Part shown: positions 1 to 64,000 of the stretch, in pieces
Numbering within the stretch: the first letter of the stretch is position 1
Layout: every line of letters begins with the position of its first letter
Assembly (NCBI GenBank): GCA_905221605.1
Contig: CAJNDS010000269.1
Coordinates: forward strand, 496,767 to 560,766
DNA length: 64,000 bases
DNA from: Symbiodinium natans
Taxonomy: Eukaryota; Sar; Dinophyceae; Suessiales; Symbiodiniaceae
Direction of reading: 5' to 3'
Position numbers and translations under genes: made by a program
The notes under the pieces: model-generated
Databases searched by the model: none
Told to the model about the DNA's origin: nothing
The model's input: only the letters and a program-made list of their open reading frames with translations

Positions 1-1022
1 GTCTCCTTGGTATTCTTTAAGGGTTTAGGGTTTAGGGTGCAGGGTTTATGGTTTAGGGTTTAGGAAGCTCTTTGGTATTCTTTAAGCCTTAGTAGCTGAA
101 GGAGTACACTTTACGCCTTTTTGGGTTACGAGAATCCCCTATAGAACTGCAAGTGTACTTTTTTTGGGGGCTCATGAACTCAGCAACTAAGGAGCTGCAA
201 TTGCTTATATTCTTTGGCTTAGTTCTGGGAATCTGTAAGCTCTTAAGTCGGGTTTAGAGTTTAGTCTTGGTCTACTTCACGTAGATACCGAGGGGAAAGT
301 TTAAAGCAGGCTCGTTTTCTCTGGCTGCAACGGGGAGTATGGCCCCTAAACCCTCAGCCCTACACCCTAAACGGGTTCAGGGTTTAGGGTTTAGGGTTTG
401 GGGTTTAGGGTGTAGGGTTCAGGGTGTACGGAAGCCCCAAGTCACAGGATACACGCTGCACCTGCTCTACCGCTCATGCCAGCTGGCGAAGGTGAAGGTG
501 CCAGGACCCTACGAACCTCCGGTTAGGGTTTAGGGTTTAGGGCTTAGGGTTTAGGGTTTAGGGTTTAGGGTTTAGGGTTTAGTAGGGAATTCGGGAGGCA
601 CACTAGTTCCCGATGTTCCTTCGGCTGAGGGTTTTTAGGCTTCTGGTTTAGTGTTTAGGGTTGCGGGCTTGGCAAAACAGAGCCGCTGCGGAACGTTAAG
701 CAGGGGAGGCCCCGAAATGTCGGGTTCGTTGTATAACGATAAGGAAAAACGTCGGGGAATGGCTTTCGCGACTATTTGCTGGCCCAGGTGGCTTAGGCGT
801 CTTTAGGGCCTCTTGTATAGGGTTTAGGGTTTAGGGTTTAGGGTTTAGGGCTGCTTGGGGTTCTTCGGGATCCTCAGGGTTCTCACAGGGCCTTATAGGC
901 CGATGTAGATGCGGATGCAGGGCTTCCAGAGGATGCAACCCTAAACCCTAAACCCTAAACCCTAAACCCTAAACCCTAAACCCTAAACCCTAAACCCAGG
1001 GTGTCTGAGTCATGCGCCAAGG
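1..1022. other. Intergenic or intronic islands between telomeric arrays; one TIR element
   Basis: TTTAGGG arrays at 1-64, 370-425, 522-582 and 820-850, and a CCCTAAA array at 939-995, separate islands of unique sequence. Apart from the TIR element at 88-191, no exon could be supported. The open frame at 339-533 is mostly translated repeat. Confidence 0.6.
88..191. mobile_element. MITE-like TIR element, family 1, copy A (no telomeric insert)
   Basis: The element starts CTTAGTAGCTGA and ends TCAGCAACTAAG, imperfect inverted repeats of each other. The interior has a second inverted pair, GTACACTTT and GTGTAC, around a central CCCCTATAGAACTG segment. Three related copies occur at 12,507, 46,954 and 55,719. 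No transposase is present, so it would be non-autonomous. No clear target duplication flanks this copy. Confidence 0.75.
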
Positions 1023-1097
1023 TCGTACCCGGACATCGGACAGTGGTGCTTTGGGCAGGCAGGCTTTGCCGTCATCGCGACGTTCATGACCATTCAG
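1023..1097 (+). CDS. AAAP transporter exon (YPDIGQWCFGQAGF)
   Basis: Open in frame as SYPDIGQWCFGQAG followed by the helix FAVIATFMTIQ. The YPDIG start of a transmembrane helix is characteristic of AAAP permeases. The exon is bounded by telomeric arrays on both sides (939-995 and 1167-1252). Confidence 0.65.
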
Positions 1098-4000
1098 CCC
1101 TTCCGATGCGTCAGAGGGGGGGGGCAGGGAGCATGAAGCCCCTGCACTCTAAACCCCAAACCTAAACCTTTACCCTTTACCCTTTACCCTTTACCCTTTA
1201 CCCTTTACCCTAAACCCTAAACCCTAAACCCTAAACCCTAAACCCTAAACCCGAATGGGTCACAGAAAGCCGGGGGGGGGGGGCAGGTTGGCTTGTGGTA
1301 TGTGGGAAGGCCGGTGTGGGTTGCGCAAGAATCTGGAGGCGTCGGTAATTGTCGTATAGCTGTCCCTAAGCATTTAAGGTTTAAGGGTAGCTGTTAATCT
1401 TGGTAGCCCAGTGGCGCCCTTTTGCCCTTTTTGGGTTATGGGTTCCTTACAAAGCAACCAACCCCAAAAAGGGTATATTCATTACTGGGCTACCAAGGGC
1501 AATTTTCGTCTAGATGCCTCCTCTGGGGTTTATCCTACATGTGGGGTACATAAGGGGTACTCCTATGTTGGGAGATCTCCATCTTGCCCAGACATTGCGC
1601 GGTTGAAGTCGAAAGTGCAGACGCTAAGCCTAAGCCAAACTAAGGGGCATGCTCTACCCCAATACCTTTAAAGTCTAAACCTTAAACCCACAAGGAAACC
1701 ACCAGTGAGACCCTAGTTACGGCTGCTCAGGATGTGCTGTAGCTGCACCGCGTATGCTCGGCCCTTGGTCTCTAGGGTCTAGGGCTTGTGGCTGGGATCA
1801 TGCTTAATCCTAGGGTTTAGGGTTTAGGGTTTAGGGTTTAGGGTTTAGGGTAAACAACAGGAACTACTCACAACAATAGTGAAAAAGGGAAGAACATTGG
1901 CAATATCTGGCTACTAACAGTAAAAGGCACCAGCAACAACTGCCCTAAACCCTAAACCCTAAACCCTAAACCCTAAACCCTGAACCCTGAACCCTGAACC
2001 CTAAACCCTAATTCTTGGTACCAATACAAGCAGTAGTAAAGCAAGTGCGACCGTGAGCTGGACAGCGCTTTGCCGGAGTTGCCGGGTAAGTTTGGGGTTG
2101 AAGGGATTTAGGGTTTAGGGTTTAGGGTTTAGGGTTTAGGGTTTAGGGTTTAGGGTTTAGGGTTTAGGGTTTAGGGTGGAAAACGAAACCCCAAACAGTC
2201 AACCCTTTCGGCTGTTTGGGTTCTGGGCTCCCTTACAAAAGTGGCCTCCGAACGGGGTACCCGTGTTATAGTATGGTTGCTGGACCACCAGGGAACAAGT
2301 TGATCCCCTTATGGGGGGCTTCGGAAGCGCTTGCTTGGGCTGAAGCCTTGCCTGTGGATTCTGGGCCCTACACCCCCCCCTACACCGCCCCGAAGTAGGC
2401 TTAACGAGTCTTTACCTCAGTTCGACTGCTATTTCATGTAGAGCTTTGGCCCAAGTACAGCTCCGTTCTGGTCGGCCTTCTTAAGGTTCTTTCTATCTCA
2501 GCCAAAAACTCACGATCTCAAGTGGGCTCCGATGACAGCAGCAACTCTCAATTCAGGTTCTTTCTCAGTGACGGCCTCTTCTTTCACGAAGCCATGTCCG
2601 TTATAATTGCGTTTCCATTACCAATCCATTTTGTTTGCAAGAAGTTTTATCTCAGTTTCAACAACTCGGCCATCGAATCTGTCTTGCACCATTTCCACGT
2701 CTTTTAGGAACTCTGACAATCTCAGAGAGTCGCCCAGGTCGTCACCGTTGCAGATGTCTTGGCTGACACGTTCGAGTGGCAGCAGTCCCGTGGCATGTTT
2801 GTTGTGATTATGTGTTATTGTTGCTGGTATGTTCTTCTTATGCTTTTTGTTTTGATGAGTTTCATTCATTAGTATTACCACATCAAGTATTTAGTTTACA
2901 TATTGTGACGTTTGTTATCATTCCTTATCGTTCCTACTATTGTATTATCGATATTCATGTTATTTTGCAGTGTCAGAACTTCAATTATTTCTTTATTGCT
3001 GTTCTCTTCTTATGCGGTGCCGCAGCTTTGAGGCAGAAATCCTATTTACAACAAGCTCTCTCGAGTTGTGAGAGTCACAAACTGCAGGTTTCAGCCACGG
3101 CGCTTCCATGATAGCCTAAACCCTAAACCCTAAACCCTAAACCCCAAACCCGAAACCCTAAACCCGAAACCCTAAACCCGAAACCCTAAACCCTAAACCC
3201 TAAACCCTGAACCGTCTCTCACAGCTGAGGGAGAGGAAGAAGGCTGCGGCTGTGGCGTTTCTTCTGCTGGTGCCATTTACATTCATCAGGCTGGGGAGGT
3301 TTCACATCATAGCATTATTATTATTATGATGATTATTATTATTCTATGTATTATTATTATGTATTATTATTACTATTATTACTATTATTATTATCATTAT
3401 TATTATCATTATTGCAAGGCCCCGGATGTTTTGAAAGTGCAGGGTAAGACGACTGAGCCCTAAACTCCTAAACCATACCCCTGCAGTGCTGCGGGACACA
3501 TCTTGTGGAGGTCGCTCAAAAGGATTGCCATCTTGTCTACGGTGGCGACCATAGCTGCTTGGCTACGCTTGCGGCAAGGTGCTCGTATACTTGGAGGTTC
3601 ATGGGTACTTATAAGGTTCCAAGCAGGGTGACTTGGCTTAGGGATACCTTCTTACCACACTCATATGGAAGTGCACATGAATCCCAAGTAGGGTTGACTC
3701 ATTGAGCGTTTGGGGTTTCGGAAACCCTAAACCCTAAACCCTAAACCCTAAACCCTAAACCCTAAACCCTAAACCCTAATCCTGTTTGAACGCCTTCATG
3801 TGCTCGTAGCAGCCTCAGAGAGTCTCAGAAGCTAGGCATTGCTCTCCTTTCCTAATTTTGGGGTCCTGACTTCTCTATATCCTTCCCAAGCTCGAGAAGT
3901 AGGGTTTAGGGTTCAGGGTGTAGGGTTTTTTTTATAGTTTTGGGGGGACGTGGGCGTTCTGTCCCCAGTTGCGAGGCTTGTGTGGTCCAAATGCTCGCAA

Positions 4001-7000
4001 TCGCGATTCCGTGCTACATGGACGTCCTAAACGGTCACACCTTTGTGGAGCACATGGGAGCCTTGTCTGCGTGTCGGCTAAACCCTGCACCCTCAACCCT
4101 GCTCCCCTAATCCCCCAACAACCATCTGCTCCCCTAGTATAGGGGCCTGATTAATGAGAACAAGGTTCTGGCGGGCGATTCTGCTCGAATTTATAGGGAC
4201 TCTAAGGGAGTAGTCTTGGTAACTTCTCCGAGCCCTGTATTAATCCCCCCCAGAACCCTCAAGGTTTGGGCTTGGGGCCCCCTTGGAACCCTAAAACCCG
4301 AAAGCCTTGAAACCACCCAAAGCCTTAGACCCAAATTGGGGGTTTCCGAAATTAGGGGTACCTTCTTGGGGGTCCTTCTTATAGGGGGATCCTACTGTTT
4401 AGGGGGTCTATGCCAAGATAACCCTAAACCCGAAACCCGAAACCCTGAACCCTAAGCGTCTTTTTTAAGGGGCCCCCCTGTTTTCGCAAACTTCCAAATG
4501 CCATACCCCAGCCAAGGCCAGAAGCCAGGGGCGCTTCTCTACTACACCTTCGATCTGCCGAAGCTGATCAAGGCCACCCTAAACCCTAAACCCTAAACCC
4601 TAAACCCTAAACCCTAAACCCTAAACCCTAAACCCTAAACCCTAAACCCTAAACCCTAAACCCTAAACATGATGGTTGTGATGAACCTGTGTGCTTAATC
4701 TGGGTCTTCTGATCCTGAAGCCCTGCTTTAAACTAGGCCGTACCCCCCCCCCCCCCCCCCCGCACCTATTTGGGGGAATTCCCACATGTGCAATATAGAG
4801 GTCGGAATAATTGCGAATAATATTCCTTTATGATCCTTAGCAATGGCTCCCAACACCCTATTCTAATTATCAAGGCCCGTATATGTACGGTACTCAAAGT
4901 CAAGCAGGTGCTTGTGGCCTTTGAGGATGTCCGACTTCAGCTTAGTTCTGGCCTTGACTCCCTGACCTCCCGCCACCGTCAACCCTCAACTCCCTAAACC
5001 CTGAACTCCCTAAACAAGACTCACTAAAAACCCTAAACCCCAAATCCTAAAGCCTAAACCCACCAACGAGAGATTCTCGGCTTCCCTCTGCGCAGGTGCT
5101 GCCAGTGGTCCTCCTCGCATACTCCACACAGGCCTCCTCTCCAATCATCCTGGCGCCTCGCACAATTTTAGGGTTTAAGGTTGGCGTTTAGGGTGTAGGG
5201 CTTGGGGTTTAGAGTTTGGGGTTTAGGGTTTAGGGTTTAGGCTTCTGGCAAACCCTCCGAGCCGAGATCCCCAAGCTGCCCCGACATGTGGTACCTGAGA
5301 CAACATGGATCGTGCAAAAGACCAAACAGGACATTATGGGGTTTAGGGTTTAGGGTTTAGGGCTAGGGTTTCGGGTCTCATATGTCCAGTGTGTGTGGAA
5401 GTCCGGAGGCGCATGTGGCTGCCAGCAGGCAGCAGTTCTGATACGCGAACGGGGGCTTTCCTAAATTCGCTGTTTTTGTTGGGGCACCCTAAACCCTAAA
5501 CCCTAAACCCTAAACCCTAAACCCTAAACCCTAAACCCTAAACCCTAAACCCTAAATTGCTTGTAAGCCGATCCTAAGTACTAGGACGCGTCCACCCACA
5601 CGGGGAATTGGAGATCCTGTGGGCTGGGATGCAAAGGATTCGGTTTCGGCGGCGGGTGCTGTAACTTCAAAAGAACCCACAAGAGAAACGCGCTCCTAAA
5701 CCCTAACCCTAAACCCTGAACCCTTGAAGCCTCTGAATCTTCGAGGGTTTAGGGGTTCATGGGTTCAGGGTCGAGGGCCGTGAACCCAACCGAGGCATCT
5801 ATGCAGGACAACTCGTGGGAAAATGTTCGGCGAGTCACCGGGTTGGTGTACTTCCTTCTCTACGCTCCGCGCCCGCAAATTCCAAGAGACCCGAAGCCCT
5901 AAACTTCCCTACGCCCTAATCCCTAGACCCCCAAATGCTGAAACCCTGAACCCCCAAACCCTTATGCCCTAACCCCCAAACCCCCAAAGCCCAAAACCCT
6001 AAACCCTAAACCCCAAACCCCAAACCCTAAACCCTAAACCCTAAACCCTAAGACCCTAAACCCTAAACCCTCAACCCTAAACCAATGGGCAGGGAGCCAG
6101 CCCGAAGCCGGGCCAGAGCTCCAGATGTCGAGTGCTGTGTGGATGGGGCGCTTCTTAGGGCATTGGGGTTCAGGGTTTAGGGTTTAGGGTGTAAGGGTTT
6201 AAGGATGTTCGAACTTTAGGGCGTATATTCCCCAAAACCCTAAACCCGAAACCAACATAGGTTTTCGGGTGTGTGGTTTAGTGCTTCGGGCCCTTTCAAT
6301 CATTGCGTTTCAGGGCCAGCCGAATTTTTAGTAGGGAGTACTGCAAATACATTTGCGCTGCAATGCTGTGATGGAGTTTGCAGGGGGCCTGTAAGATCAT
6401 CCCCCCCCCCCCCCCTCCCTCCCTGCGCCCACTCCACTTGCTAAACCCTCAGCCCTAAGCCCTAAACCCTAAACCCCAAACCCTAAACCCTAAACCTAAA
6501 CCTTACACCCTAAATCCCCCCGCCCCCCCCCCCGCCAAAGCACCTGCAGCAGAATCTCAGACGTGAGCTCCTTCGGCCCTGGCAGCTGTGAAGTCCCTAA
6601 GGCGATCTCGGCAATCTTCGGGCACTCTGTGTATCTGCGATACTCCGATCTTTGCACCAACAGCGCGCTGACGACGATAGGCGCCCCAACGCTGTTCAGA
6701 GCCAGCGGTTAGGACTGTAGGGGTTGAGGGTTTGCTCAGATGTTGGGGCTTTCCCCGGAATGGATTGGCACCCGTGTTTGGGGGTCGCTCATGTTTGGGA
6801 AATGCCCAGATGTTGGGGGTAGTTTTACACCCTAAGCCCCAAAACCCTAAATTCCCCCAAAAGGCCCATGTGGGAGGTTATCTAAATTATGGACCTTCTT
6901 GGGGTGTCCCACTTTGACACGGAGCCTTTTATTTCCTTTCTACGTAGAAATATACACATACATAGATACATGTATATGTATATATATATATATGTTCGTT

Positions 7001-8097
7001 TACGGGCTTAGGAGAGAGATATATACATATATATATATATAGAGGGGTACACCAGAAGGGCCTATCATGCAGCGAAGCCACCCCTGCTGCGGTTGAGGCC
7101 AACGTCCTGTCGACCAGGTGGCCAGGTGGTGCTTCGACTGCACATGAGACAGGTCCTTGGCAGCCCCGTGGTGCCCTTTCCCTGTGTTTGGCCCAAAGGT
7201 CGCATTAAAGAGTAACCAACCCCAAAAAAGGGTACCCTTGTTTTCAGATGGCTACTGGGCTACCAAGAGGTACTTGCAGTTGCCGCGCACTCGTGTAGCA
7301 CTGGCTTGCTTCGATTAGGTGCTGCTGGGTTCATACATGTTGCGCGGCCGCTTTTGCTGTGCCAATCTGCCTGGTTATTTTGTTGGGAGGTGTGGCTTCC
7401 TTCTAGTGCCTCGGCTGGCAGTTGAAGCATCAAGAATAGTCCTTTCAGCGCCTCTGCTCAAAGTCAACGAGACTGAGACTGCTTCGCTTGCGGAGAAATT
7501 CTAAGCAAGAGAGCTGAAAGCAATGTAATCCTTAGTGCAAGGACCCTACTCCTTTTTTGGAAACCCCCATGGGCCCTAAGGTATTCATCTCTTACATCTT
7601 TTTGCTGTTCCCAGTGCGGTGCCTTGGCAGGGACGGGGCTTCAGAACGCATAGGCTTGTGGTTGGTTGTTCCGGGGCTTAAATGGGTATGACAAGGTTCA
7701 TGTAGGGTTTGCAAAAGTTTTTAGGGCCTGTAGGGGCTTAGAGGTTTTTATAGGGTTCGTAGGGTCTCTAGGGCCTTCTGACCCCTGAGGAACGTGCTGA
7801 TGTCAGCCTGCCTGCGCAAGGATGAGTTGCGCCATGAGGCAGATTACGTTGTCTTCGCCGCAGCTTGGCAGGGATCGGAGGGACATGCCGTGGCAGTAGA
7901 CCCGAAACCCTGAGCTCGAAACCCGAAACCCTAAACCCTAAACCATAAACCCTGAACCCTAAACTCCTAATCCCTAAGCCCTAAACCCTCAGCCCTTAAG
8001 CCCTAAACCCTACACCATTCGCGCTTTGCGAGAAAGCCCGAGGCCGTGTCCGTGTGCCTCAGCCTGTTCCTGTCCTTGCTCCTCGGCAGCAGAGGAC
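1023..8097 (+). CDS. Probable AAAP-family amino-acid transporter, multi-exon (partial)
   Basis: Hydrophobic exon islands in one orientation fit the amino acid/auxin permease order. The exons are about 1023-1097 (YPDIGQWCFGQAGF, a typical AAAP helix start), 3225-3290 (AAAVAFLLLVPFTFIR), 3969-4076 (ACVVQMLAIAIPCYMDV), 4510-4575 (LYYTFDLPKLIKA), 5096-5160 (VLPVVLLAYSTQASSP), 5792-5866 (WENVRRVTGLVYFLLYA) and 7788-7868 (RNVLMSACLRKDELRHEADY). A less certain hydrophobic exon is at 8036-8097. Introns hold telomeric arrays and several exons follow a CAG. Such proteins move amino acids across membranes with proton or sodium coupling. The start exon was not found and the end is uncertain; splitting into two genes cannot be excluded. 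The family call is by eye. Confidence 0.6.
1399..1497. mobile_element. MITE-like TIR element, family 3, copy 1
   Basis: The ends are CTTGGTAGCCCAGT and ACTGGGCTACCAAG, exact reverse complements over 14 bp. The interior holds a second inverted pair, CCCTTTTTGGG and CCCCAAAAAGGG. A related copy is at 7156-7267, with tail fragments near 17,937 and 54,794. No coding capacity. Confidence 0.8.
2180..3111. other. Non-repetitive stretch with a possible minus-strand relic
   Basis: About 900 bp free of telomeric arrays, lying in a presumed transporter intron. A minus-strand frame at 2618-2881 reads as plausible protein near its end (LRLSEFLKDVEMVQDRFDG). A second minus frame just beyond it reads HGFVKEEAVTEKEPELRVAA, as if separated by a frameshift. 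This could be a degraded gene fragment or an unrecognised element. No family is recognised. The + strand frames here look like chance. Confidence 0.3.
3225..3290 (+). CDS. AAAP transporter exon (hydrophobic helix)
   Basis: Follows CTCTCACAG and reads LRERKKAAAVAFLLLVPF then TFIR, a charged loop followed by a membrane helix. It fits a middle transmembrane segment of the transporter. Confidence 0.55.
3315..3413. repeat. ATT trinucleotide microsatellite
   Basis: A run of ATT/TTA units with occasional G or C interruptions, in a presumed transporter intron. Confidence 0.9.
3588..3690. mobile_element. MITE-like TIR element, family 5, copy 1
   Basis: Starts TACTTGGAGGTTCATGGGTA and ends ATGAATCCCAAGTA, imperfect inverted ends. 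Related copies are at 41,572-41,670, 50,326-50,453 and 60,690-60,783, with diverged copies near 33,526, 39,233 and 50,926. Non-coding. Confidence 0.7.
3969..4076 (+). CDS. AAAP transporter exon (tentative)
   Basis: Follows CCCCAG and reads ACVVQMLAIAIPCYMDV, a hydrophobic helix, then an open stretch ending near GALSACR. It fits the transporter by position and hydropathy only. Confidence 0.45.
4338..4410. mobile_element. MITE-like element, family 6, fragment
   Basis: Contains GGGTTTCCGAAATTAGGGGT and a following GGTCCTTCTTATAGGG. The same pattern occurs at 31,443-31,543, 39,149-39,229 and, inverted, at 38,204-38,262, where it ends CTAATTTCGGAAACCCC. Only one end is clear here. Confidence 0.6.
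5096..5160 (+). CDS. AAAP transporter exon (VLPVVLLAYSTQAS)
   Basis: Follows CTCTGCGCAG. Reads VLPVVLLAYSTQASSPIIL, matching the AAAP helix in which a small-residue and aromatic motif precedes the membrane-embedded amphipathic region. Confidence 0.6.
5792..5866 (+). CDS. AAAP transporter exon (WENVRRVTGLVYFLLY)
   Basis: Reads EASMQDNSWENVRRVTGL followed by VYFLLYA. This is the loop and helix expected just after the previous exon in AAAP proteins. Bounded by telomeric or variant arrays. Confidence 0.55.
6070..7780. other. Long exon-poor stretch: variant arrays, AT microsatellite, family 3 element
   Basis: Holds variant telomeric units at 6430-6515, poly-C tracts near 6,405 and 6,525, TA-rich microsatellites at 6960-7045, and the family 3 element at 7156-7267. 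The frame at 7319-7504 shows no recognisable domain. I see no supported exon. Confidence 0.5.
7156..7267. mobile_element. MITE-like TIR element, family 3, copy 2
   Basis: Starts CTTGGCAGCCCCGTGGTGCC and ends TACTGGGCTACCAAG. The interior keeps ACCAACCCCAAAAAAGGGTA, shared with copy 1 at 1399-1497. Confidence 0.75.
7788..7868 (+). CDS. AAAP transporter exon (C-terminal loop, tentative)
   Basis: Reads RNVLMSACLRKDELRHEADY then VVFAAAW. This resembles the loop between late AAAP helices, which carries a conserved arginine and leads into a hydrophobic segment. Preceded by CCCTGAGG. Confidence 0.5.
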
Positions 8098-8099
8098 AG

Positions 8100-8870
8100 G
8101 GCGAAACAGACCTGGAGGGTGGCCGCAAAGCGGGTTTAGGGTTTAGGGTTTAGGGTTTGGGGATTATGGCTTAAGATAGGCACCTTACTGACTGGAAGAG
8201 GGTTTTGGGGGTCATTGTAGTATCATTATGTAGGGTCCACAAGGGAATAATATGAGCAAGTATTCTGCGACCCCTACAGTAGCCCTTTTTTTTTGTGGGG
8301 GGGGGGGGGGGGATTCCTACAATCAGGGCTAGAGTATTTGGGAGTATATTGGGGTTACCTGTTTTGAGGAAATGCCCAAATCATCTCAACCCTAAGCCCT
8401 AAACCCCAAACCCCTAAACCCCAAACCCTAAACCTTAAACCTCAAACCCTAAACCCTAAACCCTTCCCGATTTTGGGGAGATACCCACTTCCTGTGGACT
8501 CCCTCACTCCCTCACTCACAAAGGGGGCGAGAGGGCTTCACATCATGGTCTTCCCACCCTGTAAGCCCTAAACCCTACAAACCTAAACCCCTAAACCCTA
8601 AAGCCTTAAAAGCCTTAAACCCTAAGCCCTATAAACCCTAGGCCCTGTAAGCCCTTAACCCAAAGGCCCGATAAGCAGCATTCAATGCTGTGCCCGGGTA
8701 AACCCTGCAAAGCCCAAAACCCACAAACCCTAAAAACCCTAAAGACCCTAATAACCCCAAAGACCCCCTAAAACCCTAAAAACCCTAAAAACCCCAAAAC
8801 CCTAAAAGCCCTGAAAACCCTAAAAATCCCAAACAACAACCACCCCTTTCCCACTTACCCCTTTCCCACT
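8100..8870. other. Degenerate CCCTAAA variants and homopolymers
   Basis: Short TTTAGGG array at 8134-8160, poly-G at 8297-8312, and loosely repeated CCCTAAA, CCCTATAAA and CCCTAAAAA units from 8390 to 8840. No exon seen. Confidence 0.6.
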
Positions 8871-8874
8871 TCAA

Positions 8875-9575
8875 AGTAGACCCTAAACCCCAAACCCCAA
8901 ACCCCAAGCCCCAAACCCCAAACCCCCAACCCAAACCCTAAACCCTAAGAACCCTAGCCCTAACCCTAAACCCTTAACCCTGAACCCCCAAACCGTAAAC
9001 CCCAAACCCTGAACCCTAAACCCTAAACCCCTAACCCTAAACCCCAAAACCCCAAACCCTAAACCCCTAAACCCCTAAACCCCCAAACCCCAAAACCCCA
9101 AACCCCAAAACCCCAAACCCGAAACCCAAAAACCCCAAAACCCCAAAACCCGAAACCCAAAAACCCCAAAACCCCAAAACCCCAAACCCTAAACCCCTAA
9201 ACCCCTAAACCCCTAAACCCCAAACCCCAAACCCCAAAACCCCAAACCCGAAACCCCTAAACCCCAAAAACCCAAACCCCAAAACCCAAAACCCTAAACC
9301 CAAAAACCCCAAAACCCCAAAACCCTAAACCCCAAAACCCTAAACCCCAAAACCCCAAACCCGAAACCCAAAACCCCAAACCCTAAACCCGAAACCCCAA
9401 AACCCCAAAACCCTAAACCCCAAAACCCCAAACCCTAAACCCTAAACCCTAAACCCGAAACCCCAAAACCCCAAACCCTCGGGGCCTTGCACGCCGGAGC
9501 ACACCCTAAACCCTAAACCCTAAACCCTAAACCCTAAACCCTAAACCCTAAACCCTAAACCCTAAACCCTAAACC
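8875..9575. repeat. 700-bp compound array of CCCCAAA, CCCCTAAA and CCCCAAAA variants ending in pure CCCTAAA
   Basis: The longest telomere-derived array in the window. From 8880 to 9478 it is a patchwork of 7- and 8-bp variants. After a 25-bp unique island it becomes uniform CCCTAAA at 9504-9575. Confidence 0.92.
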
Positions 9576-9579
9576 GAGG

Positions 9580-12440
9580 TGCGCCGTGGTCGCCCAGGGA
9601 CTCGGAGGCGCCCCCGGAACAGTGGAAAGAAACGAGGGGATTTGGGGGTTTAGGGTTTAGGGTTTAGGGTTTAGGGTTTAGGGTTTAGGGCTTTAGGGCT
9701 TTAGGGCTTTAGGGCTTTAGGGCTTTAGGGCTTTAGGGCTTTAGGGTTTAGGGTCAGCAGCCGGCTCCCTGGCATTCAGACAATTTGATAAGCGCCTCAA
9801 ATGCCCGTTGCACTGAAGGCCTCGAGCTCTGCTTACGGTTCGGTGGCGGCTGCTGCGCGACCCTGCTTCTGGGATGGAGCAGCTGATTTCCCGAAACCCT
9901 AAACCCTAAGCCCTAAACCCTAAACCCTCAAGCCCAGTGCTTTGTTTGCTATTGCCTCAACTCTACAGGAGTATCTGGCCTTTCAGCTCCCCCCAAGCCG
10001 TGGAAAGGGTTTAGGGTTTAGGGTTTCGGGTTTAGGGTTTAGGCTTTAGGGGTTCAGATCCCCGAGCCGAAGCGTCACGAGCTGCGTCCCGCAGACATGC
10101 TGAATTCGACCTTAAGAACCCCCAACTTGGTACTCAGCAGTAGAGTATGTATCCCTTTATATAACCTTTTTGGGGTAATATTTTCATATATTCCCCTTAT
10201 CATCCAAAAGGTAAACCTTTAGTTCCCCTGGGTACTTCCCTAGGAATCCCTCATCAGGGGAGGTTACACGCATGGGCTACATAGAAGCGGCTCTTTTTTT
10301 TGGTACTTAAGACACGGAGACCTAGAAACCGCAAAACATGAACGCGCATGAAACAGCGCTTAGGAAATATTGGTGAGTGTAATATACGGCCTGTTCTTTG
10401 TGGGGTGCCAGGAATAAGAGAGAAGGTCTGGGCCCCAAGCCCCAAACCCTAAGCCCTAAACCCTAAGCCCTAAACCCTAAACTCTAAACCCTAAACCCTA
10501 AACCCTCTAGGATGGCCATGGTCTTCCCCCCTTTGCTCTTCGTGCGGACCCGAGCCGAGCGTGGTTGGGACGCACGCGTCGCGCCTAGGCCGAATCTGGA
10601 GACTCGGGATACTTTAGGGTTTAGGGTTTAGGGTTTAGGGTTTAGGGTTTAGGGTTTAGGGGCGGGGACTTCCCTTGTTTGTAGTACCGCCAACGACGTG
10701 TGTGGCCAAGTCTCCACGACCATGCTCGTTTGTTGAAGATAGCTGGAAGGGGTTCCTGGGGGAATGTAGCAACCGCTTCTAATACCCGAGACTGCAGCAC
10801 TGCATGACAGTCTTCTTCACGCAACGGGCCCACGCCCACATGAGCAACAAAGGCTCCTATGTCAGAGAGTGCCCTACACTGGGACAAGCCGGACTCTAAA
10901 CCCCAAACTGGAACCCCCTCCCCTCCCCCCCTCCACCCTCTCCCAAGCCCTCTCCTTTTTGATGGAATCTTTTAGAAACCCTAAGCCCTGAACCCTAAAC
11001 CCTAAACCCTCAACCCTAAACCCTGAGCCCTAAACCCTAAACCTTAAACCCCTAACCCTTCGTTGAAATTATGGCCTTATTGGTGGACCGTGGAGGCCCA
11101 GGTTTAGGGTTTTAGCTGCGGTTCCTACTTGGGTAACTTATACATCCACAAGGCCCTTAACCTTAAAAGCCCCTGTTCTGATTTGACTATCAGACATGAA
11201 CCCAAACTGGTTAGGTGTTTTTTTAGGATTTAGGGTTTAGGGCTAGGGTTTAGGGTGTAGGGCTTAGGGGTTTAGGGTTTAGGGTTTAGGGCTTAGGGTT
11301 TAGGGTTTAGGGTTTAGGATTTAGGGTTTAGGGTTTAGGGCTTGATGATCCCCTCGAAACCAAAGAAGGGCGCCCTTTTTATTCCTAGATTACTCCTGGG
11401 TCTAGTTGAAGCACCACTGCTCAGGTTTGCGGGAGCCGGGGAGGCGCCATGGGTTTGGGTGGGCTATGGGTTCCTGTCCCGCAAAACCCGCCAGAATCCT
11501 GCACCCTAACCCCTACAGCCCAAAACCCCGGCATTGCTTGGGCTTCGCGTGGGTTTTTCTTCTGCTTCCAGTAGCTGCGGGGGCGCGACGGACTCTTCAA
11601 GATAACCCTAAACCCCAAACCCCAATGGCTAACAGGACCCTCCAGCTGCTAAAGCCCTAGACTCTGCAAGCCCTCAGCTTAAAACCTACACAGAAACCCA
11701 AGTCGTAGCCCTAAACCCTAAACCCTAAACCCTGAACCCTGAACCCTAAACCCTAAACCCTAAACCCTAAACCCTAAACCCTAAACCCTAAACCCTAAAC
11801 TGAAGAAGCACCTAGTGGTTGCCAGGCTTGGCAATGATCCTGGCCATCGGTACCAGCGTTTGGATTCTCAGCAGCCCGTCGCAAGAGAGTTCCTTTGGTG
11901 GGAGGGCCGCGCAGCGCGGTCAGAGTCCCGGTGTGAGGATGGCATCCCTGAACCCTAAACCCTAAACCGCAAACCCTAAACCCTAAACCCTAAACCCTAA
12001 ACCCTAAACCCCAAACCCCAAACCCCAAACCAAAACCCTAAACCCTAAACCCGAATTCACCCTAACCCGAAGCGCCTACATCGCAATAAGTCCTAAACGG
12101 CCCCAAGCCCGAGCGGCTTGGTGGGTCAGACTCGGGAATTCTGAGGGCCCTTGCTTAAGTGAGCTTTGGATGCTGATTGTGAGAATATACGGTTTAGGGT
12201 TTAGGGCTAGGGTTTAGGGTGTAAGGTTTAGGGTTTCGGGCTGCGGATGCTTATGGTGACAGTATCTGCAGATTGTGGAGACATGAGCATGTTGCAGAGG
12301 CAGACTTGTGCACGTCTGCATGTTCATCCTAGAAGGGGACCCTTCTCAAGCCGCTTCCGGCCCTCTTAAACAGGGACCTTCTTCAGAGGGTCTATATCCC
12401 CAAGGGTCCCCCCCCCGAATCCTATCCCCTAGTTCCGTCA
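9580..12440. other. Exon-poor stretch with many arrays
   Basis: Contains TTTAGGG and GGGCTTTA arrays at 9648-9755, mixed arrays at 10440-10505, 10615-10660, 10975-11060, 11226-11342, 11709-11801 and 11950-12052, and a family 4 tail at 11,346-11,411. Unique islands between them, for example 9760-9890 and 10,040-10,120, may hold short exons but none could be tied to a family. Confidence 0.5.
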
Positions 12441-13490
12441 GTCCAAGGCAACACAGCTCTGGTTGAGGATATCTTGGCTACCATCCAGACCCAGAGCAAT
12501 CAGACTCTTAGTAGCTGAGTGAGTACACTTTGCACTTTTGGGGATACTATAATCCCCTATGAACCTAAAATTTACACTATTTTTGGGGCTTATGAACTCA
12601 GCAACTAAGGACTAATCAGACAGCAGCTTGAATTGGGCTGCGATCGCTTCGCAAGCAGGAAAATGGCCACAGCATGCCGTCCAGGGTCGAAGCCGCTTGG
12701 GTTTAGGGTTTAGGGTTTAGGGTTTCTTCTGGATAGTCGTAATTCGGAGTGGTTGACTGGGGGGTGCGCGATCACTTGCACTTGTTCCACGCCTTGGGCC
12801 ACAGTCTTAGGGTCTGCGCCTGAACCCTGAAACCCTAAACCCTAGACCCTAAACCCTAAACCCTAAACCCTAAACCCTAAACCCTCAACCGAACGCGTTC
12901 TGACTTTCCTTCTTGCTCACCTTGGCAGGCACTCAGCCTCCCCTTGCAGATCATGAACACCGAGAACGGCATGCTCAAGAGCCAGAACGAGAGGCTGGTG
13001 GAGGACAACCAAGCGCTGCGTGCGCAGAACCAAGTCCTTCAGGACGAGCTTCTTGGCAGCTCTCGCTCTCTCACTCTTGCTTGCTCTCTCTGTTGCTCTC
13101 TGTATTTTGCAGGCATAAGTCGTCGCTACAACCGTCCTTAGGTAGGTGCTCGGAGTGTTATAAGATACCCTCTACTGCATTCTAACCCTGCTTACAAGTT
13201 CCATGAACCTCCAAGTAGCACTTAGCTTTTAGGGTTTAGGGCCAAGTCTCCCTGGCTGGGTGTGGGGGGGGGGGGGGGGGTATTGTTTCATGTCATCCTG
13301 ACATACAAGCAACATGTTTAGGGTTTTAAGCTTTAGGGTTTAGGGTTCAGGCTAGACGGTTTAGGGTTTGGGGTTTAGGGTTTAGGGTTTGGGGCCCTTG
13401 TGAGCTGCCGCCACCGAAGAGCAGCCGAGGCTCGTAACGCAGAACCGCCTCAAGCGGGCCAGAGAAAATCAAGAACGTGCCCAAAGGCCG
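12441..13490 (+). CDS. Coiled-coil protein, several exons (partial)
   Basis: The best exon is 12950-13056, which follows CCCCTTGCAG and reads IMNTENGMLKSQNERLVEDN then QALRAQNQVLQDELL, with leucine or hydrophobic residues at heptad spacing. An exon at 13408-13490 reads NRLKRARENQERAQR, also helical and charged. An upstream island at about 12441-12505 reads LVEDILATIQTQSNQ. Together they suggest a long coiled coil of unknown role, possibly of the bZIP or cytoskeletal type. No start or stop could be fixed. The link between the three exons is inferred from spacing and strand. Confidence 0.5.
12498..12621. mobile_element. Family 1 TIR element, copy B, with 8-bp target duplication
   Basis: The element core at 12,507-12,610 starts CTTAGTAGCTGA and ends TCAGCAACTAAGG. 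It is flanked by AATCAGAC at 12,498-12,505 and 12,614-12,621. The duplication supports true transposition. It lies directly after a candidate coding island, so it may be an intron. Confidence 0.82.
12950..13056 (+). CDS. Coiled-coil exon
   Basis: Strong exon signal: CAG at its left edge, no stop, and GC-richer than the flanks. Heptad-like hydrophobics are seen at LKSQNERLVEDNQALRAQN. The intron that follows starts within GCAGCTCTCGCTCTCTC. Confidence 0.65.
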
Positions 13491-13584
13491 GGATGGGTTT
13501 ACCTAAACCCTAAACCCTAAACCCTAAACCCCAAACCCCAAACCCCAAACCCTAAACCCTAAACCCTCAACCCCTTTCCTTTCT

Positions 13585-13702
13585 CTAGGACCTGGGGTAG
13601 GCCCTTATTCCCCCTTTTTTTTTTGCCAGGTTTAGGTTCCCTTGTAAGCCCCTTCAAAACAAAAAGGGCACCCGTTTATTCCTAGGTTACTCCTGGGTCT
13701 AG
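13585..13702. mobile_element. MITE-like element, family 4, copy 1
   Basis: Starts CTAGGACCTGGGGTAGGCCC and ends TTACTCCTGGGTCTAG, imperfect inverted ends. Interior AAAAAGGGCACCCGTTTATT is shared with copies at 17,812-17,924 and 63,447-63,560 and a tail at 11,346-11,411. Confidence 0.7.
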
Positions 13703-13986
13703 TTAAGCTTCAGCTACTAGCCTGAAGAACTGCAACGTTGTATCTTCTTATTGTCACTGCACACCTCAACCCTGAAACCAAGTCAAGGCTTCCATAAAGT
13801 ATCCATTCATTGAAATCAAGCAGGCCGCTTTTCTGGCTTCGTAATAAGGCTAGAGGCCTCTCCTCCCAACCCATTTCCGCAGCCTCAGGCAGGGTATGGC
13901 TGAAGTGAAGGAATCCGTGAAGCAGCAGCTTGGCTCAAGAAGGGGCTTCTTGCTGCAGTGGAAGCCCTTCGTTGTAGGGTTTAGGC

Positions 13987-14206
13987 TTGGGATGTTCCCC
14001 CTTATACTAGCAGCTATATCCCCCTTGGAAGATTTTTGATTTTGTTCATATAACACCCAAGAGGGGATTAAATTAAACATATTATTATTTTTATTAAGGT
14101 TCTAAGGGGAGTATAGGCAGCCCATGGCAGCCCTTAATGGGGATTGTAAAAAGGGGTACTCTCATCCCTATTAAGGACTGTTAGTATAAGGGGGTAACAT
14201 CCCCAA
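13987..14206. mobile_element. Family 2 TIR element, longest copy (220 bp)
   Basis: Starts TTGGGATGTTCCCCCTTATA and ends with AAGGACTGTTAGTATAAGGG through CATCCCCAA, long imperfect inverted ends. TGTAGGGTTTAGG lies on both sides, so it appears to have entered telomeric repeat. Shorter copies are at 34,122, 42,796 and 52,660. Confidence 0.85.
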
Positions 14207-14722
14207 GTGTAGGGTTTAGGGAGGGCTTGAGGTTACTTTGCTGCCCTAAACCCTAAACCCTAAACCCTAAACCCTAAACCCTAAACCCTAACCACTAACC
14301 CCTAACCCCTAAACCCTAAGCTGCTTTGAGGCAGAGGCGGGCTTCTCCTTTCGGCTACGACCTCCTGCCCGCGGTCGGAAAATCTGCATGCCCGAAACGC
14401 TGGAAGGGGTACTGGGCCCTTGAGAATTCCATTATACTAACCCCCAAAACCCTACTCAAAATTATTCAGGCTCCTACAGCAGGACTTTGTGCAATGAAGT
14501 ACGGAAATCCCTAGCCAACCTCAATATTTTGAAGCAGGGACTGGTGCTTGAATGATTGGTGTATTCCCTTACTGGAGGTCGTCGGGCCTGGACATGCTGT
14601 GGGGTCCTTATGAAGTGGATTGTGAGATACTTGGAGGTATACAAGATACAAGGGGTACCCTAAACCCTAAACCCTTATACCCCACGACCCCTCCCCCCCG
14701 CCCCCCCCGAATGTTCGGAGAT

Positions 14723-14830
14723 GCCCAAGTCGTTGCCCAGGAGTTCACCCTCCGCTGCTTAGTCACGATCGTGTGGTCCTACGCTACGTTCAGGCCAGGG
14801 TTGCTCCAAGCGTCCCTTCCCCCTCTTGCC
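14723..14830 (+). CDS. Helical-repeat exon (LVTIVWSYATF)
   Basis: Reads AQVVAQEFTLRCLVTIVWSY then ATFRPGLLQASLPPLA. A CCCAG precedes EFTL, so the exon may begin at 14741. The W-S-Y-A motif matches helical repeats of RAP/FAST proteins. Confidence 0.5.
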
Positions 14831-17800
14831 AGGAATCCTAAAATTTCCTTAAGCCCTAATTTTGTCCCGAAGCCCTGGGAACTCTAAACAGGCCCTAAAC
14901 CCTAAACCCGAAGTCCATGACAAAGAGTCTCTTGAAAGAGGGAGGTTGCACCTGACACATGTTGAACAACCCCTGTATCTCGGCATTTCCCTAAACCCTA
15001 AACCCTAAACCCTAAACCCTAAACCCTAAACCCTAAACCCTAAACCCTAAACCCTAAACCCTAAACCCCACACCCTAAACCCTAAACCCTAAACCCCACA
15101 CCCCAAGAACCCTACACGTCGGCGAGTGCTCAGTCCATCCCCCCCCCAAAGCGGAGGCACAAGGAGGAAGCCCTGTTTCAGTCCATCGGCGACCACCTGA
15201 TTTCACAGGCGAGAGCCTGAGGATCCAGCAAGGGTTTAGGGTTCAGGGTTTAGGGTTTAGGGTTCAGGGTTTAGGGTTAGGGTTTTGGGCTGACCTGCTG
15301 CAACTCGGAAGGTCCATACTGCCAATTGCGGTGAGCTGGCGAACACAGCCGAGCACTCAGCTGGGGCTTCGCGTGCGCGTGCTGCGCTGGAAGGAGGTGC
15401 CCGTAGATCGTCAGGGATTGCACGTCACCCTGGCTTTGTTTGAAGCCCTAAACCCTAAACCCTAGACCCTAGAACCTAGAACCCTAGAACCCTAGAACCC
15501 TAAAACCCTAAAGCCCTAAAACCCTAGAACCCTGAAACCCTAAAACCCTAAAACCCTGAAACCCTAAAACCCTAGAACCCTAAAACCCTAAAACCCTAGA
15601 ACCCTAAAACCCTGAAATCCTAAAACCCTAAAACCCTAAAACCCTGAAACCCTAAAACCCTAGAACCCTAGAACCCTAAAACCCTAAAACCCTAAAACCC
15701 CTAAACCCTAAACCCTAAACCCTAAACCCTAAACGCTTCCAGCAGCTGAGAGACGTTGAGGCTTGGGCCTATGGGCTCCTCCAGATACAGCACGAGAGGC
15801 CCCGGGGGGGGCGGAATGTGCCGCGCAGTCCCCAGGGAGCCTGTAGGGTTTAGGGTTTAGGGTTTAGGGTTTAGGGTTTAGGGTTTAGGGTTTAGGGTTT
15901 AGGGTTGAGGGTACACCCGCAAGTGAGGAACTATCCCCTCTCAAGCATCTTGGGATGTAAGGAATCTGCCTAAACCCAAATTCTAAACCCCCTAAACCCC
16001 TTAAACCCCTTAAACCCCTTAAACCCCCTAAACCCCCTCTAAACCCCCTAAACCCCCCAAGCCCCCTATTCCCCCTAAAACCCCCTAAACCCCCTAAACC
16101 CCCCAAGCCCCCCAAACCCCCTAAACCCCCTAAACCCCCTAAACCTCCTAAACCCCCTAAACCCCCTAAACCCCCTAAACCCCAAACCCTACGCCGCGGT
16201 TGGGCTTTCAAGGGCCCCCCCACAATGTCTGACTTGCGGGGTTGGGGCGCCCTAAACCCTAAACCCTAAACCCTAAACCCTAAACCCTAAACCCTAACCC
16301 CTAAACCCTAAACCCTAAACCCTAAACCCTAAACCCTAAACCCTAAACCCTGTTTGGGGGTTTCGTGGGTGGCCTGCAGGCTGTTTCAGGAGCTGGCCCG
16401 ACGCGCTGCTGTCCGCTTGCAGGACTTCAAGCAGCAGGCCTGCAACCCTAAAACTTCGGGGGTTTAGGGTTTAGGGTTTTTAGGGTTTAGGGTTTTTAGG
16501 GTTTAGGGTTTAGGGTTTAGGGTTTTTAGGGTTTAGGGTTTAGGGTTTGCAACCCTTAAACATCCCAAAGCCCGCTCAGAGTGGGGCCTAAAGCGTCCGC
16601 GTGGATCAAAGTACATGTGCTCAGCTGTCGAAGGAAGTCGCCGGCATCATGTGGGGCTTCGCGGCCAACAACTTTTTTCAAACGGTCCGAGCCTTGTGTG
16701 ATGCACGGATCAGACCACGGACCGGCATGTGTGAGATGCTCCGCGAAGACGCTAAGCCTACTTGACAGTGACATCCCATGTCTGTTCCCATCTTCCGAGC
16801 ACACAAGGCATTTTTTAACAATGCGTCGCTGGCAGCTCAGAGACTAGCCCTGCGCCAAGAATTGTCTTCCTGCGCCAAGAGTTGTCTTGAGTCTCAGCGA
16901 ACATTCATCCACGACATGCCTGACTTCCCTGGACTTTTTTGGAGAATGGCAGCGCTACAATGTAGAAAGATCCCAGGTGCTGACGCCACAGCAGCTGACG
17001 AACATCCTGCCCTTGCCCCGAGATGTTTCGGAGTTGAAGGGTTTCGGGCCGCTACGCCCGGCAGGGATGCTACAGTAAATGGGGCCATGCTGGAGATTTA
17101 TGGATACTCATACTCAAGCCAAATATGCTTAGAGGTACAGCTGCAGCTGTGTCCCTGTTATGAGGCCCCTTAGAAGTCCCCTGTTTGGGTTTCGGATTCA
17201 GGGGATTTGCTGGGTACATTGGGCAGGTACTCGGTGCAGGGTTTGGGGCGGGGATTAGCTGTTCGTGCTGGGTGAAGGACCTTAACGCCGAAAACCCCCT
17301 AAAACCTCCCCGACAAAACCCCCCAAAACCTCCCAAAACCCCCTCATCCCGACGCTTGTGCTCAATCCGTCTTTCTCTCTCTTCTGTGATTCTCTGGTGA
17401 GTTTTTTTCAGGAAACGTCGGCGCACGGTGGGCATGGCGAGTGGAGGGTTGTGAAGAGGGGTTAGGGTTTAGGTTGTAGCGTGGTATAGGGGTAGGTTAG
17501 GAACCCCAAGCCCTAAACGAGAATTTTTAGGGCAGGGGGTGGGATCACTCAGCTACGCGAGTGCCCTAAACCCCACCTAAACCCAGGTAGGCCCTTCGGG
17601 TTTTCATAATTTTCCCTTTTTGGGGTTTGACAGGATGATACTTCGGAATGCTTTTCAGAGGGTTTTTCGGGGCCATCCTAGAAACCCTACCTCCAAAACA
17701 TCACCCAGGTGGGCTCTGACACGCAGGAAATGCCGGCAAAATTCGCTGCGAGGGGCCAAGGGTTCGATGGCACCCCTTACGAAGTCACCAACCCCGGGAA

Positions 17801-20800
17801 GGGCACCCTTACTAGGACCCAGAGTAAGCCCTTGTTCCCTTTTTGGAGGGTTTAGGTTCCCTTATACACCCCTTTAAACCGAAAAGGGCACCTTTTTATT
17901 CCTAGGGTTGCTTTGGGGCGTAGATGATGGTAATATGGTTGCTGGGCTATCAAACTCTATAACTTCAAAAAGAGGAGTGTAACTTGATTTCCTAAGGATA
18001 TGAACGTATTTCTGCACATGTGCGGTTGCACCCCGGCGGGCCCCTGGCCCTATCCTATCCCCTCTCCCCCCTTGTGGTTTTTAGCATTTAGGCCTTAGGG
18101 TTGTATAGGGGTTTACGGTTGTAGGGTTTTGGTTTTTAGGATTTCAGGGCTGGGTTGAGGGTTTTAGGGTTCTCGGGTTTTGGGGTTTCGGGGGTTTGGG
18201 GCTCAGGGTTCACTGGGGGAGCTGGGAGACGGTATGGCGGGGGGGAGAGATCCGTGCAACCATGTACACACACATGTGGGGGTTTCCGTCCTTTAATCAG
18301 GGGATTCTTATTTGGGGTATAAACGGGGTACCCCTATTCTCGAAAAATCCCCATATGAATGTGTGTATATATTTCTGTCTGTGTACAAGTATACATGTCT
18401 GCATGCCTTTCCACAGGCTCATGAGCAGCTACTTCGGATTTACTCGCTCCGATGTTCCGACAGGTTGTGCTCCACCCATATACACAGCAGCTCGTTTAGG
18501 GTTTAGCGTTTAGGGTTTATAGGGTTTAGGGTTTGGAGACAAGGGTTTAGGGCTCCGAGCTGAAAGCCCTGCTGGTAGCGCTGAAACCCTAAACCTGCAA
18601 ACCCTTCTAGGCCCGAAACCCGCAAACCCTCAGACCCTGAAACCCTCAAGCCCTGAAACCCTCAGAACCCTCAAACCCTTGAAACCCTTAAACCCTCAAG
18701 CGCTTAGAGCCTCAAACCCGTTAAGCCCTTACACTTACACCCTTGCCCCCCCACACCACCCGCCCCCAAAGCAAAAAGCAAAAAACATTGCCTAAACCCT
18801 AAACCCTAGACCCTAGACCCTAGACCCTATAACCCTAAACCCTTAACCCTAAACCCTAAACCCTAAACCCTAAACCCTAAACCCTAAGACCAGTCCTTGA
18901 GGCAAGCCGCGGTCATGGCGCTCCTTCCGTCTGCCACGCGGCAGCTTGACAGGCCGCGGGGCGTTTTGGAGGGTTTGCAGGGTGTTTAGGGTTTAGGGTT
19001 TAGGGTTTAGGGCTTAGGGTTTAGGGTTTAGGGTTTAGGGTTTAGGGGTTTAGGGGGCCGTAGGTGGGCTTAGAGGGTTTAGCAGATGTACAGGGTTTAG
19101 GGGGGTGTAGGGGGTTAAGGGGTAGCTGGGGTCGAGAACGGATGGGTATTACAAGGATGCCTGAGCAGGCGCCGCGTGTTCGGATGTTCTGCCATCAGTT
19201 GGGCCCAAGTGAACCCTAAAATTGGGCCTATCCACCCTGTATACTGTTCTAACCCCGATGGGGTATGGGATTAACACCCTAAACCCTAAACCCTAAACCC
19301 TCAACCTTTTGGGGTTCATGTCGTCCCCAAGGAGGGGGGCCATGGGGGCCTGCCAGGTTTAACATGCCCGAGATTGCCATCTGCTCTTTGGCCGCTGCCA
19401 AGGCGGGGTGAGCTGCTTGGGGGCTTGGCGGTTTGGCGGTTTAGGGTTTAGGGTTTAGGGTTTAGGGTTTAGGGTATCCCTGAGCCTTTTAACCCTTATA
19501 ACCCTAAACCCAAAACCCGAAGCGAACAAGAAATGCAAAAACAATAAAACAATCATCCCCACAGACTGGGCGGCACCCGGAGAGTCTGCCTAGTAACCCT
19601 AAACCCTAAACCCTAAACCCTAAACGAGACCCGGCCCAGCCGAGGTGGCCAAACACATGGAAGGCAACGGCAAAGGAGGCGCAATTCCCTCACGTGCTCA
19701 CCTGGCTCCCCGTGATTCTTCGTGGGGAATGAGGGAATTGGGGCCCTCTATACGTAAATATAAATAATTTAATTAGAAATATAGATAGATATATATATAT
19801 ATATACATATATACATATATGGTAGCATATATATATATACACTTTGAGAGATGAGTGTAGGACCTTACTCCCTACTAAGAACCAGCCAGTGTTTGCCTCG
19901 AAGGTCCCGAAGGTCGTGAAAAGCCCCGAAGCTTCATAGTCTCGGGCTTGTGCCACGAAGGTGGGGCAAAAGTCTCCAATGCGGTGGATTTCTGTACGGC
20001 CGCGATGCAGCAGGCGGGCGCTTTTCCGCGGAGTCCGCCGACTGTCACTAAAATCTCAACCCCAAACCCAACGCTCCAAAATGTCCCGATCTTCATCCCG
20101 TTCCCTGAACCCCCCATGTCCCCACGCCCGCTCCTGTAGCACTCGTGGGCTCGCATCTGCTACTTAGCCGGCCGCTCCACCAGCCCCAACGCCCGGAACA
20201 AAGACTGAATCCCCATAGGCCCAAACCAAACCAAATAATCATCCCAACACCTCCGGGGTTTAGGAAGTTTGGGGATCAAATTCCAAAACCCCAAAACCTC
20301 CCGAAACGAAGCCCTAAACCAAAGAATCATCCCAATACCTCTAGGGTTTAGGGAGTCTGCTGCTCGAATCCCGAAACCCGAAATCCCGAAACCCCGAAAC
20401 CCCGAAACCCCGAGCCCCTAAACCCTAAACCCCAAACCCCAAACCCCAAACCCCAAACCCCAAACCCCAAACCCCAAACCTAAACCCCAACGCCAGGCCC
20501 TAGGCCGGCTCGGGGAGCTGTCAAACCAGCTTCTGGTGAACTTGGCCGCGCCGGGGTCTCTGGGGCCTTGTCGGAGTTTAGGGTTTAGGGTTTAGGGTTT
20601 AGGTGTAGGGTTGAGGGTTTAGGATTTAGGGTTTGCTGTGATAGGGCGTAGGTGCTGTGAAGGTTAGGTTTCGGAACAAGCTCGACAGCTTCGTGAGGTA
20701 CGAAGAGCAGCTTTGGCCCGATTGTGGAGGGCCATCTAACACTTTTCTCCCACCCCACGCCGTCCGAGGCGGCAAAGCCACCCAAACCTTTTTCCTTTTA

Positions 20801-23800
20801 GGGTTTAGGCCTAAACTCAAGGGAACAGTCCACTTCTAAATACTTATTCAGTTTCATGACGTTCGGGTTGGGTCCGAGAGTCAAAGGAATGGTAGGGGGG
20901 TCGGGGTTTCAGGTCACAGGTCAGGGTCTCAGGTCACAGGTCAGGGTCAGGAACCAGGAGAGCCCAGGGAGGGGGCCAGCAGGGCCAAAGACCCCAGCCA
21001 CCTGCAGGCACAGGGGGGTTTGGGGTATTTTCATTATTATAAGGGACCAGTACTGGTCCCGAGAAAAACGTGTTCCGGTACCGGGCCCATCGTGGGCGCT
21101 ACCGACCCCCATGCTGTGGGAGGCGGGCGAGCGACCTGGGTCGGCTTGCGCCATCGAGGTTTAGGGTTTGGGGTTTAGGGCTAGGGCTACAGTTTAGGGT
21201 GTAGGGTTTGGGGTATCGCGACTATGCGTGCACGGGGGCTTTTAAGAACCTGAATGATCACACTTATGGCCCACTCTTACCTAGGGTGCCGTAACCTGTA
21301 GGACGCCCATGACCTACTTCTTCCCTCGCTGTAGGGTTAGACCCAGATGAAACAAAAAAGGGCACCCGTTGGGAGCAACCCGGTTCCCTACCACTCCACA
21401 CTACTGGTTTAAGGTTTAGGGTTCAGGGCTTTACTGTACGACCCTAAACCCCGAACCCCAAACCCTCAACCGATCTAGACCCCAAACCAGGGGGTTGTGG
21501 CTTTTGAGCACTCCTGCTCTCGTAGGTCGGCTCTTGGGCCATGTTTTTTGTTTCCTGCACTGGGATCATGTTGAGCAACATTTTTCATAAACCCTAGAAA
21601 CCCTCGAGCCCTGTAATTCCTAGAAGCCCTCGAAACCCTAGAAGCCCGAAACCCAAACTCAAAACCCTAAACCCTAAACCCTACACCCTAAACCCCAAAC
21701 CCTAAACCCCAAACCTGAAGCCCTCGAAACCCTAGAAGCCCGAAACCCTAAACCCCAAACCCTAAACCCCTGAAAACCTAAACCCCTAAACCCCCTAAAT
21801 CGAAACCCTAAACCCTAAACCTTAAACCCTGAAGCCCTAAACCCCAAACCCCCTAAACCCTTAAACCCGAAATCCTAAACCCCAAGCCCCCTAAACCCAA
21901 AATCCTAAACCCTAAGCCCTATAAACCCTAAACCCTACACCCTACACCCTACACCCTAAACCCTAAACCCTAAACCCTAAACCCTAAACCCTAAACCCTA
22001 AACCCTAAACCCTAAACCCTAGCCCTAAACCCAAAACACCCTGAACCCACCTCCTAAACCTCTAAACCCTCGAGTCGATGTGATGACTTTCCAGGGCCTT
22101 CCTGCTCGTGGGCGCCCCTGGGGCAGCCAGGGCCCCTGGCAGAGGTTTTAGGGTTTAGGGTTTAGGGTTTGGGGTTGAGGGTTTGGGGTTTCGGGTTTAG
22201 GGTTTCGGGTTTAGGGTTTGGGGTTTCAGGTTTAGGGTTTGGGGTTTAGGGTTTAGGGTTTAGGGTCTGGGGTGTAGCCTTCCTCAAATTATATCAGGGC
22301 AACTAGCATGCCCCGACAATTTTGAGAACTCCTTGGTTGCATGGACGTTGGTTCTGCCGCGGCCTTAAGTATTGGCCTGCTCTCCCGTCTCGAAGGGTAT
22401 TTTGCATGTATGAGTATGTATGCATATGCATGTATCGATCTGGCGAGTTCTCAAGATGTCGAAGGGACCATATTTTTGAGAGAAGTGACCATCTATAAAT
22501 ATAAATAAATAAATAAATATATATATATATATATATACGTATATATACCCTAAAGCCTAAACCCTATAAACCCTATATATGTGTATGTATATTGCTCGAG
22601 GTTTAACAAAAGGATGCCTCGCTTCCCGAAACGAACACAAAGTCAACCGGTGAGGTTGTTGTGCTGGCGGCCGTTGGGCGCGAGGCCTCTGAGTGTCTGG
22701 AAACCCTGAGCCCTATTAGGGTTTAGGGTTTAGGGTTTAGGGTTTATAGACCCTAAACCCTCAACCCTAAACCTTAAACCTCAAAACCTAAACCTGAAAC
22801 TTGGGTATAGCGTTGCAATGCCCATGTCGAGCGGTTGAGTTGAGGCGGTTTAGAGTTCCCTAACGTAAGCCCTAAACGTAAACCTTTAGGTTACCCGGCC
22901 CTGCGTGAGAAAGGGTATCAGGTCCTTGGGATTCGAACCTGTTAGGCTTCTTGGGCTTTTTGGAGGGTTTCAGGTACTTGAAGCTGGAATCACAGGTGAC
23001 CAAACATAAAGTAGGGTTTACAATAGGGGTTAGGCCCGGCTGCGGGGCAGGTTGCAGCCAGAGAGTCCAGGACGGCAGTACCGAAGATGTCCCCAGCCTG
23101 ACCACAATGTCCGTAGGAAACAACCAAAACACACCTAGGGTTTAGGGGTTTAGGGGTAAGGGTTTAGGCGTTAGGGGTTTAGGGGTTTCGGGGTTTTGGG
23201 TTTAGGGTTTAGGGTTTAGGGTTGAGGGTTTAGGGCTAAAATCAGAGTCCGTAGCTCGCCAGGCCTTAGATCGGATGCAGATGCTGGAGAACACGGTGCT
23301 GCTCCATCTTATCAGGCGCTTGGCCTGCGCTAGAAAGGTCAGAATGCAGAGAAATGCGGAACCCAAGGGTTTTGGTCTTGGAGCTTTGAAGGATTTTGAA
23401 GGTCTATTCTTGGCTTGGGAGACGGAGGGGCTTGGCCTACTTGGAGAGCAGGCCCTACCCAGGGTGAGGATATTTCTCACCCTAAGCCCTAAACCCCAAA
23501 CCCTAAACCCTAAGTCCAACGCACCGCAGCCAACATGGGCCTCGTGAGACAGGGTCTCAGGTAGGGACAAAGCCTTAAATTCAGGCACGGGTAGCACTGG
23601 GGTCTTTGGGGCACCGCGCTTCTCCCCAAGACCCTAAACCCTAAACCCTAAACCCTAAACCCTAAACCCTAAACCCTAAACCCTAAACCCTAAACCCTGA
23701 ACCCTGAACCCTGAACCCTGAACCCTGAACCCTGAACCCTGAACCCTGAACCCTGAACCCTGGACCCTGAACCCTGAACCCTGAACCCTGAACCCTGAAC

Positions 23801-25885
23801 CCTAAACCCTAAACCCTAAACCCTAACCCTAAACCCTAAACCCTACACCCTAAACCCTAGCCCTAAACCCTAAACACGCTGAACCCACCTGTGCTTCTGG
23901 GCAGGGTCTTCTCCGTCGACTTGGGGAAGCTGCAGCCTCCCGCCTTGCTGGAAAGTCGGGGACCTCAGGTTAGTTTAAAGGTTCCGGTGTTTTTTAATTG
24001 GGCTTTTCATTCACTGCGTTCCCCTTTCACGCTGTTTCGTACTATTTTATTAGTGGTTTTACAAGGAGTGAAAGGACGCGTGAAAACCACCAATAAAATA
24101 AGTGAACGAAACGAGGTGAAAGGGCCCTATATTATTAGTACTAAAGGGCGTGCATTAATTTACCCCTTTAGTACTATTAATATAGGGGCATGAGTGAATA
24201 AGTGAAGCGCATTCACGAAGACCAACCATAAGAAACAGCCCTAGAAACCGTACCATAATGCTGTAACCGCTGGGCTGGAACGAACTCTCTTGACAAGGAA
24301 CCCACCCTCGGGACCCCAACCAATCATTCACCCTTTCCAGCACACTTTGAGACAGGAACCCAACAGCCGTACCATCTTGACTTAGAAACCGTACCATTCA
24401 TCTCTCTGGGCTTTAAGACACAGGATACCACTCTCTTGACTCTGAAGCTCTATCTCTAGCTCCTGTAAACCTCTATCACCAGGATACACCTTTAGGACGT
24501 ACCATCTTGACTTAGAAATCCACCCTCAGCTCCCTCTATCTCTAGCTCCTGTAAACCTCTATCTCTAGCTCCTGTAAACCTCTATCTCTAGCTCTAACCA
24601 ATCAACCTCTATCTCTAGTACATAATAACCCACCCTCGGTAAATCTTATGTTTATTGCGTTTACTTCACGAATACTATTAATAAAAACCCAATAAAATAA
24701 GTGAATTTGCATTTCGTTCCTTTCAGGCTTATAAAGAGTGCTAATTTAATATCCTTTTCTTCACTCCCTTATCTCCTCGTATTATTAGTACTTAAAAGGG
24801 CACATTATTATTATATTCGTTTACTCGTTCATGCATATCTTCACGGATTCTCTTCTCTTTATCTTTTCTTACTGCATTCATTAATTATATCTTCTCCTTT
24901 CATTCTATTATTATTTAGTTCTCTTCTTACTTCGTTTACAAATGAACGGAGTGAATGAATATTTATTCTTTATGTATTTACATATACGTATGTATACATG
25001 TATGACATGGTGAAACGATATTTACTCACAGTATTCTCGCTTCCCCGACTTACACAAAATAGATCTATTCGCACCACCCCACGCTCTTAGAGACTTCCTA
25101 GCCTTATGGATTGAGGATTGCCGCCCTTTCCTGTCATTTTTTCTCTATTCAATATACCATACATACACCCTATATACGCATAGCATACACGATGTGGGAC
25201 ACATACACCCTATATACATGATTACACAATATTTCCACACGAGGCGGGGCCCTACACTTGGCTTGCCCGCACTGGGTCGAAAGTGCAACTTTGTGCTACC
25301 TTATTGAAAAGTAAAATAAAGCCAAAAAGGCAAAGGAACTAAGGTTGCAGCAAAGAACCACAGAGATGTATACTATGTTTCTGCACGTCTTTGTTTGCGC
25401 AGCAGGTCTGTAAGCCCTTCTGGAGAATTACACAACCCTAAAACCTAAACCCTAAACCCTAAACCCTACCATGGGCCAGGGTTCATGAAGGCCTGTCTAT
25501 TGGCACAGCTGCTTCGGCCCAGGCGGAAACAAGCAAACATGTGGATCCCCCTTTGGTTTTCCTTGTACGTCTTCTTCTCTGCTATTGGGACGGGGTTTCT
25601 CTGGGGTCCCACTACAAAAACGACCCCAAACCCTAAACCCTAAACCCTAAACCCTAAACCCTAAACCCTAAACCCTAAACCCTAACCCTAAACCCTAAAC
25701 CCTAAACACCGGAACCTTTAATAGATATAAATAAATAAATGAATAAATATAAGCGTATATATATATATATAAGCACGCCAGAACCGTGTGACTTCCTTCG
25801 ATCCTTTGCGCAGGCGCCTGCCAGGGCATGTTCCGCGCGCTCTTCGCCGAAGCCGCGCGGCGCATGGACTCGCTCAAGCCGAGGG
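14723..25885 (+). CDS. Probable RAP/FAST-type helical-repeat protein, scattered exons
   Basis: Several islands carry the same helical signature. They are 14723-14830 (EFTLRCLVTIVWSYATF), 15164-15217 (ALFQSIGDHLISQARA), 16380-16446 (LFQELARRAAVRLQDFKQQA), 16608-16690 (AQLSKEVAGIMWGFAANNFF), 16926-17055 (VLTPQQLTNILPLPR), 20491-20574 (RQALGRLGELSNQLLVNLA), 23254-23365 (RQALDRMQMLENTVLLHLIR), 23905-23968 (VFSVDLGKLQPPALLE) and 25814-25885 (GMFRALFAEAARRMDSLKPR). Tryptophan followed by a small residue, then Y or F and A (WSYATF, WGFAAN), is typical of FAST-kinase-like and heptatricopeptide/RAP proteins, which bind organellar RNA. The family is inferred by eye. Two genes could be present over 11 kb. 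No start, stop or RAP domain was identified. Confidence 0.4.
15446..15735. repeat. CCCTAAAA and CCCTAGAA 8-bp variant array
   Basis: About 290 bp of 8-bp units with one extra A or an A-to-G change, ending in pure CCCTAAA at 15,702-15,733. The 8-bp period differs from the neighbouring 7-bp arrays. Confidence 0.92.
15973..16198. repeat. CCCCCTAAA 9-bp variant array
   Basis: About 225 bp of mostly CCCCCTAAA units. In the minus frame it would encode a Gly-Gly-Leu repeat, which I treat as an artefact. Confidence 0.9.
16380..16446 (+). CDS. Helical-repeat exon (LFQELARRAAVRLQDF)
   Basis: Follows GGCCTGCAG and reads LFQELARRAAVRLQDFKQQA. Arrays lie close on both sides (16250-16351 and 16460-16550). 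The LF-x-x-L/I-A pattern recurs in the exons at 15,164 and 25,814. Confidence 0.55.
16608..16690 (+). CDS. Helical-repeat exon (VAGIMWGFAANNFF)
   Basis: Reads AQLSKEVAGIMWGFAANNFF with no stop. The W-G-F-A motif is the best single match to FAST/RAP-type repeats in the window. The frame stays open to about 16,720, so the right edge is uncertain. Confidence 0.55.
16926..17055 (+). CDS. Possible exon of the helical-repeat gene
   Basis: Reads LDFFGEWQRYNVERSQVL then TPQQLTNILPLPR. Amphipathic, no low complexity, and not repeat-derived. The edges are not fixed. Confidence 0.4.
17060..20490. other. Exon-poor stretch with family 4 copy, arrays and AT microsatellite
   Basis: Family 4 element at 17,812-17,924, variant units at 18,590-18,730, CCCTAAA at 18,788-18,890, TTTAGGG at 18,985-19,050, TA microsatellite at 19,755-19,845, and CCCCAAA array at 20,405-20,480. 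Islands at 17,411-17,453, 18,405-18,475, 18,895-18,965, 19,365-19,412 and 19,950-20,140 are open and may be exons, but I cannot assign them. Confidence 0.45.
19397..19412 (+). other. Third copy of the GCCAAGGCGGGGTGAG motif
   Basis: Identical over 16 bp to the right-hand copy of the duplication that flanks the telomeric array at 32,492-32,592. Here it follows an open island reading EIAICSLAAAKAG and is 28 bp upstream of a TTTAGGG array. Confidence 0.6.
20491..20574 (+). CDS. Possible exon (RQALGRLGELSNQLLVNLA)
   Basis: Unique GC-rich island between a CCCCAAA array and a TTTAGGG array, open throughout and helical. It resembles the exon at 23,254 (RQALDRMQMLENTVLLHLI), which suggests repeat units of one protein. 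Confidence 0.45.
20575..23250. other. Exon-poor stretch with long arrays and one family 7 tail
   Basis: Arrays at 21,660-22,035 and 22,145-22,265, AT-rich microsatellite at 22,495-22,590, and a family 7 fragment at 22,447-22,491 ending GAGAAGTGACC. Open islands at 20,657-20,740, 22,620-22,700 and 23,030-23,120 could not be assigned. Confidence 0.5.
23254..23365 (+). CDS. Possible helical exon (LDRMQMLENTVLLHLIRRLA)
   Basis: Open and amphipathic, not repeat-derived. Begins near ARQALDRMQ and runs to about RNAEPK. Placed in the helical-repeat gene by pattern only. Confidence 0.45.
23633..23875. repeat. CCCTAAA array with a homogeneous CCCTGAA block
   Basis: CCCTAAA at 23,633-23,695, then about 14 tandem CCCTGAA units with one CCCTGGA at 23,696-23,801, then CCCTAAA again. 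The variant block is uniform, as expected from local amplification. Confidence 0.93.
23905..23968 (+). CDS. Possible exon (VFSVDLGKLQPPALLE)
   Basis: Follows TTCTGGGCAG. Open and GC-rich. Ends near GACCTCAG, beyond which composition drops abruptly into the AT-rich island. Confidence 0.45.
23985..25260. mobile_element. AT-rich array-free island with fold-back repeats
   Basis: About 1.3 kb with no telomeric array and much higher AT than its flanks. It holds two inverted repeats: 24,044-24,060 with 24,083-24,099, and 24,125-24,148 with 24,163-24,188 (CTATATTATTAGTACTAAAG). The word TTTAGTACTATTA and a related ATTATTAGTACTTAAAAGGG recur at 24,168 and 24,780. No transposase frame is visible; the frame at 24,701-24,958 is low complexity. 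It could be an unclassified element or part of one. Confidence 0.5.
24445..24625. repeat. CTCTATCTCTAGCTCCTGTAAAC minisatellite
   Basis: Units of about 23 bp built from CCTCTATCTCTAGCTCCTG occur at 24,450, 24,536, 24,559 and 24,580, with diverged partial units around them. Confidence 0.8.
25616..25706. repeat. CCCTAAA array
   Basis: About 13 units with one unit lacking an A. It resumes the array pattern after the AT-rich island. Confidence 0.95.
25814..25885 (+). CDS. Helical-repeat exon (GMFRALFAEAARRMDSLK)
   Basis: Follows CTTTGCGCAG and reads ACQGMFRALFAEAARRMDSL then KPRE. Same LF-x-x-x-A pattern as the exons at 15,164 and 16,380. A GT microsatellite follows in the intron. Confidence 0.55.
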
Positions 25886-25921
25886 AGCCCCCTTTCTTTC
25901 TTTTGTCGTTTGCTTGTTGTT

Positions 25922-25948
25922 GTTTTTTTTTTTTGTGTGTGTGTGTGT

Positions 25949-25987
<39 letters not shown>

Positions 25988-26022
25988 TGTGTGTTTGTGT
26001 GTGTTTGTGTGTGTGTGTGTGC
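25922..26022. repeat. GT microsatellite
   Basis: Poly-T followed by about 80 bp of GT with rare GG and TT interruptions. Cysteine/valine-rich frames across it are artefacts. Confidence 0.95.
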
Positions 26023-26029
26023 AGGGGTT

Positions 26030-27080
26030 TAGGGGTCTAAGGGTTTAGAGGTCTAGGGAGTTTAGGGTTTGGGGTTTGGAGTTTCGGGTTTCGGGGTTTC
26101 GGGTTGAGGGGTTTCGGGTTTAAGGGTTTAGGGGTTTAGGGGTTGAGGGTTTTCGGTTAGGGATTAGGAGCGTTTTAGGGTTGAGGGGTGGTTAGGGTGT
26201 AGGGGGTTGAGAGCCCTCAGTCCATTCATCACGAAAACGAGGGTTTGTGCAAGCTGCATGACGATGATGGCGCTGCCTTCTCCTTGTTAGGGAGGGTAGA
26301 GTAGCCCCCGCTTCTGAATTTGGTGGCTATTCTGGTAGGGTTTGGGGCATAGGGTGATAAGGTGCGCACGGCGTTGGGTGTTCGAGGATGGGAGGGTTCT
26401 GGTTGTCCGACACTCCGCAGGAGATGCAAAGTTTATCACTCCTTTGCGCGCAACCTCTGGGTCTGCCCGACGCCGGCGACATGACGGCGGGAGACCTGAG
26501 AAGTCCGCAGCTCAGTGACAGCTTTCGTCCGCAAGAACCATGGATACTGTACCTTCAGATCCCCAAAATGCAATAGGCCTCATGACCTTACCCCTATATT
26601 TCCGGAAACCCCCAGAAATTTGACATAGGCTCCGTCCCGCTGACTCCGAGGTTGCTGCTTCGCGCTTGTGGGTTCCTCAGGAGTGCTCGGCGAGTAGGCG
26701 CTTGTTGCACCCTTGGCATTTGGGGCCCGTCCTTCGAGCCGCCTGCTTGTAAGGCCACCACAGGTACTGGGGCGCACCAGCCTTTGTCCCTCCTGGATGA
26801 GCTGGTAGAGGACAGACCGGCTTGCTTGAAGCACCAGGCTGTTGCCCACCACGATGCTTGAGCAAAGATGGCCCCGCAGCGGGCGCGACGTGATCGTGAC
26901 ATGGTGTGGTGATGATTGTTCAACTCCTCTCCTCCTGGCATGTTGGCTTACTTGCTACCAGTAGAGGAGCAGCAGCATGTATGATACAACGATACAGCGT
27001 AGAGTCTGTAGAGCACATGGTTTCATTGTCAGCACCAGGCGTGGAAATCTCTATCGAGTCCTTGCAGCTTTCACCTTCAG
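26030..27080. promoter_or_regulatory. Array-poor upstream region of the RRM gene, with a probable trans-splice acceptor
   Basis: Degenerate TTTAGGG variants end by 26,220. From there to the RRM start I find no telomeric array, the longest such gene-bearing stretch. Immediately before the gene is TTGCAGCTTTCACCTTCAG, a pyrimidine-rich tract ending in AG at 27,079-27,080, 15 nt before the ATG. In dinoflagellates this would suit spliced-leader addition. The overlapping frames at 26,388-26,941 show no recognisable domain. Confidence 0.5.
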
Positions 27081-27095
27081 GGCAGCGGTGAACCA

Positions 27096-27653
27096 ATGGC
27101 AGCGCCCCCCCGGATGCAGAATGGCCCTCCGAGCGAGGACTTGTTTGTGACGGGGCTTCCCTTGGAATGCACCAGCGTCCAGGCCAAGCAGATATTTCAG
27201 CAGTATGGCAGCGTCAAGCAGGCGAACGTTCTGCCGGTGGCCTCCGGCAAGACAGCCGCGGCAGCCTTCATTATCATGGAGTCGGTGGAGGATGCGAGGT
27301 GGGTCATTGACCACGTCAACGGCAACGTCCCGCAGGGCTTGTCGAGCCCAGTCACCGTGGTCTTTGCAACTCCGCGGGCGCAGCGCCCCAACGGCGGCAA
27401 GGGGAAGGGTGCCATGAAAGGCATGCCGCCAGAGATGATGCAGATGATGACGATGATGATGTCCGCCATGGGCAAAGGTGGCGGTGGCGGTGGAGGGGAC
27501 TGGGGCAAGGGTGGAGGTGACTGGGGCGCTGGTGGAGGCGACTGGGGCGCGGGTGGAGGCGACTGGGGCAAAGGTGGCGGGGACTGGGGTGGAGGTGCCT
27601 GCTACGGCATGGCAGACATGAAGGGCGGCAAGGGTTTCGGGGGCAAGTGGTGA
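27096..27653 (+). CDS. RRM RNA-binding protein with Met-rich and Gly/Trp-rich tail, intronless
   Basis: Complete 185-residue frame from ATG to TGA. Residues about 15-90 form one RNA recognition motif: RNP2-like LFVTGL at 16-21, a helix containing AKQIFQQYGSVKQANVLP, RNP1-like AAAAFIIM, then SPVTVVFATPR as the last strand. A Met-rich segment (MMQMMTMMMSAMGKG) follows, then repeats of GGGDWG with K or A between them, ending in KGGKGFGGKW. This resembles small glycine-rich RNA-binding proteins abundant in dinoflagellates, with likely roles in RNA processing, stability or translation. RNP1 lacks the usual aromatic pair, so RNA affinity is uncertain. It is the only intact gene here and has no intron, in contrast to all its neighbours; a processed, reinserted cDNA is possible. 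The ATG is the first after the acceptor AG. Confidence 0.93.
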   Translation: MAAPPRMQNGPPSEDLFVTGLPLECTSVQAKQIFQQYGSVKQANVLPVASGKTAAAAFIIMESVEDARWVIDHVNGNVPQGLSSPVTVVFATPRAQRPNGGKGKGAMKGMPPEMMQMMTMMMSAMGKGGGGGGGDWGKGGGDWGAGGGDWGAGGGDWGKGGGDWGGGACYGMADMKGGKGFGGKW

Positions 27654-29460
27654 GCATATCTGAGAGGCAGCAAATCGCATTAATGAACGGCTAGGGCCGC
27701 CGAGGAGAAAAAGCCACGTGCAAGAGAGGAGAGCTTGCGCTGCGAGCTTGCTGTCAGACTTCCAATGCGCTGCTGTGATTCGGCATTGCCTTCACCTCAA
27801 TCTGGTACTATAGGGGGTCGGAAGACTTCCCTCATGGTCCCAGTATAACTAGACCACAACCAAAACCCCATCAAGGCCCCTATAGTCAGTATAGTTGAAT
27901 GCATTCTGATGCAGGACGATCACGAGGTGTTCTGGGATCCTGACCCAGTCGAGGCTCCACCCCGCTAGCTTTGTCTCCAACGCCATGACTACGATGAGCT
28001 GCGGTTAGGTTTTAGGGTTTAGCGTTAGGGTTTAGGGCTTCGGCTCGATGCTATGAGTTATATATATTTTGTATATGTATATATAGAGATATGGTCAGTT
28101 CTCAAAAAATGGTCTGGTTTTGGGTACCCTAGGTATGAGGCGCCGCCTTGCAATCGCAATCCCAAAAGGGACCATAGTTTAGAGAAGTGACCATACATAT
28201 ATATATATATACACATGTGTGTATACACATATGCAAATCTTTAAGTCCGTATAGAGACGTGCATGCACTTTGAATCACTGCACTATGATACATGCAGAAT
28301 AGTTGTAATGGTACTCATGGGTGGTCTCCGAAAATTGGGGGGTTTCTTCTTGGGGGCTCCCCATAGCAGAGATCAGATCATGGTATCTTATTGTGGGGGT
28401 CAGGGGGGGTCCCTCCTAAAGTCTCCATCCCAAACTTTCTTAGACCCTTCACCCAAAACATCCCAAACTGCAAACTCTAAACCCTCAATCCCAAACCCTC
28501 AACCCTAAACCCCGAACCCCAAACCCTAAACCCTAAACCCCACACCCCAAACCCTAAACCCTAAACCCCAAACCCCAAACCCTAAACCCCCCGCCCTCAT
28601 CCTAAATCGACCCGCGCGAGTCCCCAAAGCGGACGCCTTCGGCCCCGAGCAGCGCGCCGCCGGCCGCGGCCGGATTCCAACAAGGCGTGGCTTAGGGTTT
28701 AGGGTTTATAAGGGTTTAGGGTTGAGGCTTATAGGCTTTAGGCTTTAGGGTTTGGGGTTTGGGGTTTAGGGTTTCGCGTTTCGGGATTAGTGTTTAGGGT
28801 TTAGGTGGCTCAGGGCTCTAGGGGGCTGACGTTTTAGGGGGTTGGGGGGCGGTTGGGGGTTAGAGGGTTTAGTGTTTGGGTAGGGCTTTAGGGGCCTTAA
28901 GTTGTAGGGGGTTTAGGGGCGGTTAGGGGGGTTTAGTGTTTGGGCTGGCGGGCTTTCGGGGTTTGGGCGGTTTGGGGTTGCTGGGATTAGGTTTTCGGGT
29001 TTGCTGGATTTCGTGTCATGTGGTGTGAGAAAAGGGACTCCCCAAGCCACCCCAGCAGACATCTTCGGAATTGTTTTGGATTTTTGGTTTTGGTTTGGAC
29101 CTGCGAGGTTCGCGGTTTTCAGGGTTTCAGGGTACTACAAGTGCCCAAAGAATCTCCAATGCTCTCCTGCAAGAAACTCAAATTTGTGTTTTTTGCGTTA
29201 TTGCTGTTATTATCGTACAAACAAACTATTCTAACTAAATAGGCCCATCTCCTTCCCTTCTTGAAGGTTCTCCATAATTTGTTCTACGACATGGCTAACC
29301 CTAACCCCTAAACCCCAAACCCCAAACCCCAAACCCTAAACCCCAAACCCCAAACCCCAAACCCCAAACCCTAAACCCTAAACCCTAAACCCCAAACCCC
29401 AAACCCCAAACCCTAAACCCTAAACCCCAAACCCTAAACCCTTAACCCCCGTTGCGTCGC
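27654..29460. other. Downstream non-coding stretch: family 7 element, AT microsatellites, arrays
   Basis: Starts with unique 3' sequence. A palindromic stretch with CTATAGGGGGTCGG and CCCCTATAGTCAG lies at 27,810-27,885. Family 7 element at 28,093-28,192. CCCTAAA/CCCCAAA arrays at 28,490-28,590 and 29,296-29,450, and degenerate TTTAGGG variants at 28,690-28,990. The island at 28,600-28,690 is GC-rich and open but unassigned. Confidence 0.55.
28093..28192. mobile_element. MITE-like TIR element, family 7, in AT microsatellite
   Basis: Starts GGTCAGTTCTC and ends GAGAAGTGACC, near-perfect inverted ends; ATGGTC and GACCAT extend the pairing. It sits between two TA-rich runs, consistent with insertion into AT repeats. 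Related tails GGGACCATA through GAGAAGTGACC occur at 22,447-22,491 and 49,446-49,483. Confidence 0.78.
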
Positions 29461-29467
29461 GCTGCAG

Positions 29468-30901
29468 GCGTCTTCGTGCCCTCGGCGGGCTCCATGGGCG
29501 CCTGGCCGGGAAGCCAGGAGCCGCCAAGGTGGGGACCTTACTAGGTTGGGGTTTAGGGTTTAGGGTTTAGGGTTCAGGGTTTAGGGTTTCGGGCTTCTGC
29601 GAATTCCTTAAGAAGTTCCGAAAGTATAGAAAAGGTTCTTACTTGTTAAGGGTAATATATAGGGATTAGGGTCTCGGGCTTCTGCGAATTCCTTAAGAAG
29701 TTCCGAAAGTATACAAAAAGATATTCTTCCATTCAGGGTAATATAGAATTATTGTTTTTCATTCTTTTTGGGGTTGCTTAAGAATGCGGAAAAGTCTGAA
29801 AACAAAATATTGCTTATTCAGGGGAATATATAGGGATTATTGCTTTTCATTAAAGTATACAAAAAGACATTCTTCCTTATTCAGGGTAATATAGGGATTA
29901 TTATTTTTCATTCCACGTATTGCTTAAGAACCCCGACAAAATAGAAAATATTGGTTCAGGGTTTGGGGGTTTAGGGTTTAGGGTTTAGGGTTTCTTCCTT
30001 ATGCAGGGTAATATATAGGGAGTAGTGATTTTTCATTCTTTTTGGGGTTCTTAAGCAACTACTTGGCTTCCGTGGCCTTTTTTTGGGATGTGCTTCTCCC
30101 TTTCTTGGGTTAGGGTTGTAGGGTTTAGGGTTTGGGGTTTTAGGGATTATTGTGCTAGCCCAAAGCCCTAAGCATGTCGAGCTTGCAGACTTGTCCGTGC
30201 CAGGCCGGAGATGGGAGCTGCCCAGGCCTCAGGCACATGCGGCGCAACAGTTTTTTTGGGGCAAGGGTTTTACGCTTCGGTGTGGAGGGTTCCACAAGTT
30301 CTCCGAGCAGCTGCCGCCGAAACCCTGAACCCTACAACCCGGCCAGAAAGCTACACGTCCAAGGCCTTCCCTGGATGGTTTGCTCCCGGCCAGCAAGCAG
30401 GCAAGGGCTCACCCTAAACCCTAAACCCTAAATCTGCAGCTGGATTGGTCGAACTTTGAAAGGCGTGCCGCTTGATAGTCTGAGCACGCGGCGCAGTTTT
30501 GTTCGTAGGCAAGGTAATCATGTTTGTACATCACGGTAGGATCAACACCAAGAGTGCCATTTCTAGTATCTGCGTCTGATATGCATGGTTATCCCCCAAC
30601 GATGCGGTACCACCCCCCCCCCCCTTCAAAAGAAACCAGAATCCTAAACCCTAAGCAAGCATCCCTGGTCCAGTGTTTGAGTACACCCCCCCCCCCCCCC
30701 GCCCCCCCCCGTCCCGGCACCCCAACGAAACCGCCTTGTCCAGGCCTGATGCCGCCCTTCCCTTGCGGCTACGCCCAGGCCGGGCCAAGCGCACGAGGTA
30801 GCTTGCCGGTGCCATGCGGCACGCAGGTTGTTGGGTTTCGGGGTTTAGGGCTTAGGCTCAGCAGCTCCTATTCAAGCTGCAACGGGGCCCCATCGACCGG
30901 C
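29468..30901 (+). CDS. Pro/Gly/Ser-rich protein of unknown function, several exons
   Basis: Open islands after AG sites are 29468-29525 (VFVPSAGSMGAWPGSQEPP), 30347-30408 (SYTSKAFPGWFAPGQQAGK), 30744-30825 (LMPPFPCGYAQAGPSARGS then LPVPCG) and 30862-30901 (SSYSSCNGAPSTG). All are rich in P, G, S and aromatic residues, suggesting an intrinsically disordered protein. The first exon follows CGCTGCAG. No domain is recognised. Grouping is by strand, spacing and composition. Confidence 0.4.
29583..30065. repeat. Tandem direct repeat of an approximately 90-bp unit
   Basis: About five diverged units carry CAGGGTAATATAGGGATTAT followed by TTTTTCATTCTTTTTGGGG and TGCTTAAGAA. Near-identical lines occur at 29,591-29,660 and 29,681-29,760, with further units to 30,065. 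A TTTAGGG array at 29,966-29,991 interrupts the last units. It lies in a presumed intron. Confidence 0.75.
30600..30712. repeat. Poly-C tracts
   Basis: C runs of about 13 at 30,612 and 16 and 9 at 30,686-30,711, just upstream of the exon at 30,744. They may act as the pyrimidine tract of its splice acceptor. Confidence 0.7.
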
Positions 30902-30999
30902 CCTAAACCCTAAACCCCAAACCCAAAACTCCAAACCCTAAACTCTAAGCCCCAAACCCTCAACCCTAAACCATATATAACCCCAAAGATCCCCCGATA

Positions 31000-32460
31000 A
31001 GGGGTCCCCTCAATTGACAGGATGCGCCGGGTACGCGTTCCTCTCAGATGCAGGACTGCTTGACGTCTTGGCTTTTGGGCTTCAGGGTTTAGGATTTAGG
31101 GTTTCGGGTTTAGGGTTTAGGGTGTTTGGGGTGGGTTGCCTAAGAATCCCCCTAAGCCCTAAACCCTAAGCCCACATCCCCATCGGAGAACCTACAGAAC
31201 ACGTAGGTTTTGGGGCCTTGAAAGGCAGGTCTACTGCAAGGTCTGGAGTGGTCTTGGGGTTTAGGGTTTAGGGTTTAGGGTTTAGGGTTTAGGGTTTAGG
31301 GTTTAGGGTTTAGGGTTTAGGGTTTAGGGTTTAGGGTTTAGGGTTGCTTTGCTTCCGGTTTTCTGGCTGAAGCTCTGCGCTGCTGCCACAATGGCCGCTT
31401 TTGTACATTGGGGGGGTTGTTCTGAAGATCCGACCCTTCAAGGGGGGTTTCCGAAATGAGGGGTACCTTGTTGGGGTCCTTGTTAAATGGAATCCCACCA
31501 TTTGGAGCTACATTAGGGGGTCCCTTAGTTTCGTAATTCCCCCTTACCATCGGCTAGTTTGCCCTGGGGCCCGGTGCCTTGCACCGCCCTAAACCCTAAA
31601 CTCTAAACCCTAAACCCTAAACCCTGCACCCTAAACCCTAAACCCTGAACCCTGAACCCTGAACCTGGTCGCAGGGGGCGCCGATCCCGAGCCAGGCCGG
31701 CGAGCCAGCCAGGCCAAGGAGGGTCTTGGTTTAGGGTTAGGGTTAGGGTTTATAGGGTTTAGGGTTTAGGGTTTAGGGTTTAGGGTGAGGGTTTAGGTTT
31801 AGGGTTCAGGGTTTAGGATTTAGGGTTTAGGGTTTAGGGTTTAGGGTTTAGGGCTAGGGTGTATAAGGTTTAGAGGGTTTAGAGGGTTTAGAGGGTTTAT
31901 AAGGTTTAGAGGGTTTAGAGGGTTTAGGGTTTGGGCTTTAGGGTGGGGCTGTGAATGGGTGTGAGGTTTGCAGGGGTATCGCGTATAGGGAGAGTGGGAG
32001 AGTGAGGGTATCACAGCTCAGCCGTTTTGTCGCATCCCACTTCATTCCCCCCCCCCCACCCCCACCCCTCACGATTGCTGCTAAAGATGCCTGGGGCAGA
32101 ACGATGCTTCGGGGTGATCGGCAAGCTTGTGTGTGTACTGACCGCGCACAAGCATCTGTACCCTCGAAAACGCTTCTACGTGTAAAGGCCCAGCGCGGAT
32201 GCCCAAGCCGAGACGGCTGTGTCGACCAGTCGGCAATGAGTCGTGTGGTGGTCGGAGTGGGGGGACGTCAAGTTGTCACAGGTTCGGGTTGGCGCATCTC
32301 TTTTTCAGGGTTGACGGGTTAGAGCAGAATATACAACTGCTTTAAACAAGTTCAACCCGCAAAAATATATGATGTTCCTATACTACACGGTGAGATCCGA
32401 TCACGTTCTCCAACATACGATCATAGACGATCACATATCATGTACTTTCATGTACTGCAA
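31000..32460. other. Arrays, family 6 element and unassigned islands
   Basis: TTTAGGG at 31,257-31,347 (about 13 pure units), family 6 element at 31,443-31,543, CCCTAAA with CCCTGAA at 31,576-31,665, and TTTAGGG variants including GGTTTAGA at 31,737-31,940. The frame at 31,951-32,322 contains a poly-C-encoded proline run and nothing recognisable. Confidence 0.6.
31443..31543. mobile_element. MITE-like element, family 6
   Basis: Starts GGGGTTTCCGAAATGAGGGG and ends AGTTTCGTAATTCCCC. The interior has GGGGTCCTTGTTAAATGG and an ATTAGGGGGTCCC. Copies are at 4338, 35,958, 38,204 and 39,149. Confidence 0.65.
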
Positions 32461-32465
32461 AAAAA

Positions 32466-35459
32466 ATGCTACTGCCAAAGCGGGGTGAGAACCCTAAACC
32501 CTAAGCCCTAAGCCCTAAGCCCTAAACCCTAAACCCTAAACCCTAAACCCTAAACCCTAAACCCTAAACCCTAAACCCTAAACCCCAAACCAGCCAAGGC
32601 GGGGTGAGAACAAGGTGGTCTACTCAGTGAAGAACACCTTCCTTCACATAGATGAGCCCGAAGAGCAGGCCCTCAGGGGCCTTCAACCAAGCCCTAGACT
32701 GGGTTTGGGGTTTAGGGTTTAGGGTTTGGGGTTTGGGGTTTAGGGTTTAGGGTTTAGGGTTTGGGGTTTGGGTTTTAGGGTTTAGGGTTTGGGGTTTAGG
32801 GTTTGGAGTTTAGCGTGTCGGGTTTGGGGCTTGGGGCTTAGGGTTTAGGGGGGTTAAACCATACCACCAGCAATCCGCAAACCCCCAAGCCCCTCCGTGG
32901 GGCCTTCGGCTGGTGGTTCCTGGGGGCGGTTGGTTACGACCGTTGTCTAGGCTACTTCTAAGAAAGGGTTCAGGGTAACAAGTCGTGTAGTTCTAGTCTG
33001 AGTTGGGGGTACAGTTTGTAGAATTAGTGCTGTCATAGCCCTGTAGTCTAGGCAACTTAGAACCCCCCCTTCTAAGTACCCTTGAACCTCCACGAGGCTT
33101 TAGGTTTGTGGGCCATGGGAGGGCTCAGAGATGGCCCAGATCGAAACAGGGGGGTTTAGGGTTTTGGGTTTTGGGTTTTGCGTGGTTTTAGAGGGGTTTT
33201 AGTGCACATTGGTTTGTTAGAGAATGGGCTTTAGGCTTGTTTGGGGTTTATGGTTGTTTCTGGGGCGTCATGGGTTTATAGTCAATTTTTGAGGGTTCAG
33301 GACTTCCAGTTCATTAGGGTTTAAAGAGGGCTTGCAGGGTTTATTAGGGTCTCTCGGGTTTGTCAAGGTGTTTTCTCTTTTTTTTGCCGGGCTTGCTGGG
33401 TTGATAATGTTTAAGTTTATAAGGCTTATAGCGCTTGTGGGGCTTGTGGGGTAGGTTTAAAGGGTTCATTAGGGCAGAGTTTATAGGCATTCTCCTTGTT
33501 TGCTCGCTGTCGTTGTCTTATTGTGCTTGGAGATTCATGGGCACTTGTAAAGTGGGGTTCGAAGTACGTACCCCGAATAAGGTTATAGCCACTTAACATA
33601 GTCTCCCTACATATAAGCCGGCTTAGAATCAATTGAACCTTCCAGTAGGGTTGGGGTTTAACCCTATACTATGAGGTCAGGCTTGATAGGTGGTGCACGA
33701 TGGTTTTGTTGGTGATTTTTTTTGGGTTTTCCATGTTGCTGAGGGTTTTTAAGGAGTTTATTGACATATGTAACCCCCCCCCAAAAAACGGTGATCCTGA
33801 CTGTTCCTTAAACCCTCATCGAACCCTAAACCCCCTAACCCCTAAACCCCTAAACCCTAAACCCTGAACCCTAAACCCTAAATTCTAAACCCTAAACCCT
33901 AAACCCTAAACCCTGACCCTAAACCCTAAACCCTGACCTTTCCCACTTTCGAGCCGGCGCAGGAGGAGGACCCGCAGCAGGCGTCTGCAGGGCCATGGGC
34001 CTCTGAGGCCATGGGGTTTGGAGTTTAGGGTTATGGCTTAGGGTTTGGGGTTTGGGGTTTAGGGCTTAGGGTTTAGGGTTTAGGATTTCGGGCTTGGGGT
34101 TTTGGGGTCTGAACCCTGAGCTTGGGATGTTCCCCCCTATGCCTAACAGTCCGTAACGAGGATTATGGTATATTATAGCAGGGAGTACTATAATCTCTAT
34201 TCAGGACTGATAGTATAAGGGGGAACATCCCAACCTGAACCCTAAATACTAAACCCGATATTTGGCGGGTTGAGGGCTTAGATTTTGGGGTTTCGGGGTT
34301 TAGGGTGGGGGTCTGGGAGGGGGGGGGTGGTTGAGGGCTTGAGGGCCACAGATTTTGGGGTTTCGGGGGTGTAGGGGGTCTGGGGGGCATTGGGCGTATG
34401 GGCTTGCGGCCTTTGTCGGCTAACAGGGCTTTGCGGCCATGTGAGGCAGAGCCGAATCGGGGAGGCCTGAATAAGGGAACCCCAGAAGAAGCGGTCGAAA
34501 TCCAGCCTCTGAAGCCTTTTCCCAACCCACTAGCCCTAAACCCTAAACCTCTTGAATGCTATCAGGCATCTTTGAGTACGAACCAAGGCATAGCTCGCCC
34601 ATATACTCACGGCCCCCCCAAGTTGCGTTCTGAAGCGCGCCAGCCGACACCCTCGACCTTCATCTCGGGTTTAGGGTGTAGGGTACCCTAAGCCCTAAAC
34701 CCTAAACCCCAAACCCTAAACCCTGAACCCTAAAGCCTTAAACCCGGGGTGCCAACCCTGCACAGGAAGGGCTCGGCCCGCCACTCCAGTTCCTGCCCAA
34801 GGACTTCGGCGGGGTTCCGGGACTGGGGTTTCGGGTTTAGGGTCTAGGGCTTCGGGTTTACTTGGGGTTTAGGGTTTAGGGTTTGGGGTTTAGTGCTTGG
34901 GGTGGGCTTGGGGTTTAGGGTTTACTCCGACCACCGGCGAGGATATCGAGCTCACTGAGCTGCAAGCGTTCCGCGCCGACTACATGAAGTTTCGCGCCGG
35001 GCAGGCACGGACCTTTGGGACGAAAAGGGTTTTGGGTTTGGGGTTTAGGGTTCGGGGTTTAGGGTTTAGGGTTTAGGGGGACAATATGGGGTGTAATGGA
35101 CTTAGGGGTACGATAGGAATATGATGGGGGTTTATAAGGTTCAGAGTTCAGATACACCCCAGATTACTTTCTGCGGGGATGGGATTCTCCACGTTATCGG
35201 CCCTTCTCGGGTAGCCGAAATAAAGCGCTCCGTATTATGAAAGGAACCCCAAAAACGGGACCTAGGTTATGGAACCCTCCAAAATAGGCCCTTCATATAC
35301 CCCAAAAGAGTGTAACTAATCCTGAACCCCTAATTATTTCGGAAACCATTTCGGGCACATGGGCCATAAGCACTTTTGGGGATCATGTCTCCAACAAGCT
35401 GAACACCTGCAGGCTACCGGTGCGCGTGGAGAGATCCAAGATGTTCCGGAGGCGAGGAG
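32466..35459 (+). CDS. Unidentified gene; N-terminal exon split by a telomeric array
   Basis: A likely ATG at 32,466 opens MLLPKRGEN, then a telomeric array intervenes. After it the coding sequence repeats and continues as RGENKVVYSVKNTFLHI then DEPEEQALRGLQPSPR, to about 32,697. Further islands are 33939-34015 (TFEPAQEEDPQQASAGPW), 34924-35028 (IELTELQAFRADYMKFRAGQ then ARTFGTKR) and 35413-35459 (LPVRVERSKMFRRR). An S-V-K-N-T-F start and an acidic EPAQEED motif recur in dinoflagellate proteins of unknown or RNA-related function, from memory. No catalytic domain is seen. Exon grouping is inferred; the end was not found. Confidence 0.5.
32474..32610 (+). repeat. 18-bp coding duplication flanking a telomeric array (candidate GC-AG intron)
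   Basis: GCCAAAGCGGGGTGAGAA at 32,474-32,491 and GCCAAGGCGGGGTGAGAA at 32,593-32,610 differ at one base. Between them is CCCTAAA/CCCTAAG repeat. An intron from 32,480 (GCGGGG) to 32,598 (CCAAG, then GC) would be GC-AG and join the frame as MLLPKRGENKVVYSVKNTF. Confidence 0.8.
33000..33930. other. Presumed intron: degenerate TTTAGGG/TTATAGGG variants and a diverged family 5 element
   Basis: The stretch 33,180-33,480 holds loosely spaced GGGTTTA-like words rather than tight arrays. CTTGGAGATTCATGGGCACT at 33,526 marks a diverged family 5 element. CCCTAAA resumes at 33,795-33,935. Confidence 0.5.
33939..34015 (+). CDS. Exon with EPAQEED motif, copy 1
   Basis: Reads TFEPAQEEDPQQASAGPW then ASEAMG. 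The DNA shares CCGGCGCAGGAGGAGGAC with the exon at 48,338, so the two genes have related exons. Confidence 0.55.
34122..34233. mobile_element. Family 2 TIR element, copy 2 (112 bp)
   Basis: Starts TTGGGATGTTCCCCCCTATG and ends GTATAAGGGGGAACATCCCAA-type sequence, near-perfect inverted ends. CCTGAGC precedes it and CCTGAAC follows, possibly a 7-bp target duplication with one mismatch. Confidence 0.85.
34924..35028 (+). CDS. Exon (IELTELQAFRADYMKF)
   Basis: Long open island between arrays, reading TPTTGEDIELTELQAFRADY then MKFRAGQARTFGTKR. Clearly protein-like and not repeat-derived. Family unknown. Confidence 0.6.
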
Positions 35460-38400
35460 AGGGTTTAGGGTTTAGGGTTTAGGGTTCAGGGTTCAGGGTT
35501 TAGGGTTTAGGGTTTAGGGTTTAGGGTTTAGGGTTTAGGGTTTAGGGTTAGGGTTGTTTAGGGTTTAGGGTTCAGGGTTCAGGCCTCTTCCCTACAAAGC
35601 CCTAGCCCTAGAAGTCCTATAAACCCCAGTAAACCCTATTAAACCCCTATAGACCCTATAAGCCTCACATAAAGCGCTATAAAAAGCACCCTACAAGCCC
35701 CATCTGTTGCCCCAAACCCTAAACCCTAAACCCTAAACCCTAAACCCTAAACCCCAAACCCTAAACCCTAAACCCTAAACCCTAAACCCACTGCGAAAGG
35801 TGCCTCTGGCCTCCGAGTCCACCGTCGGAGCGCTCGATCTCCAGCAGTCAGGGTGGGGAACTCCGCTGATGATGATAGGGGTTTAGGGTTTAGGGTTTGG
35901 GGTTTCGGGTTTAGGGTCTAGGGTTTAGGGTTTGGGGTTTCGGGTTTAGGGTTAGGGTTTAGGGGTACCTTAATGGGTCCTTCGCATAAGGGAAGCCTAC
36001 CATTTGGGAGTCTATGGTAGGGGCTCATTATTTTTTTTAACCCCCAATTCCAAAGCTTATGCATGTTTATGCGCATGTGTATTCACATGAGTATGTAGAT
36101 GAGGATGTGTACGTATATGTATATGTACATGCACAATATACTATCCAAAATATTATATATATATATATAAATATACGTACAGTCATGTATAACATACGCT
36201 GGTAATTACACACATATCCAGTGTGTGCTGGGTGCCGAACGACGACTTCACATGTCTTGCCATGGCATGGCACTTGTTTGAATGGCAGGCAGTATCCTGT
36301 CAACGCTTTTGCCGGACAACAGATGTCCACGCCGAAGCCTTGGACTCCAAAGACTGCCTGGAAGACTACCCCGAAACCCTAAACCCTAAACCCTAACCTG
36401 GCAGCCTTGCAACATCTTGCAACACACCTATGGGTAGTTGGAACACGGCGCGTCGACGCTCGTGGGTTGATCTGCAGGTTTCGGGGTTTGGAGCATGATT
36501 ACCATTCAACCAGAGCATCCACGCGCACATGATGATTACTTTCGTGTTACCAGTGCGTGCGAATGGCCAGACCATCCATGCCCGAACGATGATTGCGTTC
36601 GTGTTTGGGCACCAAGGTCCCGCAGGATTTCTTAAATCTGTTTGCCCGGCTGTGCTGAAAAATCCATGTCCCACAGCAATACAGCCAACCCCTCAACCCA
36701 ACTGCTGACCCTAAAATCCTGAAGCCTAAACCATACTGAAACTCGAGCCCGTTACTAAGTCACCCAAACCCCAAGCTCAAACATGAGCCGTGCAAGTACA
36801 CATCTTGTGCAAAATCAAAGGTAGATCTCCCCACACCCTAAACCCGAAACCCTAAACCCTAAACCCTAAACCCTAAACCCTAAACCACCCAAAAAACCAA
36901 ACAGCACCCGGATTCGTCGGCTGCTTCTTGGCATGGAGGGAAGCCGCAAGCCGAGGCCAGGCAGTTGACGTCTCCTCCTCGGAGTCCTCCGAGCTTCATT
37001 CCTCAAGGGCTTGGGGTTTAGGGTTTAGGGTGTAGGGTTTAGGGTTTAGGGTTTGGGGTTTGGGGTTTGGGGTTTAGGGTAGGGCTTATAAACGGTGTAT
37101 GCTTCGGTGATAAGGCTTATGGTTGGTTTCTTATAGGGTTTATTATAGGAGGAATTATCGGAAGTATTATTGGGCTTCGGGTTTATCGTAGGCTTAATTG
37201 AATGGTTTATTGTAAGGTTTATCATAGGGTTTATCATAGTGTTTGGGGTTCATTATAGGGCTTATGATAGGGCTTGTGATAGGCTTCACAATAGGGTTTA
37301 TGACAGGGTTCATTTTGGGGGTTTATTATAGGGTTTTTCTGGGTTGAAATAGGGATCATAGGGCATAGAGGGTATTTTGGGTTTTCGGTTTAGGGTTTAT
37401 CAAGCCCAGAGGGTGGATAGAGTGGAAGGTTTAGGCTTTAGAGCTTCTGTACGGTCCTCACGCTGGGCTGAGGTGGGAACAAGGCAGGCGAGCTTGAGTA
37501 GCTTGGCCTCGTAGGTTTCGAAGTACCCAGACTCCTTGGGAGGATGCAAAAAGTGGAGCCCCCCAAATCGTACCCTACACTACGATTGGGTCATTCTTAG
37601 GAGCCCTTACGGGGATCTTTTTGGGGCCCAAGTAGTACCCTATTTACTACTATTGGTTTCATTCTTAGGAACCCTTAGAGGGGATCCTGCTTTCCGGATC
37701 CTCCCAGGGGGTCTGGGTAGTGATTGAATGTACGGAGGTGCGCCAGAAGTCAGGTCGTGTGTACAGTGGGCAGTCGGCAGAGCGGCCTTCCCAGTTTACA
37801 GTTTACAGTTTACAGTTTAGGGTTTAGGGTTTGTCCAAGAAGTCTGAAGCTCTGCTAGGAGGTCCAAGTGCATCGTTAGAGCATGAATGTCTGTTAATCA
37901 TGTCAACAGTATTAACTCGTACATAAATAGTGCTAGCATGGTTATTATGCGATGTTTTTGGCTGTTGCTTTTTTACATTGCCATTCACCTTATGTTAAGA
38001 ATACTAGTATGATTCGCCTTATCAAGTTAACAGCGTGCTGCGCGTGGCTGCCAAGCCCGGTCAGACTTTTGGCAAGACCGGAGGTTCTTCTAGAACACTT
38101 GATGGGCTTCTCTGACTTTGAAAGAGAATTCTCCGGTAGCGAAGGACCCAGTCTCACCCCCTGCCTCAATACACGCAGTGTTGCAGGGTAGCGGTCCCCG
38201 ACGCGGTAGGATCCCCTTCCAAAAAGGACCCCAATAAGGGACCCCTAATTTCGGAAACCCCTTAACCCTAAACCCTAAACCCGAAGCCCTAAGCCCTAAA
38301 CCCTAAGCCCTGAGCCCTAAACCCTAAACCCTAAACCCTCAACCCTAAACCCTAAACCCTAAACTACAGAGGCCTTCTAATGCCTTCGTGGGTCGGCGGA

Positions 38401-38540
38401 CTTTCTCTGGTCACGAGTTTTCTATCCCCCTGCAACCCTCTGGCCTCGGACGCCACAGACCGAGGACAGCGAGACAAGAAGAGGGAAAAGGGGGGCTGCA
38501 TTTAGGGTTTAGGCTTTAGGATTTAGGGTTTAGGGTTTAG
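35460..38540. other. Exon-poor stretch between genes 6 and 7
   Basis: TTTAGGG array 35,460-35,585, CCCTAAA 35,713-35,788, family 6-like copy 35,958-36,050, TA-rich run 36,150-36,170, degenerate TTATAGGG words at 37,120-37,400, a TTTACAG triplet block at 37,796-37,818, and an inverted family 6 fragment at 38,204-38,262. Frames at 36,067-36,330, 36,393-36,674 and 37,952-38,191 are unassigned. Confidence 0.5.
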
Positions 38541-38545
38541 GGTTT

Positions 38546-38637
38546 ACCGAGCCTTCTACTTCTCTGGAGTTGCCACTGGAGCCAAAACACCACCAGGCAT
38601 CACCAAGCTATGTCGATGCCCCCGCCCTTGTCTGGTG
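38546..38637 (+). CDS. Possible SulP N-terminal exon
   Basis: Reads TEPSTSLELPLEPKHHQASP then SYVDAPALV, open and disordered-looking, between TTTAGGG arrays. Assigned to SulP only by position. Confidence 0.3.
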
Positions 38638-41600
38638 TGATCAAAGTGGCCACAGCCAGGTATATTGCCCGCGGTGACTGGACAAGCGCGGGGCAAAGCA
38701 CCACCGCGAATCGGAGCTTGGGCACATCGCTGACAAAGATCCCCAGCAAGAGTTCAAGGGACTGTGGAGGAGGGCTGAGGGTTTAGGGTTTAGGGTTTTT
38801 TGTTTAAGAAAAAGCGCGCAGCTTCTCCCGAATTAGGAGGTGGTTGAGCCACTTTCGTCTTTCGTGGAGGCAGGACCTCACGGCCAGGATGAGGAATCCC
38901 CCTCGGCTGGTATCTCTGGTCGTAGAAGGCAAAAATTCTGGGCTGTTGTGGTGCACGTAGAAGAACCTCATACCTTAAGAGCACAAGTCTTACACAACGA
39001 TGTCTACCCGGTTTTTCGGGGTACGGATGAGTTTTCTCAGATCCTTTAGGTACAAAGTATACCCAACGCTCGGCATGATTTAGTTTGCGGGCTTCACGCC
39101 TTTGGCCGTGCTGGAGTTCCACCTTGGCGCGTCTGCCCAGGTCTCAGATGGGTTTCCGATATTGGGGGTACCTTGTTGGGGTCCTTATTAGAAGGGAATC
39201 CTACTAATTTATTGGGGGTCCCAGATATCGCTGGTGAGGATTTACCTAGAGGTTCATGGCTGCTTATATATACGCAGTGGTTCAAGTAGGGCAACTATAG
39301 TTGCTGGCCGTAACCTTGTTTAAGGGTACCTTGTAAGCCCACTTATACGTACCCACGAAACTTCAACTCGAGTGTTTAGGGTTTAGGGTATCCTAACCCC
39401 TAAATTGAACCCTAGTCCTGTTTGAAAAAAAAACCTACTGCACAGGCACACCCTCCAGCTCTACGCAGAAGGGTCTCAACTAACTATGTGGGGCCTTTTG
39501 TGGGTACCCTTTATGAGACCTCCGTACCAACAAAAGGAGCCCCAAAAAAGGGACCAAAATCTTAATGTGGCTGCGTGGTTGCCAATTTATATGAAGGAGC
39601 TCAGACACTCAGTTCATCGGCTTGCGTGTCAAGTCTTGGGTTTGGGGTTTAGGGTGTCCCTAAAGCCTAAACCCTAAACCCTAAACCCTAAACCCCGCTC
39701 AAACGAAAGCACGGTGCTGTCGCTTCACCATTCGAGAACACAGGAGGATAATGTGCTTCGGAAGGCCTCGGCTGGCACCCTAAACCCTAAACCCTGAACC
39801 CTAAACCCTAAACCCTAAACACCAAACACTAAACCCTAAACCCTAAACCCTGGACCCTAAACCCTAAACCCTAAAACCCTAAGCCCTGAACCCTAAACCC
39901 GAAACCCGATGTGCTAAAACCTAGAAAGCCGTGGACAACCGCTTGTTTCGAAGCTACCGAGGTCGCATGTGCAAGCGTATATCGTATCGGGGCGGCAAAT
40001 GAAAGCCTTACACCTGACCGGTGCTCTGATATCGCCGAGCAGGACACTGGGGGGAGGGAAGCTTAAGGTATCTTCTGGCGGTAGAATGTGATGCACAATA
40101 TGATTCTTTTATAGTGGCCATGCAGACCTGTCTTTATTCGGTTTGTGGTTGCTGTTTGGACACGGCACGCAGCAACACTGGGTAATTCACGTATGACATG
40201 TCCTGCCCTGACGCTCAAACCGACTCGAAACCTAAACTCCAGAACCACAGAACGAGAGCCCTTTCCCCCGAAACGTGCATTGGCAAGCACAGGGTCTTCG
40301 GGCGGTATTCCTTTGGTAGATTGTAGTCACGGTGTGTTATGTGTTGGTGTTTGGCCTTGACCCCTTCATAAACATAAGAAGATTAAAGGGTTTAAGGTTG
40401 AGGGTCGGGGTTTAGGGTTTAGGGTTGGGGTTTAGGATTTGCTTCCGAGGGCAGAGTGAAGATGTAGCATCTCATGCATCTCATTGGTCGTGAATGCAGC
40501 CATCTCTGGTTGAAGTTGAGCCATCGCCCTCTCCAGGCGGGGGGGCCCATTTTCCACCGGTTTCCGATGGCGAAGGAGCCTGAGGGCAACTGGGGTTCCA
40601 GGCTGCTCACCGGGTTCCTCACCGCCAGCCCCATAACGCTCATCAGCCTGGCATCCTGCATCTCCTATGCGCACCTTCTGGAGCCCATTGGCTTTCACCG
40701 GTCACCCCAGTGTCCGTCCGTGGCCGTCCTGTGCTCAGCCAGCATCTTCTCGGCGGGCTTCTCAAATCTGGTCCACAACCTCATGTCACACTGCCCATTC
40801 CTGATCACCTGCCCAGACATTACCTTCACGCTCTTTCTTCAGGCAGGGCAGCGGTCGATCTCACACCGTCACAACGTAAATGAGGCAACGGCCTTTGTGG
40901 GGCTTCACGTGGACGCCCTCGTGTTGGGCCTTCTTTTCTTCGTACCTTGGGGACCAAATGAGCCCCTAATATCGGGGTAATGTACCCTCTGCTACTATAA
41001 TTCCTGTTAAGGTAATACTGTATGACCCCCAAACCCCTAAACCCCTAAACCCCTAAACTCCTAAACCCCTAAACCCCCAAACCCCCAAACCCCCAAACCT
41101 CCAAACCTCCAAACCCCTAAACCCTAAACCCTAACCCCTAAACCCCAAGAGTTCATGTCGGTCCTCATAACTCCGTGGTGCTTTACCGTAACTTTAGATC
41201 CTTAGCCTTTTTGGGTTTATTGGGTTTTTCTTAATAAGGCAGCTAAAACTCAATGTATAGCTACCCTGCTACGTGCAGCCAAGATAAGGTACTGGGAAAG
41301 CTCCGGGTCATGGCGGCGCTTCGCTACCTTCCCTATCCGGTCGTGGCGGGCTTTCTGGCGATGATTGGCGCGGCCGTGATCAAGGGGGCCTTCAAGCACC
41401 ACGGCTCCGCTGATTGGTGCCCTAAACCCGAAACCCTAAACCCTAAACCGGTGGGGTTCTGATGGCGGTTTTTGTAGGGTTTGGGTAGGGTTTGGTGCGG
41501 TTTTTTATGTGGGTTTTCGTGGGGTTTAGTGGGGGTTGGTAGGGTTCAGTGGGTTTTTTCTCCCAGAAGGTCCTACCTGGAGGTTCATGGGAACTTGTGA

Positions 41601-44600
41601 GCGGGTGTTTAGAAGTACCAGAAAAAAAGCTTGCAAGTTATGACCTACGTATAAACACGCATGAACCTCCATGTATGGCCTGGGTCTGAGAGGACGGTGA
41701 TGGGACCTTTCAGTTCGATGTTGAAGTTTCTTTGGTGAGTGAAGTAATTAACAAAGGCCACTTGGATGATGCTCAGTGGATGCACTCAGCTAGTACCATT
41801 CAAAATCCCCCCNNNNNNNNNNNNNNNNNNNNNNNNNNNNNNNNNNNNNNNNNNNNNNNNNNNNNNNNNNNNNNNNNNNNNNNNNNNNNNNNNNNNNNNN
41901 NNNNNNNNNNNNCCCCCCCCCCCCCCCCCCCCAACACTTCAACACCCATGAGGATCCTTCTGGCGGATCCGAAAAACGAATCCTGCCACCTCGCCACGGT
42001 CATCGCCATCCTCTTCGCAAGCAGCGTGCTGGGCCTGAAGCAGTATGGGGTGAGGACCAGCGTCAGCGCACCACTCCTCATCATCCTGTTCCTTAGGCCT
42101 CCAAGGGTGTGTACAGGGGTTAGTTTTTTAAGGGGTAGTGGGAGTCAGTCAGGGTGTATGTCGCTTGTTTGGTGATTGTGTGATTGTTGATCTGCTTCCG
42201 TTGAAATATGGGTGAGTGTAGAACTTCGGGAATCACAGAAAGTAAGGCGTTATGCGAGCTTCTGCTGTCGATCCCCATGAGGACTGCAGCCTCCACATTT
42301 CTTCCACCCTTAACCCTCCCTCAACCCCTCAACCCCTCAACCCCTCAACCCCTCAACCCCTCAACCCCTCAACCCCTCAACCCCTCAACCCCTCAACCCC
42401 TCCACCCCTCAACCCCTCAACCCCTCAACCCCTCAACCCCTCAACCCCTCAACCCCTCAACCCCTCAACCCCTCAACCCCTCAACCCCTCAACCCTAACC
42501 CCCCCCCCCCCCCCAACCGAGGCTACTGGCCACCTTCTACACCTGGGCTGGCGTTGCTGGCCACTCCCTCCCAGACCTGGCCGAGCAGGCCCCCAAAAGC
42601 CCCGAAGCCCTGTGACCCTTGAGGGTTTAGGGTTTGGGGTTTAGGGTTTGGGGTTTAGGGTTTGGGGTTTGGGGTTTAGGGTTTGGGGTTTGGGGTTTAG
42701 GGTTTAGGGTTTGGGGTTTGGGGTTTAGGGTTTAAAAAAGGGGTTTAGGGTTTAGGGTTTCGGGTTATAGCCCTAAACCCTAGAAGCCCTAAACCTTGGG
42801 ATGTTCCCCCTTACACTAACAGTCCTTACTAGGGAGAATAGTACCCCCCCCCCCCCCCCTATACTCTCTATAGTATGAGGGGGAACATCCCAACCTAAAC
42901 CCCTAAACTCCCCGAGCTAACCCCCCACATGCCAAGGAACTCCCGAAGAACTTCCAAAGAGCTCCCTAGAAACTCCCCCAACCTCCCTCAGAAAGCCCTG
43001 AAAAGCATCCCCCAAGCCCTAAACCCTAAACCCTAAACCCCAAACCCCAAACCCCAAACCCCAAACCCCAAACCCCAAACCCCAAACCCCAAAACCCCAA
43101 ACCCCCCCCTAACCCCCCCCCCTAACCCCCCCCAAACAAAATCGCACCCAAGAGCTCCTCCCATCAACCCAGGGCTGGCTCTCGCCTTCCAGCGCCAACT
43201 CCCAGTCGCCCATCGGCATCTTCTTCACAGACTGGCCTGGGACCCAAGAATGAGCCTAAACCCTATAAACCCTATAAACCCTATAAACCCTATAAACACT
43301 ATAAACCCTATAAACCCTATAAACCCTAGAACGTAAACCCGGGCTTGGGCCGGGGGGGGTTAGGGTTCAGGCGAGGTGGGGCTTTGAGAAGCCAACATGG
43401 GTAGGGCGTTCCGGAAGACAACCCTACGCCCGGCTCAACAGAGCCTCCTCCATCTTTCTCAGCCTTTGCACCCAACTGGGTGCGCGGTTGACCTTCAGGT
43501 TTGAAGTTGACTACATGGCCACGCTTCCTGGCTTCGAGTCTTTGCTGCTGCTTCTTGGTGGCTAAGTTTTCCCATGTTTTTTTTTTTTTTTTGTCGGGGG
43601 TTCCGGGGTTCCCTATTATAAGAGCTATAAGAGTAGCCCTAAACCCTAAACCCTAAACCCTAAACCCTAAACCCTAAACCCTAAACCCTAAACCCTAAAC
43701 CCTAAACCCTAAACCCTAAACCAAAACCCCAAAAAGGGTACCCCTGAAACGTAATTCCTGACCCAGCCGAAGGCTTCTGGTAGCCACGATCATGCGTGCT
43801 CTAACAGTGATTGCCATCGAGTCTGCTCTGGCAGACGAGCCCTACAGCGTGGACGCAGACTCTTAGAGAGCATGGGGAGTGGAGTTTAGGGCTTAGGGTT
43901 TAGGGTGTAGGGTTTCGGATTTAGGGTTTTGGGTTTAGGGTTTGTGGCATAAAGACCAACTCTGATGGCCTCAAAACTCTAAGGCAACCCTCAATCCCGC
44001 GCTCTCTCTCTCCCTCTCTCTCTGTCTCTCTCTCGCGCTCTCTCTCTCCCTCTTTTTCTCTCTCTCCCCTAAACCCAAACCCCAAAGCCTTGGCAAGCCA
44101 GTGCCATGCTTTGCGTTGGAAGGAGCGCGCTGCAGATTTTCCCTAGCTTCCTGCCAGATGTAGGTGGTTCTCTACATGAAGGTCCTTTTTTGGGGTCCTA
44201 TAGACCCCCCCCTAAACCCTAAACCCTAAACCCAAAAGGCAACTACCCAAAGCGCAGGAAATGTCCTGGCTCGGCCTCGCCACGGGCATCGGGGGCGTGC
44301 TCGGCGGGGTTCCCATGAACGCGACCTCGGCCATGACGGACCTGAACAAGGAGGGCGTGAAGCTCGGACCTAGAGTCGGCGCCTGTTTTTAGGGTTGAGG
44401 GTTTAGGGTTTGGCGTTTAGGGTTTAGGGTTTATAGGGGATTTTTTTGAAGAAGTTAATTATAAAGAAACCCCTCCTTGTAAGAAGAAAATGGGTTTAGG
44501 GTTTAGGGGTTCGGGCTCCCTTGTATATGAAACACCTACTTGTAAGAAGCATAATTAGAAGGGTGCCTCTCTTTGTCTTCTTCCTGGGCTACCCTGGAGC

Positions 44601-47208
44601 CTAGGAAGGGGGACAGCCTAACTGCGCGTTTGACCGCGATCATCATCACGGCACTCCACCTGCTCATGTGGGGCTCAGGCTTTCCCCTCGTGGACTACCT
44701 CCCCCGATTCCTGCTGGGGGGGCTTCTGATGCAGATGGGGGGTGGCATGCTGCTGGACTGGGCCGTTTTGGTACTCCAGCGGCTGCAGTGGACGGGTGCC
44801 GTTGTGGTTTGGGCCATGGTGGGCATCAGCGTCTTCACTGACCCTGGGCAAGCCCTTGGGATATTTGCTTCCCTTTAGCTATTGGGATTTATTGGGTTCC
44901 GGAGGACAGTACTTAGGAACCCTAACCCCTAAACCCCAAACCCCAAACCCTAAACCCTAAACCCTGAACCCTGAACCCTGAACCCTGAACCCTAAACCCT
45001 AAACCCTAACCCCTAAACCCAAGGACATGACCCATGGCATTGTGGTTGGGCTTGTGCTGGCCCTTGGCTTTGTCAGCGTCCGCTTCACGAAGTTGGAGGT
45101 GCTGAAGTATCATGTCACGGGCATCCACTTCAGATCTGGGACATTGTGCCTTAGTGATACTTGGAAATATTTTTATGTTTTGCGCATTTCAATTCCTAAG
45201 AAACAGCTAAAATTATAGATTTCTGCTAGGGTTCCAAGTTCAGTATAGGTACTCCGATGCACAGCGAAGTATTCTGAAGAAGTACGGGGATCAGACCCAG
45301 GTGGTCGGGCTCACAGGTTTTGTTTTCGAGGGCGTGGCCATCGCCTTCGCGACGTATCTCAAAGAAGTTGTGCACAGCACGAGGGAGCTCAAGACCTTGG
45401 TGATTGACTGCGCGGCCTGCCAGGGCATGAACGACTCCGCCTGCTCACACTTCCTGAAAGTCGCGCAGATGTGCGCGTCGAAAGATGTTAGCCTGGTGTT
45501 CTGCAGCCTGAGCCCCTACGATGAGATGCTGCTGACGAGCTGGAATCTCGAACCCTATGGTTGCCAGATCATGCCCTCCGTGTCGGAGGCCTTGGACAAT
45601 GCCGAGCAAGAACCCAGGTTGGCCCCTGGAGACGTTTTTCGTATGTGCCCTCTATTGGGTCATGGCTGGTTGTCAAAATTATGATCCCTTTTTGGGATTC
45701 CCTACATATTCGGTGCCGTATGATAGTAAGGAGCCAAAGAGGGACCGCAATCTTGACAGCCACCCTTTTTGGGTTTAAAGAGGATGGCATTATAGTGGTG
45801 TCTCGGAATTATCTTTCGGAGGGTGTTTAAGGGCCGTCCGAGGAAACTCTGCGGCACTGGTTGCAGCCAGTGACGCCCACTCTTCGAAGCAGCGGGCATG
45901 AGCCCAAAGTCACCGCATTGGAGAAATGGCTGGGCAAAGGGGTGGCCAAGGAGCTGCTCGGGATTGGAGAATTCTACGTCTTCGACACCGGCGAGGTGAT
46001 AAGTGGTCAGGATGAGATTGTCGATGCCATTATGATTGCTGTGCCAGGGTTCTCCGACGTGCAGATAGAGGTCCAGACAGGGACCCAGAACAAACCCGCG
46101 CGGCTTCTGCGGACGTCCCACGGAGCAGTTTGTCCTGCAGAGGCCCTCATCGGCAGCCACTGCCGCGGTCGATGGGTAGCCCTCGACGAGTCGGTGGTTT
46201 TCATGATCAGACCCGTGCAGGCTCTGAAGAGCACTTCGAAGCGGCACGCGTTCGCCACACTGTCTTCCATTGCGCTGCACCAGCAGATGATGCAGACGGA
46301 CCAGCTCTCGGCCATGTACACCCTCAGCAAGGGGGGCGGCTGGCGAGGCGTCACCTTCGACGCCAGCACCAACAACCGGCCCTGCAAGGCCCTCGAGGGA
46401 TTCGGCCCGCGCCTTCGGAGCAGCCACGCCAGGCGCAAGGAGTTCGCGCGGGTGGGCAGCCGGAACATGACGGGCTCGGTGGACGTGGGGAAGCTGAGCT
46501 CCCCGAAGACGCAGAGGCCGAGGGCACCAACCAACGCCACCAGCGTGGACGAGGAGATCCCGGTGGCTTGGGGATTTTTAAATCATTTCTAATTTTGGGG
46601 CACTTTAATCATTTAATTCCTATAAGCTCTTAAAAAAATTTAATTCCTAAGCACTTTAACGTTCTCATTCCTAAGAAACAGCTACAAAACACACATAGTT
46701 TCTGCCACAGGGTTCTTAAGTTCCCCAGAGGTGGCTGCGGTCTTGGACTTCCAGCGCTTCGTGTCCTCCTCCGGGCGCCCGAGCCTGGGCTCCGTGGATG
46801 CCGACGAGGCCATTTAGACCTTAAACCCTAAACCCTAAACCCTAACTAAACCCTAAACCCTTCGTGGATGCCGACGAGGCCATCGAGACGAGCCTCTCCG
46901 ACAACGTGGTCTTCAACCGCTACTCCGTGGGCTCCAACTTGCACCAGCTGACACTTAGTGGCTGAGTGAGAACCACTTTGCACCCTAAACCTTATAAACC
47001 CTAAACCCTAAATCCTATAAACCCTAAACCCTAAACCCTAAGCTTTTTGGGGATACGAGTATCCCCTGTTTTGAACTTGCAAGTGTACACCTTTTGCTTT
47101 TTTTTTTTTGGTTGGGGGGGGGGGCCTTGATAAACGCAGTAGCCAAGGAAGGGCATCACCGCCTTGGCGGAGCTCGAGTTTGAGGAGGAGGAGCCGGACC
47201 AGCCCTGA
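38546..47208 (+). CDS. SulP (SLC26-like) anion transporter with STAS and cNMP-binding-like domains
   Basis: At least 13 exons in order give a full SulP architecture. Tentative N-terminal exons are at 38546-38637 and 39699-39776. Membrane exons: 40537-40940, 41279-41417, 41953-42092, 42523-42612, 43499-43556, 43766-43863, 44258-44385, 44605-44842, 45024-45137. STAS exon: 45244-45633. C-terminal exons: 45843-46562, 46731-46808, 46879-46953, 47148-47208, ending in TGA. Hallmarks are LRYLPYPVVAGFLAMIGA, MSWLGLATGIGGVLGGVPM and YLPRFLLGGLLMQMGG. Known members move sulfate, bicarbonate or other anions across membranes; the substrate here is unknown. Introns carry arrays and TIR elements. The 100-N gap at 41,813 lies inside an intron. 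The exact N-terminus is unsure. Confidence 0.85.
39699..39776 (+). CDS. Possible SulP N-terminal exon
   Basis: Reads SNESTVLSLHHSRTQEDN then VLRKASAG between two CCCTAAA arrays. It could be the cytosolic N-terminus of the transporter. Confidence 0.4.
40537..40940 (+). CDS. SulP exon: first membrane helices
   Basis: Follows CCCTCTCCAG. Reads FPMAKEPEGNWGSRLLTGFL, LTASPITLISLASCISYAHL and, later, ITFTLFLQ, with at least three hydrophobic segments. The last part, VGLHVDALVLGLLFF, is another helix. The right edge is uncertain by a base because the downstream exon needs phase 2. Confidence 0.8.
41279..41417 (+). CDS. SulP exon: PYPVVAGFLAMIGA helix
   Basis: Follows ACGTGCAG. Reads QDKVLGKLRVMAALRYLPYP then VVAGFLAMIGAAVIKGAFKH. 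The P-x-P-V-V-A-G-F motif is diagnostic of SulP transporters. Confidence 0.85.
41572..41670. mobile_element. Family 5 TIR element inside a SulP intron
   Basis: Starts CCTACCTGGAGGTTCATGGG and ends GCATGAACCTCCATG, imperfect inverted ends matching family 5. Confidence 0.72.
41807..41932. other. Assembly gap (100 N) inside a poly-C tract
   Basis: Six C, then 100 N at 41,813-41,912, then 20 C. The standard length suggests an unsized gap caused by homopolymer. Frames across it are meaningless. Confidence 0.97.
41953..42092 (+). CDS. SulP exon (LATVIAILFASSVLGLK)
   Basis: Follows ACCCATGAG. Reads ILLADPKNESCHLATVIAIL then FASSVLGLKQYGVRTSVSAP and LLIILFL, helix-loop-helix as in SulP middle segments. 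Confidence 0.75.
42310..42500. repeat. CAACCCCT 8-bp array
   Basis: About 23 near-perfect CAACCCCT units with one CACCCCT, followed by poly-C. It differs from neighbouring CCCTAAA arrays and lies in a SulP intron. Threonine/proline/glutamine-rich frames across it are artefacts. Confidence 0.95.
42523..42612 (+). CDS. SulP exon (LLATFYTWAGVAGHSLPDL)
   Basis: Immediately after the poly-C. Reads LLATFYTWAGVAGHSLPDLA then EQAPKSPEAL before a stop, so the intron begins near the end. Fits a SulP helix and loop. Confidence 0.5.
42620..42770. repeat. TTTAGGG/TTTGGGG mixed array
   Basis: Alternating GGTTTAGG and GGTTTGGG units in an intron. Confidence 0.93.
42796..42893. mobile_element. Family 2 TIR element, copy 3 (98 bp), in a SulP intron
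   Basis: Starts TTGGGATGTTCCCCCTTACA and ends GAGGGGGAACATCCCAA. CTAAACC precedes it and CCTAAAC follows, so it sits in telomeric-like sequence. A poly-C run fills the centre. Confidence 0.87.
43255..43330. repeat. CCCTATAAA 9-bp variant array
   Basis: Eight units of CCCTATAAA with one CACTATAAA, a 9-bp relative of the telomere unit, in a SulP intron. Confidence 0.93.
43499..43556 (+). CDS. SulP exon (tentative)
   Basis: Follows ACCTTCAG. Reads FEVDYMATLPGFESLLLLLG before a stop. Placement fits the loop and helix between the previous and next exons. Confidence 0.5.
43766..43863 (+). CDS. SulP exon (LTVIAIESALADEPYSVDAD)
   Basis: Follows CCTGACCCAG. Reads RLLVATIMRALTVIAIESAL then ADEPYSVDADS, a helix followed by the acidic loop that precedes the E-x-x-x-x-G motif in SulP proteins. 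Confidence 0.78.
43998..44067. repeat. CT microsatellite
   Basis: About 70 bp of CT-rich dinucleotide repeat in a SulP intron, near the next acceptor. Confidence 0.93.
44258..44385 (+). CDS. SulP exon: LATGIGGVLGGVPM motif
   Basis: Follows AAAGCGCAG. Reads EMSWLGLATGIGGVLGGVPM then NATSAMTDLNKEGVKLGPR. This is the conserved SulP stretch with G-L-x-N/T and G-G-x-P elements. Confidence 0.85.
44605..44842 (+). CDS. SulP exon: LPRFLLGGLL helices
   Basis: Reads GDSLTARLTAIIITALHLLM, then YLPRFLLGGLLMQMGGGMLL and a further helix AVVVWAMVGISVFTD. The P-R-x-L-L-G-G motif is typical of late SulP helices. Begins after GAGCCTAG. Confidence 0.85.
45024..45137 (+). CDS. SulP exon: last helix
   Basis: Follows ACCCAAG. 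Reads DMTHGIVVGLVLALGFVSVR then FTKLEVLKYHVTGIHFRS, the final helix and the linker to the STAS domain. Confidence 0.82.
45150..45243. repeat. Intron-resident repeat, family 9, copy 1
   Basis: GATACTTGGAAATATTTTTA, then TTCAATTCCTAAGAAACAGC, then GCTAGGGTTCCAAGTTCAG, which is the acceptor. It occupies most of the SulP intron before the STAS exon. Similar sequence is at 46,570-46,730 and 53,751-53,847, both in introns. Confidence 0.75.
45244..45633 (+). CDS. SulP exon: STAS domain
   Basis: Reads YRYSDAQRSILKKYGDQTQV, VGLTGFVFEGVAIAFATYL, LKTLVIDCAACQGMNDSAC and ALDNAEQEPRLAPGD. The L-V-I-D-C then M-N-D-S-A pattern is the STAS core (beta strand, then the D-S helix start). STAS domains regulate and traffic SulP transporters. 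Ends in GAC followed by GTTTTT. Confidence 0.88.
45843..46562 (+). CDS. SulP exon: cytosolic cNMP-binding-like domain
   Basis: Follows GTCCGAG. Begins ETLRHWLQPVTPTLRSSGHE. It includes GIGEFYVFDTGEVISGQDE, ALIGSHCRGRWVALDESVVF and a helix LSSIALHQQMMQTDQL. The FDTGEVI, RWVALDESVVF and terminal-helix layout resembles cyclic-nucleotide-binding folds fused to SulP proteins in fungi and protists. The phosphate-binding G-E-x-x-x-R-A signature is not seen, so nucleotide binding is doubtful. Ends EEIP before a GTGGCT intron start. Confidence 0.75.
46563..46730 (+). other. GT-AG intron with 7-bp boundary duplication and family 9 repeat
   Basis: Opens GTGGCTTGGGG and closes TTCCCCAGAG. GGTGGCT occurs at 46,562-46,568 and at 46,730-46,736. 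Removal joins EEIP to VAAVLDFQRF in frame. The interior is the family 9 repeat (CTAAGAAACAGCTACAAAAC); no telomeric array. Confidence 0.75.
46731..46953 (+). CDS. SulP C-terminal exons split by a 70-nt telomeric intron
   Basis: First part, 46731-46808, reads VAAVLDFQRFVSSSGRPSL then GSVDADE. Second part, 46879-46953, reads AIETSLSDNVVFNRYSVGSN then LHQL. Without splicing the frame meets TAG at 46,815. Removing 46,809-46,878 restores it. Confidence 0.8.
46793..46883 (+). repeat. Exact 21-bp exon duplication around a telomeric insert (GC-AG mini-intron)
   Basis: The 21 bp at 46,793-46,813 (CGTGGATGCCGACG and seven more bases) recur exactly at 46,863-46,883. Between them lie 49 bp built of TTAAACCC and CCCTAAACC units. 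A 70-nt intron 46,809-46,878 would start GCCATT and end GACGAG, with GCC on the exon side: AG|GC at both ends. Confidence 0.92.
46954..47147. mobile_element. Family 1 TIR element, copy C, acting as a SulP intron and carrying a telomeric insert
   Basis: Starts CTTAGTGGCTGAGTGAGAAC directly after the exon ending CACCAGCTG, and ends GCAGTAGCCAAG directly before the exon GAAGGGCATC. So element and intron nearly coincide. Variant CCCTAAA repeats at 46,983-47,041 interrupt it between ACTTTGCAC and GCTTTTTGGGGATACG, which are contiguous in copy B apart from two or three bases. Confidence 0.82.
47148..47208 (+). CDS. SulP last exon
   Basis: Reads KGITALAELEFEEEEPDQP and then TGA at 47,206-47,208. 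A short acidic tail ends the protein. The frame agrees with the preceding exon if the family 1 element is removed. Confidence 0.72.
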
Positions 47209-48128
47209 GGAGGAGGAAAAAGATCCCTAAACCCTAAACCCTGAACCCTGAACCCTAAACCCTAAAGCAGGGTTTTCCGACATGGGTGTAGAGTTCTCGA
47301 AATACTTCGGGTCCCCCCCGCCCCCTTTTTCTTGGGGGGGGGGGGGGGTCCTTTTTAGAGGATGCCGTACTATAGGGGGCCTGCAAAGGGGCCCGAATTT
47401 AGAGAACTACCCACCTGTGACCTCAGTTTGCCTCTTCACGTCCCTCCTCGCCGGCCTGCCCGGCGCAAACCCTCTCAACCCTAAACCCTAAACCCTAAAC
47501 CCTCAACCCTAAACCTAAACCCTAAACCCTAAACCCTTTTAAACCCTAAACCCCTACGAGGTGCTCTGGGATCCTGATCCGGCGAAGGTTTCTTTATGAT
47601 AAGAAGGGGTTTAGCCGAGTACCCCGATAGAGATGAGCCCCTTGCAGGCTCCCATAATCTACTCCGAATATGGCCCTTAGATTCCCTTAGGAATCTTGCA
47701 AAGTCCCCAACCCAAGGGTGCAACCTTAGGGTTTAGGGTTTAGGGTTTAGGGTTTAGGGTTTGTCCCAATACCATGAGCCCGCTGTAGCCCTCCGCAGTT
47801 GTCAGTCGTCACACTGTCACACCGACGCCTTCTCCTGCCATTGCTATCCCGGGAACGAAGCCAACCCGAAACTCTCAACCCTCAGCCCTTGTCCCTAAAC
47901 CGAAAACATAGATTTTTGCAGGATTTTTTCAAGATTTTAAAAACTCATCCGCTCTGCACGGCACTTTATATGTGTTCAGGCTAGGAAAACGAGATTTAGG
48001 AAAGCACGAAAATACAGCAAAATCATAGTCAAAAAACGTTAAAATGCTCGAAACACAAGGCCTCCAGCACGTCCCACTCTCCAACCCTAAACCCTGAACC
48101 CTGAACCCTGAACCCTGAACCCTGAACC

Positions 48129-48211
<83 letters not shown>

Positions 48212-48212
48212 C

Positions 48213-48300
<88 letters not shown>

Positions 48301-48335
48301 ACCCTAGCCTCGCAATCCCCCTCCATACGCAGCGC
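47209..48335. other. Intergenic stretch with CCCTAAA arrays
   Basis: Arrays at 47,226-47,270 and 47,475-47,550, TTTAGGG at 47,728-47,762, poly-G/poly-C near 47,310-47,350, and a diverged element around 47,350-47,420 (ATGCCGTACTATAGGGGGCC) like one at 51,890-51,960. The frame at 47,799-47,984 is unassigned. The next gene may start in this interval. Confidence 0.55.
48083..48305. repeat. CCCTCAA homogeneous variant array
   Basis: Five CCCTGAA units followed by about 25 tandem CCCTCAA units with a single CCCTCAC. A uniform variant of the telomere unit over about 180 bp. Confidence 0.95.
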
Positions 48336-48337
48336 CC

Positions 48338-50780
48338 GACGCTCGAACCGGCGCAGGAGGAGGACTCACAGCTCTGGGGCCTCGTGAGGCCGTGGCCCGC
48401 GGAGGCTTCATGGGTGCAGGGTTAGTTAGGGTTTAGGGTAGGGTTTAGGGTTAGTTAGGGTTTAGGTCTTAGGGTTTAGGGTTAGCTAGGGTTGAGGGTT
48501 TAGGGTTTGCGGTTAGGGTTTAGGGTTTAGGTTTGGTTTAGGGTAAGGGGCTCCTTTTGCTTGAACGGCCACTCGGTTTTCCAAAGGTACGACGGCAGAG
48601 ATATGTAAGCATGTATGCATGTACGTTTGTTGTATTTCATTTTATGGTTGAATTAACTTGGAAATTTTGCTTGAATGGTTTCAGGTGTTGGTAGTATACT
48701 ACAGAAGATTCTATCACAGATGGCCTCCGCGAATGTCCATCAAAAAACCTCGCGGGGCCGGCGATCAGAAGCCCTAAACCCTAACCCCCAAACCCTTAGG
48801 GTTTAGGGCTTGGGTTCAGGGTCGGGGGTTCAGGGTTTAGGGTTGTCGGGGTGAGGGATAAGCCCTATAAGCCCCAACCCACCCTAAGCACCGCAATCCC
48901 GTGGCCAGGCGAGCGCGGAGCCAGCAAACATCACAAGTCCAAGCCTGGACACGACAAGATCCACAAGGGGTTTATAGGGTTTAGGGTGGGTTTATTCAGT
49001 GGTAAAAGGAGTGACCCCCAGAAGGGACGCTAAATCTTATTCCCCTAATATAACCACTATATATATATATATGTCTATATGTCTATATATACCTTATATA
49101 ATCCTACATACTTCGGTAGCCTCCAAGTAGCCCCTAGATAACCCCCAAGGTCCCTTGTAAGGGTCCCTCCTGTAGTCCCTTGAGTTTAGTGCTGACGGTA
49201 TAGGGTTGAGGGTGTGAAGTCCGCAGCTTCCCCCAAACTGGAAAGTGTTCCTGAGCCGCTTATTTCAGGGTTCAGGGTTTAGGGTTTAGGGTTTAGGGCT
49301 ACTCGCTGCAGCAGGATATCAGGGCCAGATGGTAAACAAGTAATCAACATAGCCCATGAGGTGACACTGTCGCATGCTACATGCTCAGCTCCCTAAGTTG
49401 TGTCCCTTTTCAATTACCCTAAAGAAGAGGGGCCGCTTCATAACAAGGACCTCAAAAGGGACCATATCTTAGAGAAGTGACCACAGATGTTTTGGGGCAT
49501 AGTTACCCATCTCCTTTCGGAATCAAGATCCGTTTATATATACAAAACCCAAGGTAATAGTAAATGTACTGCATTTCTTAGGGGTCTAAGGGGCCTACAC
49601 TCTGTCAACTTCAATCGCCTTTTGGGGCCGCGCTTGGGGTCCACCATGGCGGATCGGCTGGCGCCAGCTACTGCTTGGGCCTTGGAATTCTCCCAGAGAG
49701 AGCAATTGGGGGGAGGGGGGAGGGGGGAGGGGGGAGGGGGGGTAGGGTTGAGGGTTAAAGGGTTGAAGGGTTGAGGGTTGAGGGTTGAAGGGTTGAAGGT
49801 TTAGGGTTTAGGGTTTTAGGGTTTCCGGTGTTGATCTGCTCTTGCACTAGGTAGGCCCTTGGGATATTTCATGTCTTCCTTTATTGGGCTTTGAGAGGGC
49901 CGGTGTGGTAACTTCTTTGCATATGCCTGCGGAGCTGCATGCCAAAGTCACACAGGGGCTTATAGAAATTTAGGGTCATGAGAGTAAACCTAAACCCTAG
50001 ACCCTCAACCCTCAACCCGAGACCCTAAACCCATGTGGCCGCAGTAAAGCTGAGGCTTTTGCCACCTCTCGCCGCCACCAGCTGATTGTCATCTCATGCT
50101 ACACTCGCTGGGGTCTCACGCTTTTGACAAATGGGGGAGTTCTATGCAAGGGACATCAGGGGACGCTATCTGGTGCTGTCGGCAAACGGGGACTCAAAAG
50201 GCAAAGGTTCATTTGGCCATGTTGGACTGTGATGAGGCGCTTTGCAATGTTCTTGCTGCGAGCACGCGTGGAAAGGTTTCGTGTATCACGGTCAGGGTTG
50301 AGATCGATGCATGCGCACCCTAAACCCTACTTGGAGGTCTAGGGTACTTATAACCCCAGTTATATCTGCACTTAGAAGCCCCTAAGTTCTCTAAGTAGGT
50401 TAAAGGTGGACTTGTAAATAGGGTTACAAGTACCCATGAACCTCCAAGCAACCCTTTTGGGGGGCATCTGCATCCGGAAGGAACCCTAAACCCTTTCAAC
50501 CCTTTCAACCCTTTCAACCCTTTCAACCCTTTCAACCCTTTCAACCCTTTCAACCCTTTCAACCCTTTCAACCCTTTCAACCCTTTCAACCCTTTCAACC
50601 CTTTCAACCCTTTCAACCCTTTCAACCCTTTCAACCCTAAACCCTAAACCCTAAACCCTCTGCTTTTGCTCCCTGCGCTCGGCGCATCTCAGACGGCCCC
50701 CAGAGGCTTCGACAACCTGGCGCACGGCCCTCGCGGGAGGGAGGCCAAGAAGAGGCGCCCTCCCTTGAAGATCAAGAAGG
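48338..50780 (+). CDS. Unidentified gene sharing the EPAQEED exon with gene 6
   Basis: Islands are 48338-48421 (TLEPAQEEDSQLWGLVRPW then PAEASWVQ), 48908-48969 (GASKHHKSKPGHDKIHKG) and 50683-50780 (TAPRGFDNLAHGPRGREAKK then RRPPLKIKK). The first is related in DNA and protein to the exon at 33,939. The later exons are strongly basic, which suggests nucleic-acid binding, but no domain is recognised. Grouping and edges are inferred. Confidence 0.42.
50326..50453. mobile_element. Family 5 TIR element, copy 3
   Basis: Starts CCTACTTGGAGGTCTAGGGT and ends ACAAGTACCCATGAACCTCC then AAG; inverted ends of about 25 bp. A second, diverged copy is at 50,926-51,020. Confidence 0.8.
50478..50660. repeat. 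CCCTTTCAA 9-bp array
   Basis: About 17 perfect CCCTTTCAA units at 50,485-50,637, bordered on both sides by CCCTAAA. In the minus frame it would encode a Lys-Gly-Leu repeat, considered an artefact. Confidence 0.96.
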
Positions 50781-51367
50781 GGGTTTGGGGTTTAGGGTTT
50801 AGGGTTTGGGGTTTAGGGTTTAGGGTTTAGGGCCTGTTTAGGGTTTAGGGGGTTTAGGGTTGAGGGTTTAGGTTTTATGTAGGGTTCAGGGCACGGTCTG
50901 GAATGTCGAGGGCTGCTTCCGCTTCCCTACTTGGAGGTGCATGGGTACCGGTCTCATAAGCGCGAGACTCCAAAGTAAGGTCCAGGTACTTACGCGGTAC
51001 GTATAGGCCTCGAAGTCTACATAGGAACTACTCTAAAGCGCCCAAGGGCACCCCGTGTAGGCAGACCCCTAATCCCTAAGCCCGAAATCCCAAACCCTAA
51101 ATCCCTAAATCCCTACATCCCTAAATCCTAAACCAACCTCTAAATCCTCAAATCCGTAATGGCCCCTGCCCCTTGCACTCTGCTCGCCCAGCCCTCAGCC
51201 CTTCCTTCCATTCGCCACTGTAGACGAGGGTTTTAGAATTCAGGGTTCCTATGCAGTCCGGTCCGAAACCGAAACGCAGCGAACTCTCCTTGTCCCAGTC
51301 TCCTAAACCCTAAACCCTAAACCCTAAACCCTAAACCCTAAACCCTAAACCCTAAACCTGGCCCCAG

Positions 51368-51434
51368 TCTCTACACCTTTTGGATGGACACAAGCGACGG
51401 CCAGCTGGTGCTCCTCTCGGTGATCAAGGCCCCG
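51368..51434 (+). CDS. Lactonase exon 1 seen (LYTFWMDTSDGQLVLLS)
   Basis: Follows GGCCCCAG. A strand, turn with D-T-S-D-G, and strand pattern fits the first propeller blade. An upstream start exon is likely but not seen. Confidence 0.6.
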
Positions 51435-54400
51435 CATCTTCAGTCGCATGCACAGGCAGAGTCCTGCAGAAGGGCAACCTTAAGCCCTATACCCTAAAGC
51501 TTAAGCCCTGTACCCTAAACCTTAAACCCCACACCCTAAACCTTAAACCTCAAAACCCTAAATGGGTTTTAGCCGGGCCCGGAGAGTGTTATGCTTTTCA
51601 GTGCTTTCAAGGGTTCCATGGCCTGGGTCCTCAAGAGGGTAGGGGTGATCGCTCCGACGTTTCCCTGCATACCTCTGCCCCCCCCCCCCCCCAACAACCC
51701 CTAAACCCTAAACCCTAAACCCCAAACCCTAAAACCTCAAACCCTCCCACGTTCCTTCCTTTTCATGGCAGGAAGACTGCATGAACCCGGCCTTCTCTCG
51801 TTGGCATCCAAGGCAGGTCACTCGTCATGGGCAGGTGATCCTGGACCTTAGGGTTTAGGGTTTAGGGTTTAGGGTTTGTGGTCTTTTTGGGGTCCTTCTT
51901 GAATAGTGCCGTACAATAAAGGAGACCCAAAAAGGGGCCCAACTTAGTGAACTAACTACCCATCTGTACACCCTGTAAGGCCTTAAACACACACACGCAC
52001 ACAAACCTTTAAACCCCAAACCGTAAACCCTACACCCTACACCCTAAACCCTAAACCCTAAACCCTAAGCCAAACCCTAAGCCCTAAGCCAAACCCTAAG
52101 CCCTAAGCCAAACCCTAAGCCCTAAGCCCTTTCAACCCTAAGCAAAGCTACCTCGACTGCCAGGAAGAACGTCATGTACACATGCCGCGGACCCAGGTTT
52201 GCGAAAGCCTTTGCCCGCAGAATGGCGCACCTCAATGTGTGATGATCTGGGAAGTGTCCCAAAACACGGGGCACCCTTCTCGGGGTTCCTATAGTAAGGA
52301 GAATCGCATGTCTTGGGGCACCTTGAACCCTAAACCCTAAACCCTAAACGTCCCTAACCCTAAACCCTAAACCCTCAACCCTCAACCCTAAACCCTAAAC
52401 CCTAAACCCTCTTCTAGGAGAATCTTCACAAGGCACGGAGTCGGTCGCTGAGAACGGAAAGATCGATGCTTGGAGCGCCGGGGCCCCAGAAGTGCGCTGA
52501 AAGAGCAGAGGGCAGAGCCCTCCACACCGGTTAGGGTTTAGGGTTTAGGGTTTAGGGTTTAGGGTTTAGGGTTTAGGGTTTAGGGTTTAGGGTTTAGGGT
52601 TTAGGGTGTTGCGGTGTTAGGGTGTTAGGGTGTTAGGGTTTAGGGTTTAGGGTTACTATTTGGGATGTTCCCCCTTTATTATACTAACAGTCCTTAGTAG
52701 GGATCATACTAGGGGGCACTATAATCTCTATTAAGGGCTGTTAGTATGAGGGGGAAACATCCCAACTTACTCTTCGTACTGTTCTTGCTTGTATATCTGT
52801 GAGACTATTAGTATTACTGCCATTACTACTGTTTTTATTGGATAAAAACGATTGTTACACTACGATGACATATTGCTAGCATCTTACTAGCAAGTTTTAT
52901 TGCTGTCACTAGAATTTACCATCAGTACTACTGTGTACTCTCGGTACTATGCTTAATCCTCTTGCTATTATTACTCTTATGACACTTACTACAATCATTA
53001 GGTTCATTGATATTATTTCCGTTATTACAATTGTTACGATTATTGCGGCTTGTCTTTCATGAATAGTAATACTTTCATCATTGGTATGACGATTATCACA
53101 AATTCTGTTATTGCTGTTACTCCGATTGTTGCTGTTTACTTTTGCCATTTCACCGTTATAGCTTTTTCCTATCTTGACCTTCATTACTGGTGTTACCGAT
53201 AAGACGTCTGACTCTTATTGCTACTATTCTGAGTACTGCTATTATTGTTACTGTTGCCGTCGTAATTGTTATGACTACCATTGCTACCATGACCATGATG
53301 ACCACCATTGTGACTTCTGCAACCATTGCCTTTATTCGTATGATTCCTTGGATGATCTCGGTTGTTGCTGTCATTGCTACGGTTCTAAACCCTAAACCCT
53401 AAACCCTTGGTATAACTATTGCAACTACTCTGACTTTTGTTGCTATTGGCTTTTGTGGGCCGAGCATCGATCGCCAGGTTGACCCGAAGACCGGGCAGCT
53501 TACCAACATCGGGTCCTTCGACGTGCGGGGCATACCTTAGGGCCTAGGGTTTTGAAGTTTATGTCGGGTTTAGGGTTCAAGTTTATAGGTTTAAAGGGTT
53601 TAGGGTTTAAGGTTTAGGGTTTAGGGTTTGGGGTTTAGGGCTCGCTTGCAAAGCTGTGGGCGTGGCCGCGGCGCAGCACAGACGCCTTCCCTCAGGCTGG
53701 CGGCACTTCCACCTGCTACATCACGCTGGACAAGGCTCTCGGTCTCCTCAGGGATACCTGGAAATTATTTTTAAGTTTTTGGGTACTTTAATTCCTGAGA
53801 AACAGCTAAAATTACAATTTTCGCTAGGGTTCCAAGTTCAGTGTAGTCCCTGGCACTTGTCGGAAACCACCCTTAAACCCTTTTTAGGGCTTGGGGTCCC
53901 TTATAATTTAACCCCTTCATTTAGCGTTTGGGGTCCCTTATCGGCACCTTGTTCTCCCTTAAGCCCTACATAGACCCTGTGAATCCAAAGTTGGCCGCTG
54001 ACAAAAGGAGTGGTTTGGGAGACTGTCGACCTAGCATCATGGGTTCCCCTACTACCCCCCTTTGTACTACCCCCCTGGTCAAGGTTATTAAGTCGGGAAC
54101 CTGGAGGGAGTAGTATAGAGGGGGGTAGTGGTGAAATCCATGAAGGCCTGTGAGAACATGTTGGTGGTCAACTACTGGAACGACGCTGGGCTCCGTCTGG
54201 CACGGTTCGGCGGTCCAATGGTTTTCAAGTGTCTTCGGATATTTTGGGCCCCAAACTAACCCTAAACCCTAAACACTGTACCCTATGCGCTATACCCTGT
54301 AGACCCTAAGTCTCCAGGGCTTGGGTTCCCCAGTTCAGAACTTCCAGGCTACCTGGTAGCTGAGTAGTACCCTTTGCAGCTCTTTATTGTCATTTTGGGG

Positions 54401-56844
54401 TTTAGGTCTTTTCAGTGCCCTTTGCAGCTCTTTATTGCCCGTTTGGGGTTAGGTCTTTTCAGTATCCCTCGCAGCTCTTTTTTGCAGGTTTGGGGTTTAG
54501 TGTTTTTGGGGTTTAGGCCTTGTTTTGCCTTTTTTTGTTTAGGGCTTAGCCCCTTTTGCCATGTTTGAGTTTAGGCTTTCGGTTTTGGCACTCTTTTGCC
54601 CCTTTTTGGGGTTTAGGGTTCAGGCCTTTTTTGCCCTTCGTTTGTTGTGCTTAGGGTTTAGGGTTTAGTTTTTTTTTTTTTACCTGTTGATGGTTCCACC
54701 CCCCCCCAAAAAAAAAATGGCATCCTTACTATACTGCATTTAACAAGTAACCCACTCACAAAAGGGTTTAGGGTTTAGGGTTTAGGGATATGGTTGCTGG
54801 GCTACCAAGGCCACGATTGGCGTTTTCGGGCTGGACAAAGAGTCGGGAGCCGCGAGGGGCCCAAGCCGGGGGGGGGGGGGGGTTAGGGTTTAGGGTTTAG
54901 GGTTTAGGGTTTAGGGTTTAGGGTTTAGGGTTTAGGGTTTAGGGTTTAGGGTTTAGGGTTTAGGGTTTAGGGTTTGGGGTTTAGGGTTTAGGGTTTAGGG
55001 TTTAGGACCGGGAGTGGGAGATCTGAACATCCCAACCCTAAGCCCCTAAACCCTATACCCTAAACCGCCTGTGCTCGAGGTGAGCTGCCGCCGCTCTCTC
55101 TTTGATCCCAACGAGGGGCGGCCGATGAAGGCCTGGTCGCTTTTGCATGTTGCTTTGTGTTGTTTAGGGTTTAGGGTTTAGGGTTTAGGGTTTAGGGTTT
55201 AGGGTTTAGGGTTTAGGGTTTAGGGTTTAGGGTTTAGGGTTTAGGGCTTACGGTTTAGGGTTTAGGGTTTAGGGTTTAGGGTTTAGGGTTTAGGGTTTTG
55301 TGGCCGCTTCTTGGGTGAATGTTGACAAGGCACGCCACGATCGGCACGTGAACCACTCGGAGAACGATCCAAGTGCACAGCAGGAGCCGGAGACCCGGTG
55401 AGGATGGACCTTGTTTGCCTTGTCTCGCTTGTGTTAGTAGGTTTCAAGGTTCAGGGGCTACGTCTTGGGGCCCAGGATCGCCCCCATGTCGCCGCATCCC
55501 CCGGTAAAGGTCCTTTCTTGAGACTCAAATGTAGCGCTATTCTACTTGTCCCTTGTACTAGGTGTACACAACTGCAGGTAGTGTACCCTAAGTATCAGTA
55601 GATTTCCCTGGTGAAGGGTACATATTTCTACTACAGGTATCGTACATTTCGCTTTGAAAGGGAGCCCCTCAGGCCTAAACTCTAAAACTTTTTCAAGGGC
55701 ACATTCCCTTTGTTAAAGCTTAGTAGCTGAAGGAGCACACTTTACACTCTTTGGGAGACTTATAATCCCCTATAGATCTGAAGGTGTACACTTTTTTGGG
55801 CCCTAAACCCTAAACCCTAAACCCTAAACCCTAAACCCTAAACCCTAAACCCTAAACCCTAAACCCTAAACCCTAAACCCTATGAACTCAGCAACTAATT
55901 CTGTGGTGGGCAGCGCACACTGCCCGGCTCTTGTGCGGCGGGCGCCTCCTGGCCTGTGGTCGATGCCGACCGATGTCGGCAAGATTACGAGTTTCCTTGC
56001 ATCTCTAGATGTGTGATGTATAGATATACAGATGTAGATATAGACGCTCTAAATAAATGCATACGATAAATAGATAAATAGATAGAAATAAATAAAGATA
56101 CATATATATATATATATATGTACACATACATGCACACATGTGTGTATATATGTATATAAGAATGCGTTTACATGTATATCTAGAACACACACATATATAC
56201 ATATATACATGTTGTATGCATCTCTACATATAGATATCAAGTATGTGCGCAAACATACATTCGTATGCTCGCCTGTGCGTACGCACAAATTGCGGCGCCA
56301 CTCAGGAGGCAAGCCGACCCTCACTCACATGCCGTGATCCTGGATCCGTTCTATGGCTCGCATCCCGGCCAGCAGTGCGGACTTCGGACGCCGGCGTGGG
56401 GTGTCCGGGACGTGCGCGCATAGTGAGGAAGGATAGCCTACGTGCCCGACCTCGGCCGGCCCAGCACAATTTCCTGGCAGATATCCTAGAGACCCTAAGG
56501 CAGTTGTCAACGCGCCAGGAATGGATCTCATCCGTCAGTTCTACTACGATCCGGAGGCACTCGCACCTGCACTTCCTTGGGCCTAGAGTCTAGAGCCTAA
56601 ACCCTAAATTCCTGGAGCTCGGATGTAATTAAGCCCTCTCCTTCACTCCCTACCTCCTGCGCTCTTCACTTGCTATGTGGGGTGTCCCGTTTTTGGGGGG
56701 GCCTTTTTTGAGAATATTCTTCTGCAGTTGGGGGTAAAAAAATGGAGGTGACCCAAATTGTTGGAAACACACACCCCCATCCCCATGCTCCTTATGCAGC
56801 CCGAAGCTAAAGGCGCCATGTATGTACCCCAAAGCCGAAACCCT

Positions 56845-56876
<32 letters not shown>

Positions 56877-59800
56877 TACATGTGTGTGTAGGACCTTTAT
56901 GCGTCTACTGTTTTGGGTGCTTCTTTGATCATTGAATGTAATGAATTTTTTAAAACGAGTTTAAGAAATTCAAGTATTACAAATTTGCAACAAGTCTTCA
57001 AAGTATTCAGGAATGTATAAATTTAGCAGGGCCGAAATTCTTTCACCCAAGAATCCCAAGCCCTAAGGCCCCTAGCCCCAGAGCGTCATGCCCGCCAGCC
57101 CGAAAGCCCACCCTAGACCTGAAACCCCAAGTTGCGTGCACGGCCTAATTTAGGGTTTAGGGTTTAGACTTTAGGGTTTAGGGTTTAGTGTTTTGGGTTT
57201 AGGGTTTAGGGCTTAATGTTTCTGAACTTGGAGAGGCGGGGCAGCTCTTCGCCGCGGGGACTATGTCGTCTGGGCCTGCAGGCACGCCAAGCTCATGATC
57301 TTCCTAAACACCAAACCCCAAACCTAAGTCCTAAACCCCAAACCCTAAACCCCAAACCCTAAACCCCAAACCCCAAACCCTAACCCTATAAACCCTAAGC
57401 CCTAAACCCTAACCCCCAAGCCGCTTTAAGGATTTGTTTCGATCCCAAAGTTTACAGATTGCTTCCTCGGGGCTCCGGAGATACCATTCGGTTCTGTTGG
57501 TGCGTTTTAGCCCCCCGACTGGAGACCCCAAACCCTGAACCTTAAACCCTAAACCCTAAACCCTCAGGAGGGCCCTAAACGACCCTGAAGCCCAAGCCCG
57601 AATAATAGTACTCCCTTAGGGTCTTTTTGTACCATAACAATGCCCCAAAACCTCACTCTAATTCAGGCCCCCTATGTTACACCCTTCTACCCGTACCAAG
57701 TGCACAGCAGTGTGCCTGCGATGTGGCATGGGTCTGAATGCAGCCCCCTTCCTAATCCGTAAACCGTAAACCCTAAACCCTAAACCCTAAACCCTAAACC
57801 CTAAACCCAGGTCGCAAGGCTCTGGGCCCGCGGTACATCGAGTTCCACCCCACGTTGCCCATTTGCTATGTCGCAGCTGCCCAAGAATAGACGGCTGGTT
57901 TCGGGTTTAGGGTTTAGGGTTTAGGGTTTAGGGTTTAGGGTTTAGGGTTTAGGGTTCTCTGTAGGGGGTTCGAGGTTCTATCTCTCACATCAGAATTGCA
58001 TGAACGGAAATCACCTTGGATCAATGATCAATGGCCGTTGCTCCTGAAAAAACTAAACTCACAAAGAACTTACTGGGAGAACGAGTGAAACGAACGCGAC
58101 ATGTCAATTGCTTACTCGTTCGACAAGACACTGTTATCTCACATGCAAACCAAGTGAAGTCATGTGAAGTAGGGTTTATATTGCTGTTACTGGTGAGTGT
58201 ATATAAGGTTCCTTTTCAATATTGGTGAGTGTATCTACTCGGTGTCCTTTTGGGGATACAAGAAATAAAAACCCTACGTCTTGTAAGGCTTTAGGAAAGA
58301 AGAGAAAGCAGACAGAGCTTCCACCTAGGTTCGTTGAATGCCGAGTTTTTATTAGATGGGACAAAGGAGCATGCGAAAGAGAACGACTTGATATATATAT
58401 ATATATATATATGTATACGTATATATATATATATATACATGTTAGCAACAGGCTCAGTAAGCGAGCAACAAGTTCTGCCGTTTTGGACTCAGATTCAAAG
58501 CCAGGTAGTATTTATTCGAGCAGCTAGACTTCAAACATGTTTCATGTGTTTACTCGTGCACCTCCTTCCTTACTCTGACTCCTTATAAACTGTAACTGTA
58601 AAAGTAGTGACCTTGAAGCGAGGCATCATGACACTTCCTTGCGTGTAGGGTTTAGGGTAAGCCATAGGTGACAAGGAATACGGTGAACAAAGAGAAACAC
58701 AAATGGCAAATCGCGAGCTGATGAATGATGCGGAATACAAGCGCGGCACATCCTGACACTGTTTTTGGCTTTAGACGACGCAGAGGGCACGAGACCCCTT
58801 GATGAAGGAAGATGCCTCACTTTAAAGTGCAATCGGGGTCCCAGCCTAAATAGACCAGAAACCCTAAACCCCAAGCCCCAAACCCGAAACCCTAAATTAT
58901 TGAGGGTGACTGGGCTCTCTGGGGATGCAGCGTAGGCCTTGATTACAGACCGCAAAGGGCCCCGTATGGATATAGTTCCTCAAAATAAAAGCAGTCCTTT
59001 TTGGGACCGTCCTCTTTATCAGCTGCCGTACCATATAGCGTTGCAAAACCCGAAACCCTAAACCCTAAACCCTAAACCCTAAACCCTAAACCCTAAGCCC
59101 TAAGCCCTAAGCCCTAATCCAATGTACGGAGCTACCCGTGTTGTTTTTTCTTCACGAAGTGAGGTAAATGAGCTCGCGTCCGACATCTCGGTTTTCGAGT
59201 TCGACCATGAGGCTACGCAGGCCGGCAAGGGGGGTTTAGGGTTTAGGGTTTTGGGTTTAGGGTTTAGGGTTTAGGGTTTAGGGTTTAGGGCAGTTTGTGG
59301 CCCTTTGCGGGTCTCTTTCTCGCAGTACTTAAGGGTTTCGCATGTGTAGCTCGATCCTCAACCACGTAGTGTGTCTATCGCGTGGGCTCTCTCGGGAAGG
59401 CGAGGGCTTTTTGCTCTCAAGCACCCTAATTAGGCTTAGTGGCTCTCGGAGGGAAATTCGGGAATTAGGTACGTCAAATAGTCCCTGGAAGGGTTGCAGG
59501 TAAGGTCACGAGTTGCCTAAGAGGCCAAAACAAGCTCGCAAGCACCCCAAGCCCTAAACCCCAAGCCTTAAACCCTAAACCCCAAATCCTACTCCCCAAA
59601 CCCTAAACCCCGAACCCCAAACCACTTGAACCCTGGCAGGCCATCATCCAAGGCGGGCGCCAGGGTGCCGCCCAGGCTCGGGGGGGGGGGGGGGGGATGG
59701 ACTTTTGGACCTTTTTTGGTGGGGGGGGTGGGGGGGTTAGGGTTTAGACTTGTTTGGCCCCTTTTTTTGGGTGGGGGGGAGGGGGGTTTCTGTGGGTAGG

Positions 59801-62800
59801 GGCGGGGGGGTTCAGGGTTTAGGGTTTAGGGCCCCCCCAGAAAAAGGGCCAACAAAAATGGGTCCCCCTCGCGGGGTGCTCCGCGAGGGGTGCTCCGATC
59901 TCGCGCACGGGCGAAGCCTTGGGTCTTACTGTTGTTTTTTGTTTTGGGGGCTTTGGGGTTCGTTCCTTTTTGTGTTTTGGTGTTTTTTGGGGCTTTGGGG
60001 GTTTTTGTTTTTTTGTTTGGGTTTGGGGAGTTTTTCGGGTACTTCGGTACTGACACTGCCCATCGCCGCGGTGCCTTTGCCATCTTATCGGCTTCTTAAG
60101 GGAGGGGGCTTCAAGGGGGGGTAGGTACCTAGGGAAGCTTAGGAAGGCTTAGCAAGGCTTAGGGAGTAGTGGGGGGGGGGGTTTAGGGTTTAGGGTATTA
60201 GGGATCCTTGGGTTACCTACCCCCCTTGAGAACCCCCCCCCCCCCCCCTTAAGAACCTTATAATCATCATGATGTGCAAGAGGCCGCCGCTGCAGGAACT
60301 GAAGCCTCAATCATTGCCAGCGTTGTCCACTGAGAACTCACGCTCGAAGCTCAATGCTGTCCCCACACCCTAAACCCTAAACCCTAAACCCTAAACCCTA
60401 AACCCTAAACCCTAAACCCTAAACCCTAAACCCTAAACCCTAAACATTGTCAAGCTCGCGGACGTTTGAGGCTCAGCCCACCCTGCGCCTGGTGCAGCCA
60501 GATCCTCGGGGATGAAGCCTACAAAGAACGGTCGGTTTGGGGTTTTAGGGTTTTGGGTTTGGGGTTTAGGGTTTAGGGATTAGGGTTTGTGGTGGTTTAG
60601 GGTGGTTTTGGGAGAGGACTGTAGGTTTTTAGGGTCCTGGAAGCTTAAATAAGGTTAGAACCAGCTAGAACTAGAGCTGCCCTTCTTTGTAGCCCTGCTT
60701 GTGAGCACCCATGTGCCTAAACCCTAAACCCTAAACCCTAAACCCAAAACCCTAAACCCTAAACCCTAAGCCTCCAAGTAGGGTGTAGGGCTTAGAGCCA
60801 TGCAGTCGACGACCTGCTGCTTAGAAGGTAACAGCAGGATCCGGGAAGAGGCTTTGCAGTTCTACCCGACAAAGAAGTAGGGTTTTTGGGTACTTAAAGC
60901 TTAGGGTTTAGGGTTTAGGGTTTAGGGTGTAGGGTGATAGGGTTTAGGGTTTAGAGTCTTGAATTTCCCGTGTGTTTTACCTTTGACCCCTTAGTCAAGG
61001 AGTAGTCCTCGAGATACACCTAGGATCCCAAGTCTTGTTAAAGAAACATTCCTTGATTGTGGGGCAATGGCTGCCAAATGGAGATCGACCCAACTTGTGT
61101 GGCCCTTTTGGCAGTCTACTAGAAGATCTTGTAGGTTGTTTTTTTTAAGGGCCCGGCTGGCCAGGCCCATAACAGAGATCCAGCCCTACCAAGCGCCCAA
61201 CTCCGGCCACCCCCAAAAAATGACCAAGAGCAAATGTAAGGGATTTAGGGTTGGTTTAAGGGTTTAGGGTTTAGGGTTGCATGTCTCAAGTGGGGCCAGT
61301 TTTTTTTTTTAATAAAAGCGTCCGAGCCACACCTTTAAAAAAAAAAACCTCCCGCCGTCTCAAGTGTCGGGCAATGCCCACACTGCAGGTCTGTCCGCAC
61401 CATCCCAGATGCGTTCCCAGGGGCCGCAACCTGAGATCAGACGGCAGGCTCTTTTTGGTTGGGGGTTTGGGGTCTCTGAACCCTAGCCCTAAACCCTGAA
61501 CACTGGACCTCGGAAGGAGGCCAACACCTGCGGTCGGGTGGCCGTGCACTCCTCCGGGAATTTCGTCCTTGTCTCGCAGCTGAGCTTGAAGATTCAGGGT
61601 TCAGGGTTTAGGGTTTAGGGTTTGGGGTTTGGGGTTTAGGGTTTGGGGTTTGGGTTTGAAGGGTTTTGGGTTTAGGGTTCAGGGTTCAGGGTTTAATGTA
61701 GAACCCGGCTTTGCTCAGAGCGCTTTCCAGTTTGCTGCCAGTACCGCCTGCAGTCCAGCTCAACTTGTAGGACTGCAGGTCTTCCCGCGGGAATTCAGCA
61801 GCCACCCGAAGAAAGCTTTATCAACCCTAAACCCTGATTGAGTTCGTTCCTCGCTGCGTTGGACACCAACTGAGGAACCGAGGCCACGACAGCATCACAG
61901 TCTTCAGAGTGCCACTCTCGGCAGTTTCGGGCTTTAGGGGTTTGAGGGGTTTTAGAAATTTCAGGGGTGTTAGGGGTTTTTGGGTTTAGGGAGTTTTCGG
62001 GATTTTAGGGCCGTTTTTGGATTTTAGGGGTTTTAGGGGTTTCAGGGGTTTCAGGGGTTTAGGGATTCAGGTTTTCGTGTTCTAGAGGTTTGGGTTGTAG
62101 GGGTTTCGGGTTTAGGGTTCTAGAGGTTGAGGGGTGGGGTTTAGAGTTTAGGGTTCTTCAGTTTTGGGGTTTAGGGTGTTGGGGCTTTGTGTTTTGGGGT
62201 GTTAAACCCTACACCCCTCCTTCTCTGTCTGAGGTGCACTACACACACGGTCATAGAGGCTTGTTGTCAGTGGCCGTGACACAGCCAGACTCTCAGATGC
62301 CTAGGGACGTGGGTGTGGGTTGGGCGGCCATGGCAAGGGTTTAGGGTTCAGGGTTTAGGGCTAGGGTTTAGGGTTCGGGGCTTAGGGTTTAGGGCAAGGG
62401 TTTAGGGTTTAGGGTTGAGGCGGGTCACACGCAGGCCGTGGGTGCTGGTCTTGGAGCTTCGAAACCGGATTCCAGAAGTCTGTTTGCAAAAGAGTCGACC
62501 GTAAGACCCTAAAACCCTAAAACCCTAAAACCCTAAAACCCTAAAACCCTAATTAAAACCCTAAAACCCTAAAGCCCTAAAGCCCTAAAACCCTAAAAGC
62601 CTAAAACCCTAAAACCCCAAAACCCTAAAACCCTAAAACCCTAAAGCCCTAAAACCCCAAAACCCTAAAGCCCTAAAGCCCCAAAGCCCTAAACCCCTAA
62701 AACCCTAAAACCCTAAACCCTAAAACTCCAAAACCCCAAAACCCCAAAACCCCAAACCCCAAAACCCCAAAACCCTAAAACCCTAAAACCCCAAAAGCCC

Positions 62801-63909
62801 TAAACCCCTAAAGCCCTAAACCCCTAAAGCCCTAAAACCCTAAAACCCTAAAACCCTAAAACTGCAAGACCCTGAAACCCAAAGCCCGCTAAGCCCCTAA
62901 AGCCGGAACCCCGAACCCTGAGCCGATTAGAGCGCTTGCGAGCTGCCCTGCTAGGACCCTTTGCTTAGAGTTTAGGGTTTAGGGTTTAGGGTTTAGGGTT
63001 TAGGGTTTAGGGTTTAGGCTTCAGGGTTCAGGGTCTAGGGTTTAGGGCGCAGGGATTTCGGACCTGCATTTCTTTGGTTGCAGGGGTCTTAGTGTCGTAG
63101 CCGACCCAAAGAAGAACGCGAAACCCTACACCCGATATCCTAAACCCCAAACCCTAAATCCAACACCCTAAACCCTAAACCCTAGCCCTAAACCCCAAAC
63201 CCTAAAGAACTGGAAGGGGTTTCCAAAAGGCAAGGCTTCGAACCCTCAAGGCCTTCGAGAGCCCTTGAGGGTGCCCTGTCAGGCACACCAGAGGAGCCAC
63301 TCCCAGGCATGGCTGCCATTTAGGGTTTAGGGTTTAGGGTTTAGGGTTTAGGGTTTAGGGTTTAGGGTTTAGTAGCGTGTAGGGGTTATGGTCGTCAGCT
63401 CATGGACCAATTGCTTGCGGCTTGCCTTATGGTTCGTCACATATTCCAGGACCCAGAGTAGGCCCTCCCGCTCTTCTTTTGATGTGCAGGTTCCGTTGTT
63501 ATACACCCCTTCAAGCCAAAACGGGCATGCCTGTTTATTCTTAGGTAGCTCTTCTGTCTAGTCTCCCTAAACCCTAAACCCTAAACCCTAAACCCTAAAC
63601 CCTAAACCCTTGTTGCTTTCTTTGTCACCGCCACTCCTGACAGCCTCGAAGTCTCCGTCCTTGGCGAGGCACTTTCAGTTTGATAGCTCCGGGCAGTGGC
63701 TCATTACCGCCAACCAGGACACGCTTGAGGGGCCGCACCCTAAACCCTAAACTCTAAACCCTAAACCCTAAACCCTAACCCCTAACCCTAAACCCTAAAC
63801 CTGATCTGTGTCAAACAAAGCCTGTGTTGGAAGGACTCCGACAACATTTCGGTCTTCCGGTTTAACCTGGCAACTGGAAAGCTCGAGTGGACGGGCAACG
63901 AGTGCCCCA
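51368..63909 (+). CDS. Lactonase-family (6-phosphogluconolactonase-like) beta-propeller, about 20 exons, 3' end beyond window
   Basis: Exons in order: 51368-51434, 51772-51812, 52164-52183, 52433-52458 and on to the AWS codon near 52,475, 53464-53532, 53696-53734, 54146-54181, ~55067-55138, 55321-55397, 56314-56351, 56428-56456, 56519-56577, 57819-57871, 59164-59229, ~60281-60345 (tentative), 61516-61575, 61876-61911, 63669-63717, 63834-63909. Landmark peptides are NPAFSRWHP, CTESVAENGKIDAWSID, LVVNYW, HVNHSEND, PHSHAVILDPFYG, YVPDLG, LGPRYIEFHP, NELASDISVFEF, NRGHDSITVF and ITANQDSDNISVFRF. These match the seven-bladed lactonase fold, whose members include a cytosolic 6-phosphogluconolactonase of the pentose phosphate pathway and muconate-lactonizing relatives. 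Substrate and location are unknown. No stop before the window end. Confidence 0.88.
51772..51812 (+). CDS. Lactonase exon (CMNPAFSRWHP)
   Basis: Follows TTTTCATGGCAG. The N-P-A-F-x-x-W-H-P motif corresponds to the family N-P-S-F/Y-L-x-x-H/S-P. The splice CCA AG|GCAGGT to CAG|GAAGAAC gives WHPRKNVMYTC in frame (GC-AG intron). Confidence 0.75.
52164..52183 (+). CDS. Lactonase micro-exon (KNVMYTC)
   Basis: Only about 20 nt, between CAG at 52,161-52,163 and GCCGCGG at 52,184. Joining ACA T to GCACGGAG gives YTCTESVAENG in frame. Confidence 0.7.
52184..52432 (+). other. GC-AG intron of the lactonase gene with telomeric array
   Basis: Starts GCCGCGGACC and ends CTTCACAAG before GCACGGAG. It contains CCCTAAA repeats at 52,325-52,410. 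Exon joining restores MYTCTESVAENGKIDAW. Confidence 0.75.
52433..52478 (+). CDS. Lactonase exon (TESVAENGKIDAWS)
   Basis: Reads TESVAENGKIDAW and then joins, via an AGC shared by both borders, to SIDRQVDPKTGQLTNIG. The exact edge within AGC is ambiguous. Confidence 0.75.
52660..52765. mobile_element. Family 2 TIR element, copy 4 (106 bp), in a lactonase intron
   Basis: Starts TTGGGATGTTCCCCCTTTAT and ends AGTATGAGGGGGAAACATCC then CAA. Inner pair ACTAACAGTCCTTAGTAGGG and TTAAGGGCTGTTAGTA. TTACT lies just outside on each side. Confidence 0.88.
52770..53400. repeat. Low-complexity ATTACTGTTG-type region
   Basis: About 630 bp dominated by TTATTACTATTG-like words in a loose 3-bp pattern, with no telomeric array until 53,389. 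Frames on both strands give biased Ile/Val/Thr or Tyr/Cys strings. It lies in a lactonase intron. Confidence 0.75.
53464..53532 (+). CDS. Lactonase exon (RQVDPKTGQLTNIGSFDVRG)
   Basis: Follows TGGGCCGAG. The D-P-K-T-G-Q-L-T motif is a typical propeller turn in this family. Confidence 0.85.
53696..53734 (+). CDS. Lactonase exon (AGGTSTCYITLDK)
   Basis: Follows CTTCCCTCAG. Ends GACAAG before GCTCTCGG. Joins to GCCTGTGAGAAC as LDKACENMLVVNYW. Confidence 0.8.
53735..54145 (+). other. GC-AG intron with a family 9 repeat
   Basis: Begins GCTCTCGG and ends ATCCATGAAG, with GCC following. AAGGC is therefore repeated at both borders. The family 9 repeat occupies 53,751-53,847 (TTTAATTCCTGAGAAACAGC, GCTAGGGTTCCAAGTTCAG). 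Confidence 0.78.
54146..54181 (+). CDS. Lactonase exon (ACENMLVVNYWN)
   Basis: The L-V-V-N-Y-W motif matches the conserved strand L/V-V-A-N-Y. The right edge may extend a few codons. Confidence 0.82.
54300..54720. repeat. Degenerate CAGCTCTTTATTGCC/GGGGTTTAGG tandem units
   Basis: Units of about 55-60 bp built of CCTTTGCAGCTCTTTATTG, GGGGTTTAGGTCTTTTCAGT and similar occur about five times from 54,372 to 54,650. They lie in a lactonase intron and are followed by poly-T and poly-C/poly-A runs. Confidence 0.65.
55067..55138 (+). CDS. Lactonase exon (VLEVSCRRSLFDPNEGRPMK)
   Basis: Reads as a propeller strand followed by a D-P-x-x-G turn. The left edge is not fixed. Confidence 0.65.
55160..55298. 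repeat. TTTAGGG array in lactonase intron
   Basis: About 19 units with one CTTACGG variant, immediately upstream of the exon at 55,321. Confidence 0.96.
55321..55397 (+). CDS. Lactonase exon (ARHDRHVNHSENDPSAQQ)
   Basis: H-V-N-H-S-E-N-D-P-S precedes P-H-S-H in family members, a loop near the active site. Ends by GGTGAGG, a GT splice donor. Confidence 0.8.
55719..55898. mobile_element. Family 1 TIR element, copy D, with a clean telomeric insertion
   Basis: Starts CTTAGTAGCTGAAGGAGCAC and ends ACTCAGCAACTAA. The array at 55,801-55,880 (11 CCCTAAA units plus CCC) lies between TTTTTTGGG and TATGAACTCAG. In copy B the same place reads TTTTTGGGGCTTATGAACTC, so the empty site is known. Confidence 0.92.
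56098..56225. repeat. TA/CATA-rich microsatellite
   Basis: ATATATATATATGTACACAT-like runs over about 130 bp in a lactonase intron. Tyr/Ile-rich frames across it are artefacts. Confidence 0.9.
56314..56577 (+). CDS. Lactonase exons (PHSHAVILDPFYG, RIAYVPDLG, MDLIRQFYYDPEA)
   Basis: Three small exons are separated by two short introns of about 75 and 60 nt that lack telomeric arrays. Exons: 56314-56351, 56428-56456 and 56519-56577. Read in order they give PHSHAVILDPFYG, RIAYVPDLG and MDLIRQFYYDPEALAPALP. P-H-S-H is the conserved active-site region of the family. The second acceptor is CGCGCCAG. Exact edges are uncertain by a few bases. Confidence 0.8.
57819..57871 (+). CDS. Lactonase exon (ALGPRYIEFHPTLPICYV)
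   Basis: Follows GTCGCAAG. G-P-R-x-I-x-F-H-P is the best-known signature of the family (G-P-R-H-x-x-F-H-P). Joins VNELASDISVFEF. Confidence 0.9.
57960..59040. other. Intron content: unassigned sequence and TA microsatellite
   Basis: After the TTTAGGG array at 57,903-57,952 there are about 650 bp without arrays, including GAACGAGTGAAACGAACGCG and a TA run at 58,391-58,440. The GAACGAAACGAGGTGAAAG-like words of the 24-kb island are similar in style. The frames at 58,031 and 58,222 are unassigned. Confidence 0.5.
59164..59229 (+). CDS. Lactonase exon (VNELASDISVFEFDHEATQ)
   Basis: Follows GTGAG. V-N-E-L-x-S-x-I/V-x-V-F is a conserved blade of the family. Confidence 0.9.
59690..60250. repeat. 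Homopolymer-rich intron stretch
   Basis: Poly-G runs at 59,680-59,696, 59,719-59,737 and 60,170-60,181, poly-C at 60,232-60,248, and G/T-rich sequence at 59,930-60,050. The frames at 59,750-60,124 are artefacts of this composition. Confidence 0.75.
60690..60783. mobile_element. Family 5 TIR element with telomeric insertion
   Basis: Left half CTGCTTGTGAGCACCCATG, then CCTAAACCC repeats at about 60,715-60,769, then CCTCCAAGTAGGG. In the copy at 50,326 the same place reads TACCCATGAACCTCCAAG without an insert. Confidence 0.78.
61516..61575 (+). CDS. Lactonase exon (NTCGRVAVHSSGNFVLVS)
   Basis: Matches the blade that reads A-x-I-x-V-x-P/S-D-G-x-F-L/V-Y-V-S. Joins NRGHDSITVFRV. Confidence 0.85.
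61876..61911 (+). CDS. Lactonase exon (NRGHDSITVFRV)
   Basis: Follows AACTGAG. N-R-G-H-D-S-I is strongly conserved in the family. Confidence 0.88.
62503..62870. repeat. CCCTAAAA 8-bp variant array
   Basis: About 45 units, mostly CCCTAAAA with CCCTAAAG, CCCCAAAA and CCCCTAAA interruptions. One ATTAAAAC break at 62,552. Confidence 0.94.
63447..63560. mobile_element. MITE-like element, family 4, copy 3
   Basis: Starts CCAGGACCCAGAGTAGGCCC and ends TTCTTAGGTAGCTCTTCTGT then CTAG. The interior is diverged but keeps CCAAAACGGGCATGCCTGTT. Confidence 0.65.
63669..63717 (+). CDS. Lactonase exon (HFQFDSSGQWLITANQ)
   Basis: Matches P-R-H-F-x-x-D-P/S-x-G-x-x-L-x-x-A-N-Q of the family. The intron that follows begins with GAC. 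Confidence 0.9.
63718..63833 (+). other. GA-AG intron with telomeric array
   Basis: 116 nt. Begins GACACGCTTGAGG and ends GTTGGAAG, with GACTCC following. AGGAC is thus repeated at both borders. The core is CCCTAAA repeat at 63,740-63,800. Splicing gives ITANQDSDNISVFRF, a perfect family match. Confidence 0.85.
63834..63909 (+). CDS. Lactonase exon (SDNISVFRFNLATGKLEW)
   Basis: D-S-D-N-I-x-V-F then T-G-K-L is the final-blade pattern. Ends near NECP, where the family has a conserved C-P-S-P. The window ends 90 bp later inside a TTTAGGG array. Confidence 0.88.
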
Positions 63910-64000
63910 GGGCAGGTTGTTTTCTGAAGAGTTTAGGTTTAGGGTTTAGGGTTTAGGGTTTAGGGTTTAGGGTTTAGGGTTTAGGGTTTAGGGTTTAGTG

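Follow-up and report, generated by a model that had tools for sequence, protein, structure and literature searches.

The 64,000-nucleotide stretch of Symbiodinium natans DNA analysed here (the window) carries on its forward strand a probable SulP/STAS transporter gene with a telomere-like insert near its end. The open frame at 45211..45684 matched the STAS domain over its cut-off (PF01740, E 9.3e-8) and, judged by position and frame, would belong to the same gene as the exons downstream; the frame at 44555..44878, with a weak Sulfate_transp match under its cut-off (PF00916, E 0.024), was likewise provisionally placed in it. A genome search with PF00916 at E 0.001 did not return the host gene among its matches. 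The gene probably continues through an open frame at 45831..46562, whose exon borders are predicted or left unassigned, and this last large frame (45831-46592) matched no Pfam family at an E of 0.1 or below. The coding part is completed by an exon before the insert (46731..46808, with a predicted start of its own; 24/26 codons end in G or C) and the last coding exon (46879..46965), which closes with a TGA at 46963-46965.

Between these two exons, a 21-bp coding sequence is present twice in identical form, at 46793-46813 and 46863-46883, on either side of a 49-nt CCCTAAA-type insert (46814..46862, forward strand), as the first-pass annotation of this DNA had described; the insert is 82% telomere-like. 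A search of the whole window allowing up to three mismatches found these two sites, both exact, and no third one, and 100 shuffles gave 0 matches. The insert is non-terminal, lying deep within a 1.03-Mb contig. The duplication extends to 29 bp (copy 1, 46791..46819; copy 2, 46861..46889; both forward strand; 26/29 identical), leaving 41 nt (46820-46860) between the longer copies, which differ at 46792/46862, 46814/46884 and 46815/46885. All three mismatches fall in what would be the intronic halves and the exonic halves are unchanged, a placement expected by chance in 1 of 8 cases by a hand estimate on three events only. The intron had been called probably newborn, and the duplication recent on the ground that it was free of mismatches; this holds for the 21-bp core and not for the full 29 bp, and the claim of recency is weakened by the difference at 3/29 aligned positions.

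Read through the insert, the SulP frame runs to SVDADEAI and meets a TAG at 46814-46816 (by count), as had been claimed, and omission of 70 nt, equal to one repeat plus the insert, restored the frame on translation, giving SVDADEAIETSLSDNVVFNRYSVGSNLHQLTLSG followed by the stop. The 21-bp duplicated segment contains a single AG, again in agreement with the annotation, and among 23 donor/acceptor pairs that keep the frame, 46809-46878 alone restored the whole protein. This choice places AG/GC (the slash marking the splice junction) at both ends, with the donor AG/GC after 46808 and the acceptor ACGAG/GCC after 46878. Coding bias persists beyond the insert, 25/28 codons in 46879-46965 ending in G or C, compared with 13/28 and 10/27 in the other frames. 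A related genome, called S. minutum, is described as using GC donors almost as commonly as GT and as often having a G after the AG acceptor (PMC4083563). Going by these features of the DNA, the segment 46809..46878 (forward strand, 70 nt) is most likely spliced out as a GC-AG intron, leaving the protein unchanged. The interpretation first given to the locus was supported in part, since telomeric insertion with target duplication was seen at other telomeric tracts and AG/GC sites are of the kind used in the related genome; we regard the insertion as well supported and the intron as moderately supported.

Telomere-like repeats made up 11% of the 264 kb sampled, and the genome holds approximately 2.4 million overlapping matches to telomeric 21-mers. 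Flush direct repeats with a score of at least 16 were found at 5/403 telomeric tracts, compared with 0/7,967 mispaired flanks. Random placements with satellite stretches included gave 0.96 per 403 tracts at this score (19/8,000); with satellite stretches left out, which were picked by hand after that result, the figures were 5/383 tracts and 10/30,000 random placements (0.13 expected). Three of the five flush cases were retained, namely SulP (29 bp), L017 (23 bp) and a second tract in the window at 32474..32611 (forward strand; 19 bp, 18/19 identical), with solely telomere-like sequence visible between the copies in each. Because the duplications at L017 and 32474 are flush and 19-23 bp long, and because no other copy of their flanks was seen among the places scored, where all matches lay within the telomeric core and its edges, the SulP insert looks like a member of a group of telomeric insertions that carry long target duplications.

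Two further tracts on the forward strand of the window resemble these cases: one at its edge (3..86), a candidate with a flush 19-bp duplication (18/19), and a weaker one in another non-coding stretch of the SulP/STAS gene (44466..44549) with a 21-bp duplication (19/21) around a partly telomeric 42-nt spacer. Most telomeric tracts were without a readable flanking duplication. Among two-copy local duplications, the spacer was telomeric in 4/14, compared with a background of 11% (P 0.064, not significant), the copy filter of this test having excluded the 32474 and L012 cases. A flush test at a score of at least 9.5 on 19 telomere-rich loci gave one match, L039, itself telomere-like.

The two remaining flush cases were dropped as doubtful. 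L012:5828-5955, with a 47-bp duplication, was at first the best second example and lies inside a multi-copy repeat of approximately 105 bp whose inverted ends were judged similar by eye (40 of 1,759 candidates scored); the window segment 21645-21715 is itself telomere-like. Searches of the genome for a paralogue or empty copy of the SulP locus returned, at the protein level (16 candidates scored), three matches, all the SulP locus, and at the DNA level (40 of 236 candidates scored), the SulP locus and otherwise telomeric stretches only; no relative was found in viral contigs. A search for more coding cases via overlapping exon matches yielded too few exons (PF00916, 15 matches; PF00063, 28 matches), and three SulP-paralogue pieces contained no telomeric introns. 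Introns with inverted repeats were observed by eye in two SulP-paralogue pieces, L053 and L054.

We infer the following order of events. The last coding exon of the probable SulP/STAS gene would have suffered a staggered break that took up a short telomeric tract, and fill-in of the overhangs would have left some 29 coding bp in two copies. AGGC in the duplicate would then supply both splice sites, copy 1 the 5' site AG/GC and copy 2 the 3' site AG/G, so that 46809-46878 could be removed as a GC-AG intron and an unchanged protein made. For the source of the repeats, extension of a 3' end by telomerase is the preferred step, because in SulP, in L017 and in the case at the window edge the TTTAGGG strand begins right at the duplication, junctions having been read by eye in five cases only. 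Taken as a whole, we consider this scenario probable, if by no great measure.

The insertion may instead be real and unspliced, in which case the gene would end at the TAG, its protein would lose 26 residues and the sequence beyond would be a decaying former exon. The immediate stop on read-through speaks for this, and such a protein might be tolerated because the 26 residues beyond the TAG all lie outside the matched domains, in a tail that may be dispensable given the lack of a Pfam match in 45831-46592; the strong coding bias and intact stop downstream, and the position of the three changes, all outside the exonic halves, argue against it, and we think it unlikely, if worth keeping in view. 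Splicing at another pair, for example GT-AG at 46794-46878 (85 nt), would use a canonical GT donor and stay in frame, minus the five residues VDADE; it loses codons that the AG/GC choice retains, and in the related genome GC donors come close to GT in frequency (PMC4083563). We think it improbable.

A different origin, compatible with splicing, would be target-primed insertion of a telomere-tailed transposon or retrotransposed telomeric RNA in place of break repair. Such machinery could give duplications of 19-29 bp, and the neighbouring case L012 is a multi-copy element ending beside telomeric repeats; with telomere-like sequence alone between the copies in the three retained cases, and duplication lengths that vary (29, 23, 19), we hold this origin to be rather unlikely. 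That misjoined reads produced the duplication is conceivable, the assembly being a hybrid one and the genome rich in repeats (PMC8045281). This is very improbable, given that the copies differ at three positions and that similar structures occur elsewhere in the genome.

The origin of introns without transposons is still debated, and to our knowledge clean recent cases of intron gain are few. In the SulP case the filler is recognisable, the duplication readable and the predicted splice sites traceable to the duplicate, and a genome with so many telomeric matches would allow counting of how often such scars become introns. More speculatively, and with some doubt on our part, telomeric insertions with long target duplications may form a genome-wide class in which those landing in exonic AGGC, AGGT or AGGA become spliceosomal introns whose splice sites at either end are copies of exon sequence, and sense-strand CCCTAAA may help splicing through pyrimidine runs and CTAAC/CTAAA branch-like motifs; if true, introns would arise from telomere maintenance. 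The first-pass annotation had held a telomeric-repeat version of intron gain to be little described. Telomeric insertion at breaks is known in mammals (PMC7215372, PMC2246262), whereas no intron made by it was found in the literature searched, and the SulP case may be seen as a variant of repair-mediated intron gain with telomeric filler.

Like mammalian interstitial telomeric sequences, the insert is a short internal telomeric tract, and target duplication accompanies a few per cent of those (3/66 horse and 6/130 rodent loci) and is attributed by the horse study to staggered breaks (PMC7215372, PMC2246262). Unlike them, it lies in a coding exon, its duplication supplies the predicted splice sites, and telomere-like repeats form about one-tenth of the sequence sampled here. 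As in break-repair intron gain described from Daphnia, Drosophila and Aspergillus (PMC3296678), a coding exon holds filler with direct repeats on both sides, and such repeats flank the predicted intron (21 bp exact, 29 bp extended); the differences are the telomeric filler, a duplication longer than the 5-bp minimum given there, and an intron predicted from sequence alone.

Symbiodinium introners share with the SulP case intron creation in the same genus and, as described, a splice site drawn from the duplicated target (PMC9860276). Those of S. microadriaticum have 4-bp duplications, inverted repeats and a 3' splice site of their own, whereas both SulP splice sites would derive from the 29-bp duplication; introner families with target duplications show 3-9 bp, and 72/177 described families have terminal inverted repeats (PMC9860276). 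Short duplications of this type were absent from the three retained cases, and inverted ends of the insert or predicted intron showed no excess over shuffles (31%, 41% and 61% of 2,000 shuffles reached the score). The SulP insert is not consistent with an introner transposon. A further route to intron gain, tandem genomic duplication, is of the AGGT type. As in that route (listed in PMC3296678), both splice sites would come from copies of an AGG-containing segment; unlike it, the SulP copies are separated by unrelated telomeric DNA.

The telomeric insert lies near the end of a gene on the + strand that probably encodes a SulP/STAS protein. A STAS domain (PF01740, E 9.3e-8) was identified in one of its open frames, and another gave a weak match to Sulfate_transp (PF00916, E 0.024, below the cut-off); the assignment is held at probable because a whole-genome search with PF00916 returned 15 matches from which the host gene was absent. 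The gene also contains a scaffold gap, a run of 100 N at 41813-41912 that accounts for every N in the window. Two exact copies of CGTGGATGCCGACGAGGCCAT (46793-46813 and 46863-46883, + strand) enclose a 49-nt spacer of CCCTAAA-type repeat, as the first-pass annotation had described, and 100 shuffles yielded no match. Allowing mismatches, the duplication extends to 29 bp (46791-46819 and 46861-46889), with 26 of 29 positions identical. The earlier argument that a mismatch-free duplication marks a recent event therefore holds for the 21-bp core and fails over 29 bp: with three positions changed, the duplication looks young rather than fresh. A telomeric tract was likely inserted here with duplication of its target; the description 'newborn intron' is too strong.

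Read without splicing, the frame meets TAG immediately on entering the insert, in line with the initial reading. The duplicated segment contains AGGC. A scan of donors GT, GC and GA (46740-46861) against AG acceptors (46800-46904), at a spacing of at least 40 nt, gave 23 pairs that kept the frame to the same stop, a single one of which, 46809-46878, recovered all codons. This predicted intron is bordered by AG|GC at both ends, which agrees with the GC-AG intron originally proposed to restore the frame. A review (PMC4083563) reports that, in the genome then called Symbiodinium minutum, donor sites use GC almost as often as GT, and that G frequently follows the acceptor AG. All three differences between the 29-bp copies fall in the predicted-intronic halves (chance 1 in 8, calculated by hand from three events). 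Codons ending in G or C make up 24/26 of the predicted frame before the insert and 25/28 after it, compared with 13/28 and 10/27 after it in the other two frames, so that the downstream exon still looks coding. On balance, 46809-46878 is probably spliced as a GC-AG intron.

Telomeric repeats are abundant throughout this genome. In 759,417,921 bases (2,543 contigs) the 21-mer (CCCTAAA)x3 matched, overlaps counted, 1,184,385 times forward and 1,185,204 times in reverse; its reversed control gave 33 and 41. Telomere-like 9-mers, close variants included, cover 11.3% of a 264-kb sample comprising the window and 20 stretches of 10 kb picked by contig number (L012-L031), in which 472 tracts were counted in both orientations. 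We know of no interstitial telomeric content this dense elsewhere.

The two flanks of each tract of at least 20 nt were aligned, requiring the repeat to lie flush with the tract. A score of at least 16 was reached by 5 of 403 tracts and by none of 7,967 mispaired flanks; random positions gave 19 of 8,000, about 1 per 403 tracts, owing to satellite-like stretches. With these left out, by hand and after that control was known, 5 of 383 tracts compared with 10 of 30,000 random placements (0.13 expected). Besides the SulP insert, the passing tracts were L017 1230-1285, window 32490-32591, L012 5878-5901, whose repeat falls within a multi-copy element, and window 21645-21715, which is telomere-like in its own right; the last two were discounted. 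Against an expectation of 0.13, the probability of the three retained cases is about 3e-4, and about 0.008 for two without the SulP index case (Poisson, by hand). For L017, 40 of 518 candidates were scored, and the 82 other matches were confined to the core of telomeric repeat and its borders (query 86-181); for the tract at window 32474-32611, 40 of 612 were scored, and the 88 others were confined to query 103-224. In neither case did the places scored include a second copy of the flanks. A further case, window 3-86, was excluded from the test by its position at the window edge, and a weaker duplication (44466-44549) occurs in the same gene as the SulP insert. Two other comparisons weigh against a special link with telomeric tracts: among two-copy local duplications, only 4 of 14 had telomeric spacers (P 0.064), the copy filter having removed the 32474 and L012 cases, and across 19 telomere-rich loci the flush test gave one match, itself telomere-like. 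Most tracts in the sample lack a legible duplication; in older ones it has presumably been lost. At window 37591-37677 a 19-bp duplication (18/19) surrounds 49 nt of non-telomeric filler, and repair-like scars are therefore not exclusively telomeric.

Studies of mammals describe double-strand breaks as insertion sites of telomeric tracts, report target duplications at 3/66 horse and 6/130 rodent loci, attributed in the horse paper to staggered breaks, and read a break end lying in phase with the repeat as a pointer to telomerase (PMC7215372, PMC2246262). Telomerase extending a 3' end would fit here, because on the TTTAGGG strand the repeat starts directly at the duplication in the SulP, L017 and window-edge cases (among five cases whose junctions were read by eye, a small sample). 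The horse paper named the effect of intronic telomeric repeats on splicing as worth testing. No report of telomeric DNA as an intron source was found among titles and abstract openings in the top-ranked part of larger open-licence result sets.

Introner-like elements are present in this genome. Three related copies occur at window 45140-45260, 46575-46745 and 53730-53860, the first two within introns of the SulP gene, and a 20-base core had 519 genome matches with at most one mismatch (258 forward, 261 reverse; reversed control 0). Introns of SulP paralogues in L053 and L054 (~555-730, minus strand) consist of inverted-repeat elements, and in L054 a GATA duplication would, by eye, yield a GA donor, a feature described in introners. 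A repeat of ~105 bp at L012 5771-5874 has similar inverted ends by eye (CTTAC...GTAAG); of its 1,759 candidate places 40 were scored, several of which continue into telomeric repeats, and one other place apparently shares the order element-telomere-half-element. An introner identity was rejected for the telomeric insert, since its inverted ends were no better than shuffles and its lack of a short duplication sets it apart from the introners shown for S. microadriaticum, elements with inverted repeats and 4-bp duplications that bring a 3' splice site of their own (PMC9860276).
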